Source of the DNA: Telopea speciosissima
Taxonomy: Eukaryota; Streptophyta; Magnoliopsida; Proteales; Proteaceae
Assembly: GCF_018873765.1 (NCBI RefSeq)
Contig: NC_057925.1
Span: 50,852,010-50,916,009, forward strand
Direction of reading: 5' to 3'
Length of the DNA: 64,000 nucleotides
Positions 1 through 64,000 of the stretch are shown here, one piece after another (within the stretch, counting starts at the first letter, position 1; each line of letters begins with the position of its first letter). The notes beneath the pieces are model-generated. The model was not told the DNA's origin and made no database searches. It was given only the letters and a program-made list of their open reading frames with translations. A program made the position numbers and the translations under genes.

Positions 1-2309
1 TATAAATGTATTTGATGCTCAGTTGAGTTCTTGAGCCAAAATGTCTTAGGTTCTTACACACCTGTGGTTTTATATACAGGATCCCACAGGAGCTCCAGTT
101 GTGAAAGAGAAGGAAGCAACAATTCAAGCAAGCCAACTCCCTATTTGCAACAACCAGTTGAGTGGCCACCTGGCTTGCTTGCGTCTAGTCAAGGCAACCC
201 AACGGGGTAGTCCTCTCTCCTTTAGCTCACTGGAGAACAAACTTCCAAATGTACTACCAAGTGTGTTACCTGTATAAGAATGTGTAATACTTGTATAAAA
301 CCCTTTGACCATATCATGGTGTTTTTTTAAGTAAACCACTATGTTCTCAAATCCTTTTGCTCCTGGGTTCATTGGATGATGATCCAGAATAGGATTTCTT
401 GTAGTGTTACCACCGATATATCTTTTTTTCTACTAAAGCTAATTATGTAATTACAACAACATTTTGGTGCCGAGCCCTTTTGTGGTTGTAACTAAGTTCC
501 TTTTATCTTGAAGGGGTAATCTTTGGGTCTAAGGTTGCCCACATTGTGTGTCAACTGCAGCTTTTCCTTTTAAATATCTCACTGTAAACAGTATTTCAGA
601 CCACATCAGTGGCCATTCCAAAGAACCATAACAATAGGATTCACAAAGGTGTGTCACAAGCTAATCCTACAATAATTCCCACCAACAATTTGTGTCATAT
701 GATTCAGAGAATAACATACAGTATTCAAGTTCCTCTTGTGAGATTATCTCTGTGATTACCATACTTGATTGAGATGCATTCTCGAAACGAAGCATCCATT
801 TAAGCCAAGAATTTCACTCCAGATCAAAACTGAGGATTCAGTAGATCCTGTATTAAGCTGCATATCCTCCAGAGAAGATTCAGACGTCCAAAACTATAAG
901 GTGCCACTTACAACTCTACATGATACTATGTTAGGACAGTTATGAAGGCTAGCTGTAGATATAAAAAAATCACCCTATCAACTCAAAGATCAAGCAGGTT
1001 GGAATCAAGATTAAATCAGAACTATAAGAGAGTCGTGTGGACATCCTGTAGTATATGCAATCTGGTTATCTTTGTGAACTATAAGCCTTATATATCTCAA
1101 AAGAAAATTAAGAGATTGAATGTATAAAAGTCCATGAATAGCTCTCAAAGAAATTGGAGATATGGAGATCCACAAGTCAGTTCTGCTCATGAAATCTTAT
1201 TAAACAACTTCGAAGATAAAATGATTCATGTCATCAAGTTCACTGAGCAGAAAATTATCAGAATAAAGTTTCATTCTTGTTGGATTAATTACATTTGATG
1301 TAAAACCCAATTTAATTTGATTAAACTAATTAATACGTTTTCATATTCATGTGCTTATAATTGCTCACTTTTATCTTTACTCGTTCATAACTATGGACAA
1401 ATTCGGACACTCTGTTCTAAAGTTGCCACATTGTATATTTCTCTAATAGGGATTAGTATGGAAGTATAAATGTGGGCACTTAATTGTGTTGAACATTGAT
1501 CCATATGGACAGATTCGGGCACTCTGTCATTTTTTGTAATTAATGATAACTTAAAAGTGATTGTAATCTTTAGGATCACACTACCACATGACACGTTCTT
1601 GACCATTAGATTGTAATCTCATAATTAGACTTTTTCTAGTTAAGTTTAGTTTGGCTCAAACTTGAATTGCACTATAGTTTTTATCAACACAATATTCTCT
1701 TAAAGAAGAGAAAGAGAGAGCTTGAGAGAGAAACAACAGTTTTCTTCTTCCTCAATCTAGGGTTTTTGCCATTGGAGTTGGTGTAATCTATTGGTGTTCG
1801 TGTTCTTATGTTGTATTTCTTTAGAGGTATGTGCCTCTAGTGCATTCTAGGTAACCTATCTATCACAGTGTTGATTCGTTATCACATGTGTTCGTCGAGG
1901 TCCTGTTACCTCAAATTTTTGTTATGTATCTTGTATTGTATCACTTCCATTGCCGCCAACAATTCCAACTTTTGGATAAATAAAACCTTTTGCGAATAAT
2001 TCTTCATTTCAACTTTTGGTTAAATAAAAGACAATACCTCATTAAAAAAAAAAAAAAAGTCAATAGAACTCCTCATTTACACCATGAAGGCAGGTAAAAA
2101 TTTTAAATAATACAATCTACCATTAAAAAAAAGGAGGAAAATTGCTTGTACACCCTCTTGTACTATGGCTGATACTCCCAACTTTTCAAACAATTACTTG
2201 AAGCCCCATGAAAATTAACGGTGTTATTCTGCTATTAGTGGTTGAATGAAAAAGTCCATTTTACCCTTTAGAGTTATTCAACTGAAACTTACGAAGTTAA
2301 AATGACCAA
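1..2309. other. Intergenic, AT-rich, no gene recognised
   Basis: No open frame here resembles a protein I know. The longest frames are short, lack family motifs and look like chance. The stretch around 1680-1960 (purine-rich tract, then a T-rich leader-like run) could be an old LTR end, but no partner copy or primer-binding site is visible. An A-run sits at about 2043-2058. Confidence 0.4.
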
Positions 2310-2790
2310 CTTACCCTTTAACCTCTTCTTCATTTTCTTCCTGTAACCACACCTCTTGCTGCAACCCACCCCACCCCCCCCCCTTGAACTTCACGCCACC
2401 CCCACCGCCATCCTCCTCTCCACCCTTGCCGTTGCCATTGCCATTCCCGCCACCTTTGCCCTGCACTCCCGGCGACCACCGCCAAACCCACCCCTGACCC
2501 CAGCCCACAAGCATGCCATCGCCCAAGCCCCTACGCGCCTTGCCCCTTTGTGCCTCCGCCCCTACACCCCTTGCCCTGTCCACCAACGTCGTGTGATTCA
2601 TGATTTTTCTCCCTCTCTACCCTTGCCCCTGCCATCGCTGCCACCCTTGCCTTGCACTCCTAGTGACCACCGCCAAACCCACCTCAGGCCCCAGCCCATC
2701 CGCATACCATCGTTCAGGGGGTAGGGCCTAGGGGTGGATTGTAGCAGGAAGTGTGGTTGCAGGAAGAAGAAGTAGTTAAGGGTAAAAGGG
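2310..2790. repeat. Foldback element with about 58-bp inverted ends and a C-rich core
   Basis: The left arm (about 2310-2369) and right arm (about 2733-2790) are imperfect reverse complements and both carry the words cttcttc, ccacac and tgctgcaa or tgctacaa. The core is very rich in CCACC and contains an internal direct repeat: about 2420-2525 resembles about 2613-2710, including the shared words gaccaccgccaaacccacc and gccctgcactcc or gccttgcactcc. This composition creates proline-rich frames on both strands that I do not believe are genes. No target duplication was found. It is probably a non-autonomous DNA element. Confidence 0.5.
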
Positions 2791-3126
2791 GTACGTAGTC
2801 CCAGTACGTAAATACGTATGGTGTCACAAATTCTGTTTTAATTAATTAGAAGGTTTAACAGATGATTCCTAGCTTTTATTAATTTATTTAATTTAGTAGG
2901 AGATTTATTTTTATTATTTTAGTAAGAAACTTTATTTAATTAGTAGGAGACAGATAGATAGATAGTTACGTAAGGACGAGATTTCGTTTCCTTAAATAAG
3001 AGTTAATTAGAGTTAGAATGCCTTGTAATTTTTACGAGTTTCTAAAAATTTCTTATATATACCGACTGTGTAAGGGAATCGAAAAGCTTAATTAACAGTC
3101 CAAGTAGGTAGTGGTAGTAGTCTTCA

Positions 3127-5014
3127 ATGGCGGAGGTATATAACTACCAAGGGGAGTTAACTGGTTATGGGGCGTGGGCATGCATCACTGCTGCTTCCTG
3201 TGGTCTATTATTCGGCTACGAAATTGGTATCTCTGCTGCTGCTGGTGTCACCACATCCATGTCTTACTTTCTCGATGACTTCTTCTTCTTCTTCTTCTGT
3301 GTTCGAGGACAGCATGATTCTCAGGTTGTTTACATATTCTCTTTATCTGCAGGCTGCTTTGGTGGCATCGCTCTTCGCTTCCACCGTCACCAGAAAATCT
3401 GGTAGGAGAAGATCAATCTGTATTGGGGTTCTCATCTTTCTCTTGGGAGCGATTATATAAGCAGCGCGGCTGTGAACCTGAGAATGCTTATTGTCGCACG
3501 GATTTTGCTCGGTATTGGACTTGGATTCATCATCCAGGTTTGTTTGTTTGTTTGTTTTTTATATGTCAATTAAAAACTCTAGAGTTAGATGGAACGCGTT
3601 AAATTAAACCCTTTAAGTAACCCAATTTATGACCTATATACTGCAAATGGACGAGCCCCATTAATTAGGTCATTCCTTCTCTTTATTAACTTCAATTCTT
3701 GATGCATTGCAGATGCATGCAGTCGGTGCCACTGTACCTATCAGAGATGGCTCCTTACAATTACCGTAGAGCTATAAACATGTATTTCCAGCTTATGATC
3801 ACTTTGGGCATCATCTTTGCCAATCTCATAAACGGCTTAACATCTTTGACGATCAATGCCAGGTGGGGCTGGCGCTTGAGCTTGGGCAGCGGCGCCACCA
3901 TCCCTGCCGCCGCCATCATAACCATCGGAGCCTACTTCCTCCCTGACACACCCAACTCTCTTATCGAACGTAGCTTGACAAACGAGGCCCATGAGAAGCT
4001 CCAACGCATCCGTGGCAGTAGTGTCTGTGTGGACGAGGAGTTCAAGAAGACCTTGTCACCGCTTGTGATGTGTCAAAACAGGTTCATCACCCTTGGAAGA
4101 GCATTATGATGGAGCGGAAATACAGACCTCACCTCTTCATGTCCATTGCAATTCCTTTTCTACAGCAGCTCACTGGCATCAATGTCATAATCTTCTATGT
4201 TCCCCTCTTGTTTAAGATGCTGGGTTTTGGTGACTTTGCTTCCATCATCTCGTCCCTTATCATTGTCTTTGTTAACTTATCGGTCACCTTACTACTCTAC
4301 CTCTCATTTTCATCCCATAGATTTGGGAGATTTGGTCGGAGAACCCTCTTCTTGGTTGGTGGACTCCAAATGCTTATCTGCCAGGTATATATATATATAT
4401 ATATTTGTTTTTCTTATCGTCTCGTGTCTGAGAATGCAAAATCGATCTAGAATTATATATATCTTATGTGTGTCTGTCTGTATGCGCGTGTGCAGATCAT
4501 AATATATAGGAGTACTAATTAAGAATGCATTTGGAAAAAAAGGTGCGATGGAGGGGCCGGCCCTCGATACGGAGGGGGCGTTCGTCGATCTGTCATTGGG
4601 TACTTGTGTTGCTGTGGTATTGTTGATCTGTCTTTTCGTATCGGGATTTGCGATTTCGTGGGGGCCATTGGGTTGGCTAGTTCCTAGTGAGATCTTACCT
4701 CTTGAGATCCGATCGGCAGTGAGATCTTACCTCTTGAGATCCGATCGGTTGAACAAAGTATCAATGTTGCAGTAAACATGTTGTTCACCTTCTTGATCGG
4801 CCAATTCTTCCTGAAGATGTTGTGTGGCATGGAGTACTATGGTCTATTCTTCTTCTTTGCCGCTTGGAAGCTGATCATGACTGTTTTCATCTATTTTTTT
4901 CTACCCGAGACTGAAGGGATTCCCGTTGAAAAGATGTATCAGGTGTGGACTAGCCACTCGTACTGGAGCAAGTTCATACTAGTTGACACATTCCCTCAAT
5001 TTGGAGATCTGTAA
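3127..5014 (+). pseudogene. STP-type monosaccharide/H+ symporter, broken copy
   Basis: This is a degraded member of the plant sugar transport protein (STP, major facilitator) family, which in intact form imports hexoses with protons at the plasma membrane. It reads from MAEVYNYQG through [11 protein letters not shown], then [102 protein letters not shown] and [14 protein letters not shown], in family order. Introns are at about 3539-3722 and 4385-4495. It is not translatable. There is a frame slip in the ttc-repeat tract near 3280-3300, a stop plus frame change at about 3458-3462, a frame change near 4070, a stop just before 4530 at the start of the last exon, and a 32-bp tandem duplication at 4686-4748. 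The last exon has also lost part of the usual segment after MLICQ. TATATATA near 3053 could be the old core promoter. The family is certain, and function in its present state is unlikely. Confidence 0.88.
4686..4748 (+). repeat. 32-bp tandem duplication inside the STP pseudogene
   Basis: Thirty-one bases starting agtgagatcttacc are repeated exactly with a period of 32 bp: 4686-4716, one extra base, then 4718-4748. Because 32 is not a multiple of three, the frame changes inside the conserved [11 protein letters not shown] loop, and the downstream INVAVNM segment lies in another frame. Confidence 0.95.
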
Positions 5015-5612
5015 CTTTCCTACAGTATCAATTAAAATCATGACATGTGGCACTTTTTAATCCAACGGTCATGAGAGATCCCAAGCTTAGGGTAACCCCA
5101 AACCTAACCTAACCCATTCTCTCTCCTCTCTCATAACATTAAAAATTCTTTTTAGATTATATGCTTTGGGTGATTGTGATGAAACTTGGACTGCTGGTTT
5201 ACATTGATCGACAAGAAAGAAATAAAAGAAAAGAAAGAACAGGGTGATGAAATTAGTTGGGTTATTTGATTTTCTAACCCAAAGACTATAATTTTCTGTG
5301 AAGTTATAAATCGATTGCTTTCTCCTTTGTTTAGATGTCTTGTTCTTAATGTGGGACAAATACTCGTTAGATGCAAGCCTTGTAGCAGAAAACATGGCAT
5401 GACAGTCTAATGGGTGGATCACCACTGATTTTCTTTCTTAATTGCATGCTTACAGTTTTTAATGGTTGAATTACTAAATTATTTCAAGAAAAAAAAACAC
5501 TCCGTTCAGGAGTGTGGCCCCATGACTCTCTCTCTCTCTCATCCCCTTGTTTGGAGGAGGCATAATATGTGGATAGGACTTTTCAAATTACTAAATTTGA
5601 ATACTGATCGAA

Positions 5613-5965
5613 GAGAGCTAAAAGATCGAGCTAGGGGCCGGCTTAAAATGATCACAAGTGAGGTTGTAAAGAATGATATGCATAGTCTGGGCCTTGTACC
5701 GAGTATAACCTCAGATAGAGTCTATTGGAGGGCAAAGATCCACGTTATCGACACCATATAGCTGAGATTTTCCTGAATTACTGGACTATCCTCTTTCCTC
5801 TTACTTACACCTTTCATTTTACATTACTTACCTTGCTTATCCCATGTCTTCTAAGTTTCTCTCACTTTCATTTCCCGTTATGAGGAACGTAGTTTTTCCT
5901 ACTTTGTTTTGAAAGGATCCATGTAACCGACCCCATTTAGTTGGGATACGGCTGAAGGGTTGTTG
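5613..5965 (+). mobile_element. 5'-truncated RTE-type LINE tail with 16-bp target duplication
   Basis: The first part encodes the last residues of an RTE reverse transcriptase protein, with words resembling the family ending (EVVKNDMHSLGL, then DRVYWRAKIHV). A T-rich 3' UTR follows, ending in the RTE signature ccccatttagttgggata and a short ttg repeat. The insertion is bracketed by the direct repeat ttgaatactgatcgaa at 5597-5612 and 5966-5981. The start is truncated, as is usual for target-primed insertion. Confidence 0.85.
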
Positions 5966-6067
5966 TTGAATACTGATCGAAAATTGCCGACGCCATAAAT
6001 AGAGAGAAAAGAGACTTGGTACATGTTGCTGATTTATAGAAGTAGTACAGACTACATATCATAAAAG

Positions 6068-6276
6068 ATGCAGAAATTTAAAACTAAGAAACATCATAAG
6101 TTTCAAAGAATCCAAGAATTGAAGAGATATCAGTTGTCTATCCTCAAGTATGAATCCATGCATGCCACTTAACAGATGCAGAAATTTAAAACTAAGAAAC
6201 ATCTTAAGTTTCAAAGAATTCAAGATTTAAAGAGTTCTCAGTTGTCTATCCTCAAGTATGAATCGATTCAACATTC
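6068..6276 (+). repeat. Two-copy tandem repeat, 108-bp period
   Basis: Copy 1 (6068-6175) and copy 2 (6176 to about 6276) both start atgcagaaatttaaaactaag and share cagttgtctatcctcaag. They differ at a few positions and diverge at the ends. The small frame starting at 6176 is part of this repeat and has no family resemblance. Confidence 0.85.
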
Positions 6277-6622
6277 TATTTTGCCCCCATCTTCTCGAAG
6301 CTTTTTGTTGAATTCCTTTGGCATTTCTATTACCTCCCATTTCTTGAGGGTGATGACGAATCTTAATCCTAAATGATTGCCAATTAACCTCAAGTGGGTT
6401 CACATGAGATATGCTTCATTTTTTTTTGTCAAATGGGTAAGGCTACACTTTATAGCCTTTGAGTCATACGAAGGTAAATCCTCTCTCTATTATTGGATTG
6501 GGCCTTTGACCCTGGCCACCTGGACCTACCTAACATGAATCTGCTTGAGGTCAATTGACAGTCAAGCTAATTCTCATTATCTATTGGGCCCATAATATTG
6601 GATTGGACCATACCCCCTAATT

Positions 6623-7377
6623 AGGGGTGTCAATGGGTCTGGTTCTATCTGGACTATCGGTCCAGTTCTATAACGGTTCCAACCCTAAGGAGTCAGGACC
6701 AGAACCGGATCAATAAGTTAATCAATTCTAAACTTGAGATCTAGGACCATTAATTAACTAATGGGTGAGCCGGTTCTAGTTCCTCAACGGTTTCAAGTAG
6801 TCCAAAATAAAATAAAATATATCCTAACATATAAACAAAGGATGTACCCAGTGCACGAGGCTCGTAACACATGCTACATATATTTAATAATATTATAATA
6901 AAATACTAATTTCAATCACATGAGATATGCTTCAATATTTTTTTTTTTCGCAAATCACAAAATGAGTCTATATTAGTTCTTGTTTCGTATTAATTAATAA
7001 GTAGGAACACCACCACCCTCATAAATTAGAATTATTTTAAGATATGTTCTTAAGTTAGCATTCCCAAATAGACCTTTAAATTTACAATCAAATCTTTGGT
7101 AAAATAGTATATGAGGCAAGTGGTACCAACCAAAATTGAAAAGACTAAAAAAATAAAGGGTTTGACCGTAGCTCTAGTGACCTTAAGTGTTAAGAATTAT
7201 ATATTATATAGGATTAAGATGCGAATTTGTTCCAGTCCATTGGTTCCTAATTGATAAATCCGGAACCAGACCACTAACTTATTGGTACATCCGGAACTAG
7301 ACCAATAAGCTATTAGGTGGGGTTGATTTCAATTCTTAATGGGCCAGTTCCTGATTCCATTCCAAAATTGACACTTA
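6623..7377. mobile_element. Possible non-autonomous hAT-like element
   Basis: The left end begins taggggtgtcaa, and the right end, reversed, begins ttagggtttaagtgtcaa. Both flanks then carry repeated words of the ggttc/ggacc/ccagttc type in opposite orientation. This layout is common in plant hAT-derived non-autonomous elements. A SINE fragment (cagtgcacgaggctc) lies at 6847-6861. I could not define a target duplication, so the ends are approximate. Confidence 0.4.
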
Positions 7378-8665
7378 AACCCTAACTAACGAAAAAAGGA
7401 ATGCTGTTTCTTCAAGGATTTCTAGAAAGAGCCCAAAATAATTTGGAAATAGAATTTGGAAACAACTAATAAGTATTTTAACAAGGGAAGGATTCCTCCC
7501 CCTCTCCCTCTCTAAGCAGCCTTATTAATCTCTCACATGTAGCTAATCTGAGAAGAAGAAGAAGAAGAAGAAAGGGGAGTTTCAAAGTAAGGATATGTAA
7601 GCCTTTAATATTTATACTTCCCATATGTAATGGCATGTTATTATTAAATTGGTGTTTCAATGTCTTTTGAGTGCAATGCGTTTGTTGGCAAATTCTACAT
7701 ATGTTTCTACTTCTCACTGCAATAAGGTTTTCATAAACTATTATATATCTTTGTTTCTATTTATGCTGTCCAATAACTGTACCTTGTTCTTCTTCCCGTT
7801 TGATTTTATTTTATTCTTTCACAAGTTCATCTCCCTTTCTACTACGGATTTGGTTCAATGAGAAGAAGAAGAAGAAGAAGAAGAGAAGAAGAAATAACAA
7901 TTAAAAAAAAATTAAAAAAAATTAAAAAAAAAACCGATTTGTTGAGAAAAGAAAGTTTGCTACGTGTTTGTTAACCAAAGTAGAAGATAATGGAAAGTTG
8001 TTTGAACGAGAGGTTTCCTATTCTGAATAGATTTTTTTCGGTTTCCTGATTCATTGGAAATTGAAGGATATAACGGGTAAGTAGAGTTAAGTAACGTAAG
8101 GAGTTGGGGAATTAATTAGAAATCAGAGTTTCACTCTGTCTCACGCTGTCAAGCACAAATCAAATTTCTCTCTTTCGAAGAAGAAAGAAAAGGAAAAACA
8201 AACCTCTCTAATCCCTAGCCATCCATGGCTATTTCTACTCTGTTTACTTAGATGCGGCGGCAGAAGTAGAAATCGAACTATTGGGTTCTTGCAACAAGCT
8301 TACTCTGCATATCTGAAAACCCTAAAAAAGGATATATATATTCTACTGGAATCCTTCTACTAGAAGGCATCAAAAGCTACCCTTTATACCAAACTTCACA
8401 TTGCCCATCTCACTGTTTACGGATTGGGTTATGATTCCACCATCAACGATTACTAAGCTGGTAAGGGTTGTGCAGTTTTATATTACAAATGACAATTCTT
8501 TGCATTTGGAAGTGAAAATTCTGTTCTTCATTGTGTTTCAATTTGCTAGACGATCGTTTGCTTTGGACTTAATTGGAGGATAACTCTGCATGCTCTGTGA
8601 CTTCTTCAACTGTGCTGAGATTTGGGTGGAAGCTTTGATTTATTGTTCAGAGTACGTAATCCATC
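7378..8665. other. AT-rich spacer with GAA microsatellites; candidate leader exon of the downstream gene
   Basis: Pure GAA/AAG tracts lie at about 7552-7572 and 7861-7885. The part from about 8120 to 8460 (ctctctttcgaagaag, then several short frames) looks like a plant 5' leader and ends in ctaagctg before gtaaggg at 8461, a good splice-donor match. I infer it may be a non-coding first exon for the ubiquitin-like gene at 11361. No protein-coding gene is evident. Confidence 0.35.
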
Positions 8666-8780
8666 TTGGGTAAACCACGTAAATCATTGTGTTTTGTGTG
8701 CATGATTTTTTTTTTTTTTTTTTTGCTTTTCTTTTGAAGTGATTGTTATGCTGAGTTATTAATTCTTAACATATATGATC

Positions 8781-8930
8781 CTGTCTTTGAAGGCGGGTCT
8801 TGGTGCAACAGAGGTTGCTCTATTATGACCAAGTGGTCATAGGGTTGAGTCTGTAAACAGCCTCTCTATGAAAGCAGGGGTAAAACTGCTTACATAATGA
8901 CTCTCTCTAGACCTGCAGTGGTGACCTGTC
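8781..8930 (+). mobile_element. tRNA-derived SINE (Au-like), copy 1
   Basis: It carries the typical order of Au-type SINEs: cttggtgcaac, then gaccaagtggtca, a B-box-like stretch, cctctctatgaaagcaggggtaa and a terminal cagtggtgac. It matches the reverse complement of the copies at 20.1 and 21.3 kb, but is diverged. Confidence 0.75.
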
Positions 8931-9059
8931 CTTTTGTAGCCCACTAAAAGACATTTTGGGTAAACCACGTAAATTGTTGTGTTTTGTGTGCATGAATTTT
9001 TTTTTCCTTTTGAAGTCATTGTTATATTGCGTTATTAATTCTTAACATATATGATCTGT

Positions 9060-9182
9060 CCTTGAGGGCGGTCTTTGGTGCAAACAGTAAGGTTGCTCCA
9101 TTGTGACCAAGTGGTCACGGGTCAAGTTTGGAACAACCTCTCTACGAAAGCAGGGGTAAGACTGGGTACCATATGACTGTTT
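9060..9182 (+). mobile_element. tRNA-derived SINE (Au-like), copy 2, 3'-truncated
   Basis: This is the same element as at 8781, within the second unit of the 290-bp tandem duplication. It includes gaccaagtggtcacgggtc, ctctacgaaagcaggggtaag and ctgggtac, then stops. It was probably copied by the tandem duplication, not inserted separately. Confidence 0.75.
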
Positions 9183-10071
9183 ATTATTTATGGAATTTTT
9201 TTTTTTTAAGCTACAATTTATATTCCCCTTCTCTATATAAATAAAGGAAAAAAACAACTCAAAATAAATAAATAAAATAATAGGATTACCCTGTTTAGCC
9301 GTGATCACTTAAATTGTTGTTCTCTTCATATACTTTCATGCAACGTAAAAAAAAAATTGGATATGTTTGAAGTTTGTATCATCAATTTACCTTTTTTATG
9401 GGTACTTTTCTACTGAAATTTATTTTGGATTCTCTATGCTTTATTTTCATTTTCTCATTTTAAGTTGAATATGAATTTACTCAAGGTATTTAGATCTTGA
9501 AAACTTTGGGGATTTTTTATAATTTTCACAACATAATGTACTTCTAGATATTCTAAATATGTGTGATTTATTTCTCTATAACTCATGGTTCATCTGAATT
9601 CATGGAGACTATAGAGGTTTTATTAGAATCTACTAACAAATTTTTTTTGGTCAAAAAATCTACGAACAATGAAATAAGCCTATAATATACAGAGGTAATT
9701 GATGTAAAAGATAACTATGAGGACCAAAAGCTAAACTTTAGACCAAATACAAACATCAACATATGTAAAACAACAACCTATGATAGAATTAATTTTTCAA
9801 ATTTTATCTTTCCATCATTTAATTGTTTCATTATGATGAGGTTCTCATTATTTTTTTTCCTATCATTTGTAGGTTTGTCATTGATATCTCAGACATTTAA
9901 AGAAGCAAAGTAATGCATAATCTAGAGTACCATTAGTTGCTTCAGTACAAATGCGTTACTTGATATCATAAAACTAGTATGGGTTCTTCACCCCCTTTCT
10001 CTTTTTCCTTCCGTATCTAGTGATGTACATTAATGGATGAAAATTAAACAATAGATAAATAAGATAATTGC
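9183..10071. other. AT-rich spacer, no feature seen
   Basis: The stretch is composed of AT-rich DNA with short T and A runs. No coding exon, tRNA or recognisable transposon end was seen. It probably forms part of the leader intron proposed for the gene at 11361. Confidence 0.35.
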
Positions 10072-10198
10072 AACCAAGTGGTCACAGGTTCGAATCGGGA
10101 AACAGTCTCTCCGCGAAGCGGAGTGTAAGGCTGGGTACATTATGACCCTCCCCCAACCCCACAGTGGCAAGAGCTTTGTGCACTGGGTATGCACATTT
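10072..10198 (+). mobile_element. tRNA-derived SINE (Au-like), 5'-truncated
   Basis: The match starts at caaccaagtggtcacaggttcg (a clear B box) and runs through tctctccgcgaagcgg, ggctgggtacattatgaccc and cagtggcaagagctttgtgc to a T-run. The 5' third of the element is missing. Confidence 0.8.
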
Positions 10199-10806
10199 TT
10201 TCCTTAGTTATTATAATGATTCGTAAAGTAGTGCACATTCTCTGAATGAAAGAATCATAAATCTTGAATTTCTATAGGGTCATAGTTCATAATTCCATAA
10301 CAACTATAGGTTAATTTAATTGCTATCTATTCAATGTATTAGAGAAAAGAAAAAATGCATCTCCTTGTTGACTATAGATGTTTTGTATTGGTGAACTAGA
10401 TTCTATATAGTTTATTCATCTTTATTATATAACAATTAAATTGATCATTGCATGGTAAGTTAAGTTATTGACCATCAAGGCAATTAATGCATTAGGGAAC
10501 ATAAAAGCTTTCTCCTTGTTGGCTATAGATGTTTTGAATTGATGAATTGGATTCAAGAGTTATAAAGCTAAAATTTTACCTTCTTTAAAAACTGGAATAT
10601 GTTTTCGCTTTATTCTTTCCTTTTCACTTAAGATAATGGAAATTTACCCCCCCCCCCCCAAAAAAAGAAAAGATCTTTGAAATTTAGTGATATTCTATTT
10701 ATATGATAAGCTTAAGTATTGAACCTTTTTGGAATATTTATGAAGATATTAGAACCTCATAAAGAAACATGGATCTCACAAACCTAACCAAACATAATTA
10801 GTCTTT

Positions 10807-10972
10807 GGGAAGTAGCTTTCTGTCCGGGATAGTGGCCTACACCAGCACTCCCATGTGTCTATCTCTCTCCTCAAAACAAGGGGGTAGAGATATCTTTTCA
10901 TATGGGGAGGAGAGAGATAGACTCATGGGAATGCTGGCGTAGGCCACACTCCTGGACAGAGTTCTTTTTCCC
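10807..10972. mobile_element. Foldback MITE, about 60-bp arms
   Basis: The arms are near reverse complements. The left arm runs from gggaagtagctttctgtcc through gtggcctacaccagca and ctatctctctcctc. The right arm, read in reverse, starts gggaaaaagaactctgtcc and continues gtggcctacgccagca. The termini resemble those of the foldbacks at 26.3 and 29.1 kb (GGGAAAA). The possible 9-bp flanks match only in part. Confidence 0.7.
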
Positions 10973-11360
10973 TTAATATTTATACCAAATTGGTTTTGAT
11001 GAAAATTACTAATCTAAGGAGCTTTTAGACTTGGTTATTAAAAAAAAAGTAAGAGCTGATGTACTTAATACATCATCATCAATTAGAATTCTGAGCCAAA
11101 ATCACTCTATAAATCTCTTGGTGATTGGTTTTATTTTAATTTAGATAAAGAAAGTGTTACATGTACCAAGGTTTTGTGGACTAAACAGTCATCTTATAGC
11201 ATTAAAATATTATAACAAAAGCCTGTCAAATTAAGAGAACGGGAGGATACATTCAATTTAATCTATTGTGATCAAATAAATCTTTCTATGGATTAATATT
11301 TTTCCTTATTTTTTTCTCTACTTTTGGTTACAGACATAAAAGTTAAATTTTGGACTGCGA

Positions 11361-12860
11361 ATGGAAAAGATGAAGATATTTATCAAGGTTGTATCAACTG
11401 GTGTATTCTTTGGATGTGTTGTAAACAACTCTGATACAATTTATATGATCAAGTCTATAATCGAAGAAAAGGAAAGAATCACACCCAACCATCAGATGAT
11501 TGTTTTCAATGGGATAATACTAGAGGATCATAGGACCCTTGCATCTTACAGTATTGAAAAATTTTCCATGCTTTATGTGGCCTTCAAACACAAGGAGATC
11601 ACCAGCCTATCTGTGGGTAATGAGACAGAACATGTGAAATCAAATCAAGGGGGCAATGAAGTTCATATATCTGTGCTAGATTTCGTTGGAAAAAACATTC
11701 TAAAGGTTAATACAACGAACAACATCGAGCTTCTCAAGGCAATGGTTGAAAGCAAGACTCAAATTTCACGAAAGGAGCAAAAAATGTTTTTTTACAGCAC
11801 ACATGAAGTAGTTCAACTTGAAGACGGTAGAACTCTAGATAGTTATGGTATTAAGGAAAATTCCCAATTACGGATGTTGGCTCCATATTTGAAGATATTC
11901 ATTAAGATGCCACAGGTTCGAAATTCTTTTCAACTTGATCTCTATAGTTTTCTGACAGTCCATGATGTAAAGAAGAAGATTTGGGATAAGATGGGAATTG
12001 CAGAAGATAAACAAACCCTCATCTATTCTGGAAGATCCCTTGATGATGATAAAACTTTAGCAACTTATAGCCTCCAAAATAATTCTGTTCTTCATGCATT
12101 TTTTGGGTTCAAAGATGGAAGCCAAGAGCTAAAGTTATTTATCCATGATAAGAGAAATGAAGTTACCTTTCAACTCATGGTGCAAAAGTGGTATAGTGTG
12201 CTGAACATCAAGACCCTCATTGAAAGTATGGTGGAGATCCCAATAGGCCTTCAAGAGCTTAACTACTTACAGGAGAATTTGAAGACTTGGAAAACCTTGA
12301 CCCACTATAACATTGAATGTAACTCAACTCTCTACTTATCTGTTCATGGTCATCCAATACAAATATTCATCAAGGAACCTCAAGTAAAAGGGAGTGACAA
12401 CAATATCATTATGCTTGAAGTGAAGAATAGTGATACCATTGATGAAATAATTGCAATGATTCCGCAAGAGTATATGATTAGTGGAGGAATTTTCGATCCA
12501 TATTGTCTCTTCCTCGGTGAAACTCGACTAAAGAATGAATTAACTCTAGCACATTATGACATTGCATCAGGTATGTTCCTCCAATTGGAACGCAGTATTC
12601 AAGTTAATGTTGGCATTCCTAGTGGTGAAGTGATCACAGTCGATTTAAAACCTATGGATTTAATAGATACTGTAAAGGAGAAGATTGAAGATTTGTGCGG
12701 AATTCCATGGCAGCTACAGACACTCACCTACCTTGGAGATGAAGTGGATAAGTTATATACACTTGAAGATTATGAACTTCATTTGGGTAGTCTTTGGAAT
12801 CTAAGATGGCAGTTTGGCGGCAATTATTGGTCATTCTTTTGGCCTACTTATGGAGTTTAA
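11361..12860 (+). CDS. Hexameric ubiquitin-like (UBL) array protein, 499 aa
   Basis: A single uninterrupted exon encodes six diverged ubiquitin folds in tandem, at about residues 4-77, 101-174, 177-250, 257-332, 336-413 and 415-487. Each shows the ubiquitin pattern: a KIFIK or IFIK first strand, an I..K..I helix, an (L/I)(I/V)(F/Y).G turn and a (D/E)..TL..Y.I/L block. Unlike polyubiquitin, the inner units do not end in Gly-Gly, so deubiquitinases should not process them. Only the last unit ends in FGG (485-487), followed by a 12-residue aromatic tail. Lys48 is replaced in the units I aligned (Ile, Arg and Asp in units 1, 3 and 6); Lys63 is kept in unit 1. The start at 11361 is supported by an in-frame TAA 24 bases upstream. 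A second Met at codon 4 would match the canonical ubiquitin N-terminus. Arabidopsis has multi-UBL proteins of this general kind. I infer a non-cleaved ubiquitin-like scaffold or adaptor; its partner is unknown. Confidence 0.87.
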   Translation: MEKMKIFIKVVSTGVFFGCVVNNSDTIYMIKSIIEEKERITPNHQMIVFNGIILEDHRTLASYSIEKFSMLYVAFKHKEITSLSVGNETEHVKSNQGGNEVHISVLDFVGKNILKVNTTNNIELLKAMVESKTQISRKEQKMFFYSTHEVVQLEDGRTLDSYGIKENSQLRMLAPYLKIFIKMPQVRNSFQLDLYSFLTVHDVKKKIWDKMGIAEDKQTLIYSGRSLDDDKTLATYSLQNNSVLHAFFGFKDGSQELKLFIHDKRNEVTFQLMVQKWYSVLNIKTLIESMVEIPIGLQELNYLQENLKTWKTLTHYNIECNSTLYLSVHGHPIQIFIKEPQVKGSDNNIIMLEVKNSDTIDEIIAMIPQEYMISGGIFDPYCLFLGETRLKNELTLAHYDIASGMFLQLERSIQVNVGIPSGEVITVDLKPMDLIDTVKEKIEDLCGIPWQLQTLTYLGDEVDKLYTLEDYELHLGSLWNLRWQFGGNYWSFFWPTYGV

Positions 12861-13489
12861 ACTCCCCAAAAAAAAAATTAGGACTGGATTGAGAATCCCA
12901 TTCAACAATTTCTTTTATTTTACATTTTTTGACATCTTGATTGACCATGTGTGAAATTTCAACATTAAATCATTTACCTTTTGATGTATGTCCATGCACC
13001 TTTTTTTTTATTTCACCAGCACAATCTTCTCTGCTTTTTATCTTCTTACATTTATTTCTTGCTTTTTTGTTTATAGCCTAATTTTAGCTCTAAGAGAGAT
13101 AAAGAGGCAGTTAATACTAAAAAATTATACTTTTGCACCTTTTCATGGGATTGGTTTTTTGCAGTGACTCATTCAGGCTCTCAGCAGTTATTTATATTAG
13201 TGAAAATTTTGTGAGTTTCAATTATTCAATGTAAATTTTGTGAGTTTCAGTTATAGCTCTTACATCATTCAATCTCTTGTGCCTGATTAACCCCTCCTAA
13301 TCACCAAATGGGTCTAGAAATTAATTGACCCATGAATCACTGAAAGAATATATGAATATCATGATTTTAAACTTTTAAGCTAAGCTAGCTATAAGTAGCT
13401 ATCAGTATTGGAAGAATAAGTGAGAAAGAAAAAAAAGCTGCCATGAAAAATTACAGTAGACCTTTTCTGCTTTACTAATCATGAATTTC
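12861..13489. other. Intergenic between convergent genes
   Basis: This holds the presumed 3' UTRs of the ubiquitin-like array gene (plus) and the RIC gene (minus). A short direct repeat, aaattttgtgagtttca, occurs at about 13203 and 13232. No other feature is seen. Confidence 0.4.
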
Positions 13490-14565
13490 TCAAGAAATTC
13501 CATGACCTCCTCTCTCTCCTTCCCCATTACCCAAGCGTTTTAATGGTGACTTTGGACCAATGTCACTGTTCAATTCGCCAACGCCTCCAGATCCAGGATC
13601 AGAGAAGGGAGAAGTATAAATTGTGGTAGACGGGGCTTTGGATCTAGAAGGCCTAGTTGATCCACCACCACCTGATGATTCCTTGGACTTCCTACGACGA
13701 GACTTTTTTGGATCAGCTGGCTGGTCTGGCAAGGATGAATCCATACTGGCGTTCTGGGCTCGCCTTGATGATCTGGATGATACGGTGACATCTCGTGAAG
13801 GGGAACTAATTGAAACTGCGGTTGTGGACTGGTGACGCCTTGCTTGCTTTGGCTGATCTATGCTTGGTGAGTTGTTGACTGATGAAGGAGAACCAAGGAA
13901 TGGTTGCCGTCTCGATGGTTTTGGTAAGTCCGGTATATCTCTAGCACCTGTCTGATGTAAATCTGCAAACAAGCATATTGATGTTAGTTGTCTCTGTAAC
14001 TTTAAATAGTTGGCAGAAACCATACATATCTATAGCTCAAATGCTCAATTCAATGGAATTTGGGCATTTATCTGTATTAATATGAATCTTTGGGTGTTGA
14101 TGAAGGTAAACAGAAGCACCTTTAGCTTTGCTTTCAGCAACTCCATTAACTGGTGATGCTGATGGAAGTTCTGATTCTGGCCTAAACTCATTCATCTGCA
14201 CAGGTAGGAAGAACACATTAATACTGTAAATTCAAAAGCCAGAGATATCTAAATTATTAATAGAAAGCATACCCAGCTGGGTGACTCTATGGATGGACCA
14301 TCCCATCCTATGTGTGCTACATGCTTTACATCTGTGGGATAACCAATCTCCATTTCCTGCTGCTCTTTACCATTATTATCTGCATCAATATGCATACATT
14401 TTATCAACCTCTGTAGTGTATTGTTCTGTGTTCATATATCATGATTCATGAATGAAGTTAACCATGAATGATATAACAAGCAACCATCTTGACAGGTTTT
14501 TACATACCAAATATCTGAGAAATGTATCTTAGACCTTTTAGAAGTCCCTTCATCTTGGTTGACAT
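13490..14565 (-). CDS. ROP-interactive CRIB motif-containing protein (RIC family), 237 aa
   Basis: RIC proteins bind GTP-loaded ROP/RAC GTPases through a CRIB motif and relay polarity or cytoskeleton signals at the plasma membrane. Four exons on the minus strand join in phase: 14565-14508, 14379-14273, 14195-14120 and 13962-13490 (714 nt, ending in a stop at 13490). The start [19 protein letters not shown] is the family's typical N-terminus. Exon 2 holds the complete CRIB motif [17 protein letters not shown], including the conserved HVAHIGWDG core, followed by SPSW/MNEF across the junction. The remainder is a low-complexity Ser/Arg/Pro-rich tail with basic stretches (KKSRRRK), plausibly disordered and membrane-attracted. 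The N-terminus and short upstream segment resemble the RIC10/RIC11 subgroup more than others, but I do not assign a number. The 5' UTR probably continues past 14640 and may be spliced. Confidence 0.9.
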
Positions 14566-15560
14566 TTCCAGTGACTGAAGAAGCTCTTTCTGTTTCTTAG
14601 TATGGAGAATGTATGATTTAGCAGCTTCTGATTGTGCAGACGTCGATTCTGTACTTAAATTCAGAACAAAGAAATCAACAAGAAAAGAAGACAGTGGAGA
14701 ATTAGGTATAGTAAATACACAGAGACTTAAGGTACATAGGAAGGAACAGTTAGATAGAATTCCCCTGTTTTTTTCTTTCAATCAAGCTCTTAATTGGAAG
14801 ACCTGCCCTGGTTATATTTAATCTAGCAAAATCAGAAACAACTTGAAGAATGACAAAGGGAGAATCTCTTCTGTTAGAAAACCCACTAGTTTGCTTTTCC
14901 CCCTTTAAACCCAAATAGGAACTACACTTCTGAGGAGAAAAGAATTATAAATTCAAACCTTTGAAAGTAGCTATGTTATGACAATATGAAGTTCCCAACT
15001 CGCCGGACGACGACGTTGAATTTAAGTAATGTTTTCCAAACGGATCAGCATGATTTGATTCAGCAAACATACTGTCATATCTATAAATTTTTTTACCAGA
15101 GGAAAAGAGAATCAGAGAACCAAAAAACAAAAAGTAGAATTCAGAAAAACCCAAAAAAAAAATTATAATGAAGAAGAAGAAGAAGATGAACGGAAGGGAA
15201 AGAAGAAGGAATCCCAAAAAACAGTTTAAAGCAATTCTAGACGCGTTGTTTGTTGCCATTGCCCACAAATCAAAGCCAGTACCTGACCGAATTTTGCTGG
15301 TTTCATGTCTAAATTGGTGGACAGAAGGAATTGGGTTCTGTCTTTGCTCCTCTTAGAGGGCTTAATTGGGTGGGCTATTTTAGGGTGGTGGTCTTGTCTT
15401 CCCAAACGGAAAGCGCGGGAAGGAAAAAACGGTTTGGAAAGTCCAAGGTCAGAGATGTTAGTTAGTTGAAGAAAGAGAGACCCAAAAAACAAAAAAGAGA
15501 AAACAACTATTTTCAGAGATCAAAATGGCGGAACTGTTCCCAGCCATACAAGTCTAAGAA
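14566..15560 (-). other. Upstream region of the RIC gene (5' UTR/promoter)
   Basis: No coding match was found. An AAG-repeat tract lies at about 15165-15187. The frames here are short and unrelated to known families. Part of this stretch is likely the transcribed leader of the RIC gene, since family members often have an untranslated first exon, but I could not locate the start site. Confidence 0.35.
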
Positions 15561-15723
15561 GCCTTTGTGACGCCAGTGTAGTGTTGGGGTTGAAATGGCT
15601 ATATTGCCCTTCTGGTTAGCTTAGATGGAAAAATTTGTAGAGGGTAAAAAGGTAACGCCAAAAAAAATTGAGGTCAAAGGCTCAAAGCACATAATACCCT
15701 CCTTTCAAGAACTGAAACAGATT

Positions 15724-15882
15724 CTGTGCATCCGGGCAGCCCGGCTGCATGTGCAGCACTAGGCTCAAGGCAGTGCGCTTTGACCGCTTTACCCTTGCTC
15801 GGGCAAGGTGCTTGGGCAGGGGTAAGGCAGTCAAAACGCGTTGCCTTGAGTCTGGTGCATGCCCGGCTACCCGGATGCACAG
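15724..15882. mobile_element. Foldback MITE, 159 bp, arms about 70 bp
   Basis: The left arm starts ctgtgcatccgggcagcc and includes gactcaaggca-like and gctttaccc words. The right arm is its imperfect reverse complement, ending ggctacccggatgcacag. The arms occupy nearly the whole element, leaving a GC-rich loop (ttgctcgggcaaggtgc). It is much more GC-rich than the DNA around it, which suggests insertion. No clean target duplication is visible. Confidence 0.7.
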
Positions 15883-15989
15883 GATGGTTTGCTACTTCAT
15901 TTCTACTCGTGGCTGAATGAAAGCCATGGTTTCAATGTATTTGTCACCATTTATGGTGACAAATAGGAACTAAAAAAATCAAATGGTTC

Positions 15990-16640
15990 AAAGGGTCGAG
16001 GTTGTCAAAGCCATTGTTTAAAAAATTGGGAATTGGATTTGCGATTCGGTGGATTTGGATTGGAATCGAGTGTGACAATTGATCTTGATTCCAGCTGATT
16101 CGATACAGCTGATTTATACCAAGAAATCCTAGAATCACTAAGTTTTCGATCCGAGGATTGATTCAAAGGTTCTTGGGATTCTGATTGTATGGTTAACCAA
16201 CATGTTAACTAATCTATTACAATAAACTTCGTATAGAAATTCACAAAGAAACAATACAGTTGATCAAGATGCACAATGAAGTTCATATCCATACTATTTT
16301 GCACTTTTCGACAAATATAATCTTTTTCGCTATTCTAAGTAGATATTCTATAATGGGTAATGAAGAACTTGTCATACTAAATTCTTGGCTTCTAGAATTC
16401 CTATATAACTTAAGCGACACGGCTACTGGCACAGAGTTAACCGATGCCTATTCCCCAGATGATTCTGATCCGAATCCAATTGGGAATCCGCAGGACCAAT
16501 TTGATCCAATTCCATGTTTTGAAACACTTGTCAAGGCTGAAGTCAGAAGACTCACAACTGTCAATACCAGAGTTTAAAAGATTGGGATCGGATAGGTTGT
16601 ATTGGCCGATTCGGATCAGAATTGATTGAGACTGATTCCG
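15990..16640. repeat. Diverged repeat rich in gattcgg/ggattgga words
   Basis: Words such as gaattggat, gattcggatcag and ggaatcgag recur in both orientations. A left segment (ttgtcaaagccattgttta) is weakly mirrored by a right one (ttgaaacacttgtcaagg). Similar word content recurs at 26580-26670. It is probably a degenerate non-autonomous DNA element with unclear ends. Frames in it are products of the repeat composition. Confidence 0.35.
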
Positions 16641-16844
16641 ATTATAGAATAGAAAGTGAGACTTTCCAGTTGCAATTCCATGGGGACTTTCTAATTTTAG
16701 AATAGAAAGTGAGTCTCTCTTATTCAAAATTCTAGTGGATCTTTTGTTACAACATAGAAGTTTCATTATTTGCTGCTATTTTATTGATTAAAAGAAGGGG
16801 AAAAGATACTAAAAAATAAAGATCTAAATACAATCAGTGAAAAA

Positions 16845-16990
16845 GTAGGTTGCCAGGCTGTGTGGCGCCTGTGTCCAGACACAGAAAGGATGAAAATGAC
16901 CACCCCACCCCCACACTTCATTTGATTTAAAAAATCTCACCCTTGTTGGATGTTCCCAAGCAAGCTCTCATTGGCCCCATGCTGGGCAGG
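16845..16990. mobile_element. Diverged foldback element
   Basis: The left arm (ccaggctgtgtggcgcctg) and the reverse complement of the right arm (tcaagctttgtggcccctg) match imperfectly. The core holds the words cagacaca and aaaatgaccaccccacc, also seen in the foldbacks at 25.7, 26.2 and 28.1 kb. Ends are approximate. Confidence 0.45.
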
Positions 16991-18115
16991 GGCCACAAAG
17001 CTTGACAATGATCCCCTCCCATGTATTCATGATCAATTCCAAAATGAATTTTGAATTTCAGCATTAAACGTATTCAGCCCTAGATTCCTATTCGGATTGG
17101 CCGATTCCACTGACCCTATTTCAGTTTAAATGCATGCACCGGCTAGAAGGGAAATAATTTGAGATGATGGCAATTGTATGCATGGCACCACCCCATATGT
17201 GACCATATATATAATTCATGTATGTATCATAGTTGGAAAATTAGGTTTTGACTCGGGCAAGCCATTCGAGTCGAGTAAAAAAAACATGAAACTTGATCAG
17301 GAGTCAAGAAGACTCACCCAGGATTTAAAAAATGACCGGACTATGTCCGAATCAATCCAAGTTTTCATTCACTGGTGTTTTTGCCTGATCCATGTGAAAC
17401 TCATCGAGTCTAGTTTTTATTTTTTTTTTATTAGGCCATATATTATTCATAGATCATAAATTTGGTCTGCTACTAAACAAAAACACTAAAATTTTTGTTC
17501 GTTGTCTTCAATATTAGTCCCATTTTTTTTTTTCACATATGAAGCAACCATAACCTCAGTCCCCCTCACTTGGAGAAGGAGAAGGATAAAAGGAAAGATA
17601 TTACTAAAATATAAATCCACTACTCACATGTTCAATTCCAGTCCATCAAAGTTTGCCATATGATTTGTGTGTAAAAGAAGCCTTGGCTACCATGCAATGC
17701 TTTTTCATCAATAGACTTCTATTTACCAAAAACGAAAATTTGACATATGATAAATAGAGTTTTGAAAGATCCAATTCCATCATAAATAGAGTTTTGAAAG
17801 ATCCTAGGCTATGGAAAGTGCATAGTAATGGTCTTCTGTAGGCATCCACAGACATATATGAGAATCTATGCCAATACATGGATGAGGATATTTTAGGAGT
17901 ATTTGGCTAATCCAGACCATGACCTCCCTATGCAACGGTCGAAAAACCGTCCACATGTCCGAAGATGGTCAGAGGGTGGGAATTGTTTCCTACACCAAGC
18001 ATGTAGGAACCATTTTCCCTTTTGATTTTGATTCCACTAATTAATGAAATTTGTTTTTATTTCTTTTTACAAAGGGTGCTTCTATTGCCTCCAAAGATGG
18101 AAAAACCAATCCCCC
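16991..18115. other. Intergenic, no gene recognised
   Basis: The stretch contains a segment of gactcgg/gagtcgag words (17240-17330) that looks like an old repeat, and a short inverted pair (gggaattgtttcctac against gtaggaaccattttccc) near 17979-18020. No coding family match was found. Confidence 0.35.
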
Positions 18116-18307
18116 GAATCATTATCCTCTCAGGTTCCCTGCCCGGTACCAGTTGTCCGGTTCCTCTCATAGAGGGGCGGAAATGACGACCTAACCACCT
18201 GTCCGAACACATTGCCCGTGTGGTTAAGTTGTCATTTTCACCCCCCCCCCCCTATGAGAGGAACTAGACAACTGGACGGGGCAGGGAACCTGGCAGGAAA
18301 TAAATTC
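18116..18307. mobile_element. Foldback MITE, 192 bp
   Basis: The arms pair over about 60 bp. The left arm includes aggttccctgcccgg, cagttgtccggttcctctc and atagaggg. The right arm, read in reverse, gives aggttccctgccccg, cagttgtctagttcctctc and ataggggg. The flanks are caatccccc and ccattcccc, possibly a mutated 9-bp target duplication. The core again holds a gaaatgac/gtcattttc word pair. Confidence 0.65.
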
Positions 18308-18581
18308 CCATTCCCCCCCCTTCTCTGGCAGCATTTTCTAGCCAGCCAAAATGTGAAGATGAATAGGGGTAAAGTAATTGAAAATATATTCAAATTTATC
18401 CTATAAAAATTGAAGAAATTTCTGTAACAGCTACACAGGAATTAAATAGAAAAAATTGCATTGAGGGTGGCAATACTTAGTTTTGTTCTTTAAGGTTTAC
18501 AGGACTTTTCAGGATTCCATGAAATAAATGAAGCAAAAACGCAAAAGCTAGATCCGGTTATCATCAGGCTTCTCTTGGTAA

Positions 18582-21500
18582 TTAGGAAGCTTTCAGGCTG
18601 TCCATGCCAACACTAGCCTGCAGCAAAAGATATGGAACAAGAAAATGAAAAAAGTCATACTGGAAATATAAATCGTTAGCCAACTAAATGGAATTTAAAT
18701 TAATATTTGCCTTCAAGGATGTTCTCTCTGCCTGCCTCAACGATAACTATTCCAGCCACTTACGTCACTCATTTTACGATTCTGTGGCTTCCCTTTCCAT
18801 CCAGCAAAATAACCTACTTATCTCACTTTCCCTCATCCATATCCTACTCAATTCCATATTCCCTGGCATACCCCATGCCTTATCCCTGTGTCTTCAAAAA
18901 GACACCAAGTATAGCTTTGAATAGAATGGCAAAACACAATCTGTGTAGCCGACTCCATTTAGTTGGGATAAGGTGCAGTTAAGTTATAAATATTTGTCTG
19001 GCTACTATAATATCAATATAGACTTTGACCATAGTGTTAACTCATGAAAAAATTAGATCTAGGACAAATAAGAATTCTCTGAAATCCTATTATCACATTC
19101 ATCTCTCTTCTTTTGACAGATTTAATAAAGGGCGAGCTTAGACAAAACAGGTGTGCTGATAGATTTTAGGATCGCACTTTCCTTTATATGCAGAATTCAA
19201 CCAATATGTTATCAGCAGAAATTAGTCAAGCCCATAAAATGGAATATCTTACCAAGAACTTGTGATTTTCTTCAAGAAATGGAGAGAACGTTGAATAGAA
19301 TTTTTCAATGTCAGCATTGATATCACCTGTACCCCCAATCACCTCCATGAACTTCTTCCTATCTGGAGCTAGTTTCATGGCAACCTGCAATTGAGTAACC
19401 AAAAGATGAAACAGAGCAACATAATACCAGTATCTCCTTTTTATCAGAAAGTCATGTAAAATTAATTCTAGCCATTAGTCATCAGACCACAGTTAGTTTT
19501 GGATAAACATTCAGACAAATAGGAAAATTTACACAAGAAAAAGAGTATTTTTTGTTCTAATGACAATGCTTAATGCAGTGGAGAAAAAGAGTGTAGGCCA
19601 AAATGGAAGGAAGAGGCTTTGAGAAAAAAGAATGATGGCGGATCTACAGTGAGCCATATGCAGACTACTTATCACACAGAACAGTTTCAAAACCAAAAAC
19701 AGGAAGGTCAGAAATTTATCTAAGGCTAATAGAGATCTCAACACTTTCTAAAAAAGGAAAATATTGAGTATATACTGTATGAAAACATATAATATGGAAC
19801 AAAGTTTCATAAGGATGAGAGGTACAGTGAAACTTGAACTGGCAAGCCAGCCATGCCATTTCTTCAGGGTCTTGTTGTAAGAATCAGTGCAAGCTTGAGA
19901 CATGGTCCAATCTGGATGCTCCATTAAGTTGCGAAACAGTGCAACCAAGAAATCCATTGCCCTGAAAAGTCATCAGCAAAGTCTGAATTTTATACGTTCA
20001 ATCTCACCATTTTCACATAGTAATAAAGCATACACACAAATAAATGTGCACGAGGTTCATCTGTGCAAATGTAGGTAACACATGTTATGAATAACAAGAT
20101 ACATATAGTTACAAGCCTAAAAAGGCCGTACCCAGTGCACAAGGCTCCTGCATTTAGCAGGGTCCTGGGAGGGTCAAATGTACACAGCCTTGCCCCTATT
20201 TCCAAAGGGGATGTATCCAGGACTTGAACCCGTGACCAAGCGTTCAGAAAGTGAGCACTTGACCAACGCGCCAAGTAACTAACATTTAGTTACAAGCCTT
20301 ACATATGCAAAAAAATGTAATGTCCAAAATCGGCATATTTTTGGGGCAGACATTGCCTCTTACCTTGTCAACCATAGAAGACCATTGGTACAGCTGGATG
20401 AACTTTTTGCCGTTTTAGTTTGTACCTCAGCTTGTACCATACTGTATAAGTGATTGAATTCTGTAGGATTGGATAAATATTTAGCCTCCAACCTCTGGAA
20501 GACAAATAAACAGGGATAATTAGTTGAAGTAAAAAAATAAATAAAAAATAAAAAACTCCAGAAATTTATATAATCAAGAATGCTAGAATAGCTCGAAAAC
20601 AAAACAAAAAACTCCCAACAAACATTTTTAGGATCATCTGACCTGAATCTGAACCAGGTTAGACCAATCCAAATGTCGCTAGCCCAGATTGGCTGATCCA
20701 CTGAAAGGATCAGTCGATCCTGGGACAAATCATGTCCAAGCCCATAAAAGGTTTTCTAGTTCATAGAGATGAAAAGCTGCAGACCACACTTAGGCGCCTG
20801 TTCTTTTGTTAGACCAGACTAGAGACTGGCCAACATGGGAAAAAGCAGTGACTAGTTATGTCATATCATAAAAAAGCTGGTTTTAAACCTAAGAATCTAG
20901 TCTTAAAGAGTCAAAGAATGGGAACAGACAAGATAGAAACCACTTCTTCCTCAAAATCACCACGTTCAAGAAAGGTACATATGTCATAATTCATAACAAA
21001 GCATTTCTTCTCTGTTTTATTGTTCTTCTTCATTTTCAAGACAAGTACATGAAAGACCACAGTTAGTCTACCCAACCAAGCATGATCTTGCAGAAAATCA
21101 TTACTGAATGCTGGAGTTATTCATATAAACTGCTAGTATAAGGGACAGAACCAAGCTGCCCAACACCTACCCCAAATGGGTATCATGCTTTAAGTACAGT
21201 TGAAATGGCGATAATCCTGCCCACCCCATTCTGTTCTGTTCCTATGTCTTGCACAACAAAAAAAATGGGTGTACCCAGTGCACGAGGCTCCCGCCACTGT
21301 GGGGTCTGGGGAGGATCATAATGTATGCAGCCTTACCCCTGCTTTCGCGGAGAGGCAGTTTCCAGACTCGAACCCGTGACCTCTTGGTCACAATGGAGAA
21401 ACCTTACCGTTGCACCAAGGCCCACCCTCTCTGCGTATATTATGAGGATGTCTCACACTACAATCTCATAATTCTATCCCAACTGTTTAGGACAAAGAGA

Positions 21501-23691
21501 ATGTATCCTCTTGCACAACTGAACAAACATGGAAAATTTTCAGATCCTGAAAAGGAGAAAATTCTCACTCCAGTCCCCTGCTCTTGCCACCCCCAAGGTT
21601 GTACATGCATGTACTCACGTGAAAACCCCAATCCTAACATGGGATTGTCTTAACAGTTGCAAAAGAAGACGATCTTTGAAGTTGCAAAAGCTAACATGAT
21701 GAGTTTTTGACCAGTGAATGCTACATGGGGTCCTTTCTTATTGGTGGTGGGAACATTCATTTTAATAACAATGGGAAATAAATGACATCACAAAGCCAAA
21801 GACCAATATTACTTTGCTAACCGTGGTAATAAAGTGTATTGGTTATTTACATCCTATACCAGCTTCATTAATATCCTTCAAATAGCAATTTAAATAAACC
21901 ATCAAATAGTGGATACAAGGAACATATTGAAAGAACATCAGTCAAGGCAATGCATAAGAAAATATTATCTTACCGAAATATTACCACCAATATCATTTTT
22001 TACGAGCGACATAGCAGCTCCAAATTTATCTGGCATTGTAAACAATCAATCATACTTCAGTTTATAAATCATGCTTCAACAAGAACTTAGAATTTTCTGT
22101 TTTAAGGGAGAATTTGGTGCATATCCTCCATGATACAACATGTAATTTAACACAGTTAAACTGATAGTCTATAATGTTGTGAAGCTGTAGAACCCGGGAA
22201 AAAGAAAAGCCTAAACCAAGTACATCTCTACACTATTCAAGAGTGAAAAAGTTACTGATTAGCAATGGGACAGCAAATCCTTCAGCATTTGTTAGATCTG
22301 TAGTATACTAGAGAAGAAAAGTGCACCTTAGCAATAGAGAATTGACGCTGTTTTCACACTCACAGCTGCATTTCAAAAGCAGTTTGCAACTTATTTGTAT
22401 AGAATTGATTCATTTACAAGTGTACATATCACTATAGCATAGCATTTATCAACTTATTTGGTTCTGCGGCCAATTTGGTTCATTTTTTATTTCATGCCCT
22501 AGGGTCTAGATGGAACATTGTAGCTTAAAGTACTTTTTGATTTATTGAATCATTATGAGATTAAGTTAAAGATTTCTTTACTTTTGGTAGCAGTCCAGAA
22601 GTTCTGATGGCATGAATTATAAGAACTCTAGTCATTAAGGGTAGTCTTGGGTGTTGGTTGTGATTTCCAGCAGGGTATCTTATTGTAATGGGACTTGATA
22701 TTTATTATCAAAATTTGATTAGAAAAATGCTAGTCTATTCAAAATATGAGTTGGTATAATCACATATAGAGGCCTGTAAGCAACTTCGTCTATAACTTTA
22801 ATTCATTGTGTCTGGTACAAAGCATCTGCCCATAAAAAATGCAGGGGAGCACTACATGACCAGCATAGGAAGCCCAAAGTTTTCTCGTTCAAAAGAACAT
22901 CAACACTTCCAATTCATCAAAACTACACAATCGAAGCCCAACCAATTGGAATCTTGATTTAAGAATTCAACTGTCTCCAAGAAAACCACCATAACAACTT
23001 GGACCATTAAGATTGAAGAGAACTCAATCCAATTCCAACCAGTCACTAGGAAATCCCTAATAAACCCTTCATTTCAAATTTCACTTGATCCAAGACCTAA
23101 TCTCTGTTGCCAGCCATACTTGAAACTCTATTATTTCCTAAAGATTTGAGTTCATTTTCTTCCTCCCACCGTCCAAATAAAAGTCCAATTTGTAGCTAAA
23201 ATATTTTTCTTAACATGGAAACTGCTTTTGGTATGCGTTTCTTGACTTAATCTTTGACTGCAGTATCGGAACATGCATTTCAAATGTAATAAAATATTAC
23301 TTGTAGAAAAGAAAAGAGTATTCTTCATAAAGAAAAATCAAAGTGACACTCAAAATATAATGGGAGTGCAATATAAGTTTTAAGTATCTATGCAAAGCAT
23401 AAGAAGATAATATTAAGCCTAATATAGAAGTCCATTGGCACTTGGCATTAAAATAAGATAAAAGCACTAGACATTGTCCTCAAACTATTACAGTCGGAAA
23501 ATTTATGGCACTTAAAACATGGTGAAGTCACAACAAACAAGCGACTCTATAACTGACAATTGAAAGATCGTACCTAAAACTGGCAATATGAGCTTGCAAA
23601 CTTCCAAGAAAGGCTTGGTCAGCATTTCCCCATTTTCAGACTTCACATGTTTCATTCCTTCCAAACAAGGGGTGAAAACGGTCCCCTCCAT
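18582..23691 (-). CDS. GLTP1: Glycolipid transfer protein (GLTP-fold), 202 aa
   Basis: This is a cytosolic carrier that moves glycosphingolipids (glucosylceramide in plants) between membranes. Six exons on the minus strand join in phase: 23691-23574, 22029-21974, 20494-20364, 19961-19826, 19384-19253 and 18617-18582. They total 609 nt including the stop, giving 202 residues, the usual length of plant GLTP1. The protein begins MEGTVFTPCLEGMKHVKS. The GLTP head-group site is intact: the Asp and Asn of VKNDIGGNIS with the following RLE, Trp in GLLWLTR, and His in KKWHGWLASSSFTV. The C-terminus is HKFLASVGMDSLKAS. An acceptor-like tgcag just upstream of the ATG (ending at 23703) suggests the start codon lies at the head of the second transcribed exon, with the leader nearer 24.7 kb. 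Introns contain two SINEs and an RTE tail. No disabling change is seen, so I expect a working gene. Confidence 0.95.
18690..18985 (+). mobile_element. RTE-type LINE 3' tail
   Basis: It ends in tgtgtagccgactccatttagttgggataagg, the RTE tail signature also seen at 5.9 kb. The preceding C/T-rich 3' UTR includes catatcctactcaattcc. It lies in the last intron of the glycolipid transfer protein gene, opposite in strand. No target duplication was resolved. Confidence 0.6.
20125..20280 (-). mobile_element. tRNA-derived SINE (Au-like) in a GLTP intron
   Basis: Read on the minus strand, the element starts with a tRNA-like head (cttggcgcgttggtcaagtg, then ggtcacgggttcaagtcctgg, a good B box) and ends gtgcactgggtacggcc. 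It is inserted in the same orientation as the host gene, between exons 3 and 4. Confidence 0.8.
21265..21432 (-). mobile_element. tRNA-derived SINE (Au-like), near full length
   Basis: This is the best-preserved SINE in the window. On the minus strand it runs from ggtgggccttggtgcaacgg through gaccaagaggtcacgggttcg, ctctccgcgaaagcaggggt and ccccacagtggcgggagcc to gtgcactgggtacaccc. It lies in the intron between exons 2 and 3 of the glycolipid transfer protein gene, in the same orientation. Confidence 0.85.
22030..23573 (-). other. GLTP intron 1, no further feature
   Basis: This is the long intron between the first two coding exons of the glycolipid transfer protein gene. It is AT-rich, and I see no exon or recognisable transposon in it. 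Confidence 0.5.
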
Positions 23692-23706
23692 TGTTACAAT
23701 TTCTGC

Positions 23707-25019
23707 ACTTAATGGAATGCAGATCAATTTTAATATTGCATCAAAAGATTCTGATCACACAAAGCATGGAGCAGAAAGAAAGGCAACATATACTGGAGAA
23801 AATATTTTGTTTTTCTTTCCCTTTTCTTTTAATAAATTTGGTGAGGAAGAAGCAGGGGAGTGGTTAGTGAGTTAGTCATAAAGCAGTTGAAGATGGACTT
23901 TGAGCCTGCCCTGAGGTATCAATAGGAACTGAATTCAGAACTTACTAGACCAGCATATTCAGTGGGTGCATTGTGCGGATACCGATAGGTATGAAATCCA
24001 GAGGGATCAAAGGGAAACCATTGATGAAAACACATTATATCCACAGAGTTAAATTCTTGAAGATCAAATTTGGTTTGCACCAAAATAAAACAGGAGGGGA
24101 CATAATTTCGGAAATCCATTTCTTTAGTAGGAGAATTACAAGAATTGTCAATCAAAGCAATGACGGGTATCCGGGGAATAAGCATCGGCTAATCAACAAA
24201 GGCCTAAATTAGAAATGACAGGTTAAAATGCTGGTCAATGCATCCTGAAAAGACACCATAAGTGATTAAAAAATTTAAAGCTGATAGTCAGATATAGGCA
24301 TCAACAAGCACAAAAGGAGCTAAGGCAGAAACTCCCATTCCACCATAGGTGCAATTGAGGGGTTGAAAACGGATAATACACGAAAACTGCAGGTCTACAC
24401 CAAGGATCTACATATTATGAGCCATCAATTCTATCAGATCTAGCAATAATGGGGTGCCCAACATCAAAAGAAAATTAGAATTCGAAGCCAAACATCTTAA
24501 ATTCATCTCTGTCCTAGACATCCAAGGAGTGAAACGTTCAGGCATTTAAGGAGATTAAAGCTTCATTTAAATATACAATAATTCTACCAAAAGAAATCCA
24601 AAGAAACAGAGATAATTACCGAGTGATTACACTGTTTCACGACCCTCAGAAAACTTAGTTCGTTGAATCAAACAAAACGAGAGATCGAACCTTCCCTCTG
24701 ATCCGAAGTCGAAGGAAATGATGAATGAAGATTGCCCAAAATGACTTACCCAATTGAGACAGAAAATCTTTTTGAACAGATTATAGATCAATAAAGAGAA
24801 ACGGAAGTCAACTAGATTAAGATTGAGAAGGACTGGATTGTCTGGAGAATCAGATTCAATTCAAATACAGAAGAACCCCCAGCTCTCGTAACACTAACAG
24901 GTGCTTTTCATGAAGAGAGAGAAATCTCTTGCCACGTTCTTCGAATGTAATGTTGTAGTTTAGAGGAAGCGTCAAAAGTTTGTTGTTCGCACGTATCTCG
25001 GAATGTCTAAAATATAATA
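23707..25019 (-). other. Upstream region and presumed leader of the GLTP gene
   Basis: No conserved protein is encoded. The leader exon and promoter of the GLTP gene probably lie here, perhaps near 24.6-24.9 kb, but I could not place the start. Short frames near 23.9-24.2 kb have no family match. Confidence 0.35.
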
Positions 25020-25555
25020 AGGGGTGCAAGTTTGGCCCTGAAGGCCTGAAGCCGCCCTGAGTCCGTACAGGGCTTGGGTGGAGATATCTTGACGTTGAGG
25101 GCGGGCCAGAGTCAGGAATTTCTGGCTCTGAGTCAGGGTCGGACTGGATCAGGGTTGAGGCCTCGGGAGCCCCGGCTCGGGCCAACCCGACCCTATCCTC
25201 TATTTTTTGTTTTTGTTCTTGTTCTCGGCCCAACCCGTCCTGTCCTCTATTTTTTGTTCTTGTTCTTGTTCTTTCTTCTTCCTTCTTCCTTCTTTCTTTT
25301 CTTCTTATTCCCAGCCTAGCAAGCCCATGCATCTTCCTTTCCCAGCTTGCCCAGCCCATGCATCTCCATCCCTCCCCATGGCTTAGGCCAATCAGGGTCA
25401 GTCCGGCCCCGCCCGACCCTGAGGGCGGGTCAGGTTTGAATTTTTCTGGCCCTGAGTCAGGGCCGGGTTGGGCCTAGGCCCAGCTAAAGGGACTCAGGAT
25501 TGGGCTAGGGTTTTAAAAGGCCTAACCCAATCCGACCCTATTGCAGCTCTAGTCT
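25020..25555. mobile_element. Possible hAT-like non-autonomous element rich in gcccgaccctgag words
   Basis: Blocks such as gggcgggccagagtcagg at the left and gggcgggtcaggtttgaa plus ctggccctgagtcaggg at the right recur, together with reversed copies (aacccgaccctatcc). The core holds a TTCTTG/TTC tract. The left end gggtgcaa and right end, reversed, agctgcaa are weak inverted ends. The two overlapping frames here reflect the repeat composition. Confidence 0.4.
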
Positions 25556-25656
25556 AAATGATACGTTTATAGGTGGGACCCAAGTTTAATGAATGAGAAT
25601 CCATTCACCGTGGGGCTTCGGATGCACACGAAGGGTATTTTAGGTAATATATTAAA

Positions 25657-25795
25657 TGCCAAATGTTCTTTGCGCTGGGGGCACAGGCTGCGCCCAGACA
25701 CATGGGGGGTGGGCGAAATGACTACCCTACCCCACTGAATGGCAAGCCCATGTGTCTGGGCACATGTTGCACTGCGGCACAGAGAACATCAGCCC
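25657..25795. mobile_element. Foldback MITE, 139 bp, 9-bp target duplication
   Basis: The arms pair: atgttctttgcgctggggg and gcccagacacatgggg on the left, and on the right, reversed, atgttctctgtgccgcag and gcccagacacatgggc. The element is flanked by the exact 9-bp repeat tatattaaa at 25648-25656 and 25796-25804. A 9-bp duplication points to a Mutator-type transposase as the source of mobility. Confidence 0.75.
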
Positions 25796-26139
25796 TATAT
25801 TAAAATCTCATAGGGGCTTGTGAACTCTACGAGAGTGAAGTGAACCTTAAAAACTTTGTCGTGTATTTTGAACCTTTTTGTTTGGGGTAAAGCATTTAGA
25901 ATCTAGCACCTGTTTGTATTTGTCCCTTGTCTTACTCGAAAAGTTCTTTACATTAGAGGTATAAAAAGATTGGGAAAAAGAATGCTAGACATGGTTCTTG
26001 CCCCTGCATTGATGCTAGTGCTACACAATGAGATAGCGATCTCTTTTCCAAAAAGATTTTTTTTTTAAATTAATTGAAACTAATTTATTATTTTGTCATT
26101 ATCAAAAGCCGTTATTATTATATACATATATATATTTTT

Positions 26140-26290
26140 AAGGAGAAATGCTTACTGTGAAGGTGAAGTACCCACGCCCAGACACAAGGGAGCAAAATGA
26201 CCATACTACCCCCATGAAAGGCTAAAATGGGTCTTATTATTGATGCCTTAACGCACACAAGAGCATTGCCTCCCCCACAATAAACTCTTC
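26140..26290. mobile_element. Diverged foldback element
   Basis: The left end (aggagaaatgcttactgtg) and the right end reversed (gggaggcaatgctcttgtg) match imperfectly. The core carries cgcccagacacaaggg and gcaaaatgaccatactacccc, words shared with the foldbacks at 25.7 and 28.1 kb. Ends are approximate. Confidence 0.45.
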
Positions 26291-26325
26291 CTCATTTTTC
26301 AAATGTACATGTGAAATAACAATAT

Positions 26326-26474
26326 GGGAAAAAGATCTCTACTTGGTGGTGTTTACTATGCCACCAAGTATGGGCCAATGCACGCTTGGGTATCTACTCA
26401 GGGGGCAGAGGTGTCATCTCACGATGCCCTATGAGAGGGCGTAGGAAAAACCACCAAGTAGAGATCTTTTCCCC
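26326..26474. mobile_element. Foldback MITE, 149 bp, 9-bp target duplication
   Basis: The terminal inverted repeats are nearly perfect: gggaaaaagatctctacttgg and its reverse complement ending agagatcttttcccc, both continuing into tggt. The exact 9-bp repeat taacaatat flanks it at 26317-26325 and 26475-26483. There is no coding capacity. It is consistent with a Mutator-type MITE. Confidence 0.85.
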
Positions 26475-26574
26475 TAACAATATTTACCCTCATTGAATTT
26501 TAAAAAATGTGTTAGATTCCTCAGGGGTGTCAATAAGAAAATCCCTATATTAATCGTGACAAATGCCTTCCCCC

Positions 26575-26675
26575 CATGGTTTGAGGTATTGGATCGGATC
26601 GGCCGATTTTGGCTTGATCAAATCGGTATCGGCCAAGACCGATCCCGATATCGATCTGATCCAGCTGTACAGACA
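26575..26675. repeat. Short repeat rich in gatcgg words
   Basis: The run ggatcggatcggccgatttt is followed by aatcggtatcggcc and gaccgatcccgatatcgatc, which pair with it in reverse. The same word class appears near 16.0-16.6 kb. It is probably a fragment of a larger non-autonomous element. Confidence 0.35.
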
Positions 26676-28109
26676 GGGATAAAAATGTAAAAAAATAGTT
26701 TTATTATAAAAAAACAGGGACATAAGTTATGATCCTTTAACACGTGGCAGGCTCATAACTTACAAAGGATCTGAATCGAGTTGAGTGAGACTGCAACAAT
26801 GTGAAATCAGATACTTATTAGAGTGCCCCAAATTCCAAGTTGAAGTTACAAAGGAGTCTGAGGATTCATGGTGGTTACCGTTACACTGTTGCCTTTAATA
26901 GCCAATGATAATTATAAGACCAAAGAAAGGCTAAAGGTCTCACGACCGATTGCCCAAATTTCTACTTGGTGGCAAATCAGATACAGCTCAAATTTTGTGT
27001 ATTGATAGACCCAAGGTCTCCAATTTACATGTCAAATTTAAGCTTGAACAAAATTCATCAAATGGCAAAATGCTTTGAAAATCTCAAAAGACGCATGAAC
27101 AAAAATAGGAGGGTATTTGATTAAGTTCAAGTATGGAATTTAACATGTAATCAATCCATTAGATTTACAACTAACCCAAATATCCAAAAATTAGTTGCCC
27201 AAAACATGGTTAGCAGAAACATATTCCGGTTTTTAATTGATGTAATCACGTTTTGCAATGGCACACATTCCCCTTTTAAACATGTTTAAAACATTTTTTC
27301 GTTTTTTTTTCTTTTTCTTTTTTTGGTTGAGAACTTAGACTTGTTGAACTATGACTTATTTAAGTGACCATATCTCTCTCTGCCAAGCTCTGGTCAACCT
27401 GATTCTTTCATCAACGTAAATCTAACTTGGAGGGCTATACTTCTCATGCTATCACCTTTGAATTCATGTTCAATGCACAAACCCCGAAGTTGAGCTACAA
27501 ACCAATTGCTGAAAAGGGTTTCTAAAACATTGATTCCCAACTCGAATTGAACATGCATCATTCTAAAAGTGTATTGATTGTATTGACAACAATGAACAAC
27601 ACTATAGCCAAGTCACATTGTTCAGTAAGGCTTTGGACTATTTTTTTTTTTTTTCAAATGATGTATGAATTTAGAATTGTATTTTGAATGATATCTCTTG
27701 GAACTTATAATAGGTTTTGAAATATAATATGCATTAATGTTGGATGTTATAAAAGTTTTGAAACATTAGATATAAACAGTCAAGTTATAATTCCTTAATT
27801 TATATGAGTATATTACTTTTTTTTTAATCCCCTTTTTTTCAATTCATGAAAAGGTGAACTCAGCGTGAGAACCAGAGGATTGCAAAAATCCACCAATTAG
27901 CTTATATGAGAGGTGGCATCATTTAAGACACTAAAACAATGTCACCAAAACAACAACTCAACCTTATCACAACTAAATGGAGTTGGCGAATCTGACTCTA
28001 ACACAGGCCTGGTCTAAGGCTGAGATTTCAAAACTTGGATTCGAGCTGGGCTAAGCCTTGGTGAGGCTTCGATTTGAAGCCAGCCCGGATCAGCCCTATA
28101 AATGGTATA
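26676..28109. other. Intergenic, mostly featureless; RTE tail fragment on minus strand
   Basis: At about 27960-28005, caaccttatcacaactaaatggagttgg is the reverse complement of the RTE 3' tail signature, so a short RTE remnant lies on the minus strand. The rest shows no gene or clear repeat. Confidence 0.45.
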
Positions 28110-28284
28110 GGGAAAGAGAATGCCACCTGGTCGTGCAGCATAAACAGCCACTACGCCCTGACATAGGGGTGCACAAAATGACCGCCACACCCCCTAGAAC
28201 CCCAAAAATGATCAGGGGTGTGGAGGTCATTTTGTGGGCCCTTGTGTCAAGGCACAAGGGCGGTGTGGTGGCATTCTTTCTCCC
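28110..28284. mobile_element. Foldback MITE, 175 bp
   Basis: The termini gggaaagagaatgccacc and ggtggcattctttctccc are reverse complements apart from one extra base. The inner arms contain cgccctgacataggggtgc, aaaatgaccgccacacccc and, reversed on the right, aaaatgacctccacacccc. No clear target duplication was found. Confidence 0.75.
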
Positions 28285-29097
28285 TAATATTTAGTGTGAA
28301 GGGAAATATGTTAAAAGAAAGAGCATAACATAATGCAACAGCCAAAAAGGCTAACCACTGGGGCATCCCCAAACTAAGACAACAAATTATCAAAATGATG
28401 ATACATAATAAACTAAGGAGGGTTCTTATCAAAAAAATAAAGCTAAGGCAGGGTGGAAAACAACTACCAAATATCAAAAAAATTTATACATCAAAATAAC
28501 AACGGGGAAGAAACAACTATCAAAATTAGGAAGGGGGATAGAAAAGAAACAACGATACAACATCAGATGGTAAGAGGGGGAAAAATAAATGGGAGATCCC
28601 AAGAAAAGGCAAGATGCATGTTTCTATGAGTGTTAGAACTCATAGTATGTATGGGAAGAAACTAGTTATCTCAAAAGAAACCATTTTAAGTAGAAATTGT
28701 ATCAATGAGATGTTTGCTTGGTCCTCTATCGCATGGACTAACTCATGTACGACAATATGACAAATAGTGAAACATTATACTTCAATAGGCACAGTGACAA
28801 GGAAGAAAATCTAATCTATTTATACTATGAGGCAATTAGGAGGATGGATAGTACAACAGTTCATAACTCAAAAGGCACTTGAACCCAGCACAGCACAAAG
28901 GAGACTTATTTAGCTAACTGATCTTAATATGGGGTATTTGGAGGGAAAAAAGCTTGGATTAAACTCAAACAAAAGAACTCAGTGTATAAGGGCATTTCAG
29001 TAATACCCTCAGGGAAAGATAAGATTCAGTCATCCAGGAAACCAACAGTTCATTCACTTTTTCGGTGCTCAACACCAACAGTTCATAATTATTATTA
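28285..29097. other. Intergenic, no feature seen
   Basis: A-rich DNA lies downstream of the TBC-domain gene. No coding match or transposon end was recognised. Confidence 0.35.
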
Positions 29098-29245
29098 GGG
29101 AAAAGTATCTCTGACCCTTTGGGGTTTCCTACTCGCCCTCACAGAAATTTTTCTTTTTTCTTTTTTCTATTTTCCTAAAAGATAAGATTTAATTATTCTC
29201 TGTGAAAGGGTGTAGGATACCCTGGTGGCTCAGAGAACCCTTGCC
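29098..29245. mobile_element. Foldback MITE, 148 bp, candidate 9-bp target duplication
   Basis: The left arm (gggaaaagtatctctgaccc, ggggtttcctac) pairs with the right arm read in reverse (aagggttctctgagcc, agggtatcctac). The flanks are ttattatta at 29089-29097 and 29246-29254, but this is an ATT-rich context, so the duplication is less decisive. It is closely related to the element at 45.8 kb: both contain gatttaattattctctgtgaa. Confidence 0.7.
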
Positions 29246-29689
29246 TTATTATTAGTACAATTATTATTATTATTATTATTACAATTATTATTATTATTAT
29301 GTGGTTTCTTGTGTATCCTACTAGCTTCAATTTTACATACTTCAAATTCAGAGAGATGTCAAATAAAATAATATCCCAAAAAAATTAAAATAAAAATGGA
29401 GAAACCTGCTTATCATGACAACAAAGATGAAAAAAAATTTACAAACAAAAAGGCAAGAAAAGAAAACCCCAGTGTGGTGTTGATTTCTTCAGTGATAGTC
29501 TTCTTTTTTGTGGTAAGCAACTACAGCTAAATTAGTGTCAAGAAGTCCTGAAACAAAGTGATGGCTTGAAACACTACCTATGATTTCTTAGCCTGCACAC
29601 AACAATACACCATAAGATGATTGAATTTGCAAAATCCCGTCTATATTAAAAAAATAGAAACTATTTCTCAACTTTAACGGTATAAAATT

Positions 29690-29900
29690 TTAAAAATTGA
29701 GAAGAATGGAACTTTCCTTGCTCAAGTACTTCTTGTGGACCTTCAATGCCTCACGACATGCCTTTTTTGCATCTAAATTTCCAGTTATATCATTCAGGAT
29801 CTGATAAGAAAGCCATACTGTCAGATTTATGTGGATGTACATCCATGAGAGTATCGTCCATTCATTTACATCTATACATACACACCAGGAGAAAAAGACA

Positions 29901-29945
<45 letters not shown>

Positions 29946-32900
29946 GACAACATCATCCAGACCGGTAGCCTCCTTCAACAAACGCTTATTCTTGGCCTCA
30001 AGAACACCCGCCATAAGGAAAACAGACAAAGCAGCTTGTTGATCAAGTGAACTACTCTTTACAATTTTCCTCTCAAATTTGCCATATTGCTTTAGCGGCT
30101 TGTCTTTTCCCTTGGATGCGGCACCGTTATTCGTAGTTGTGCTTGGGTCCTCATATTGTGAGAAGATGTTTGGATTATATTCCATAGCCCACATCAACTG
30201 AAATCAATCTTTATTACTTCCAATCACAATAATAATGAGTATCTAAACCCGAAACAATAACTGCCATGTGACTATGGAGGAAATAAGGTCTTCAAAAAAA
30301 AAAGAGACGAGCAACAAGTTTGAAAAGAAAATAGAGAATCATGCTTCATTTGGGGGGGTGTGAAGGAGCAGGGAGTGGAGAAGATGAAATCTTCAACCGT
30401 CAAGGCATAAGGTCTAAAAGCAAAGGCTTCTAAATTGAATAGAACCCATTTCCTAAGCAGCACTTCAACTCTATTAACAGCTGCTTCTCACCTCCCAAAG
30501 GTAGATTGCATCCATGAATGAGAGCTCTCTACGGAAAAGTACCATCAGCATTCGGAATGCAAACAAATATTCCCCTCCATCTATGTTCTCTGCCACCAAA
30601 ACATCCCATATCAGCATTTTGATCGGCGCATTGCATGTATGCTAAATATGAAAGTCAGGATAGTTTGATTGGTGAAATGAAAAGCATAGATTCGGAAGGT
30701 CATCTAGAATCAGAGTTTATTATTAAAGTCATATATCTTGCGAACAAATCATTCATACAGCTTATAAATGAAAGTAGATGATTTACTTTATCACCTAGAA
30801 ACTTTTTATGGGAAAATGACCAAAGATTAGAAATGTTTTCAATCCACTCCTCCTAGCAGCCAGCAGAAGCAAGACTTGCACCAAGTTATGGCCCTCTTAC
30901 AAACTTTCACAGGAAAAGATGGAATTCATTATATATGTGCATCATTTGCTAAATATATTCTAACAAACGGGAAAAAGAAGAGAAGGAACCGAGGAATCCA
31001 TCAGAATGTGGGACTTTGATGTTTTCAGCATGGACAAGAGTCCATGCAACATTGATTTTGACTGATCAGTGCAGCTACTGCAATCTTCAAATTTCAACCA
31101 AATTTAATTGGGGCATCATGTGTTGACACCTACGTTAAAGATTTTAGCCTTGAACCAAGTCTATGTGCCAAAACCTTTTAACCTTTTGCCCTCTTATCTA
31201 TGACTTCTGGTGCATAGTATCACGGTGTTTAGACGACCCAAGGCGTTGGAGGAGGCTTGGACGCAAGGTGACACCCACAAGGCAACCAAGGCGCTAGACG
31301 CCTTGACATTTGACAACTATGTTCTGGGTAAAAAGTTCTATCACAGTTTCTTCATTTATTTACATTTTTTCCCCTTTTGTACTCTATTTTCATAGTTTGC
31401 ACTTGTAGTCTGCTACAACAATAATAGAAGTCAAGAAGAGGAAAGGAGGAAGAGGAATAAGAAGAGGTTGTGCAGAAAAGAGTTATGGGGCATTGATTCC
31501 TCTGCTCTATATTCACACATTAGATAAAATAAAAGTAGGATTACATAAATGCCCTTTACTAGCATGTAATACACATATGTGTGTATTCCCCATTCTACCC
31601 TCATAATTTGTACTCTAACACTCCCCCTCAAGCTGAAGTTAAAATGTCATATACACCCAGCTTGCTCAAGAGGGTATGGGACTGCAATGAGTTGATTCTT
31701 TTGGTGAACACATTAGCTAGTTGATTACCTGTTTTCACAAAGGGAGTGCAAATGTAACTGAAATCAATATTTTCCTTGATGAAGTATCGATTAACTTCAA
31801 TATGTTTCATAGAATCATGTTGCACAAGATTATGAGCTATGCTAATGGCAGCCTTGTTGTCACAATACAACTGCATGGAGCCCTCAGTCTCAAACCCCAA
31901 TTCTTGAACTACTTTCTTGAACCATAGGAGTTCACAGACTCCATGTGTCATGGCTCTAAATTCTGACTCTGCACTTGATTTAGACACCACAAATTGCTTT
32001 TTCCTTCTTCAGGTAACCTGGTTCCTACATACAAAGGGGTGTAATATCCTGATGTAGACCTTCCATCCGCAACAGAGCCTGCCCGATCAGCTTTAGTGAA
32101 CCCCTCGATTTTCATATGGTCATGTCTAGTGAACAATAGTTTTTTCCCTGGATGGACTTCAAGTAACTAAGATTACAATACACAAAACAAATAAATGCCC
32201 ACTCATAGGCGTGTGCATGACCTGACTCACTACCCCAACAGCATAAGCAATATGTAGACGAGTAAGGAAGAGATAGATCAACTTCCCTGCATCAACTAAA
32301 GGACGACCATCGTCATCACCTAGTTTATAATTTTAACCAACAGGTGAGCCGACGGGTTTACAACCCAATAACTGTCTCCTTTAGAAGGTCCAACACAAAT
32401 TTTCTCTGACAAATATTTATGCCCTTTTTTTACCTTGACAATTCAATTCCCAAGAAGTATTTCAAGGGACCAAGGTCCTCAATCTCAAACTGTGGAGCTA
32501 AGTAGGATTTCAGTCTCTTTTTTTCCTCTCGGTCATTCCCAGTTACTACAATAACATCCACACAGATAATTAGGGTTGTAATATTACCACTACCTTGACA
32601 GATGAACAGTGTATGGTCAGCTTGACTTTGTGTGTATCCATTATTCATAATAGCCTATCTAAACCTTTCAAACCAAGCCTTTGGAGACTATTTCAGACTG
32701 TAGAGAGCTTTCATAAGGTGGCACACTTTACCTTCAGTTGTAGGAAACTTGAAGCCCAAAGTGACTTACATATACACTTCCTCTACTAAGACCCTACGAA
32801 GAAATGCATTCTTTACATCCAACTGATACAATGGCCAGTCCTAGTTGGCAGTCATTGATAAAAGGACTCCTATCGAGTTGTGCAAAGCCACTGGAGCAAA

Positions 32901-35900
32901 TGTCTCCTGATAGTCAATTCCATATACTTGACTATATCCTTTGTAATGTAGTCCTAGATAGGTAGGAGACCTACTAGGAGCCAAACAAACCAGAATCTGT
33001 TGAGCTACTGGTTCGATGGGGCAGAATTGAGGTTTTAGGTCAATTTAGGGTTAGGGTTAGGGTAATGGGGATGTATAATATCGGACTTTCTTTTCTACCG
33101 GATGCCTCCCCGTCTCTCTCCCTGCCGGAGCTCCCTGCAAGACTGACCCCTCACTCCCTGGTTTGTCTCTTCTCCCTTGAGGCATGCCGTCTCCTTCCCC
33201 TGCTGTTTCCCCTCCTCCCTCTCCCCCTCCCCCCTCCTCTCATCCTCCATCGACTGTTTCTCTACCTGCTCCCCAACTTGCTCCCTGGTCCTCTCTGTTC
33301 TCCAATAGCTCCTCTGCTGGCTCTGATGGACTTCCTCTACGTTTTGTGGCCCCCTCTTCCATGGGATCCTCTAAAGTGGCTTTGTGCCCTGCTGATTTGC
33401 TTGTAGATGAAGCGCTGCTCTGGGAGAATTGCCTGGTTGGGAACTTCTTGGGCTCTCGACCACCCTTCCTTGTTGTCAAGACTTCTCTGTCTAAGCAATG
33501 GCGGCCACAGGGGACCTTGGACACCTTCTTGCTAGACAACGGATTTTTCATTTTCAAATTCTCCTCTCCTCTGGACAAGTCTCACGCCCCCGAACGTGGT
33601 CTCTGGCTTGTGGGGAAGAAGCCTATCTTCCTCCGTCAATGGCATAGACAATTGTAGTTTAGGAGAATGGACCTATCCACTATTCCTCTATGGATTTCGT
33701 TACCAAGACTGCCTCTTCACTTCTGGTGTACCGATGGGCTCAACTACGTTGGCTTTGTTCTAGGCAAACCTTTGTTTTCCGATGCGAGAACCAAGCGCAA
33801 GGATCGTTTGGCTTATGCGAGAATTTGTGTAGAAGTCTCTGTGCATGAGTCCCTCCCTGCCTTCATCACTATCCTTGAAGGAGACGACTACTCCTTTAAA
33901 CAAGAAGTTCATTACGATTGGAAGCCCCCCAATGCCTAGTATGCAATGTGTTTGGACACGATTCCCATCACTGTACTCCGGTAGGAAAGGATTCTGTTGA
34001 TGTTGTTCCCTCCGCCTCTGAAATCTCAGGTCCTGGGGTGGTTGCTGAAGAGAACGATGCTGTGAGAAACCCATTGAATACCGCTCACAATGGAGCTACC
34101 CCAGCTACTAAACGTGTCGTTGCAGAGACTGCTCATTGTCTTCCTCGGCACAGATCCCTCTCTCGAGGCAGGCCGAGAACCAGGTACTGGCACCGGAACT
34201 TTCAGCCTGTGGAGAAGTCTGCCAATCAGAACTCTAAGATCCTGTCGCTGTCGAAGCCCCAGTATGGAAGAGACCCACAGAATCGATTCAGTCTGCTGGA
34301 GAACTCTGACGATTTGGAGATCGTCTCTTACGCCGAAAGCCTCTTTTTGAGGTTATTCCTCGGAGCAGGTCAAGGATGACTGATGCTGCTACGGAAGATC
34401 TTTCCATTCCAAGCTCTAGTCGAGTCATCGAGCTCCTCTGCCCCCCCCCCCCGACGGAGACCCTTGCTTTGGGAAATCTCCCCTTGGACTCTGGTGTCTG
34501 CGCCTCAATCTCGACTTTAGCCTCTGCTGCCAAAGGAACCTTTTTGTCTTTGCCTGATGCAGCTACCTCTGTGGACCCCTCCACTTTACCTGTTGGCCCC
34601 TCTCCTGTCACTTTCAGTTCTCAAGTGGATACCCATCTACCTTAGACGGGTCCTTCCGTTTTAACCCATTTAACTTATCCCTCTTCTGCTGGGTCGGGCT
34701 CGGATCTCATTCCTAACCTGACTGTTTCATCTTCCCCTTCACCCGATATCCCCATTTCCACGCCTCTAACAGCTACCAGAAAACCTCATCCACCTCCTAT
34801 CACCTCTGTCTCCCCCCTCTATAGATCCTATAGGCGTCACCATCATAGCAAAACAAGGTCTCGCTCAGTCCTGTCTCAGCTCCTTGAGTCATCGATGCCC
34901 CTGCATCCTCTTCCCTCATGATTATTGGTACCATTTGGAATTCTCGAGGACTGAATTCTCCCTCGAAATAAGCTGTTGTTCGATCCCGCATTCGCTCCTC
35001 TCACTCCTACTTCTGCTGTCTTCTGAAAACTCATATCAAAGAGCAAAACTGTCTTAAAATTCTTTCCTCCAGTGCCCCTGGTTGGTCCTTGCTCTCCAAT
35101 TATTCCTCCCATCCCAATGGCAGAATTTGGATCATTTGGGATCCCACCAAAATTTCCATCTCCCTTTCTTTCTCCTTGTCTCAGTTCCTGCACACTTCCT
35201 TCTCGGATTGTCAAGGCTGTTTTTCCTTCTTCACTGTGGTCTATGCCCACAATTGCCATGTTCTTAGATCCTCTTTATGGACTGATCTTCGATCCATGGC
35301 CTCCCTCTCTGTGACCCATCCTTAGGGCTTGGGAGGTGACTTCAACGTCATCCGGTACAGCAATGAAAAGCAAGGTGAGGATCATGTGGATATGGATGTT
35401 GTGACCTCCTTCAATAAGTGTATTGATGATTTAAGGGCAAATGATCTCAGTTGGACTGGTTTTCCTCTTACTTGGTCCAACAAAAGAGCAGGTTCCAATC
35501 GTATTGCCTGTAAACTGGACAGAGTTCTTATTAATGAAGAGTGGCTGACCTCTTTCCCCTCTTCTCATGCTCATTTTGACAACCCGGGTATCTCTGATCA
35601 CTCTCCTATTTCCCTAACCATCCAACCTTCTCTTCATTTGGCCCTAAACCTTTCAAATACTTCGATATGTGGTCCTCTCACCCTTCATTTCTGCCCCTAG
35701 TTCTTGAAGCCTGGAACAAGCCTGTTTTTTCCTTCTCCAGTCCCCTTCTTGCTTTCTCAAAAAGACTCAAAAATGTCAAGGCTGCTCTCAAGGTTTGGAA
35801 CCTCAATACCTTTGGGAACATTACTCTCCAGGTGGCTGATTGCAAAGACAAGTTGGCTTCCATTCAGCTTCGGTTACAATCTGACTTACATAATGGCCCC

Positions 35901-38900
35901 CTTGCTGTAGAAGAGAAAGAGACTTCTATTGAGCTTTCTTCTTTGCTTGCTAGGGAAGAAAGTTTTCTTAAGCAAAAGTCTAGAATCAAGTGGCTGGATC
36001 TGGGTGACTTGAATACTGCCTACTTTCAACGGTCTGTGAAAGCAAGAGCCAATGCAAACTCTATTTCTCAGCTTTCTCGCCCGGATGGTTCTCTTGTCAC
36101 TTCAGTTGATGGCATCAAAGCCTTGGCTGTTCAACATTTTAAAGACTTATTCACCAGCCATCAGGTGAATCATTCTCCCATCCTTGACCACTTGCTCAAC
36201 AAGTTTGTTGCCCCAGAGCTGCATGCTTTTTTGTGTGCCATTCCAAATGAAGAGGAAATTGTAGCAGCAATACACTCCCTCAAGGTGAATGATGCTCCGG
36301 GCCCTGATGGTTTTAGCATGGGATTCATTTTAGCCTACTGAGATATCATCAAAATTGACCTCATTGCCGCCATTGAGAGGTTCTTCTTCAATCCCAATCA
36401 GATCAAGAGCATCAACCACACTTTTTTTTGTCTCATCCCTAAAAAGGAAGGGGCAAATGTCATGAATGACTTCAGGCCCATTGGCCTCTGCAACCTGCTT
36501 TACAAGTTTATAGCCAAGATTCTTGCTAGAAGACTAAAAGGTGTTGTGGACCCACTAGTCAGTGACAACCAATCTGCCTTTATTCCTGGAAGAAATATTG
36601 CGAACAACATCCTTTTGTGCAATGACATAATGAGAGGCTTTGACAAGAAAAACCATGCTCCTTCTATCCTTATGAAGATTGATATTCATAAGACCTTTAA
36701 CTCGCTCAGGTGGGATTTTATTGCTCAAGTCATGATCAAGATGGGGTTTCCTATGGTCTTTGTCAACTGGATTTCCTCTAACATCCCGTCCCCAATGTTC
36801 TCGGTTCTAGTTAATGGCAGCTTGGCAGGCTACTTTGGTGCTTCAGTGGGCATTCGTCAAGGCTGTCCTCTCTCCCCTTACTTATTTACCTTGGCTTTGG
36901 AAGTTCTTTTCAGAGATATCCAAATTAGCACTGATCAGATGCTTATCACTCCGATGGCCAAATATAAAGCTCTCAAGCTTACTCACTTAGCCTTTGCTGA
37001 TAAATTGATGTTTTTCTCTAAGGCCTCGATTACCTCGCTTGAGTCCATCATGCTCTGTCTCCAGCACTTCCATGAGCTCTCAGGTCTGTGCATCAATCCT
37101 GCCAAGTCCCTGCTATTCTTTGCGAGGGTTTCAGAGCTAGACAAATCAGCCTTCCTGGAGAAATCTGGCATTCTCAAAGGCCACCTTCCAGTCAAATACC
37201 TGGGCCTCCCTTTGATCCCGACAAGACTATCAGCTCACCACTGCAGCCCTATGCTTAATCTTATTAGGAAGAGGCTCCAGCTTTAGAAGTGCAAGCTTCT
37301 ATCCTATGCTGGCAGATTGGTCCTCATCAGATCAGTTCTGGAATCGTCTTATATATATTGGTCAGGCATCTTTGGGCTCCCTCAATCTGTTATTAAATCT
37401 CTGGAGTCCCTCATGGCCTCTTTTCTTTGGAAGGGCAATGAATCAGCTAGATTCCTTTATCCTATCAGTTGGGCAGCTGTGTGTCTCCCCAAAAAAGAAG
37501 GCGGTCTAGGCATTCATAAAACAAAAGAAGTGAATTCTGCAGGCATCATCAAGCTCATTTGGAAGATAGCCTCTAAGTAGAAAAGTATCTGGGTTGACTG
37601 GTTATATTCAGGTCTTCTTCGCCAGGACTCTATCTAGACTGCTTCAGCCTTATATGATGCCTCTTGGGTCTGGTGGAAGATCCTCGCTTGTCATCATCTG
37701 GTCCTCCAAGTCATTCGCTTCAGTATTGGTGATGGGCTTTTCTCCTACTTGTGGTTGGACCACTAACACCCCATGGGAATTCTTCTCCACTTGGTCACTC
37801 CAAGAACCATTTATGCTTCAGGTCTCAACAGGCTTTCCTTAGTGGCTGACATCATTGATCAAGCTGGCTGGGCTCCTCCCCCATCCTCATCCTCCTCCCT
37901 CGGTCTCATCTAAAATGAGCTGCATACCATTACCAAAAGGCCTACATCTAGAGGTGACTGTGTTACCTAGAAGACCAACAATTCTTGCTCCTTTTCAGCC
38001 AAGGCCGCCCGGAATCTCATCCGGCTGAATGGCCCTTTGGCCCCATGGCGCAAGCTTCTCTGGTTCAAGCATCACATCCCTCGTTACTGCTTCACCGCCT
38101 AGAGAATCTTCAACAATTGCCTCCCAACTCAGGCTTTCCTTTGCTCTAGACAGATCTTAGTCTCTCCTACTTGTTGTCTTTGTTGGAATAATATTGAAGA
38201 CTCGGATCATCTTTTCTTTGAATGCCCTACTGCTGCTGCCATCTGGAAAGGAATCTTGTCTAAGTGCTGGCCTTCCCGCAGAAGAATCCTCCTTTTCTCA
38301 AGGGAATGGATCTGGATTGACATGACCTTTGCTGGCCACTCTATTTGCGACTCAGTCGGCAAATTAGCTTTTTGTGCAACTCTCAACCACATTTGGATGG
38401 AGCGCAATATCAAGAAATGGACCTCCAACTCTCGCTCATAATCAGAAGATTTGGGATTCCATTTCCTTTGAAATTAAAGCAAAGTTATCGCTCACTCCTA
38501 CTTGTTCTAATACCCCAAGGAATAGACTCATTGTTGATTCCAGGGGCCTATCAAATGTTTCTTTTGTTGCTTCTGCTGGCCCCTAGCTAAGCTAGGGCCT
38601 AGCTTTTATTTTTCCTTCTTCCCTCGGGGCCCCCCGTTTCCCTTTCCCTTTTGGTAATGAAATTCTTATTCACCCAAAAAAAAAAAATGGGGATGTATCT
38701 TATATGGTAAAGCTAGGCAGGTGTAGAGGAGTCTAATGAAATAAGTTTTATAAGTTTTGGATGATTAGAAGTAGGTTAGATGTGTTTGGGCAGCAACTAG
38801 GGTTAGGGTTTTGAAAGGTGGAAGATGATGGAATCTAGGATTTATAATAACAAGAAATCAGGTGGTTGAATGGACTTAATATTTAGGTTGAGTATGAGCA

Positions 38901-41900
38901 GGGTGGAGGGGAATAAATGCTGAAAGTTACAACTAAATCAGATGGCTAAATTTGGAGTTATAGAGGTTTTCTAGTAGGGATAGGAGAGGAGTAAGTGTAA
39001 TTTCAGACAATCGACTGGGTGGATGGTAATGAAATTTGGATCGAATCTCTTAGGGTTTGAGGCAGATTTGATCAAATTTTAGCAGGTTCTAACGGTTAGA
39101 TTAGGCTGGGAAAAATTCCCATGAAAATCACCTTGCATGTGACCTTCTAGAAGGGAAGAAGAATAGTTGCAGTTTTAGGGTTCTAATGGATCTATAGGTT
39201 TAATGGTGGATGAGGAAGGTAATAAGGATTGAGTCTTGGCAATGGGGATCGATGGGGCTGGGTTTAGAGGATTAGGAGAAGATGGATAATGGCTAATAAT
39301 ATAAACTACTTACTTGGAGTTGTAGATCTTCAATGGCAGCAGTTTGAAGACAAGTAATAGGTCCTCCCGATCTACGAGATGCAAGGGGTCAACTGGAGAT
39401 CCACCAGTCCCTTCACCTTGATATAACTCACAAGGCAACACTCAATAGAGCAAAGCAGCAGCTATGGCAGCAAGCAAAAACTTTTTCATTAATCAAATTC
39501 GTATTCAATACTTTACCCCCTTATGTAAAAGACTCAAAATTAGACTCCTACACTAAAAAGGAAAGGCCTAACCCAATCCTTAACCTATTAGGTAACATAA
39601 ATTGACTAGAAAACTGAAATAGACTCAAAATAGAGTCCTAATCCAGCCCAACTAAACAATTAAAAGAAACTACTAAAATCACTTAAATTGAACCACTGGT
39701 TCAAACCAGCTTTGGACCGTTCAATTTAAAACATGAAAATAAAACTAAGTATAGGACTAAACATCTACTCCCGTATGCAACCTAATTACCCATATTTTAG
39801 GTCCATAAAAGTGGCCTATTACATAGAAAACCCATGAGCTCAGAGGCCTAACATGTATATATCCCAACCCTGGCTTATTCCTAATAAAAGAAGCCCAGTT
39901 TGGTGATAAATCTGCACCACTTTGGCTACCAACTATAATTGTCATGGCGCCGTCTAGGCAACCCAAGGCGTTGGAGAGGGTGAAAAAATAAGCTGGCACC
40001 AACTAGGCAACCAAGGTGCCTGGACGCCTTGACAACTATGCTACCAACCTGGCCTTATATCTTCCAATGGTGCCATCTGATTGATACTTGATTGAGTAAA
40101 CCCATTTGCAACCTACTTGATGTAGACATGAAGACCTACTTCTGCAGGAGGAAGGCCAACAAGAGAGGCCAAACCAGCAAAACCGCAGCCTAGTCTTGTT
40201 GATGTTTTTGTTGCTTTTATACTTAGTTTATTTTGATATCTTGTAATCTTGTTATGTTTTAATTTGCAATTGAACCATGATCCATATTGGTCCAATGTCG
40301 GTTCATTTAAGTCGTCTATTTTAATTAGCTATTAAGTACTTGGGTACACATCACTTAAAAGTCCACATTCCTATTTTCTAGACTTGAGTGAATGTGCTAT
40401 GTAATACTTAAAGTCTACATTGCTGTTTTCTAAACTTGAGTGAATGTGCTATGTAATTGAGTGAGTTGCGATTTCCAAATCCAACTCAAGGCAGCCTTTT
40501 GCTTTATAAATAAAACCATGTGCGGGCTCTCTCTCTTACCACGAATTTTAAAAACTCTAAAGAGCTGGTGCTGCAACCTGTTTTTCTTCAACTAGAAGAT
40601 CCTTGTGTGTGATCAAGGAGGAAGGGATTGGTGTTTAATCCGATCAACACCTTCCGATGAGAAGCCCGGGTGGATCTATCTTGTGTTCTTGATTTACTAC
40701 TACTGCTGGTTATTGGTTTATCATTATTAATCTCAGGTCTTAGCCATTAACAGGTAAACTTTATTCTGAAACTTTCTGCAACTAGAACTCCATCTTCTAG
40801 AAGTTCATATGCAGCACTTTATTTTTGAGATTAAGCAAACCAGCCATCTGATTTGACAGAAAATTTAACAAGAATCTCAAGAACCCTATAAGGGAAACTC
40901 ACTTCCAAGTTTAAGTCAATTCTGACCAGCGTATTGGCTGCTAGAGTAAAATCAATTTCTGATTTGCTGAACCTATTATTTTCATGTCTAAAAACCTGCA
41001 ATCTATCTTCAACCTCTGAACCCTAATTACAATAGTTAAATTACTATTTTATCCCTAATCCTATTGCTACTAGAAATCACTCATAAATGCTAATCTAACC
41101 ATTCGATTGAGGTCAGATTTTCAGCAAACCTTCCCATCCCTATTCCTTACACTCGACCTTAATTATAGTACCATCCAACCACCTGATTTTGTGCTATTTA
41201 TAAACTCGCTAATCTGAACCTTCCTTTGATTAAAGATTTTGTTATCGACTACTGATTTGAGCATTCAAATCAGTACTACATTAAGTGGTATCAAAGCATG
41301 GCAAAGAATGGTTCACTAAGACTTCCTAATCCACCTTATCCGATGGCAAGGGTTATTGAGATTTTCAACAGCTCTGTACTAAACTGAAGACTCTAAGTAA
41401 GAGGTTGTAGCAACTTGAGAATCACAGATCTACTCCTGCCCAAGACAGTAACTTGCCACCTGAAGGTGTGGGCAGATATCAGGTATAGTCCCCAGTACAT
41501 CGCCACAACCAGAGGAGCATAGTAAGGAAACAACCAAGGGTTCCTACGGTACAGCCTACCTTTGAGGACCATGTGAGATCTTATTTCAATGCTGAAAATG
41601 ATGTATCCTATCGATGCTCTAAATCTCTAACAACACACAAAAGGTCAAGCTCGAACTGAAGGAGTACAATGAGAAACATGATCCACAGGCATTTCACGAC
41701 TGGTTGGCATGCCTAGACGATTACTTTGATTGGTTCGAGTTATCTGAGTAAAGGAAGATGAAACTGGGTCGAACTACGCTAGTTGGGTCAACACGTGAAT
41801 GATGGAGGACTTATGAGAGGGATCTTGAAGACCAAGGTAAAGCACCAGTTACTTGGGAGGAAATGAAAGATCTGAGTGACAAATATCTACTACAACATTT

Positions 41901-44900
41901 CAGATCACAGTTACAGGATAAGTTGAATTCTCTTCGTCAAGGGAATTTAACTATGGCAAAGTACATAGAGTAGTCCCCGTGTAATGGCATTAAAGAGAAT
42001 GACATATACATATTATCTTGATCCATACTGGGATTGAGAGCTGACCTCAATAGAGGTATTGGTGTTACAGATGTCTCGAATGTTCGAGATTGCTATGAGA
42101 AAGCCATTCGTGCAGAGGAGTTGTTAGCACCTACAGGTAGAAGATTGGGTTTCAAGCTGGGGGAGAACACAAAAAATTTTACAGCAACTAAGCCTACTAC
42201 AACCGGCCCTTCATTTACCACAATTCCCACGCTGTATGACAAAAAGGGTAAGGAACCTATGGCCAACAACAATAAAGTGCACTGCTATCACTGTTAGAAG
42301 ATGAGACACTATGCCAAATTTTGTAAAAATCGTCAGAAAATAAATGTTGTTGCTGAAAAGGAGGATACTCCTCATGATGATGACCTTGACTTATACCCAT
42401 ATCCATTGGAAGAAGGTGATTTTGAGCGGATAATTATGAAGAGGCTGATGAGAATGAGGATGGATCCTATGATGACAATATGCACTCTAACACTCACACC
42501 TGAGAATAGAAGAAAATCCTAAAAAATTTGGGAATCTCACGGAAATCATAATCCCTGGTATGGTTAATACTTAGTTCCTTGTGACTTAGCACCATCAATA
42601 AACAAACTTTAAAATAGGGACAATGACAGCTTCATTTAAGGAATCTCCATGTTTCTTTGTTGGGCTTTTAGGAACATCTCTTCACTTTCATGGTTTACCA
42701 CAATCCGAGTGGAAACAACAATGTCATAATGAAGTCAAATATAAACTACTCAAATGTTTCATTCATTGAGTAACAAGTAGGAACCATAGATTTATATCCA
42801 TTTCCTTTTATCACTGTATTAAAGTTGTCAGAGAATTTCTGATTTGTTCCAAAAATTATAAAATCTTATATTTCAACCATCAATATTTATTTTTAATGAT
42901 ACACAAGTATATGCAACCTTGATAATTGAAATATAGGTATCTCCTTGCAGTTTCTTTCATTAATTAGAATTTCTGAAAGCATGTATAACAAAGAACAATG
43001 TCCAAAACAAAAACATGTATAAAATAGTATCTGAGTGGTAGTGTTTAGGTAAAAGTTGAGCCAAGGTTCTGATCAAAATATTTTCATACTTTTGACATGT
43101 GAATATAATAAGTATCTGATGTGACCAGATTCTAGAAAATTGAAGTTCTCCTGTCACACATATAGTCATATAATTTTTGGCACTATCAAACATCAGATGC
43201 TTCAGAGTGACTTGAATACCATTCTAAGTGTATAAATTCTACTGTAAAAACTGATAACAGAGATTAGAAAAACCAAAGACGTATTCCCTCGAATCTCAAA
43301 AATGAGTGCGTGTTTCCATTTTGGAGCTGACAAGATTCTAAAAAGGTGACCTACAGAAAATGTAAAGCTAAGAGCATCCAAATAAAACCAGATGTGGTTC
43401 CTGTGCAATTAATAACCCATACCAAGGTGTTGGTGCAGTTTTGGATCCACAACTTTAATTATTTCTGCAAGTGTACTCAACTGTGATTGGACACCAATGG
43501 AACTCACTGAGGTCTTGAAGTTTCCCCGCTGTTCAGAAAAAAAGTATTATGCGGAGTTCAGAAAAATGCAGAAAAGAAAACATAAACCCGACTGGCATAT
43601 ACAGTTAGCAAGAGAAAACAAAGAATCTCCCACATTACTTTGTATTTTCAAAATCCACAGCATCAAGAATCAATAGAAACAGGGTATATCAATCAGGTAG
43701 GTCAATGTGTCTGGACAGCCATCTTGACTATAAACATACCAACATGCCCTAATGTCAGGCAGGGTCCCTGACCATAGAAAGGATTGTACCAAAGGAAAAG
43801 AGGATGATAGACAGGATCAATGACAAACAAAGATTATAAATTCCCGCATCACCCAGGCTCTCTACTATAGCTGACTAATCCAGTTCCAGAGTTTTTTTTT
43901 TTACAGTGGTTCTCCAAAAAGATATAAAGAATTAGATTTTTAAATGTCAGGAAAGTAATAAGGTTTAGTGCAAGTATCTCAATTACCACAAATATGGAAA
44001 GAAAAAAAAATTGTCAACAAAAACAACTATGGCGTACATATGTGCCCCCAAAATCAATCTAATATAATACTTGAAATGATTACTCATAGCAACACTGATC
44101 TCTAGGGACAGACAATGTTAAAAGACTCTCATCGGCTGGCAAGCAGTGTCTTTGAATTGTGTTGACTGGTGAGAATCAAGCAAATGAACAATTCAGGCTG
44201 ATGTTTGAGGATGTCGTACCTGCTCTGTTTAAGGTGTTCAACTGTTTGGTCGTCAAACAGATATTACGTACGACTTTGCAACTGTAGTGATATGAATAAA
44301 AACAAACTTATAAAGAAATTGACTCCCAACTATTGAAGTACAGAATTTCAACACTTCTCTTGCTCAATTTTATAAGCCACAGAAACCTCACCAAATGGGA
44401 CATATACAGGACTATCAAGCCACACTCATAATTCAATCGATGATATTTGCCCTATCAACTCAACAATTCTGATTGATGGGAGGAGGGATGAATACCATTC
44501 TACGCATCAAATGTTCAAAGCACCAAAATGCATCTGCTTCATTTTGGAGAAGAATTACCATGGGAGAGCAGAGATCATTCATTCCTGCTCACAAAAAAAG
44601 ATAAAATCCAAAGTTGAATTTTGAAAACCACAACTATTTTGAAAATCATATAGTGCATTTTCTATGACCTGAGTACCTTGACAGTAACCAATGTCGGTGT
44701 CTATCCATGCATAAACGCAAAGAACATCCCAGAGCTTTGCCAAATTAGAATCATTCACGTAAAAGATAAGAGCTCGGTCTGTCCGAACCACATCCAAACC
44801 TATTCTCCAAAAATAATCTTTAAATCATATCAAGTAATAGAGAAAGTTGCTATAGAAACAATAACAACCAGAGAATACCAAATGTAATAAATAAATAAAC

Positions 44901-45548
44901 TAAGGATCACCAGATGTATACCAATTTGATGCAAGGTAAGTTTCCACTGTAGAACTTTCTTTTCTACAGAATCAACAGGTGAAGGGCTGGTTGAACCGTC
45001 ATGTCTTGGAGATATATCAGGAGTTGGTGTCCCTGGACCTTCATTGTTCAAGTCAGAACTTGAAGGATCTTGTATTGGTATCCCACCTTCAGTGATGACA
45101 GGTCCCGTGATAATCCTTCCACTACCAATTGTTGGCTCCATGTTCTTGCACTCAGATTTCCACATTTCATACTGCTCCCTGCCACGAAAATATGATGCAT
45201 TCAATTAACATACACAAGAAAAAAAAAAAATTAACGTTCTTCTCAAACTTCTTGAAAATATGAATTGAAAATGAGACAGAATGCAAGGATTGGTGTGGCA
45301 TGAGTAGCATGACACTTCCACTTCATCATTGAGATGGGGACACTAAAAGAAAAGAAGATCCTGATAGTATCGATTGGAATCAGAAAGTATTGTCAAGCAA
45401 TATGGATCTTCCAAGTTTCAACTAAAATTGATAGAAATCAATACCTCCGGCGTTGCCTGAGTAGACTTCGTTCATCGAACGTGCTTTTTGGATCATAGCA
45501 TCCCAATAAAAACTCCCAAACTACCCCTTTGATTGATGGATGAATGCC
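29690..45548 (-). CDS. TBC-domain Rab GTPase-activating protein, GYP7/TBC1D15-like (5' end outside window)
   Basis: It accelerates GTP hydrolysis on Rab GTPases in membrane traffic. Eight exons on the minus strand join in perfect phase: 45548-45445, 45178-44922, 44799-44677, 44584-44496, 43528-43423, 30589-30492, 30197-29943 and 29800-29690 (1143 nt, 380 residues plus stop). The reading starts GIHPSIKGVVWEFLLGCYDP, the beginning of the TBC domain. It continues through a Ser/Pro-rich insert, the arginine finger in IGLDVVRTDR (IxxDxxR) and the glutamine finger in IGYCQGMNDLCSPM (YxQ), then SSIGVQSQLSTLAEI, DGGEYLFAFRMLMVLFRREL and LWELMWAMEYNPNIF. It ends ILNDITGNLDAKKACREALKVHKKYL. All catalytic residues are present. 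The N-terminal exon or exons are not between 45549 and 64000 and should lie beyond the window. The 43422-30590 intron is 12.8 kb because of nested transposons. The gene is probably functional. Confidence 0.93.
29905..29940. repeat. (AG)18 microsatellite at a splice donor
   Basis: There are eighteen AG units on the plus strand. On the coding (minus) strand this is a CT tract starting directly after the GT donor of the last intron of the TBC-domain gene, at 29942-29941. It makes up about a quarter of that 142-bp intron. Confidence 0.97.
31213..31321. mobile_element. Short MITE with catag...ctatg ends (aaggcg family), copy 1
   Basis: The left end (catagtatcacggtgtttag) and right end (gccttgacatttgacaactatg) are imperfect inverted repeats around acccaaggcgttggagg and aaggcaaccaaggcgc. 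It is the same family as the copy at 39934-40039. The flanks share ttctgg, an eroded target duplication. Confidence 0.6.
31395..32943 (-). mobile_element. Copia LTR element, 3' part (3' LTR, RNase H, RT end)
   Basis: On the minus strand, broken frames encode the end of the Copia reverse transcriptase (ADHTLFICQGSG, DLGPLKYFLGIELSR) and then RNase H (CDNKAAISIAHN, ANVFTKR). A polypurine tract (reverse of ctccccctcaagc) at about 31621 and a 3' LTR down to about 31395 follow. The reading stops at 32943, at the target duplication of the inserted Gypsy LTR, and resumes upstream at 40049-40117 (YSIKYQSDG, RYKARL). Frames have several stops. The element is closely related to the Copia copy at 58.6-63.7 kb and lies in the large intron of the TBC-domain gene. 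Confidence 0.85.
33184..34379 (+). pseudogene. LINE ORF1 (DUF4283-like, zinc knuckle), broken
   Basis: A Pro/Ser-rich N-terminus is followed by a DUF4283-like RNA-binding region (LVVKTSLSKQWRPQG, then IPLWISLPRLPLHFW and GKPLFSDART). A CCHC zinc knuckle CLVCNVFGHDSHHC and a basic low-complexity tail come next. There is one in-frame stop at 33655-33657 and one frame change just before the zinc knuckle, at about 33920-33935. The protein would normally coat LINE RNA. Confidence 0.85.
34918..38441 (+). pseudogene. LINE ORF2 (endonuclease, reverse transcriptase, zf-RVT), broken
   Basis: The order is an apurinic-type endonuclease (IIGTIWNSRGLNSPSK, then GGDFNVIRYSNEKQG and SDHSPISL), reverse transcriptase (NDFRPIGLCN, QSAFIPGRNIANNILL, GIRQGCPLSPYLF) and a C-terminal zinc-binding segment (CWNNIEDSDHLFFEC) with HIWMERN. 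In-frame stops occur near 34969, 35323, 36339, 37284 and 37578, and there is one frame change near 35690. The active-site FADD motif reads FADK, and the upstream Asp motif reads DIHKTFNS, so catalysis is also lost. Confidence 0.88.
39934..40039. mobile_element. Short MITE (aaggcg family), copy 2, 9-bp target duplication
   Basis: The ends tataattgtcatggcgc and gcgtccaggcacc/gccttgacaactat are imperfect inverted repeats. The exact 9-bp repeat gctaccaac flanks it at 39925-39933 and 40040-40048. It sits in the Copia fragment, immediately beside the target duplication of the solo Gypsy LTR. Confidence 0.75.
40049..40117 (-). mobile_element. Copia fragment, continuation of the 31.4-32.9 kb element
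   Basis: On the minus strand it encodes VGCKWVYSIKYQSDG and RYKARL, the part of Copia reverse transcriptase that directly precedes the [15 protein letters not shown] segment ending at 32943. Here it is cut by the start of another Gypsy LTR at 40118. Confidence 0.85.
40118..41283 (+). mobile_element. Gypsy-type 5' LTR with primer-binding site
   Basis: The LTR is about 1.17 kb, from tgatgtagac to actacatta, followed two bases later by tggtatcaaagc (41286-41297), a near match to the initiator-Met tRNA primer site. Words such as gctgcaacctg and gggattggtgtttaatcc are shared with the solo LTR at 56.7-58.2 kb. No 3' LTR is present. Confidence 0.75.
41400..42540 (+). pseudogene. Gypsy gag, broken
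   Basis: One frame with several stops reads EYNEKHDPQAFHDWLACLDD, WRTYERDLEDQGKAPVTWEEM, LRQGNLTMAKY, RDCYEKAIRAEELL and then a zinc knuckle CYHC.KMRHYAKFC, in which one position is a stop codon. This is the capsid-like retrotransposon gag domain. Polymerase sequence and the 3' LTR are missing, so the element was truncated. Confidence 0.8.
42541..43422 (-). other. Remaining TBC-gene intron sequence, no feature
   Basis: AT-rich intron DNA between the Gypsy remnant and the exon at 43423-43528 of the TBC-domain gene. No motif was recognised. Confidence 0.5.
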
Positions 45549-45816
45549 CTGACATGAATAACAAATCAATATTCTACTCCAAACTCTATTACATGGATTA
45601 TATGGTAATTGATGCATGGAATTGAAACTCCATTAAGAATCAGAGAAATGTGTTTACTGCAACTGCTTTCATCATCAGCTACCACAATGTATAACCATTG
45701 ATCATTTCTACTCTGTGATTTGATCTATACAATAAATTGCCTCCGAATGAGGCCGGAGCTTGATAAGGGTGGAAACATTTTTTTTTGGGAAGAAGGAAAG
45801 ACATTACATATATATA

Positions 45817-45974
45817 CACTCAAAGTATCTATGAGCTGCTGGGGTTTCCAATGCCCCTCATAGAGAATTATTTTATTTGTTTTTTTCTCTTCCTCCCAAA
45901 AAAAAAAAGATTTAATTATTCTCTGTGAAGGGGTGAGGTGTAGGATACCCCAGTGGCTCAAAGAACCCTTGCCC
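45817..45974. mobile_element. Foldback MITE, 158 bp
   Basis: The left arm (gagctgctggggtttcc, ctcatagagaattattttat) pairs with the right arm (gatttaattattctctgtg, taggataccccagtggctc). It belongs to the same subfamily as 29098-29245. Flanking tatatata at 45809-45816 and 45975-45982 suggests a target duplication, in AT-rich context. Confidence 0.65.
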
Positions 45975-46074
45975 TATATATAATAAAAGGATAAAAGAAT
46001 TACAGAGATTTACAAATTCATATAAGAACAACCTGAAGCATCTCTATCTAAAAGCAACTGGAGCTCATCAAAGA

Positions 46075-46359
46075 TATTATCTAGCTAACTGTAGTTTCAT
46101 CAATAGATGATTGGCTCCTAGAAAAATAATCTGCAAGTCTATTAGTATCTCTATACACAAATTTGAAAGACACCTCTTGGAACTTACTGGCAAGGATGCG
46201 AACCTGATGCAAATGCCAAAAGCTGTTTTGAGCTTCTGAATATATTGAATCGAGTTGAAATGTTGAATGAGTCCGAGTATGTCAAAATCTTGGGAAACCC
46301 ATAGGCTGCCGCAAGCTTTAACCCTTTTCTGATCCCTTCTAGATCAACTGAAAGCACAG
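46075..46359 (-). mobile_element. L1-type LINE, RNase H C-terminal fragment
   Basis: On the minus strand, VDLEGIRKGLKLAAAYGFPK, ILTYSDSF and, in a shifted frame, VSFKFVYRDTNRLADYFSRS are the second half of the RNase H domain found at the end of plant L1-type LINEs. Its first half is at 56030-56183, on the other side of an inserted Copia element. Confidence 0.7.
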
Positions 46360-46599
46360 AGTTAGAATCTGAGAAGAAGAGTAATAGAGCTGAAGTGCTT
46401 GAATGATCAATGAGATCAGTCAAGATTCTATTTATAAAGAGTCACTTAGAAGTGACATTACACAGCTACCCCTACTCTAATTAACTCTAATATTTAGAGT
46501 TATTAGATAAGGGGAAAAGGGAAATAAAGAAAGGGAAAATTACATAATAGAATACCAAGTATACCCCACGGTATACATCATACAATTCAACACTCCCCC

Positions 46600-46916
46600 T
46601 CAAGTTGGAGCATAGATATCAATCATGCCCAACTTGGATACAAAAGGATGAAATAACTTTCCACTCAGCCCCTTAGTGAACACATCAGCAAGTTTATCTT
46701 CAGACTTCACAAAGGGAACACAAATAAGACCACTTTCAAGCTTTTCCTTAATGAAGTGTCTGTCAATCTCCACATGTTTAGTACGGTCATGCTGAACTGG
46801 ATTGTGGGTTATGCTAATTGCAGCCTTGTTGTCACAATATAGCATCATAGGAAGAGGAGTAGGAACACCAATGTCTTGAAGTAAACCTCGAATCCATTGC
46901 ACGAAATTCAGCTTCG
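46600..46916 (-). pseudogene. Copia RNase H, C-terminal part (split from 50.7 kb)
   Basis: It reads LLQDIGVPTPLPMMLYCDNK, HNPVQHDRTKHVEIDRHFI and KLADVFTKGLSG, ending ...IDIYAPT at a stop. It is the direct continuation of the frame ending at about 50745, separated by the nested element. Confidence 0.9.
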
Positions 46917-46921
46917 GGACT

Positions 46922-49900
46922 TGTTAGATATATGGCCAGAATACCGTGGGGGTATTCTGGACCTCTTTTCTTTGTTATTTTATTAAGTGGTTTAGTCCCA
47001 CATTGCTCATGTACATAATTTTATTCTTTTATTACTCTTATAAATAAAGATGTGCTTGGGGTGAATAAATCATCCAAGCCTTTCCCTAATTTTAAATCTC
47101 TCTACATGGTATCAGAGCTGATTTCGAATTAGGGACCAACCCCATCGAATTTTTTTTTTTCCCCTTCTCTCTCCTCCATCGTTTTCCTCCTTCTCCCTCC
47201 TTGTTTCTCCTTTGTTCTCCTTTTTTTCCTAAGGGCAGCACTACAAGAGGTGGTCGTATGACTTAGGTGCTGCCCCTCCAAACCTCTTTTATGTTTTTTC
47301 CATGATCAATCCCTGTTCGATAGCTGCTGGACTCTACCTGCGGTTTTGAAGTCTTCAAGTTTTTAGAAGATCAGCCCCTACCATTATTGCAGGCTGTTCT
47401 TCCCTTATTGGAGCTTCTTCAGCACCCTTTCCGCATCTATTCAGCATATATATTCTCCTTCATTGAAGACCTCCACTCCCAATCAATCTCCATCTTCGGG
47501 GTTTTCCAAAACCACGACAATTGTCGACTTTGGGTGTGGGGCTGCTTATTCTTTGCTACACTTTGGCTCTACTTACTGCGGGGCTGGTTCTACACTTTCA
47601 AGGACACACTGCGCAATTTGGGCCTTCACAGTTCAGTTTTGAAGACCTCTCTAAGATCGATATATCATCATAGGTGTTTGTTCCAAAACCACGACATCCA
47701 TCGATCTTGGGCTGCTCCGCCTATTGGACCTATATTTCTGCAGTTATTTTCTCCATTATACGGGTCAATCGACTTGATTCTTTGCTATTTACCTGCAGTT
47801 TTATCCCTCTCTTGTCCCTTTATCGATCTCCACAATTCAGGGTTTTTTTCCAAAACCCTGTCAATTTCGATATAGGGTTCTTCACTGCGTTTGTCTCTTT
47901 TATTGATTGTCATTCTCGGAACACTTGGGTATATCTTTTGCACACTAAAAATCAGGTTTTCTCATGTTTTCAGCATTTTCATAAGATGATTCAAACTCGG
48001 TTCCAGGCTACTCTCAAATATTGAGAAGTGATAATGGAACCGAATTTATGAATCCCAATTTCAAAAATATTTGGCTGATCATGGCATTATTCACCAAACT
48101 AGTTGTGTTGATACCCCTGCCCGAGAATGGTGTGGCAGAGAGAAAAAATCGCCATTTGTTGGAAATGGCCGGGCTTTGATGTTTGCGAGGAATGTTCCTT
48201 CTCAATATTGGGGGATGCGGTTCTCTCGCGCCTATCTCATTAATAGGCTCCCTTCTCGGGTTCTTAATTCCGCATTCCCCTACGATATTTTCTTGGGCCA
48301 TTCCTCCTTTATTGTCCCTCCCAAAGTATTTGGGTGTGTGTGTTATGCTAGGGATACCAGATCTCCAGGCAGCTTGAGCCTCGTGGGCTCCGTTGTATTT
48401 TCTTGGGTTATTCTCCAACCCGGAAAGGTTATAAGTGTTACCATCCTCCTTCCCGTCGTACCTTGGTGAGTATGGATGTTGTTTTCCATGAGACCCTTTC
48501 TTATTATTCTTCACCACCTCTTGAGGAGAGTTCTAGTGAAGATGTGCCCTTTGAGATTCCTCCACTAGAGGTTCCTCTCGGTTGCTGTCCAGCCTCCTTT
48601 GATGGCACCCACGCACTCGCCCGAGGCTCCTTTGACGATGCCCAACCTCCTTTGGATGATGTCCAACCTCCTCGCTGTTCCTCCCTCACCTAATGGGAAT
48701 CCTTTACAGGGGAGACCATAGAAAATAGTGTTGTTAATGTTCCTATTCGGGGGAGCGACTCACCCAGAGAACTATTGGTGAATTTTGAAGAGAATTGACA
48801 ATTCCAACATACTCACCACACAAGGGGGAACCAACGAGAGGGCGTCGCATCCACTTTAGCACCAATACCCATCCAATTGCGGCTCCGGATCCGGATCCTC
48901 CATCTCCTGGTAATCCCTCTTCTTCCGACCTACCTATTGCTCACCGCAAAGGTACTAGGACTTGTACTTTACATCCCATATCTCGTGTTGTTTCTTATAG
49001 TTCTCTTTCTCCATCTTTTCGTGCTTTTGTATCTTCTCTTTCTTACATTTGATTCCTAAAACTTGCAGGAAGCATCTACAGATGGAAAGTGGAAGGCAGC
49101 AATGTTGGAAGAAATGAGAGCACTACATAAAAATAATACATGGGAGCTTGTGACTCTTCCTCAGGAAAGAAACCAGTTGGATGTAGATGGGTCTTCGTGG
49201 TCAAACGTAAGGTGATGGTTACGTGGATCGATATAAGGCACGCCTGGTTGCAAAGGGTTCACTCAAACTTATGGAGTTGACTATCGGAGACCTTTGCACC
49301 GATGGCGGCTTCAACACTTGTCCGGTGCTATTATCCTGTCTTGTAAATCTTGGGTGGGATCTTCAACAGTTAGATGTAAAGAATGCCTTCCTCCAGGGAG
49401 CTTGAGGAGGAGGTATATATGGACATTCCACCAGGCTTCTCGATAGCAGGACCAAGCGAGCAAGGTCTGTAGTCAAGCGTGCACTTTATGGGCTGAAACG
49501 ATACCTAGGCATGGTTTGGCGATTTCACAAGGCTATGATTTAGCAGGTTATAGGCGAGTAATGCGATTACACTTTGTTTATCAGGACGAGTTGGTACAAG
49601 GTAACTCTTCTCATAGTCTATGTGGATGATATTGTGGTCACTGGTAATGATGGTGATGCTATCGGGATTTGAAGCTCCTCCTTGGCCGTGAGTTTGAGGT
49701 CAAAGATCTTGGTCCTCTCGAAATATTTTCTAGGGATAGAAGTTGCTCGCTCTTGAAAGGGCATCTTTCTTTCTCAAAGGAAATATGTTCTTGATCTATT
49801 GATGAAACAGGCTGCTAGGTCGTCATCCTTCGGATACTCCTATGGAAGCTACTACAAAACTTAGGGAGAAAGAGGGTGAGCTGTTGATTGTGGGTGTTTA

Positions 49901-50739
49901 TCGGTTAGTGGGCAAGCTAATCTACCTTTCTCACACACGACCCGACATTGCGATTCTTGTGAGTTTGGTGAGCCGGTTCATGCATGATCCCTATTCCTCT
50001 CATATGGATGCGATCCAGTCGTATTTTGAGGTATTTGAAGTCTGCTCCAGAAAGGGAATCCTCTTATCTCCCACGGGTCGCCTTAAGATTGAAGCCTATC
50101 GATGCCGATTGGGTGGTTCTCCTGACAGAAATCTATCTCTGGTTCTTGTTCCTTTGTTGGTGGGAACCTTATACCTGGCGCGTGAAGCGAGAATGTTGTG
50201 GCCAGTCCGATCTTTGAAGCCGAGTTTCGTGCGATGGCCCGAGGAATTTGTGAACCGTGGCTTAAAGGATTATTACAGGATATCGGTGTTGGTTGTCCAT
50301 CTTCCCGTGATGCTTTATTGTGACAATAAAGCGACCATTAACGTGCTCCATAACCCTGTCCAAGCGTGATCGTACTAAACACGTGGAGGTTGACCGACAT
50401 TTCATCGAGAGAAACTTGAGGCCGGCCTCATTTGTGTTCCTTTTGTGAAGTCTCTTGATCAAGTGGTGATGTGTTCACTAAGGGACCGAGTAGTGCAATG
50501 TTTCATCCTATCTTAGTCAAGTTGGGCATGCATGATATATATGCTCAACCGAGGGAAGTGTTAGATATATGGCGAATACCGTGGGGTATTACGGACCTCT
50601 TTCTTTGTTATTTTATTAAGTGGTTTAGTCCCACATTGCTCATGTACATAATTTTATTCTTTTATTACTCTTATAAATAAAGATGTGCTTGGGGTGAATA
50701 AATCATCCAAGCCTTTCCCTAATTTTAAATCTCTCTACA
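46922..50739 (+). mobile_element. Younger nested Copia element, 3.8 kb, gag-less
   Basis: The LTRs at 46922-47106 and 50559-50739 begin tgttagatatatgg and end ctctctaca. Their last 135 or so bases are identical. The exact 5-bp repeat ggact flanks it at 46917-46921 and 50740-50744. The tRNA primer site tggtatcagagc is at 47107-47118. The leader (47119 to about 47880) runs straight into integrase sequence, so gag and protease are deleted. Confidence 0.92.
47880..50530 (+). pseudogene. Copia polyprotein remnant (integrase, RT, RNase H), many frame breaks
   Basis: In successive frames it gives FVSFIDCHSRNTWVYLLH and RSDNGTEF (integrase), RNVPSQYWG and LINRLPSRVLN, then reverse transcriptase pieces ([36 protein letters not shown]) and RNase H (LIYLSHTRPDI, YCDNKATINVLHNPVQ, KHVEVDRHFI). 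Single-base indels are frequent, so no frame stays open for long. Most frames between 47.9 and 50.5 kb on the opposite strand are shadows. Confidence 0.85.
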
Positions 50740-50745
50740 GGACTT

Positions 50746-53700
50746 GATCTGGCCACCACATTTTGCTTCTTGCTACGCCATGTAACTAGATTGCCTCCAA
50801 TAAAGGTGCAATACCCTGTCACTGACTTACGATTTGGAAAGCCACCCCAATCAGCATCTGTATAGGCTTCAATCCTCAAGTGATCATGTGGGGATAAGAG
50901 AATTCCTTTCCCTGGAGCTACCTTCAAGTAACGAAGAATGCGAAGAACAGCCTCCATATGTGTAGAATAGGGATCATGCATGAACTGGCTTAAAAGGCTC
51001 ACATCAAAGGCAATGTCAGGTCGTGTGTGAGATAAGTAGATCAGTTTTCCCACCAACCTCTGATAACGACCTCTTTCAACTGGTTCTCCATCACTTTCCT
51101 TTAGCCTGGTGTTAGCTTCAAGAGGAGTATCACTTAGATGACAACCCAACAGCCCTATCTCTGATAAAAGGTCTAGGATGTATTTCCTCTTGGAAAGATA
51201 GATGCCTTTTGATGATCTGGCAACTTCTATCTCAAGAAAATACTTGAGTTTTCCTAGGTCCTTGATCTTAAACTCACATCCAAGGAACTCCTTAAGGTGA
51301 TTTATCTCCTCACTGTCATTTCCAATCACAACTATGTCATCTACATATACAATAAGGATTGTGACCTTATCGCCATGACGTTTGATAAACAGAGTGTGAT
51401 CAGCATTGCTTTGTTTGAACCCCACAGATGTCATGGCCTTATAAAATCTGCCAAACCAAGCTCTAGGAGACTGTTTGAGGCCATATAGAGTACGCTTCAA
51501 CTTGCAAACTTGGCCACTGGTTGTGTCAAAGGAAAAACCAGGAGGAACTTCCATGTACACTTCCTCATCAAGCTCTCCATGGAGGAAAGCATTTTTCACA
51601 ACAAGTTATTGTAGATCCCACCCTAGATTCACAGCACATGACAATAAAACTCTAACTGTGTTCAGCTTGGCAACTGGGGCAAAGGTCTCCTGGTAATCAA
51701 TCCCATAGGTTTGAGTGAATCCTTTAGCCACAAGTCTTGCCTTATATCTGTCTACACTGCCATCAATTTTTTGCTTGACCACAAACACCCACTTGCACCC
51801 AACTGGTTTCTTCCCTGAAGGAAGAGCTACAATGTGCCATGTGTTATTTTTCTTTAAGGCATTCATTTCTTCTACCATGGTTGCTTTTCACTTCAAATCT
51901 GTAAGCGCCTCTTGCCAATTCTGTGGAATACCAACAGAGGAAAGAGAAGAAACAAATGTACGATAGGAAGTAGATAATGCATCATAAGAAAAAACATGAG
52001 ATATAGGGTGTTGAGTGCAAGACCTAGTGCCTTTACGGTGAGCAATAGGTAAATCAAGATCAAGACAAGGTTGAGGAGAAGAGGGATTACCAATGGAGCT
52101 TAGTTCTGGCTCAGGAGGCTCCAATTGGACAGGTTCAAGTGTTGTTGTGGTAGTGATATCAACTTGCTTGTTCTTCTTTAACTTCTTCCGATAAAAGGTT
52201 GTGAGGTTGGGATCATCTATCAACTTCTTGTTAACATGAGGAGTAGGCTCTCCCTGTGTTGGAATCTCAGTGATGATGGGAGGAAAAAACTCATGGACAG
52301 CCACATCTTCACTATTACTAGTACTCTCCCCCTGAAGAGGAGGCGGGGAATAGTAGGAAACTATCTCATGAAAGATAACATCCATACTCACCATAGTACG
52401 GCGAGTAGGAGGAAAGTAGCACTGATAACCCTTCTAGGTTGGAGAACACCCAAGAAAAATACACCGCAGCCCACGTGCTTCAAATTTGCCAGGAGAATGT
52501 GTGTCACGAACATAATAGACACATCCAAAAGTGCGGGGAGGAACAATAAAAGAGGCAGACCTCTCCAGTATCTCAATAGGAGATCAAGCACCCAAAAAAC
52601 GAGTAGGCATGCGGTTTATGAGATAAGCAACGGTAAGAACAGCATTACTCCAATATTGGAAAGGGACATGGTGATCAAATATGAGAGCACGGGCTACATC
52701 CAAGAGGTGGCAGTTCTTTCTTTCGGCCACCCCATTTTGGGCAGGGGTGTCAACACTACTAGTTTAGTGAATAACGTCATGATCAGCTAGGTATTTTTTG
52801 AACTGGCCCTCTGTGTACTCAGTACCATTATTACTCCGAAGAATTTTAATGGTACCTTGGTACGGGGTTTGAGCCATTTTATGGAATAGCTGAAAACAAC
52901 GGAATACCTCACTCTTATGTTGCATCATATAAACCCAAGTAAGACAGGAATGGCAATCTATAAAAGTAACAAACTAACGATGACCAAAAATGGAAGTACG
53001 ACGAGAGGGACCTCACACATCAGTATGATCCAAATGAAAAACAGCACTGCTTCTTTGATTAGTAGGAGAATAAGTAGAAAGAGTTTGTTTAGCCATAACA
53101 CAGGCTTCACAAAAAAACTCAGTTCGATTACATTCTTGAACTAGTTTAGGAAACAAAATAGATAAAATCCCCAAGGGGGGATGACCCAAATGGCAGTGCC
53201 ATTGATACAAAGTAGTAGAAAATGCAGACGGAAGCTGAGGATGAGGAGAAGGAAGCTGAGAAGGCAAGGTTGTTGATGTAGAAGTGCCCTCAAGCAAGTA
53301 GAGACCACCATGGACCCTACCCAATCCAATCGTCCTCCCATGCGCCAGATCCTGGAAAACATAATGATCAGGATACAATGTTACTTTACAGTTCAAATCT
53401 CGGGTCAAACTACTAATAGAAAGAAGATTAGTAGTAAACTTAGGAATATGTAAAACTGAAGACAGGGTAAGAGAGGGAGAGCAGCTTATGGAACCCTTCC
53501 CAGATATAGAAGAGAGGGTGTCATCTGCTACTCGAACTTTGTCTTTACCAGATGAAGGGAAATACTTATGAAATAGATTTGAAGAACTTGTCATGTGGTC
53601 AGTGGCACCGGAATCTATAATCCATGGAGTGGAAACAACAAATGCACAATGACCACCGAAAGGAATACCTGACTGTGCCAAATGGGAACCTGAAGTTGTT

Positions 53701-54720
53701 GGTGCATTGGCAATGGAGGATGCAGCAGAAGCAGATGAAGCCCTCAACATGTGACAGAAGGCTTGTAGCTCCTTTGGGGAAAGACCCACATCAGTAGGAG
53801 GTGAAGTGTCAACTGCCTCTATGTGATGAGCCTTGGTCTTAGGTTTACCCTTGGCTGCACGTTTGGCTTCAAAGTCAGCTGGCTTCCCACGGAGCTTCCA
53901 ACAAGTAGCCTTTGTGTGAATTGGTTTGTTGCAATGCTCACATCGAATTGCCTCTTTCGAAGAAGCACCGAAATGAGCTAATCTCTATAGTGGGAGTAGG
54001 GTTGGCCCCAACCTGGAGGGCTGATCGGTCAATGGTAGGAGCGTGCAACATAGCAGCTCGGCGACTCTCCTCTGTGAGGACCAATGCATAGGACTGCTCC
54101 AAAGAAGGAAAAGGAACTCTGCTGAAAATCTAAACCCGAAGCTGATCGTACTCGACATTCAAACCAACAAGGAAATCATACACTCGAATCTTATCCACAT
54201 GCTTGTGATATACAGCAATATTTGCAGCATTGGTAGGCTAGTAGTCGGAATAATGATCAAGTTTCTGCCATATGCTTCGGAGGGCTGCCCAGTACTGGGA
54301 GACAGATAGTTCCTTCTGGGTGGTGTCATGAACCTTCTTACAGAGTTCATACACCTAGGCATCATTCCCAACTAGACCATATATCTCATTTGCACCTGCC
54401 CAGATCTGGGTTGTAGTATCTAGTAACAAATACCCGCTAGAAATATCAGATTGCATCGAGTTGAGTAAGAAAGACATCACATTAGAGTCATTTGCAATCC
54501 ATCTTTTCTTGGTAGGACCTTCTTCAGCTGGTTTAACAGTGGTGCCAGTGATGTGTCCAATAAGGTCTCGGCTTGCAATAGTCAAGTACATGGATCTGGA
54601 CCACATCAAGTAGTTGGTATTGTCAACCTTAAGGGCAGCAGCATAAGGGTGATAATCACTCCTAGCCTGTCCATCGGAGGATGCTGAAGTGACATCTGAA
54701 ACAGTCCCTGAGCCAGTCAT
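50746..54720 (-). pseudogene. Copia gag-pol polyprotein (main part), broken by a few stops
   Basis: On the minus strand, gag starts at 54720 (MTGSGTVSDV) and contains YLMWSRSMYLTI. A zinc knuckle CEHCNKPIHTKATC lies near 53.9 kb, then the protease motif WIIDSGATDHM, a GAG-pre-integrase HCHLGH...CEAC segment, integrase, and reverse transcriptase ([34 protein letters not shown]). The RT/RNase H frame 51599-50703 is open for nearly 300 residues with its YVDD site intact. Stops occur in gag, in integrase and before NAFLHG, so the whole is not translatable. Confidence 0.88.
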
Positions 54721-54895
54721 GTTGAAGATGCAGCAGTGTAGGAGAAGGGCTGAGAAATGTAGCAGCAGTAACCCAAGAAATCTTGAATGAACTGAGCTAA
54801 AAAATTTGATTGAGTACTCTTCAATGAGGATGGAAGTAGTCCTAAAAAATTCAAACCAATTGGAGAAGGAGAACTATAAGAGGCAATTCATCAAA

Positions 54896-55320
54896 CACCT
54901 GTCGAGCACCCTGGTAGCAGTGTAGAAGGGCTGAGAAGTGCACCAGCAGTAACTCCAAAAATACCCGATAGAAAAGGCTCAAATTTGGATCGAGTACTTT
55001 CCTAATATGAGAGAAACTACCCTCAAAAAATCAAAGAAACACCTGTCGAGCACCCTGGTAGCAGTGTAGAAGGGCTGAGAAGTGCACCAGCAGTAACTCC
55101 AAAAATACCTGATAGAAAAGGCTCAAATTTGGATCGAGTACTTTCCTAATATGAGAGAAACTACCCTCAAAAAATCAAAGAAACACCTGTCGAGCACCCT
55201 GGTAGCAGTGTAGAAGGGCTGAGAAGTGCACCAGCAGTAACTCCAAAAATACCTGATAGAAAAGGCTCAAATTTGGATCGAGTACTTTCCTAATATGAGA
55301 GAAACTACCCTCAAAAAGTC
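54896..55320 (-). repeat. Three-copy tandem repeat, 144-bp period, in a Copia leader
   Basis: Units start at cacctgtcgagcaccctgg at 54896, 55040 and 55184, and are almost identical. A more diverged fourth unit is recognisable at about 54728-54870 (cagcagtgtaggagaagggctgag). They lie between the primer-binding site and gag of the 46.4-56.0 kb Copia element. Confidence 0.92.
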
Positions 55321-56029
55321 AGCCTCAACAGAAAAGAGAAACCCTAAATCGATTAGGGTGTTAGGGTTTTGAAAACCCTAAATGCAGAGATCGACTTTTC
55401 TGCTTTTTTTGGGCTGAATCTGAAAATTTTTTAAGGAGATGATCAATACACTGCTGTCCAAGGTATGCTGGTGTGGATCCTCGAGAGGGAAGACTCGAAC
55501 TCCAATTAGTTGGCTTGATCTTCGATGGATGAAGACTCCAAAAACACAGAAATAAAGGCAGCAGCTCTTCTCGATCTCCAATGGACTGTCTTTAAGACAT
55601 ATTCTGATTGAGGTAAAGGAAGGACAGCACAAGATCAATGTCTACCTCACAAGCTGTCCTTTGTACAGATTTAGGACCAAGGAGAAGAGAAGGAGAAGAA
55701 AAAAGGTTCAAAGGTGAAGAAGGGGTTGTTAGAGAAGGAGAGAAACAATGGAGATGTTTGTTCTAGTCTCTAGATCAGTTTCAGCTCTGATACCATGTTA
55801 GAATCTGAGAAGAAGAGTAATAGAGCTGAAGTGCTTGAATGATCAATGAGATCAATCAAGCTTCTATTTATAAAGAGTCACTTAGAAGTGAAATTACACA
55901 GCTAGCCCTATTCTAATTAACTCTAATATTTAGAGTTATTAGATAGGGGGAAAAGGGAAATAAAGAAAGGGAAAATTACATAATAGAATACCAAGTATAC
56001 CCCCATGGTATACATCATACAATTCAACA

Positions 56030-56520
56030 GATTTGCTAACTGGGGCACCCCAGCTAGTAAAAAGATTGGATGACATCTTGAATCTCTAGCTACTATTCCA
56101 TACCCAGAACCATTAGGTCTCTTGGATCCACCTGCATTCAAAGACAACCAACCTAGAGGGGGTGGGTACCACTTAAACCATTTTAGAACAGAACTCGAGT
56201 ACTGAGGAGTGTTGTTCCAAGCATTAAAATCTCCCTAGTGCGAGGACAGTCCTCCATCTTGTCCATAATATCTGAAAACTTGAAGCACATATTTCTAACA
56301 ATACAATTTATAACGCATTCGGGAGGATGCTCTGTGCTTTTAAAGATCCTTCCATTTCTTTCCCTCCACACATGATGGATGGTAGTGCTGAAAGTTAGTT
56401 TAATGAGCTGTATAGATAGGGAATTACCTTGTGTGTTCCCAGACATCCATTCCATCTCCTCATCCCATGATTGCGGAGTAAATGGTCTCCCCTCTTCAAT
56501 TCCAATGAACAACATGATCT
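56030..56520 (-). mobile_element. L1-type LINE, 3' coding fragment (RNase H N-terminal part)
   Basis: The minus strand gives LTFSTTIHHVWRERNGRIF, the conserved segment after the LINE zinc-binding region, then GWLSLNAGGSKRPNGSGYG and GIVARDSR, the start of the RNase H domain. It is cut at 56030 by the 5' LTR of the Copia element and continues at 46359. Confidence 0.8.
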
Positions 56521-56707
56521 CAACCTAATTATTTGTTCAATTTAGTCAATCTGAAACTTAGTTAACCCTTACATCTTTATGTTTGCAACCGGTGTGAGGA
56601 ATGAGAACCTAAGGACATGATGCTTGAACCAAAATATGCTGTTACCATCTCACTTTGCTGTGGTGGATTCATTTATAATCTCAGGATGAACTAGTAATGA
56701 ATCTATC

Positions 56708-58236
56708 TGATGCAGATTTATCACCAAGCTGGGCTTCTTTGCTTAGGAATAAGTCTAGGGTTGGGTTATATACATGTTGGGCCTTTGGTCCCATGGGTTT
56801 TCAATGTAATAGGTCATTTTTATGGACTTAAAAGTAGGGTAATTAGGTTGCATACGGGATTAGCTTCTATACTTAGTTTATTTTCCTGTTTTGGTGTTTT
56901 AAACTGAACCGGTCCAAAACTGGTTTGAACCAGTGGTTCAATTTAAGTGACTTGAGTCACCTTTCTTTTACTTAGTTTTAAAGTATATTTGGGCCCACAC
57001 CTCTCCCTGATTTTGAGAGAGGTTACGATTTGTAATCAGAGTCGGCTAGGAGCTTTTAGACTCCTAGGCTGATAACGACAGCAAGCTTTTTGGCCATTAT
57101 AAATAATAAAAATCATGGGGAACTCTCTTCAGACCTCACAATTTTGAACTTTTTTCTGCTCAAGGCTGCTGCTGCAACTTGTCTTCTCTAAAGGAGATTG
57201 TCTTGTGTCTGATCAAGGCTGGTGGGATTGGTGTTTGATCCAATCGCCACCTTGCGGTGTGAAGCCCAAGTGGTTCCTTTGAAGCTCTACTTTCAAGTTT
57301 TCACCATCAAACAAGCTGTTGCCAAGAGATTTCGGCAACAACAGTGAGTTTGAAGCATCCCCATCCCCAACAATTCTTCTTCTAATCCTCTCACAGCTCA
57401 ACTCTAAGTTTCCCCCTTTTGTTTTCAATTTTCCCAAGGCCTAAGCATCACCCAGCCATAACTATCCATCAATTCTGTCCCATATTTGGATTGAACCACC
57501 CCTCATCCACTGGGAAACTCGATCCAAACCTAGTTCTCATCTGACCATCCGAAACCCTAGATTCCATCTTCTTCCTCCTTTCAAAAACCCAACACCCTAG
57601 CCTAACCTAGCTGCTGATTCATTCCAGCACAGTTCCCACCATTAAAACTTAATGTAACCTTCAATAATAAACTCCCCTACATCAACTTGACCTAACCTTA
57701 CCATCAAACCCTAACCCTAATTTCACAATTTTCACCTATTTTGGCCTAGCCAAATTACCCAATTCATAGTAGATCCTTTGGTCTCCTACCAATCTAGAAC
57801 CAGTTAGAAACTAGGTATGGGTTGATTCTAGGAAAGAATAAGGATTAACAGCTAAGAAGAGAAGAAGAAGAGATGTGAGAGAACCGTTGGTGAGAGAGTG
57901 TTTTGATATCACACCCCTCTCCCCTATTTGATTCACTAATATGAATAGAAATTACAACCACCTCCCTAAGGAGGTAAAAGGTAAAAACAAGAAACATACA
58001 ACATAAGAAAGTAAGATACTAGACTAGTACCTAAACTACCCTTATTACATTACTCTAATAGAACCTTCACTGATAGACTCCACTACATCAACTTGACCTA
58101 ACCCTACCATCAAACCGTAACCCTAATTTCACAATTTTCACCTATTTTGACCTAGCCGAATTACCCAGTTCATACTTCATAGTAGATCCGGGTTATTGGC
58201 TTCTAGTTGGTCTCCTACCAATCTAGAACTACATTA
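56708..58236 (+). mobile_element. Gypsy-type solo LTR with internal duplication and a Copia-like LTR inside
   Basis: It starts tgatgcagatttatcacc and ends ctagaactacatta, like the LTR at 39.9 kb in reverse. The flanks ctatc (56703-56707) and ctacc (58237-58241) could be a 5-bp target duplication with one change. A segment of about 140 bp (around 57660-57800) recurs at about 58070-58235, with a Copia-like LTR between the copies. Confidence 0.7.
57825..58064 (-). mobile_element. Copia-like solo LTR inside the Gypsy LTR
   Basis: It resembles the LTR of the neighbouring Copia element (58.6 kb) in layout. A purine-rich gagaagaagaagaga stretch is followed by cacctccct.aggaggtaaaaggtaaa, actagtacctaaact and, at the end, attactctaa. 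It has diverged too far to be a recent copy. Ends are approximate. Confidence 0.55.
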
Positions 58237-58598
58237 CTACCTAAAGCAGTTGTTGCCCATATTACGTTGCCACCCTTCTATGAATCAATATTTTCAATCT
58301 CATTATTGATTCCACGGATGAAAGGGTCTGATGTTCTAGACACCCCAATGTCACCCTCCCCCTGGTGATGAAGACAACAGGACGCCGACGAATCCCAAAA
58401 TCTCTCTAAGGGAAGAACTGTAACTGTGGAAGAGACTAGAATGCCCCCACCTATTTAGTGATTAACAATCTGGCTGACTCGGCCAGTTTTGATGCAATAT
58501 TAAATAGACTCCGTCGGATGAGGATTAAAAATTGGCCAATGGTGCAAAATGGCCACCAATTCCCTCCCTACTATGCCAAGCAAACTTAATGCAAGTTG

Positions 58599-61500
58599 AG
58601 TTGGAAGTTAAGGGATGCAAGAGAACAAGGAGAGAAATGAAGGTAGAAGGCTGAGGAAGAAGGAGAAGAAGAGAATATGAGGCAATGCTATGTATTAGAG
58701 AATAGACTCCAACATACCTATATTACTTCACTAATGAGCTAAAAGAAATTGCATACACCTCCCTAGGGAGGTAAAAGGTAAAATAGAAAAAATACAATAT
58801 ACGGCAACTAGTTAACTAACTAGTTCCTAAAGTGCCCCTACAACATATAAACTCTAACACTCCCCCTCAAGCTAGAGAATAAATATCATACATTCTCAGC
58901 TTGCATGATAGGGTACCAAACTGAAGAGAAGAAAGCCCTTTAGTAAAGATGTCTGCCAATTGATCACCAGTCTTCACAAAAGGGGTGCAAATGCAACCAG
59001 AGTCTATTTTCTCCTTGATGAAGTACCTATCCACTTCGATGTGCTTTGTTCTGTCATGTTGCACCGAATTGTGAGCAATGCTTATAGCTGTCTTGTTATC
59101 ACAATAGAGCCGCATGGGATCATTAGTATCAAACCCCAACTCTTGAACCAATCGTTTCAGCCATATAAGTTCACAAACTCCATAAGCCATTGCCCTAAAC
59201 TCTGCCTCTGCACTGGATCTAGCTACAACAGGTTATTTCTTGCTTCTCCATGTGACTAAATTACCACCAACAAATGTACAATAGCCAGATGTAGATCTTC
59301 TGTCTGAGATGGATCCAGCCCAATCAACATCTGTGAAGCCCTCTATCCTCAGGTGATCATGTCTGGCATACGATAGTCCTTTCCATGGGGAGGACTTCAA
59401 GTATCTAAAGATACGGTATACAGCATCCAAGTGCCCACTCTTGGGGGCATGCATAAACTGACTCACTACTCCCACTGCATAAGAAATATCTGGGCGAGTC
59501 ATAGATAGGTAGATAAGTTTCCTCACTAATCTCTGGTACTTCCCTGCATCAACAAGAGAGGGACTACAATCTTCTCCTAGTTTGTGATTCTGCTCAATAG
59601 GAGAACTTGCTGGTTTGCAGCCTAACATCCCTGTCTCTGTCAACAAAATCAAGAACAAACTTTCGTTGACATATGTTGATTCCTCTCTTGGTCCTTGATA
59701 CTTCAATGCCTAAGAAATACTTCAAGGGACCCAGATCTTTAATTTCAAACTGTTGAGCTATGTAGTTTTTCAGTTTATCTATCCCAGCCATATCATCTCC
59801 AGTGACTACAATATCATCAACATAGACAATGAGGGTTGTGATGGTACCATTGGCCCGCTTGGTAAAGAGAGTGTAGTCAGCTTGACTCTGGGAATATCCA
59901 TTCTTCAAAATAGCCTGTCGAAAGCGCTCAAACCATGCCTTTGGTGACTATTTGAGTCCATATAGTGCCTTCTTGAGGAGACACAAGTTCCCTTCAGCTG
60001 AAGGTATTTTGAAGCCTGGTGGGGTTAGCATGTACACTTCCTCTTCCAAGTCACCATGAAGAAAGGCATTCTTCACATCTAACTGATATAATGGCCAATC
60101 TTTATTAGCAACCAATAATAAAAGGACTCTTATAGAGTTGTGCTTAGCCACAGGAGCAAATGTCTCTTGATAGTCAATCCTATAGACTTGACTGTACCCC
60201 TTGGCCACCAACCTTGCTTTGTATCTCTCCACAGTACCATCAGATTTATACTTGATTGTGTAAACCCATCTGCATCCAACTGGGACACGTCTCTTGGAAA
60301 GATCCACCAATTGCCAAGTAACATTCTTTTCAAGAGCCATCATCTTATCAGACATAGCTTGTCTCCACTTTGGGTCAGACATAGCATCAGTAACATTCCT
60401 GGGAATAGAAGCAGTAGAGAGAGCAGCAATAAAGGCAAGACCTGTAAGAGAAAGAGCATCATAGGAAACAAACTGGGCTATAGGATTAGTACAAGCTCTT
60501 TTCCCTTTTCTAACAGCAATAAGAAGGTCTAAATCAGATGGAGGAGAAGGGATGTCACCTGATTGAGGAGAATGAATCTCAAGATGTGGATCTGGATCCA
60601 AAGAGGACTCTTGGCAGGTCGTCTTTCCTTCGTTATGCAAGCCTACACCCCGTTTGTATTTAATGTGGCAATCCTTCTCCTCACCAGAACCACTTTCAAC
60701 AACCAATTTTGTATTCACATCCACATCCACAGTCATGTGCTTTCAAATGTCAAGCATAAAGGGAGAGATAGGTAGAGGATAATGAAGAAAATCAGCAGCC
60801 TGTTCACTTCCACAATTCTCCTCCTGAAGAGGATGCTAAGAAGGAGCAAAGAAAGGGACAGACTCAAGGAAGGTGACATCTTTGGAGATTAGGCACTTGC
60901 AAGAAGAGGGTGATAGCACTTGTAACCCTTGGTAGTAGAAGAGTACCCAAGAAAGAGACACTTGAGAGCTTTAGGATCAAGTTTAGTACGATGGGGTTTG
61001 TTAACATGCATATAACAAACACAGCCAAAGACTTTAGGAGGGAGAGAGAAAGCAGAAACCTGTGGAGACAAGATGTCTAAGGGAGATTTGAAATCAAGAA
61101 GTTTGGTAGGCATACGATTAATAAGAAAGGAAGCAGTGAGAAGAGCTGCAGACCAGAAGGTCTTGGGAACATGCATGCCAAACAAGAGACTACGGGTGAC
61201 CTCCAATAAATGGCGATTTTTCCTCTCAGTAACCCCATTCTGTTGGGGTGTGTCAACACACGCGAGCTGATGGATAATGCCATCATTAGTAAAGAAGGCT
61301 TGAAGGCCACTAAATATGTATTCTCTCCTTTATCAAACCGAACAATTTTGATACGAGTATCAAATTGAGTAAAAATCATTTGATAAAAATTCTGAAATGC
61401 ATCACAAACATCACTTTTATGTTTCATAAGAACAGTCCAAGTAGCACGAGAAAAATCATCAACAAATGACACAAAGTAACGATAGCCAAGTAAAGAGGTA

Positions 61501-63670
61501 GTAGGGGAAGGTCCCCAAACATCAGTATGCACAATATGGAAGGGAACTGTGGATCTATTGCCACTGTAAGGACAAGAAGAGTGACAATGTTTAGCAAATA
61601 GACATGGTTCACACTGAAATACATGGGAAGAAGGAATGGAAGAAAACAAATGTGGCAATTTTTGCCTCATAACACTAAAGGAAGGGTGGCTCAACCGTTG
61701 ATGCCACAACATCACAGAGTCAACAGTACTATGGTCGCTACGCCTGCATACATAGGACTAAGCAGTAGATAGGGGTGATGATCCTGGATCAAGAAGGTAG
61801 AGTCCATTTTCCTCCCGTCCACTGCTAATAATCCTCTTTGTCACCAGATCCTGAAAAACACAATGAGAAGGAAAGAAGGTAACACAACAATTCAAGGATT
61901 TGGTGAGATGTTTTACAGATAACAGGTTAGTAGCAAGGTTAGGAACATGAAGAATAGAGTCAAGAGAAATAGTAGAAGTAACTCGAACAGTACCTTTACC
62001 AGAGATAAGAGAATGAGAACTATCAACAATTGTAACCTTACCCTTACTAGAACAAATGGTTTAGGAATCAAAAAACTGAGACATCCCAGTCATATGGTCT
62101 GTGGCACCAGAGTCAATGATCCAATGGTGGGAAGATGTAGAAGCCAGTAAGGCAGAAGCAGAAGAATGGAACTCTACAGGAGTAGTAGAAGAGTAGTGGG
62201 GCTGCAATATCCGGTGTAGGGCTGCATTATCATCCTGAATGGTGTCTGTCTGCAATCGAGATGGAAGTCCCATAGGCTCAACCTCAAGCCTCATAGAAGA
62301 TGTTCTAGCTCCCCCTCTCCTACTGCCATGCATACCAGGGGGGATAGCCATAAAGTATCCAACATCTCTCTTGGATGTGTCCATAATTCCCACAGTAGTC
62401 ACAGCTGAACCTATTTCCTCCAATAGCTGACATAATGTAGGAATGCACAAACAAAGGGGATGATACCCAAATCCAATGGGGAGTATATTCTCAACCCAAA
62501 AAGAAATTTTCAAACACTAGTAATTGCAGTCCAGGTAGCAAACCAATCTGATACTTCAACAATATCCAATTCCACCATATGCTTCAAGGTATAATGGCAT
62601 CATACAACAACACGAGAGACTCAGACAACACACCTCACCAACACCAAGTAGCTGAAAGTATCACATACCATCTAGGTTGGTAGCTCCCTTCTTCAACAGT
62701 AGCACCTTCTATCCATTATAAAACGACCCATAATCTTGAAACAATATAACTCAGCAAATAAAACCCATCAAATAGGTTCAATACAGTAGTATATCACAAA
62801 ACAGCCTATATTTCAACAACTGGCAGCATTATAGAGCATCACAGTTTGGAGTTGCAGAGAAAGAGGGCTAGATATCACTAGCTGAGCCTATATAGGCTTG
62901 AAAGTAGACTCCAAGGCAACTCCACAGGACCTGATTTCATCTCCAACTGACCTTGGATGAAGGAGAAACAAGAAAAACTTCCCAAAACTGGCGGAGTTAC
63001 TGTAGCAGCAGCATAAAAAGTGAGTTGCAGACCTTGGACTTTCCTCCTTTGCAACCAATGTTTTGGGGGCTTGAAAGGGGACCCTAGGGCGACTCCAATG
63101 GGCCAGGTCCAAGCTTCAACAAAGCCAAGATGAGGGAGAACAATGGCTGTTTCAGAAAAAGGAACAGTAATTTCTCGGGTTACTGTTCACATTGATTTGG
63201 GCTTCAAACAGTCAAGTCTTCACATGAAGACCTAGCTTAGTGCTTCCATAGGCTTCATCAAGAGATATGGCATGATTTCTTCAAAGTTTTCACATATCAG
63301 CCTCTTCCTGGGAACCCCTTTGTAACCTAGGGTTCCAAAGAGAGGGAAAGGAGGTGGAGAGCTTGTAGGATGACTCTCAAACCAGAAACGGAGGGCGCTC
63401 TGATACCAAGTTGGAAGTTAAGGGATGCAAGAGAACAAGGAGAGAAATGAAGGTAGAAGGTTGAAGAAGAAGGAGAAGAAGAGAATATGGTGCAATGCTA
63501 TGTATTGGAGAATGGACTCCAACACACCTGTATTACTTCACTAATGAGCTAAAAGAAATTACATACACCTCCCTAGGGAGGTAAAAGGTAAAACAGAAAA
63601 AATACAATATAAGGCAACTAGTTAACTAACTAGTTCCTAAAGTACCCCCTACAACATATAAACTCTAACA
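58599..63670 (-). mobile_element. Copia LTR retrotransposon, 5.1 kb, gag mostly lost
   Basis: The LTRs are 58599-58859 and 63409-63670, differing at about twelve positions plus one indel, which makes it older than the 46.4-kb element by this measure. On the minus strand the primer-binding site (reverse of ctgatacca, 63400-63408) follows the 5' LTR. The polypurine tract (reverse of ctccccctcaagc) precedes the 3' LTR. The flanks agttg and tgttg differ at one base. About 0.9 kb of non-coding leader precedes the first coding match, so most of gag is absent. Confidence 0.9.
58867..62513 (-). pseudogene. Copia pol polyprotein with zinc knuckle, broken
   Basis: In order it carries a zinc knuckle CDYCGNYGHIQERC near 62.39 kb, the protease motif WIIDSGATDHM, a GAG-pre-integrase region (LWHQRLSHPS, CEPCLFAKH), integrase (FVSFVDDFSRATWTVLMKH, NGVTERKNRHLLE) and the Copia linker. 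Reverse transcriptase follows ([33 protein letters not shown]), then RNase H (DVDWAGSISDRRSTSGY, YCDNKTAISIAHNSVQ, ADIFTKGLSS), ending ...YDIYSLA at 58867. Several frame changes and stops are present. This polyprotein resembles the fragment at 31.4-32.9 kb. Confidence 0.9.
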
Positions 63671-64000
63671 TGTTGAACATTTTTAACACAGTTTTCAGCT
63701 GGATTCAGGCCTGATTCTTACATCATTGGATAGTGCTCGGCATGAGCTTCGAAACGGTATATCACGTGTCGAAAACGGACGAGCGGATTAGGAGTTATGA
63801 CGTCTACATAGGGAAGGTCATGAATAGCCAATCAGAGGCTGCCACGTGGCCCCTTGAGCCCCCTTCCCGCAGATGGGTTTGCAGCCCCACAAACACTCGG
63901 CGGCACGCCCCACGGTGCCATGGAAAACACCAAAATTGATGTTTGTGGAACCACAAAGCACTGTGATGTCACAAACACCAAAAACAGGGTTTTTTGCCCC
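63671..64000. other. Unassigned sequence, repeat-like
   Basis: Not recognised. The words gcttcgaaacggtatatcacg and gaaaacggacgagcgg, followed by ttaggagttatgacg, have the look of repetitive element sequence. No protein match, primer site or splice signal is convincing. Confidence 0.3.

Follow-up and report, generated by a model that had tools for sequence, protein, structure and literature searches.

The window examined here (the whole stretch of 64,000 nucleotides of Telopea speciosissima DNA) contains a single unbroken reading frame of 499 codons that encodes six homologous ubiquitin-like units in succession. The core of the ubiquitin fold is kept in these units, and the position of Lys48 and the cleavable junctions of polyubiquitin are lost. 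The best explanation that we can offer, although we hold it only tentatively, is that a head-to-tail gene of the polyubiquitin type gave rise to an uncleaved single chain, which would act non-covalently as a ubiquitin-like scaffold with several surfaces.

Six ubiquitin-like units in one open frame

ORF analysis places the frame at 11361..12860 on the forward strand. An in-frame stop lies 21 bases 5′ of its first ATG, and each of the other five frames has 25-53 stops across the same interval. The first-pass annotation, made from the sequence alone, had proposed one frame of 499 residues with a product of about 57 kDa, in agreement with the calculated mass of 57.7 kDa (pI 5.6). The units start at residues 4, 101, 177, 257, 333 and 413, a regular head-to-tail spacing of 76-97 residues. 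The features of the gene and of its immediate flanks are the following:

11049, forward strand: donor-like GTAAG, partner for a possible 5′ UTR intron (consensus match only)
11108..11113, forward strand: TATA-box-like TATAAA (consensus match only)
11332..11333, forward strand: AG that may act as a splice acceptor, preceded by a tract rich in T and 27 bases 5′ of the ATG
11361..12860, forward strand: six-unit ubiquitin-like ORF, 499 amino acids (ORF list, Pfam)
11370..11588, forward strand: unit 1 (residues 4-76), the nearest to ubiquitin at 43% (PF00240, 51.3 bits)
11589..11660, forward strand: linker after unit 1, 24 residues, with Gly-Gly at 97-98 (11649-11654)
11661..11888, forward strand: unit 2 (residues 101-176; PF00240, 32.6 bits)
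11889..12128, forward strand: unit 3 (residues 177-256), ending in Asp-Gly and then SQE (PF00240, 60.5 bits)
12129..12356, forward strand: unit 4 (residues 257-332), without the hydrophobic patch (PF00240, 28.0 bits)
12357..12596, forward strand: unit 5 (residues 333-412), with the lowest score of the six, which by itself misses the Pfam gathering cut-off (PF00240, 23.7 bits)
12597..12821, forward strand: unit 6 (residues 413-487), ending in WQF-Gly-Gly, with the Gly-Gly at 12816-12821 (PF00240, 33.3 bits)
12822..12857, forward strand: C-terminal tail, 12 residues, aromatic, NYWSFFWPTYGV
12964..12969, forward strand: possible polyadenylation signal ATTAAA (consensus match only)

The whole protein matches the Pfam ubiquitin family PF00240 in six stretches (E 2.9e-57). 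When the units are scanned singly, PF00240 is the best family for all six and its gathering cut-off of 25.4 bits is exceeded by five, unit 5 being the exception. A single ubiquitin sequence used as a phmmer query recovers six domains at 7.0-39.3 bits (39.2 for unit 3), whereas the best domain over 1000 residue shuffles of the protein reached 2.2 bits. A chance likeness to ubiquitin is thereby ruled out and the six-unit array is genuine. The first-pass annotation had recognised six successive ubiquitin-type folds and had proposed a profile search of each unit; both the per-unit scan and the distance from the shuffles bear out six ubiquitin-like units at the level of sequence. With tblastn, ubiquitin finds five of the six units in the window, unit 3 being unlisted, and no further convincing ubiquitin fragment was found there (best E outside the gene 0.35).

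The TATA-like motif and the putative 5′ UTR intron are mutually exclusive, because position 11108 would fall inside an intron running from 11049 to 11333. Taken as a set, the TATA-like, donor-like, acceptor-like and ATTAAA motifs are what one would look for around a complete gene, whether or not its 5′ UTR has an intron. The earlier description of the gene as intronless holds for its coding frame, but it may not extend to the 5′ UTR, where the acceptor-like AG makes an intron possible.

The surroundings of the gene are of mixed content. A foldback at 10807-10972, about 390 bases 5′ of the gene, has 66-base arms that are 83% complementary and 34 bases apart (z -13.3 versus shuffles), and looks like a MITE. 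On the forward strand at 3690-5011, three ordered open stretches match the sugar transporter family PF00083 and are likely to be exons of one such transporter gene. A LINE-type reverse transcriptase (PF00078) and pieces of copia-type Pol (RVT_2, Pol_BBD, gag_pre-integrs) are spread over 36342-37283 (forward), 50706-51605 (reverse) and 53016-53984 (reverse), and further copia-like fragments were recognised by eye at 58870-62516 (reverse). The transporter exons and these reverse transcriptases by themselves suggest a flowering plant. An open stretch of 179 residues at 13493-14029 (reverse), rich in Ser, Arg and Pro, is without a Pfam match, and a 101-base repeat is present at 6062-6270 in two tandem copies, 91% identical and 108 bases apart. 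No tRNA and no Rfam family at gathering score was found in the window.

Divergence, junctions and selection

Identity to ubiquitin ranges from 30.1 to 43.4% and identity between units from 16.7 to 31.6%, so that the near-identical 76-residue units of polyubiquitin are not found here and the strong divergence of the units from one another, noted in the first pass, is now put in figures. In the six-unit alignment, buried positions match ubiquitin in 81 of 120 cells and the other positions in 74 of 310, by a list of buried residues that we take to be right for ubiquitin. Ile36, Thr55, Leu56 and Tyr59 are retained in every unit, and Lys27 and Gln41 in five of the six. Lys48 is retained in none and Lys63 in one, and the chain lysines of polyubiquitin are thus not kept; the loss of Lys48, earlier reported for those units that had been aligned, extends to all six.

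The Leu8-Ile44-Val70 patch is the surface used by most ubiquitin receptors. The residues at these three positions are, from unit 1 to unit 6, V/V/A, F/F/L, P/I/F, K/N/S, P/F/E and P/T/R, which makes the patch hydrophobic in units 1-3 and mixed in unit 5, whereas polar or charged residues prevail in units 4 and 6.

No junction has LRLRGG, and Gly-Gly is absent from four of the five internal junctions (2/3; 3/4, with Asp-Gly; 4/5, with a single Gly; and 5/6), most of positions 73-76 being missing at some of them. The polyubiquitin arrangement, with LRLRGG or Gly-Gly at every junction, is therefore not present. At junction 1/2 the Gly-Gly at residues 97-98 is displaced into the linker, two residues short of unit 2. 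The earlier statement that no Gly-Gly links the units is accordingly right for four internal junctions and wrong for the linker after unit 1. It had also overlooked the Gly-Gly at 486-487, which closes unit 6 after WQF and is followed by the 12-residue tail; extra residues past the last unit are a trait shared with polyubiquitin.

Three Gly-Gly pairs are present in the protein versus 1.6 expected from its composition. Two of them fall inside boundary windows that make up 4.8% of positions, a result equalled by 93 of 20000 shuffles, which is suggestive only since the boundary windows were picked after inspection of the sequence. The terminal pair stands at positions 75-76 in one alignment with a one-residue gap, and one residue short when the alignment is ungapped. 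This suggests that both boundary pairs may be read as relics of polyubiquitin, of which the terminal one is perhaps still used.

In order to evaluate the open frame, six ubiquitins were diverged in a neutral simulation by random substitutions only, with no insertions or deletions and with 200 replicates per level of identity. The frame was still open in 9 of 200 replicates at 91% identity, in 4 of 200 at 83% and in none of 200 once identity was 76% or less. At about 37% identity the neutral expectation is about 20 stops, whereas 499 codons are observed to be open, and an old pseudogene is ruled out because no neutral frame among 200 stayed open at this divergence. The pN/pS ratio between units is 0.50-1.03 and falls below 1 in 14 of the 15 pairs, with synonymous sites so near saturation that the ratio holds little information. 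Since the frame is open beyond neutral expectation and the buried positions are kept, the pattern shows, as far as a sequence can speak of it, that the product was in the past long selected as a folded protein, which does not imply present-day activity.

Origin of the array and its possible working

A profile made from the six units only ranks ubiquitin first among solved structures, and the best 60 of the 356 matched structure sequences are by name ubiquitin, ubiquitin fusions and engineered variants, with one exception labelled Uba1. For five of the six units ubiquitin is a closer match than any sister unit, whereas unit 4 stands at 30.1% identity with ubiquitin and 30.3% with unit 3. The plurality consensus of the units matches ubiquitin at 29 of its 52 called positions and NEDD8 at 23. 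In the tree, the ubiquitin branch is near zero and the unit branches measure 0.6-2.1 substitutions per site, with weak supports of 30-59. The units share non-ubiquitin residues in 66 pairs versus 44.6 +/- 7.2 under a pure star model, a level reached in 11 of 2000 simulations. Because of this excess, not all of the units are independent descendants of intact ubiquitin, and the present units would therefore derive from an ancestral array that was probably somewhat diverged already or partly re-duplicated.

Ubiquitin repeats are described as kept uniform by concerted evolution, the disputed alternative being strong purifying selection together with birth-and-death evolution (PMC10457151, in part). 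We propose that the present array is a nuclear protein-coding gene which would descend from a head-to-tail gene of the polyubiquitin type, and whose units may have escaped such homogenisation and then diverged largely separately. Since the cleavable LRLRGG junctions are gone, the product, if the gene is expressed as we infer, would stay one lasting chain of six ubiquitin folds, each unit presumably folding and none being cut from its neighbours. It would act without covalent attachment, as a scaffold that presents several distinct ubiquitin-like surfaces: units 1-3 may still offer receptors or ligases a hydrophobic patch of ubiquitin type, and the C-terminal units may make other contacts or serve for spacing only. 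The imitation of a ubiquitin chain, a role that the first-pass annotation had put forward, is weakly favoured by the hydrophobic patch of units 1-3. Units 4 and 6 have no Ile44-type patch and would be unable to bind such partners in the usual manner, which makes it hard to see all six units together imitating a ubiquitin chain and leaves units 1-3 as the main candidates for such mimicry. Six far-drifted units with their fold pattern and frame kept would amount to a natural experiment in how a binding scaffold can be made out of ubiquitin. Were the gene expressed, its protein would offer a test object for plant ubiquitin receptors and deubiquitinases in the form of an uncleavable ubiquitin-like chain of natural origin.

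The array could instead be a relic, i.e. a once-functional multi-unit gene whose function or expression was lost too recently for stops to have accumulated, a reading that we judge unlikely without dismissing it. The strong sequence divergence would fit such a history, as would the retroelement-rich surroundings and the MITE-like hairpin upstream. However, it has to contend with 499 open codons at a divergence where every simulated frame was closed, and with TATA-like and polyadenylation-like motifs that are in place, although motifs of this kind are common by chance. Assembly of the array by shuffling of distinct pre-existing ubiquitin-like domains (Rad23, NEDD8 and SUMO types) could explain the low identity among units and the grouping of unit 6 with NEDD8 at a support of 54. 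It could also explain why unit 3 passes the cut-offs of Rad60-SLD (33.3 versus 23.8 bits) and Ubiquitin_2 (26.2 versus 23.1), as does the whole protein, and why the sole NCBIfam match of the protein is Rad23, even if far under its cut-off (49.2 versus 207.3). We nonetheless find such an assembly very improbable, given that PF00240 tops all six units, that their starts are regularly spaced head to tail, and that, in a comparison restricted to ubiquitin and NEDD8, every unit has more positions in common with ubiquitin (21-31 versus 15-23 identical positions of 70-71).

Two further explanations turn on the fate of the chain after translation. A precursor still cut to monomers that would serve as divergent ubiquitins recalls polyubiquitin by its head-to-tail layout and, going by the unit numbers of polyubiquitin, by its unit count, yet we give it almost no credence, given the state of the junctions described above and the absence of Lys48 from six units and of Lys63 from five. 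Cleavable polyubiquitin is rejected on the lost junctions, and the claim made in the first pass that the array is not processed internally in the manner of polyubiquitin is supported by the sequence. The Gly-Gly that closes unit 6 ahead of the tail could also mean that a protease trims the 12 residues and that the whole chain is then attached like an oversized ISG15 or FAT10. There are precedents for parts of this scheme, since FAT10 is conjugated through a CYCIGG end that has only Gly-Gly in common with ubiquitin (PMC9378703, in part), chicken OASL is reported to conjugate despite its 59 kDa, and avian OASLs have several residues beyond LRLRGG (PMC8764230, in part). But the WQF before Gly-Gly is unlike LRLR, the pair reaches positions 75-76 only by means of the alignment gap, and FAT10 relies on an E1 of its own, UBA6 (PMC9378703, in part), which leaves such a modifier a distinctly poor prospect. 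For a six-domain protein matured only C-terminally and then conjugated whole to its targets we see very little chance; were it so, the plant would in a single step add a preformed "chain" that resists deubiquitinases.

Comparison with known ubiquitin systems

Among the titles and abstract openings of the matches listed from the open-licence literature, no description of a six-unit diverged ubiquitin array was found, and we do not claim a first description. Three pattern matches in viral contigs and 24 in bacterial and archaeal genomes were not confirmed by tblastn, a search with a single-protein query that reaches close relatives only, and phage records gave no match to the 499-residue protein. 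Plasmid records gave one match, a ubiquitin-family protein of Ruminococcus albus (43.5% over 29% of the query), which was rejected as a relative of the array. The matched gene, annotated "ubiquitin family protein", lies on plasmid pRUMAL01 of Ruminococcus albus 7 (L001 1438-2178) and is a case of ubiquitin-like domains in a bacterium.

Outside plants, human OASL has two ubiquitin-like domains that cannot be conjugated and that reportedly imitate polyubiquitin on RIG-I (PMC8764230 and PMC6019448, both in part), which gives a precedent for tandem units serving as a chain mimic without conjugation. It resembles the product proposed here in having tandem ubiquitin folds in one chain and, in its mammalian form, no LRLRGG. 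The tandem units of OASL alone had no antiviral activity (PMC6019448, in part), and because of this OASL is not a precedent for a stand-alone array. Unlike the present protein, OASL is an animal protein with two units joined to an OAS domain, and no gene relation is claimed. FAT10 is, to our knowledge, confined to vertebrates. ISG15 and FAT10 likewise combine a pair of ubiquitin folds in a single chain that closes with Gly-Gly (PMC8764230 and PMC9378703, both in part), and differ by their two units and dedicated conjugation, ISG15 being described elsewhere as vertebrate only. The divergent ubiquitins of Plasmodium are another case of ubiquitin genes freed from sequence conservation, but the divergence there concerns ribosomal fusions and a one-codon insertion, and the polyubiquitin repeats still evolve in concert (PMC10457151, in part).

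Closer to the present gene, plant polyubiquitin (UBQ) genes have an uninterrupted coding frame, as it does, with ubiquitin folds head to tail in that one frame. They also share an extension past the last unit (PMC3928566, in part), whereas the units described here are only 30-43% identical to ubiquitin and have lost the cleavable junctions and Lys48. Arabidopsis has 77 genes with PF00240, and 16 of these, classed as UBQ or UBQ-like, have at least two conserved repeats; owing to sequence diversification, conjugatable ubiquitin is said to be encoded by some members of the family but not by every one (PMC11174952, in part). Several PF00240 units in one plant protein are thus common to both cases (six here), and the 16 UBQ and UBQ-like genes are set apart from ours, going by their description in that partial source, by repeats that are conserved there and diverged here. 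The Arabidopsis 7SL RNA1 and 7SL RNA2 (EVE1) entries are named "Ubiquitin domain-containing protein" and AT4G05230-AT4G05310 "ubiquitin-like superfamily"; these proteins measure 129-415 amino acids and are ubiquitin-binding by Gene Ontology (PMC9400066, in part). Compared by names and lengths, they are like the present protein in their ubiquitin-type names and unlike it in being shorter than 499 residues. Multi-repeat, sequence-diversified ubiquitin genes are therefore already known in Arabidopsis, and the Telopea gene broadly fits that kind.
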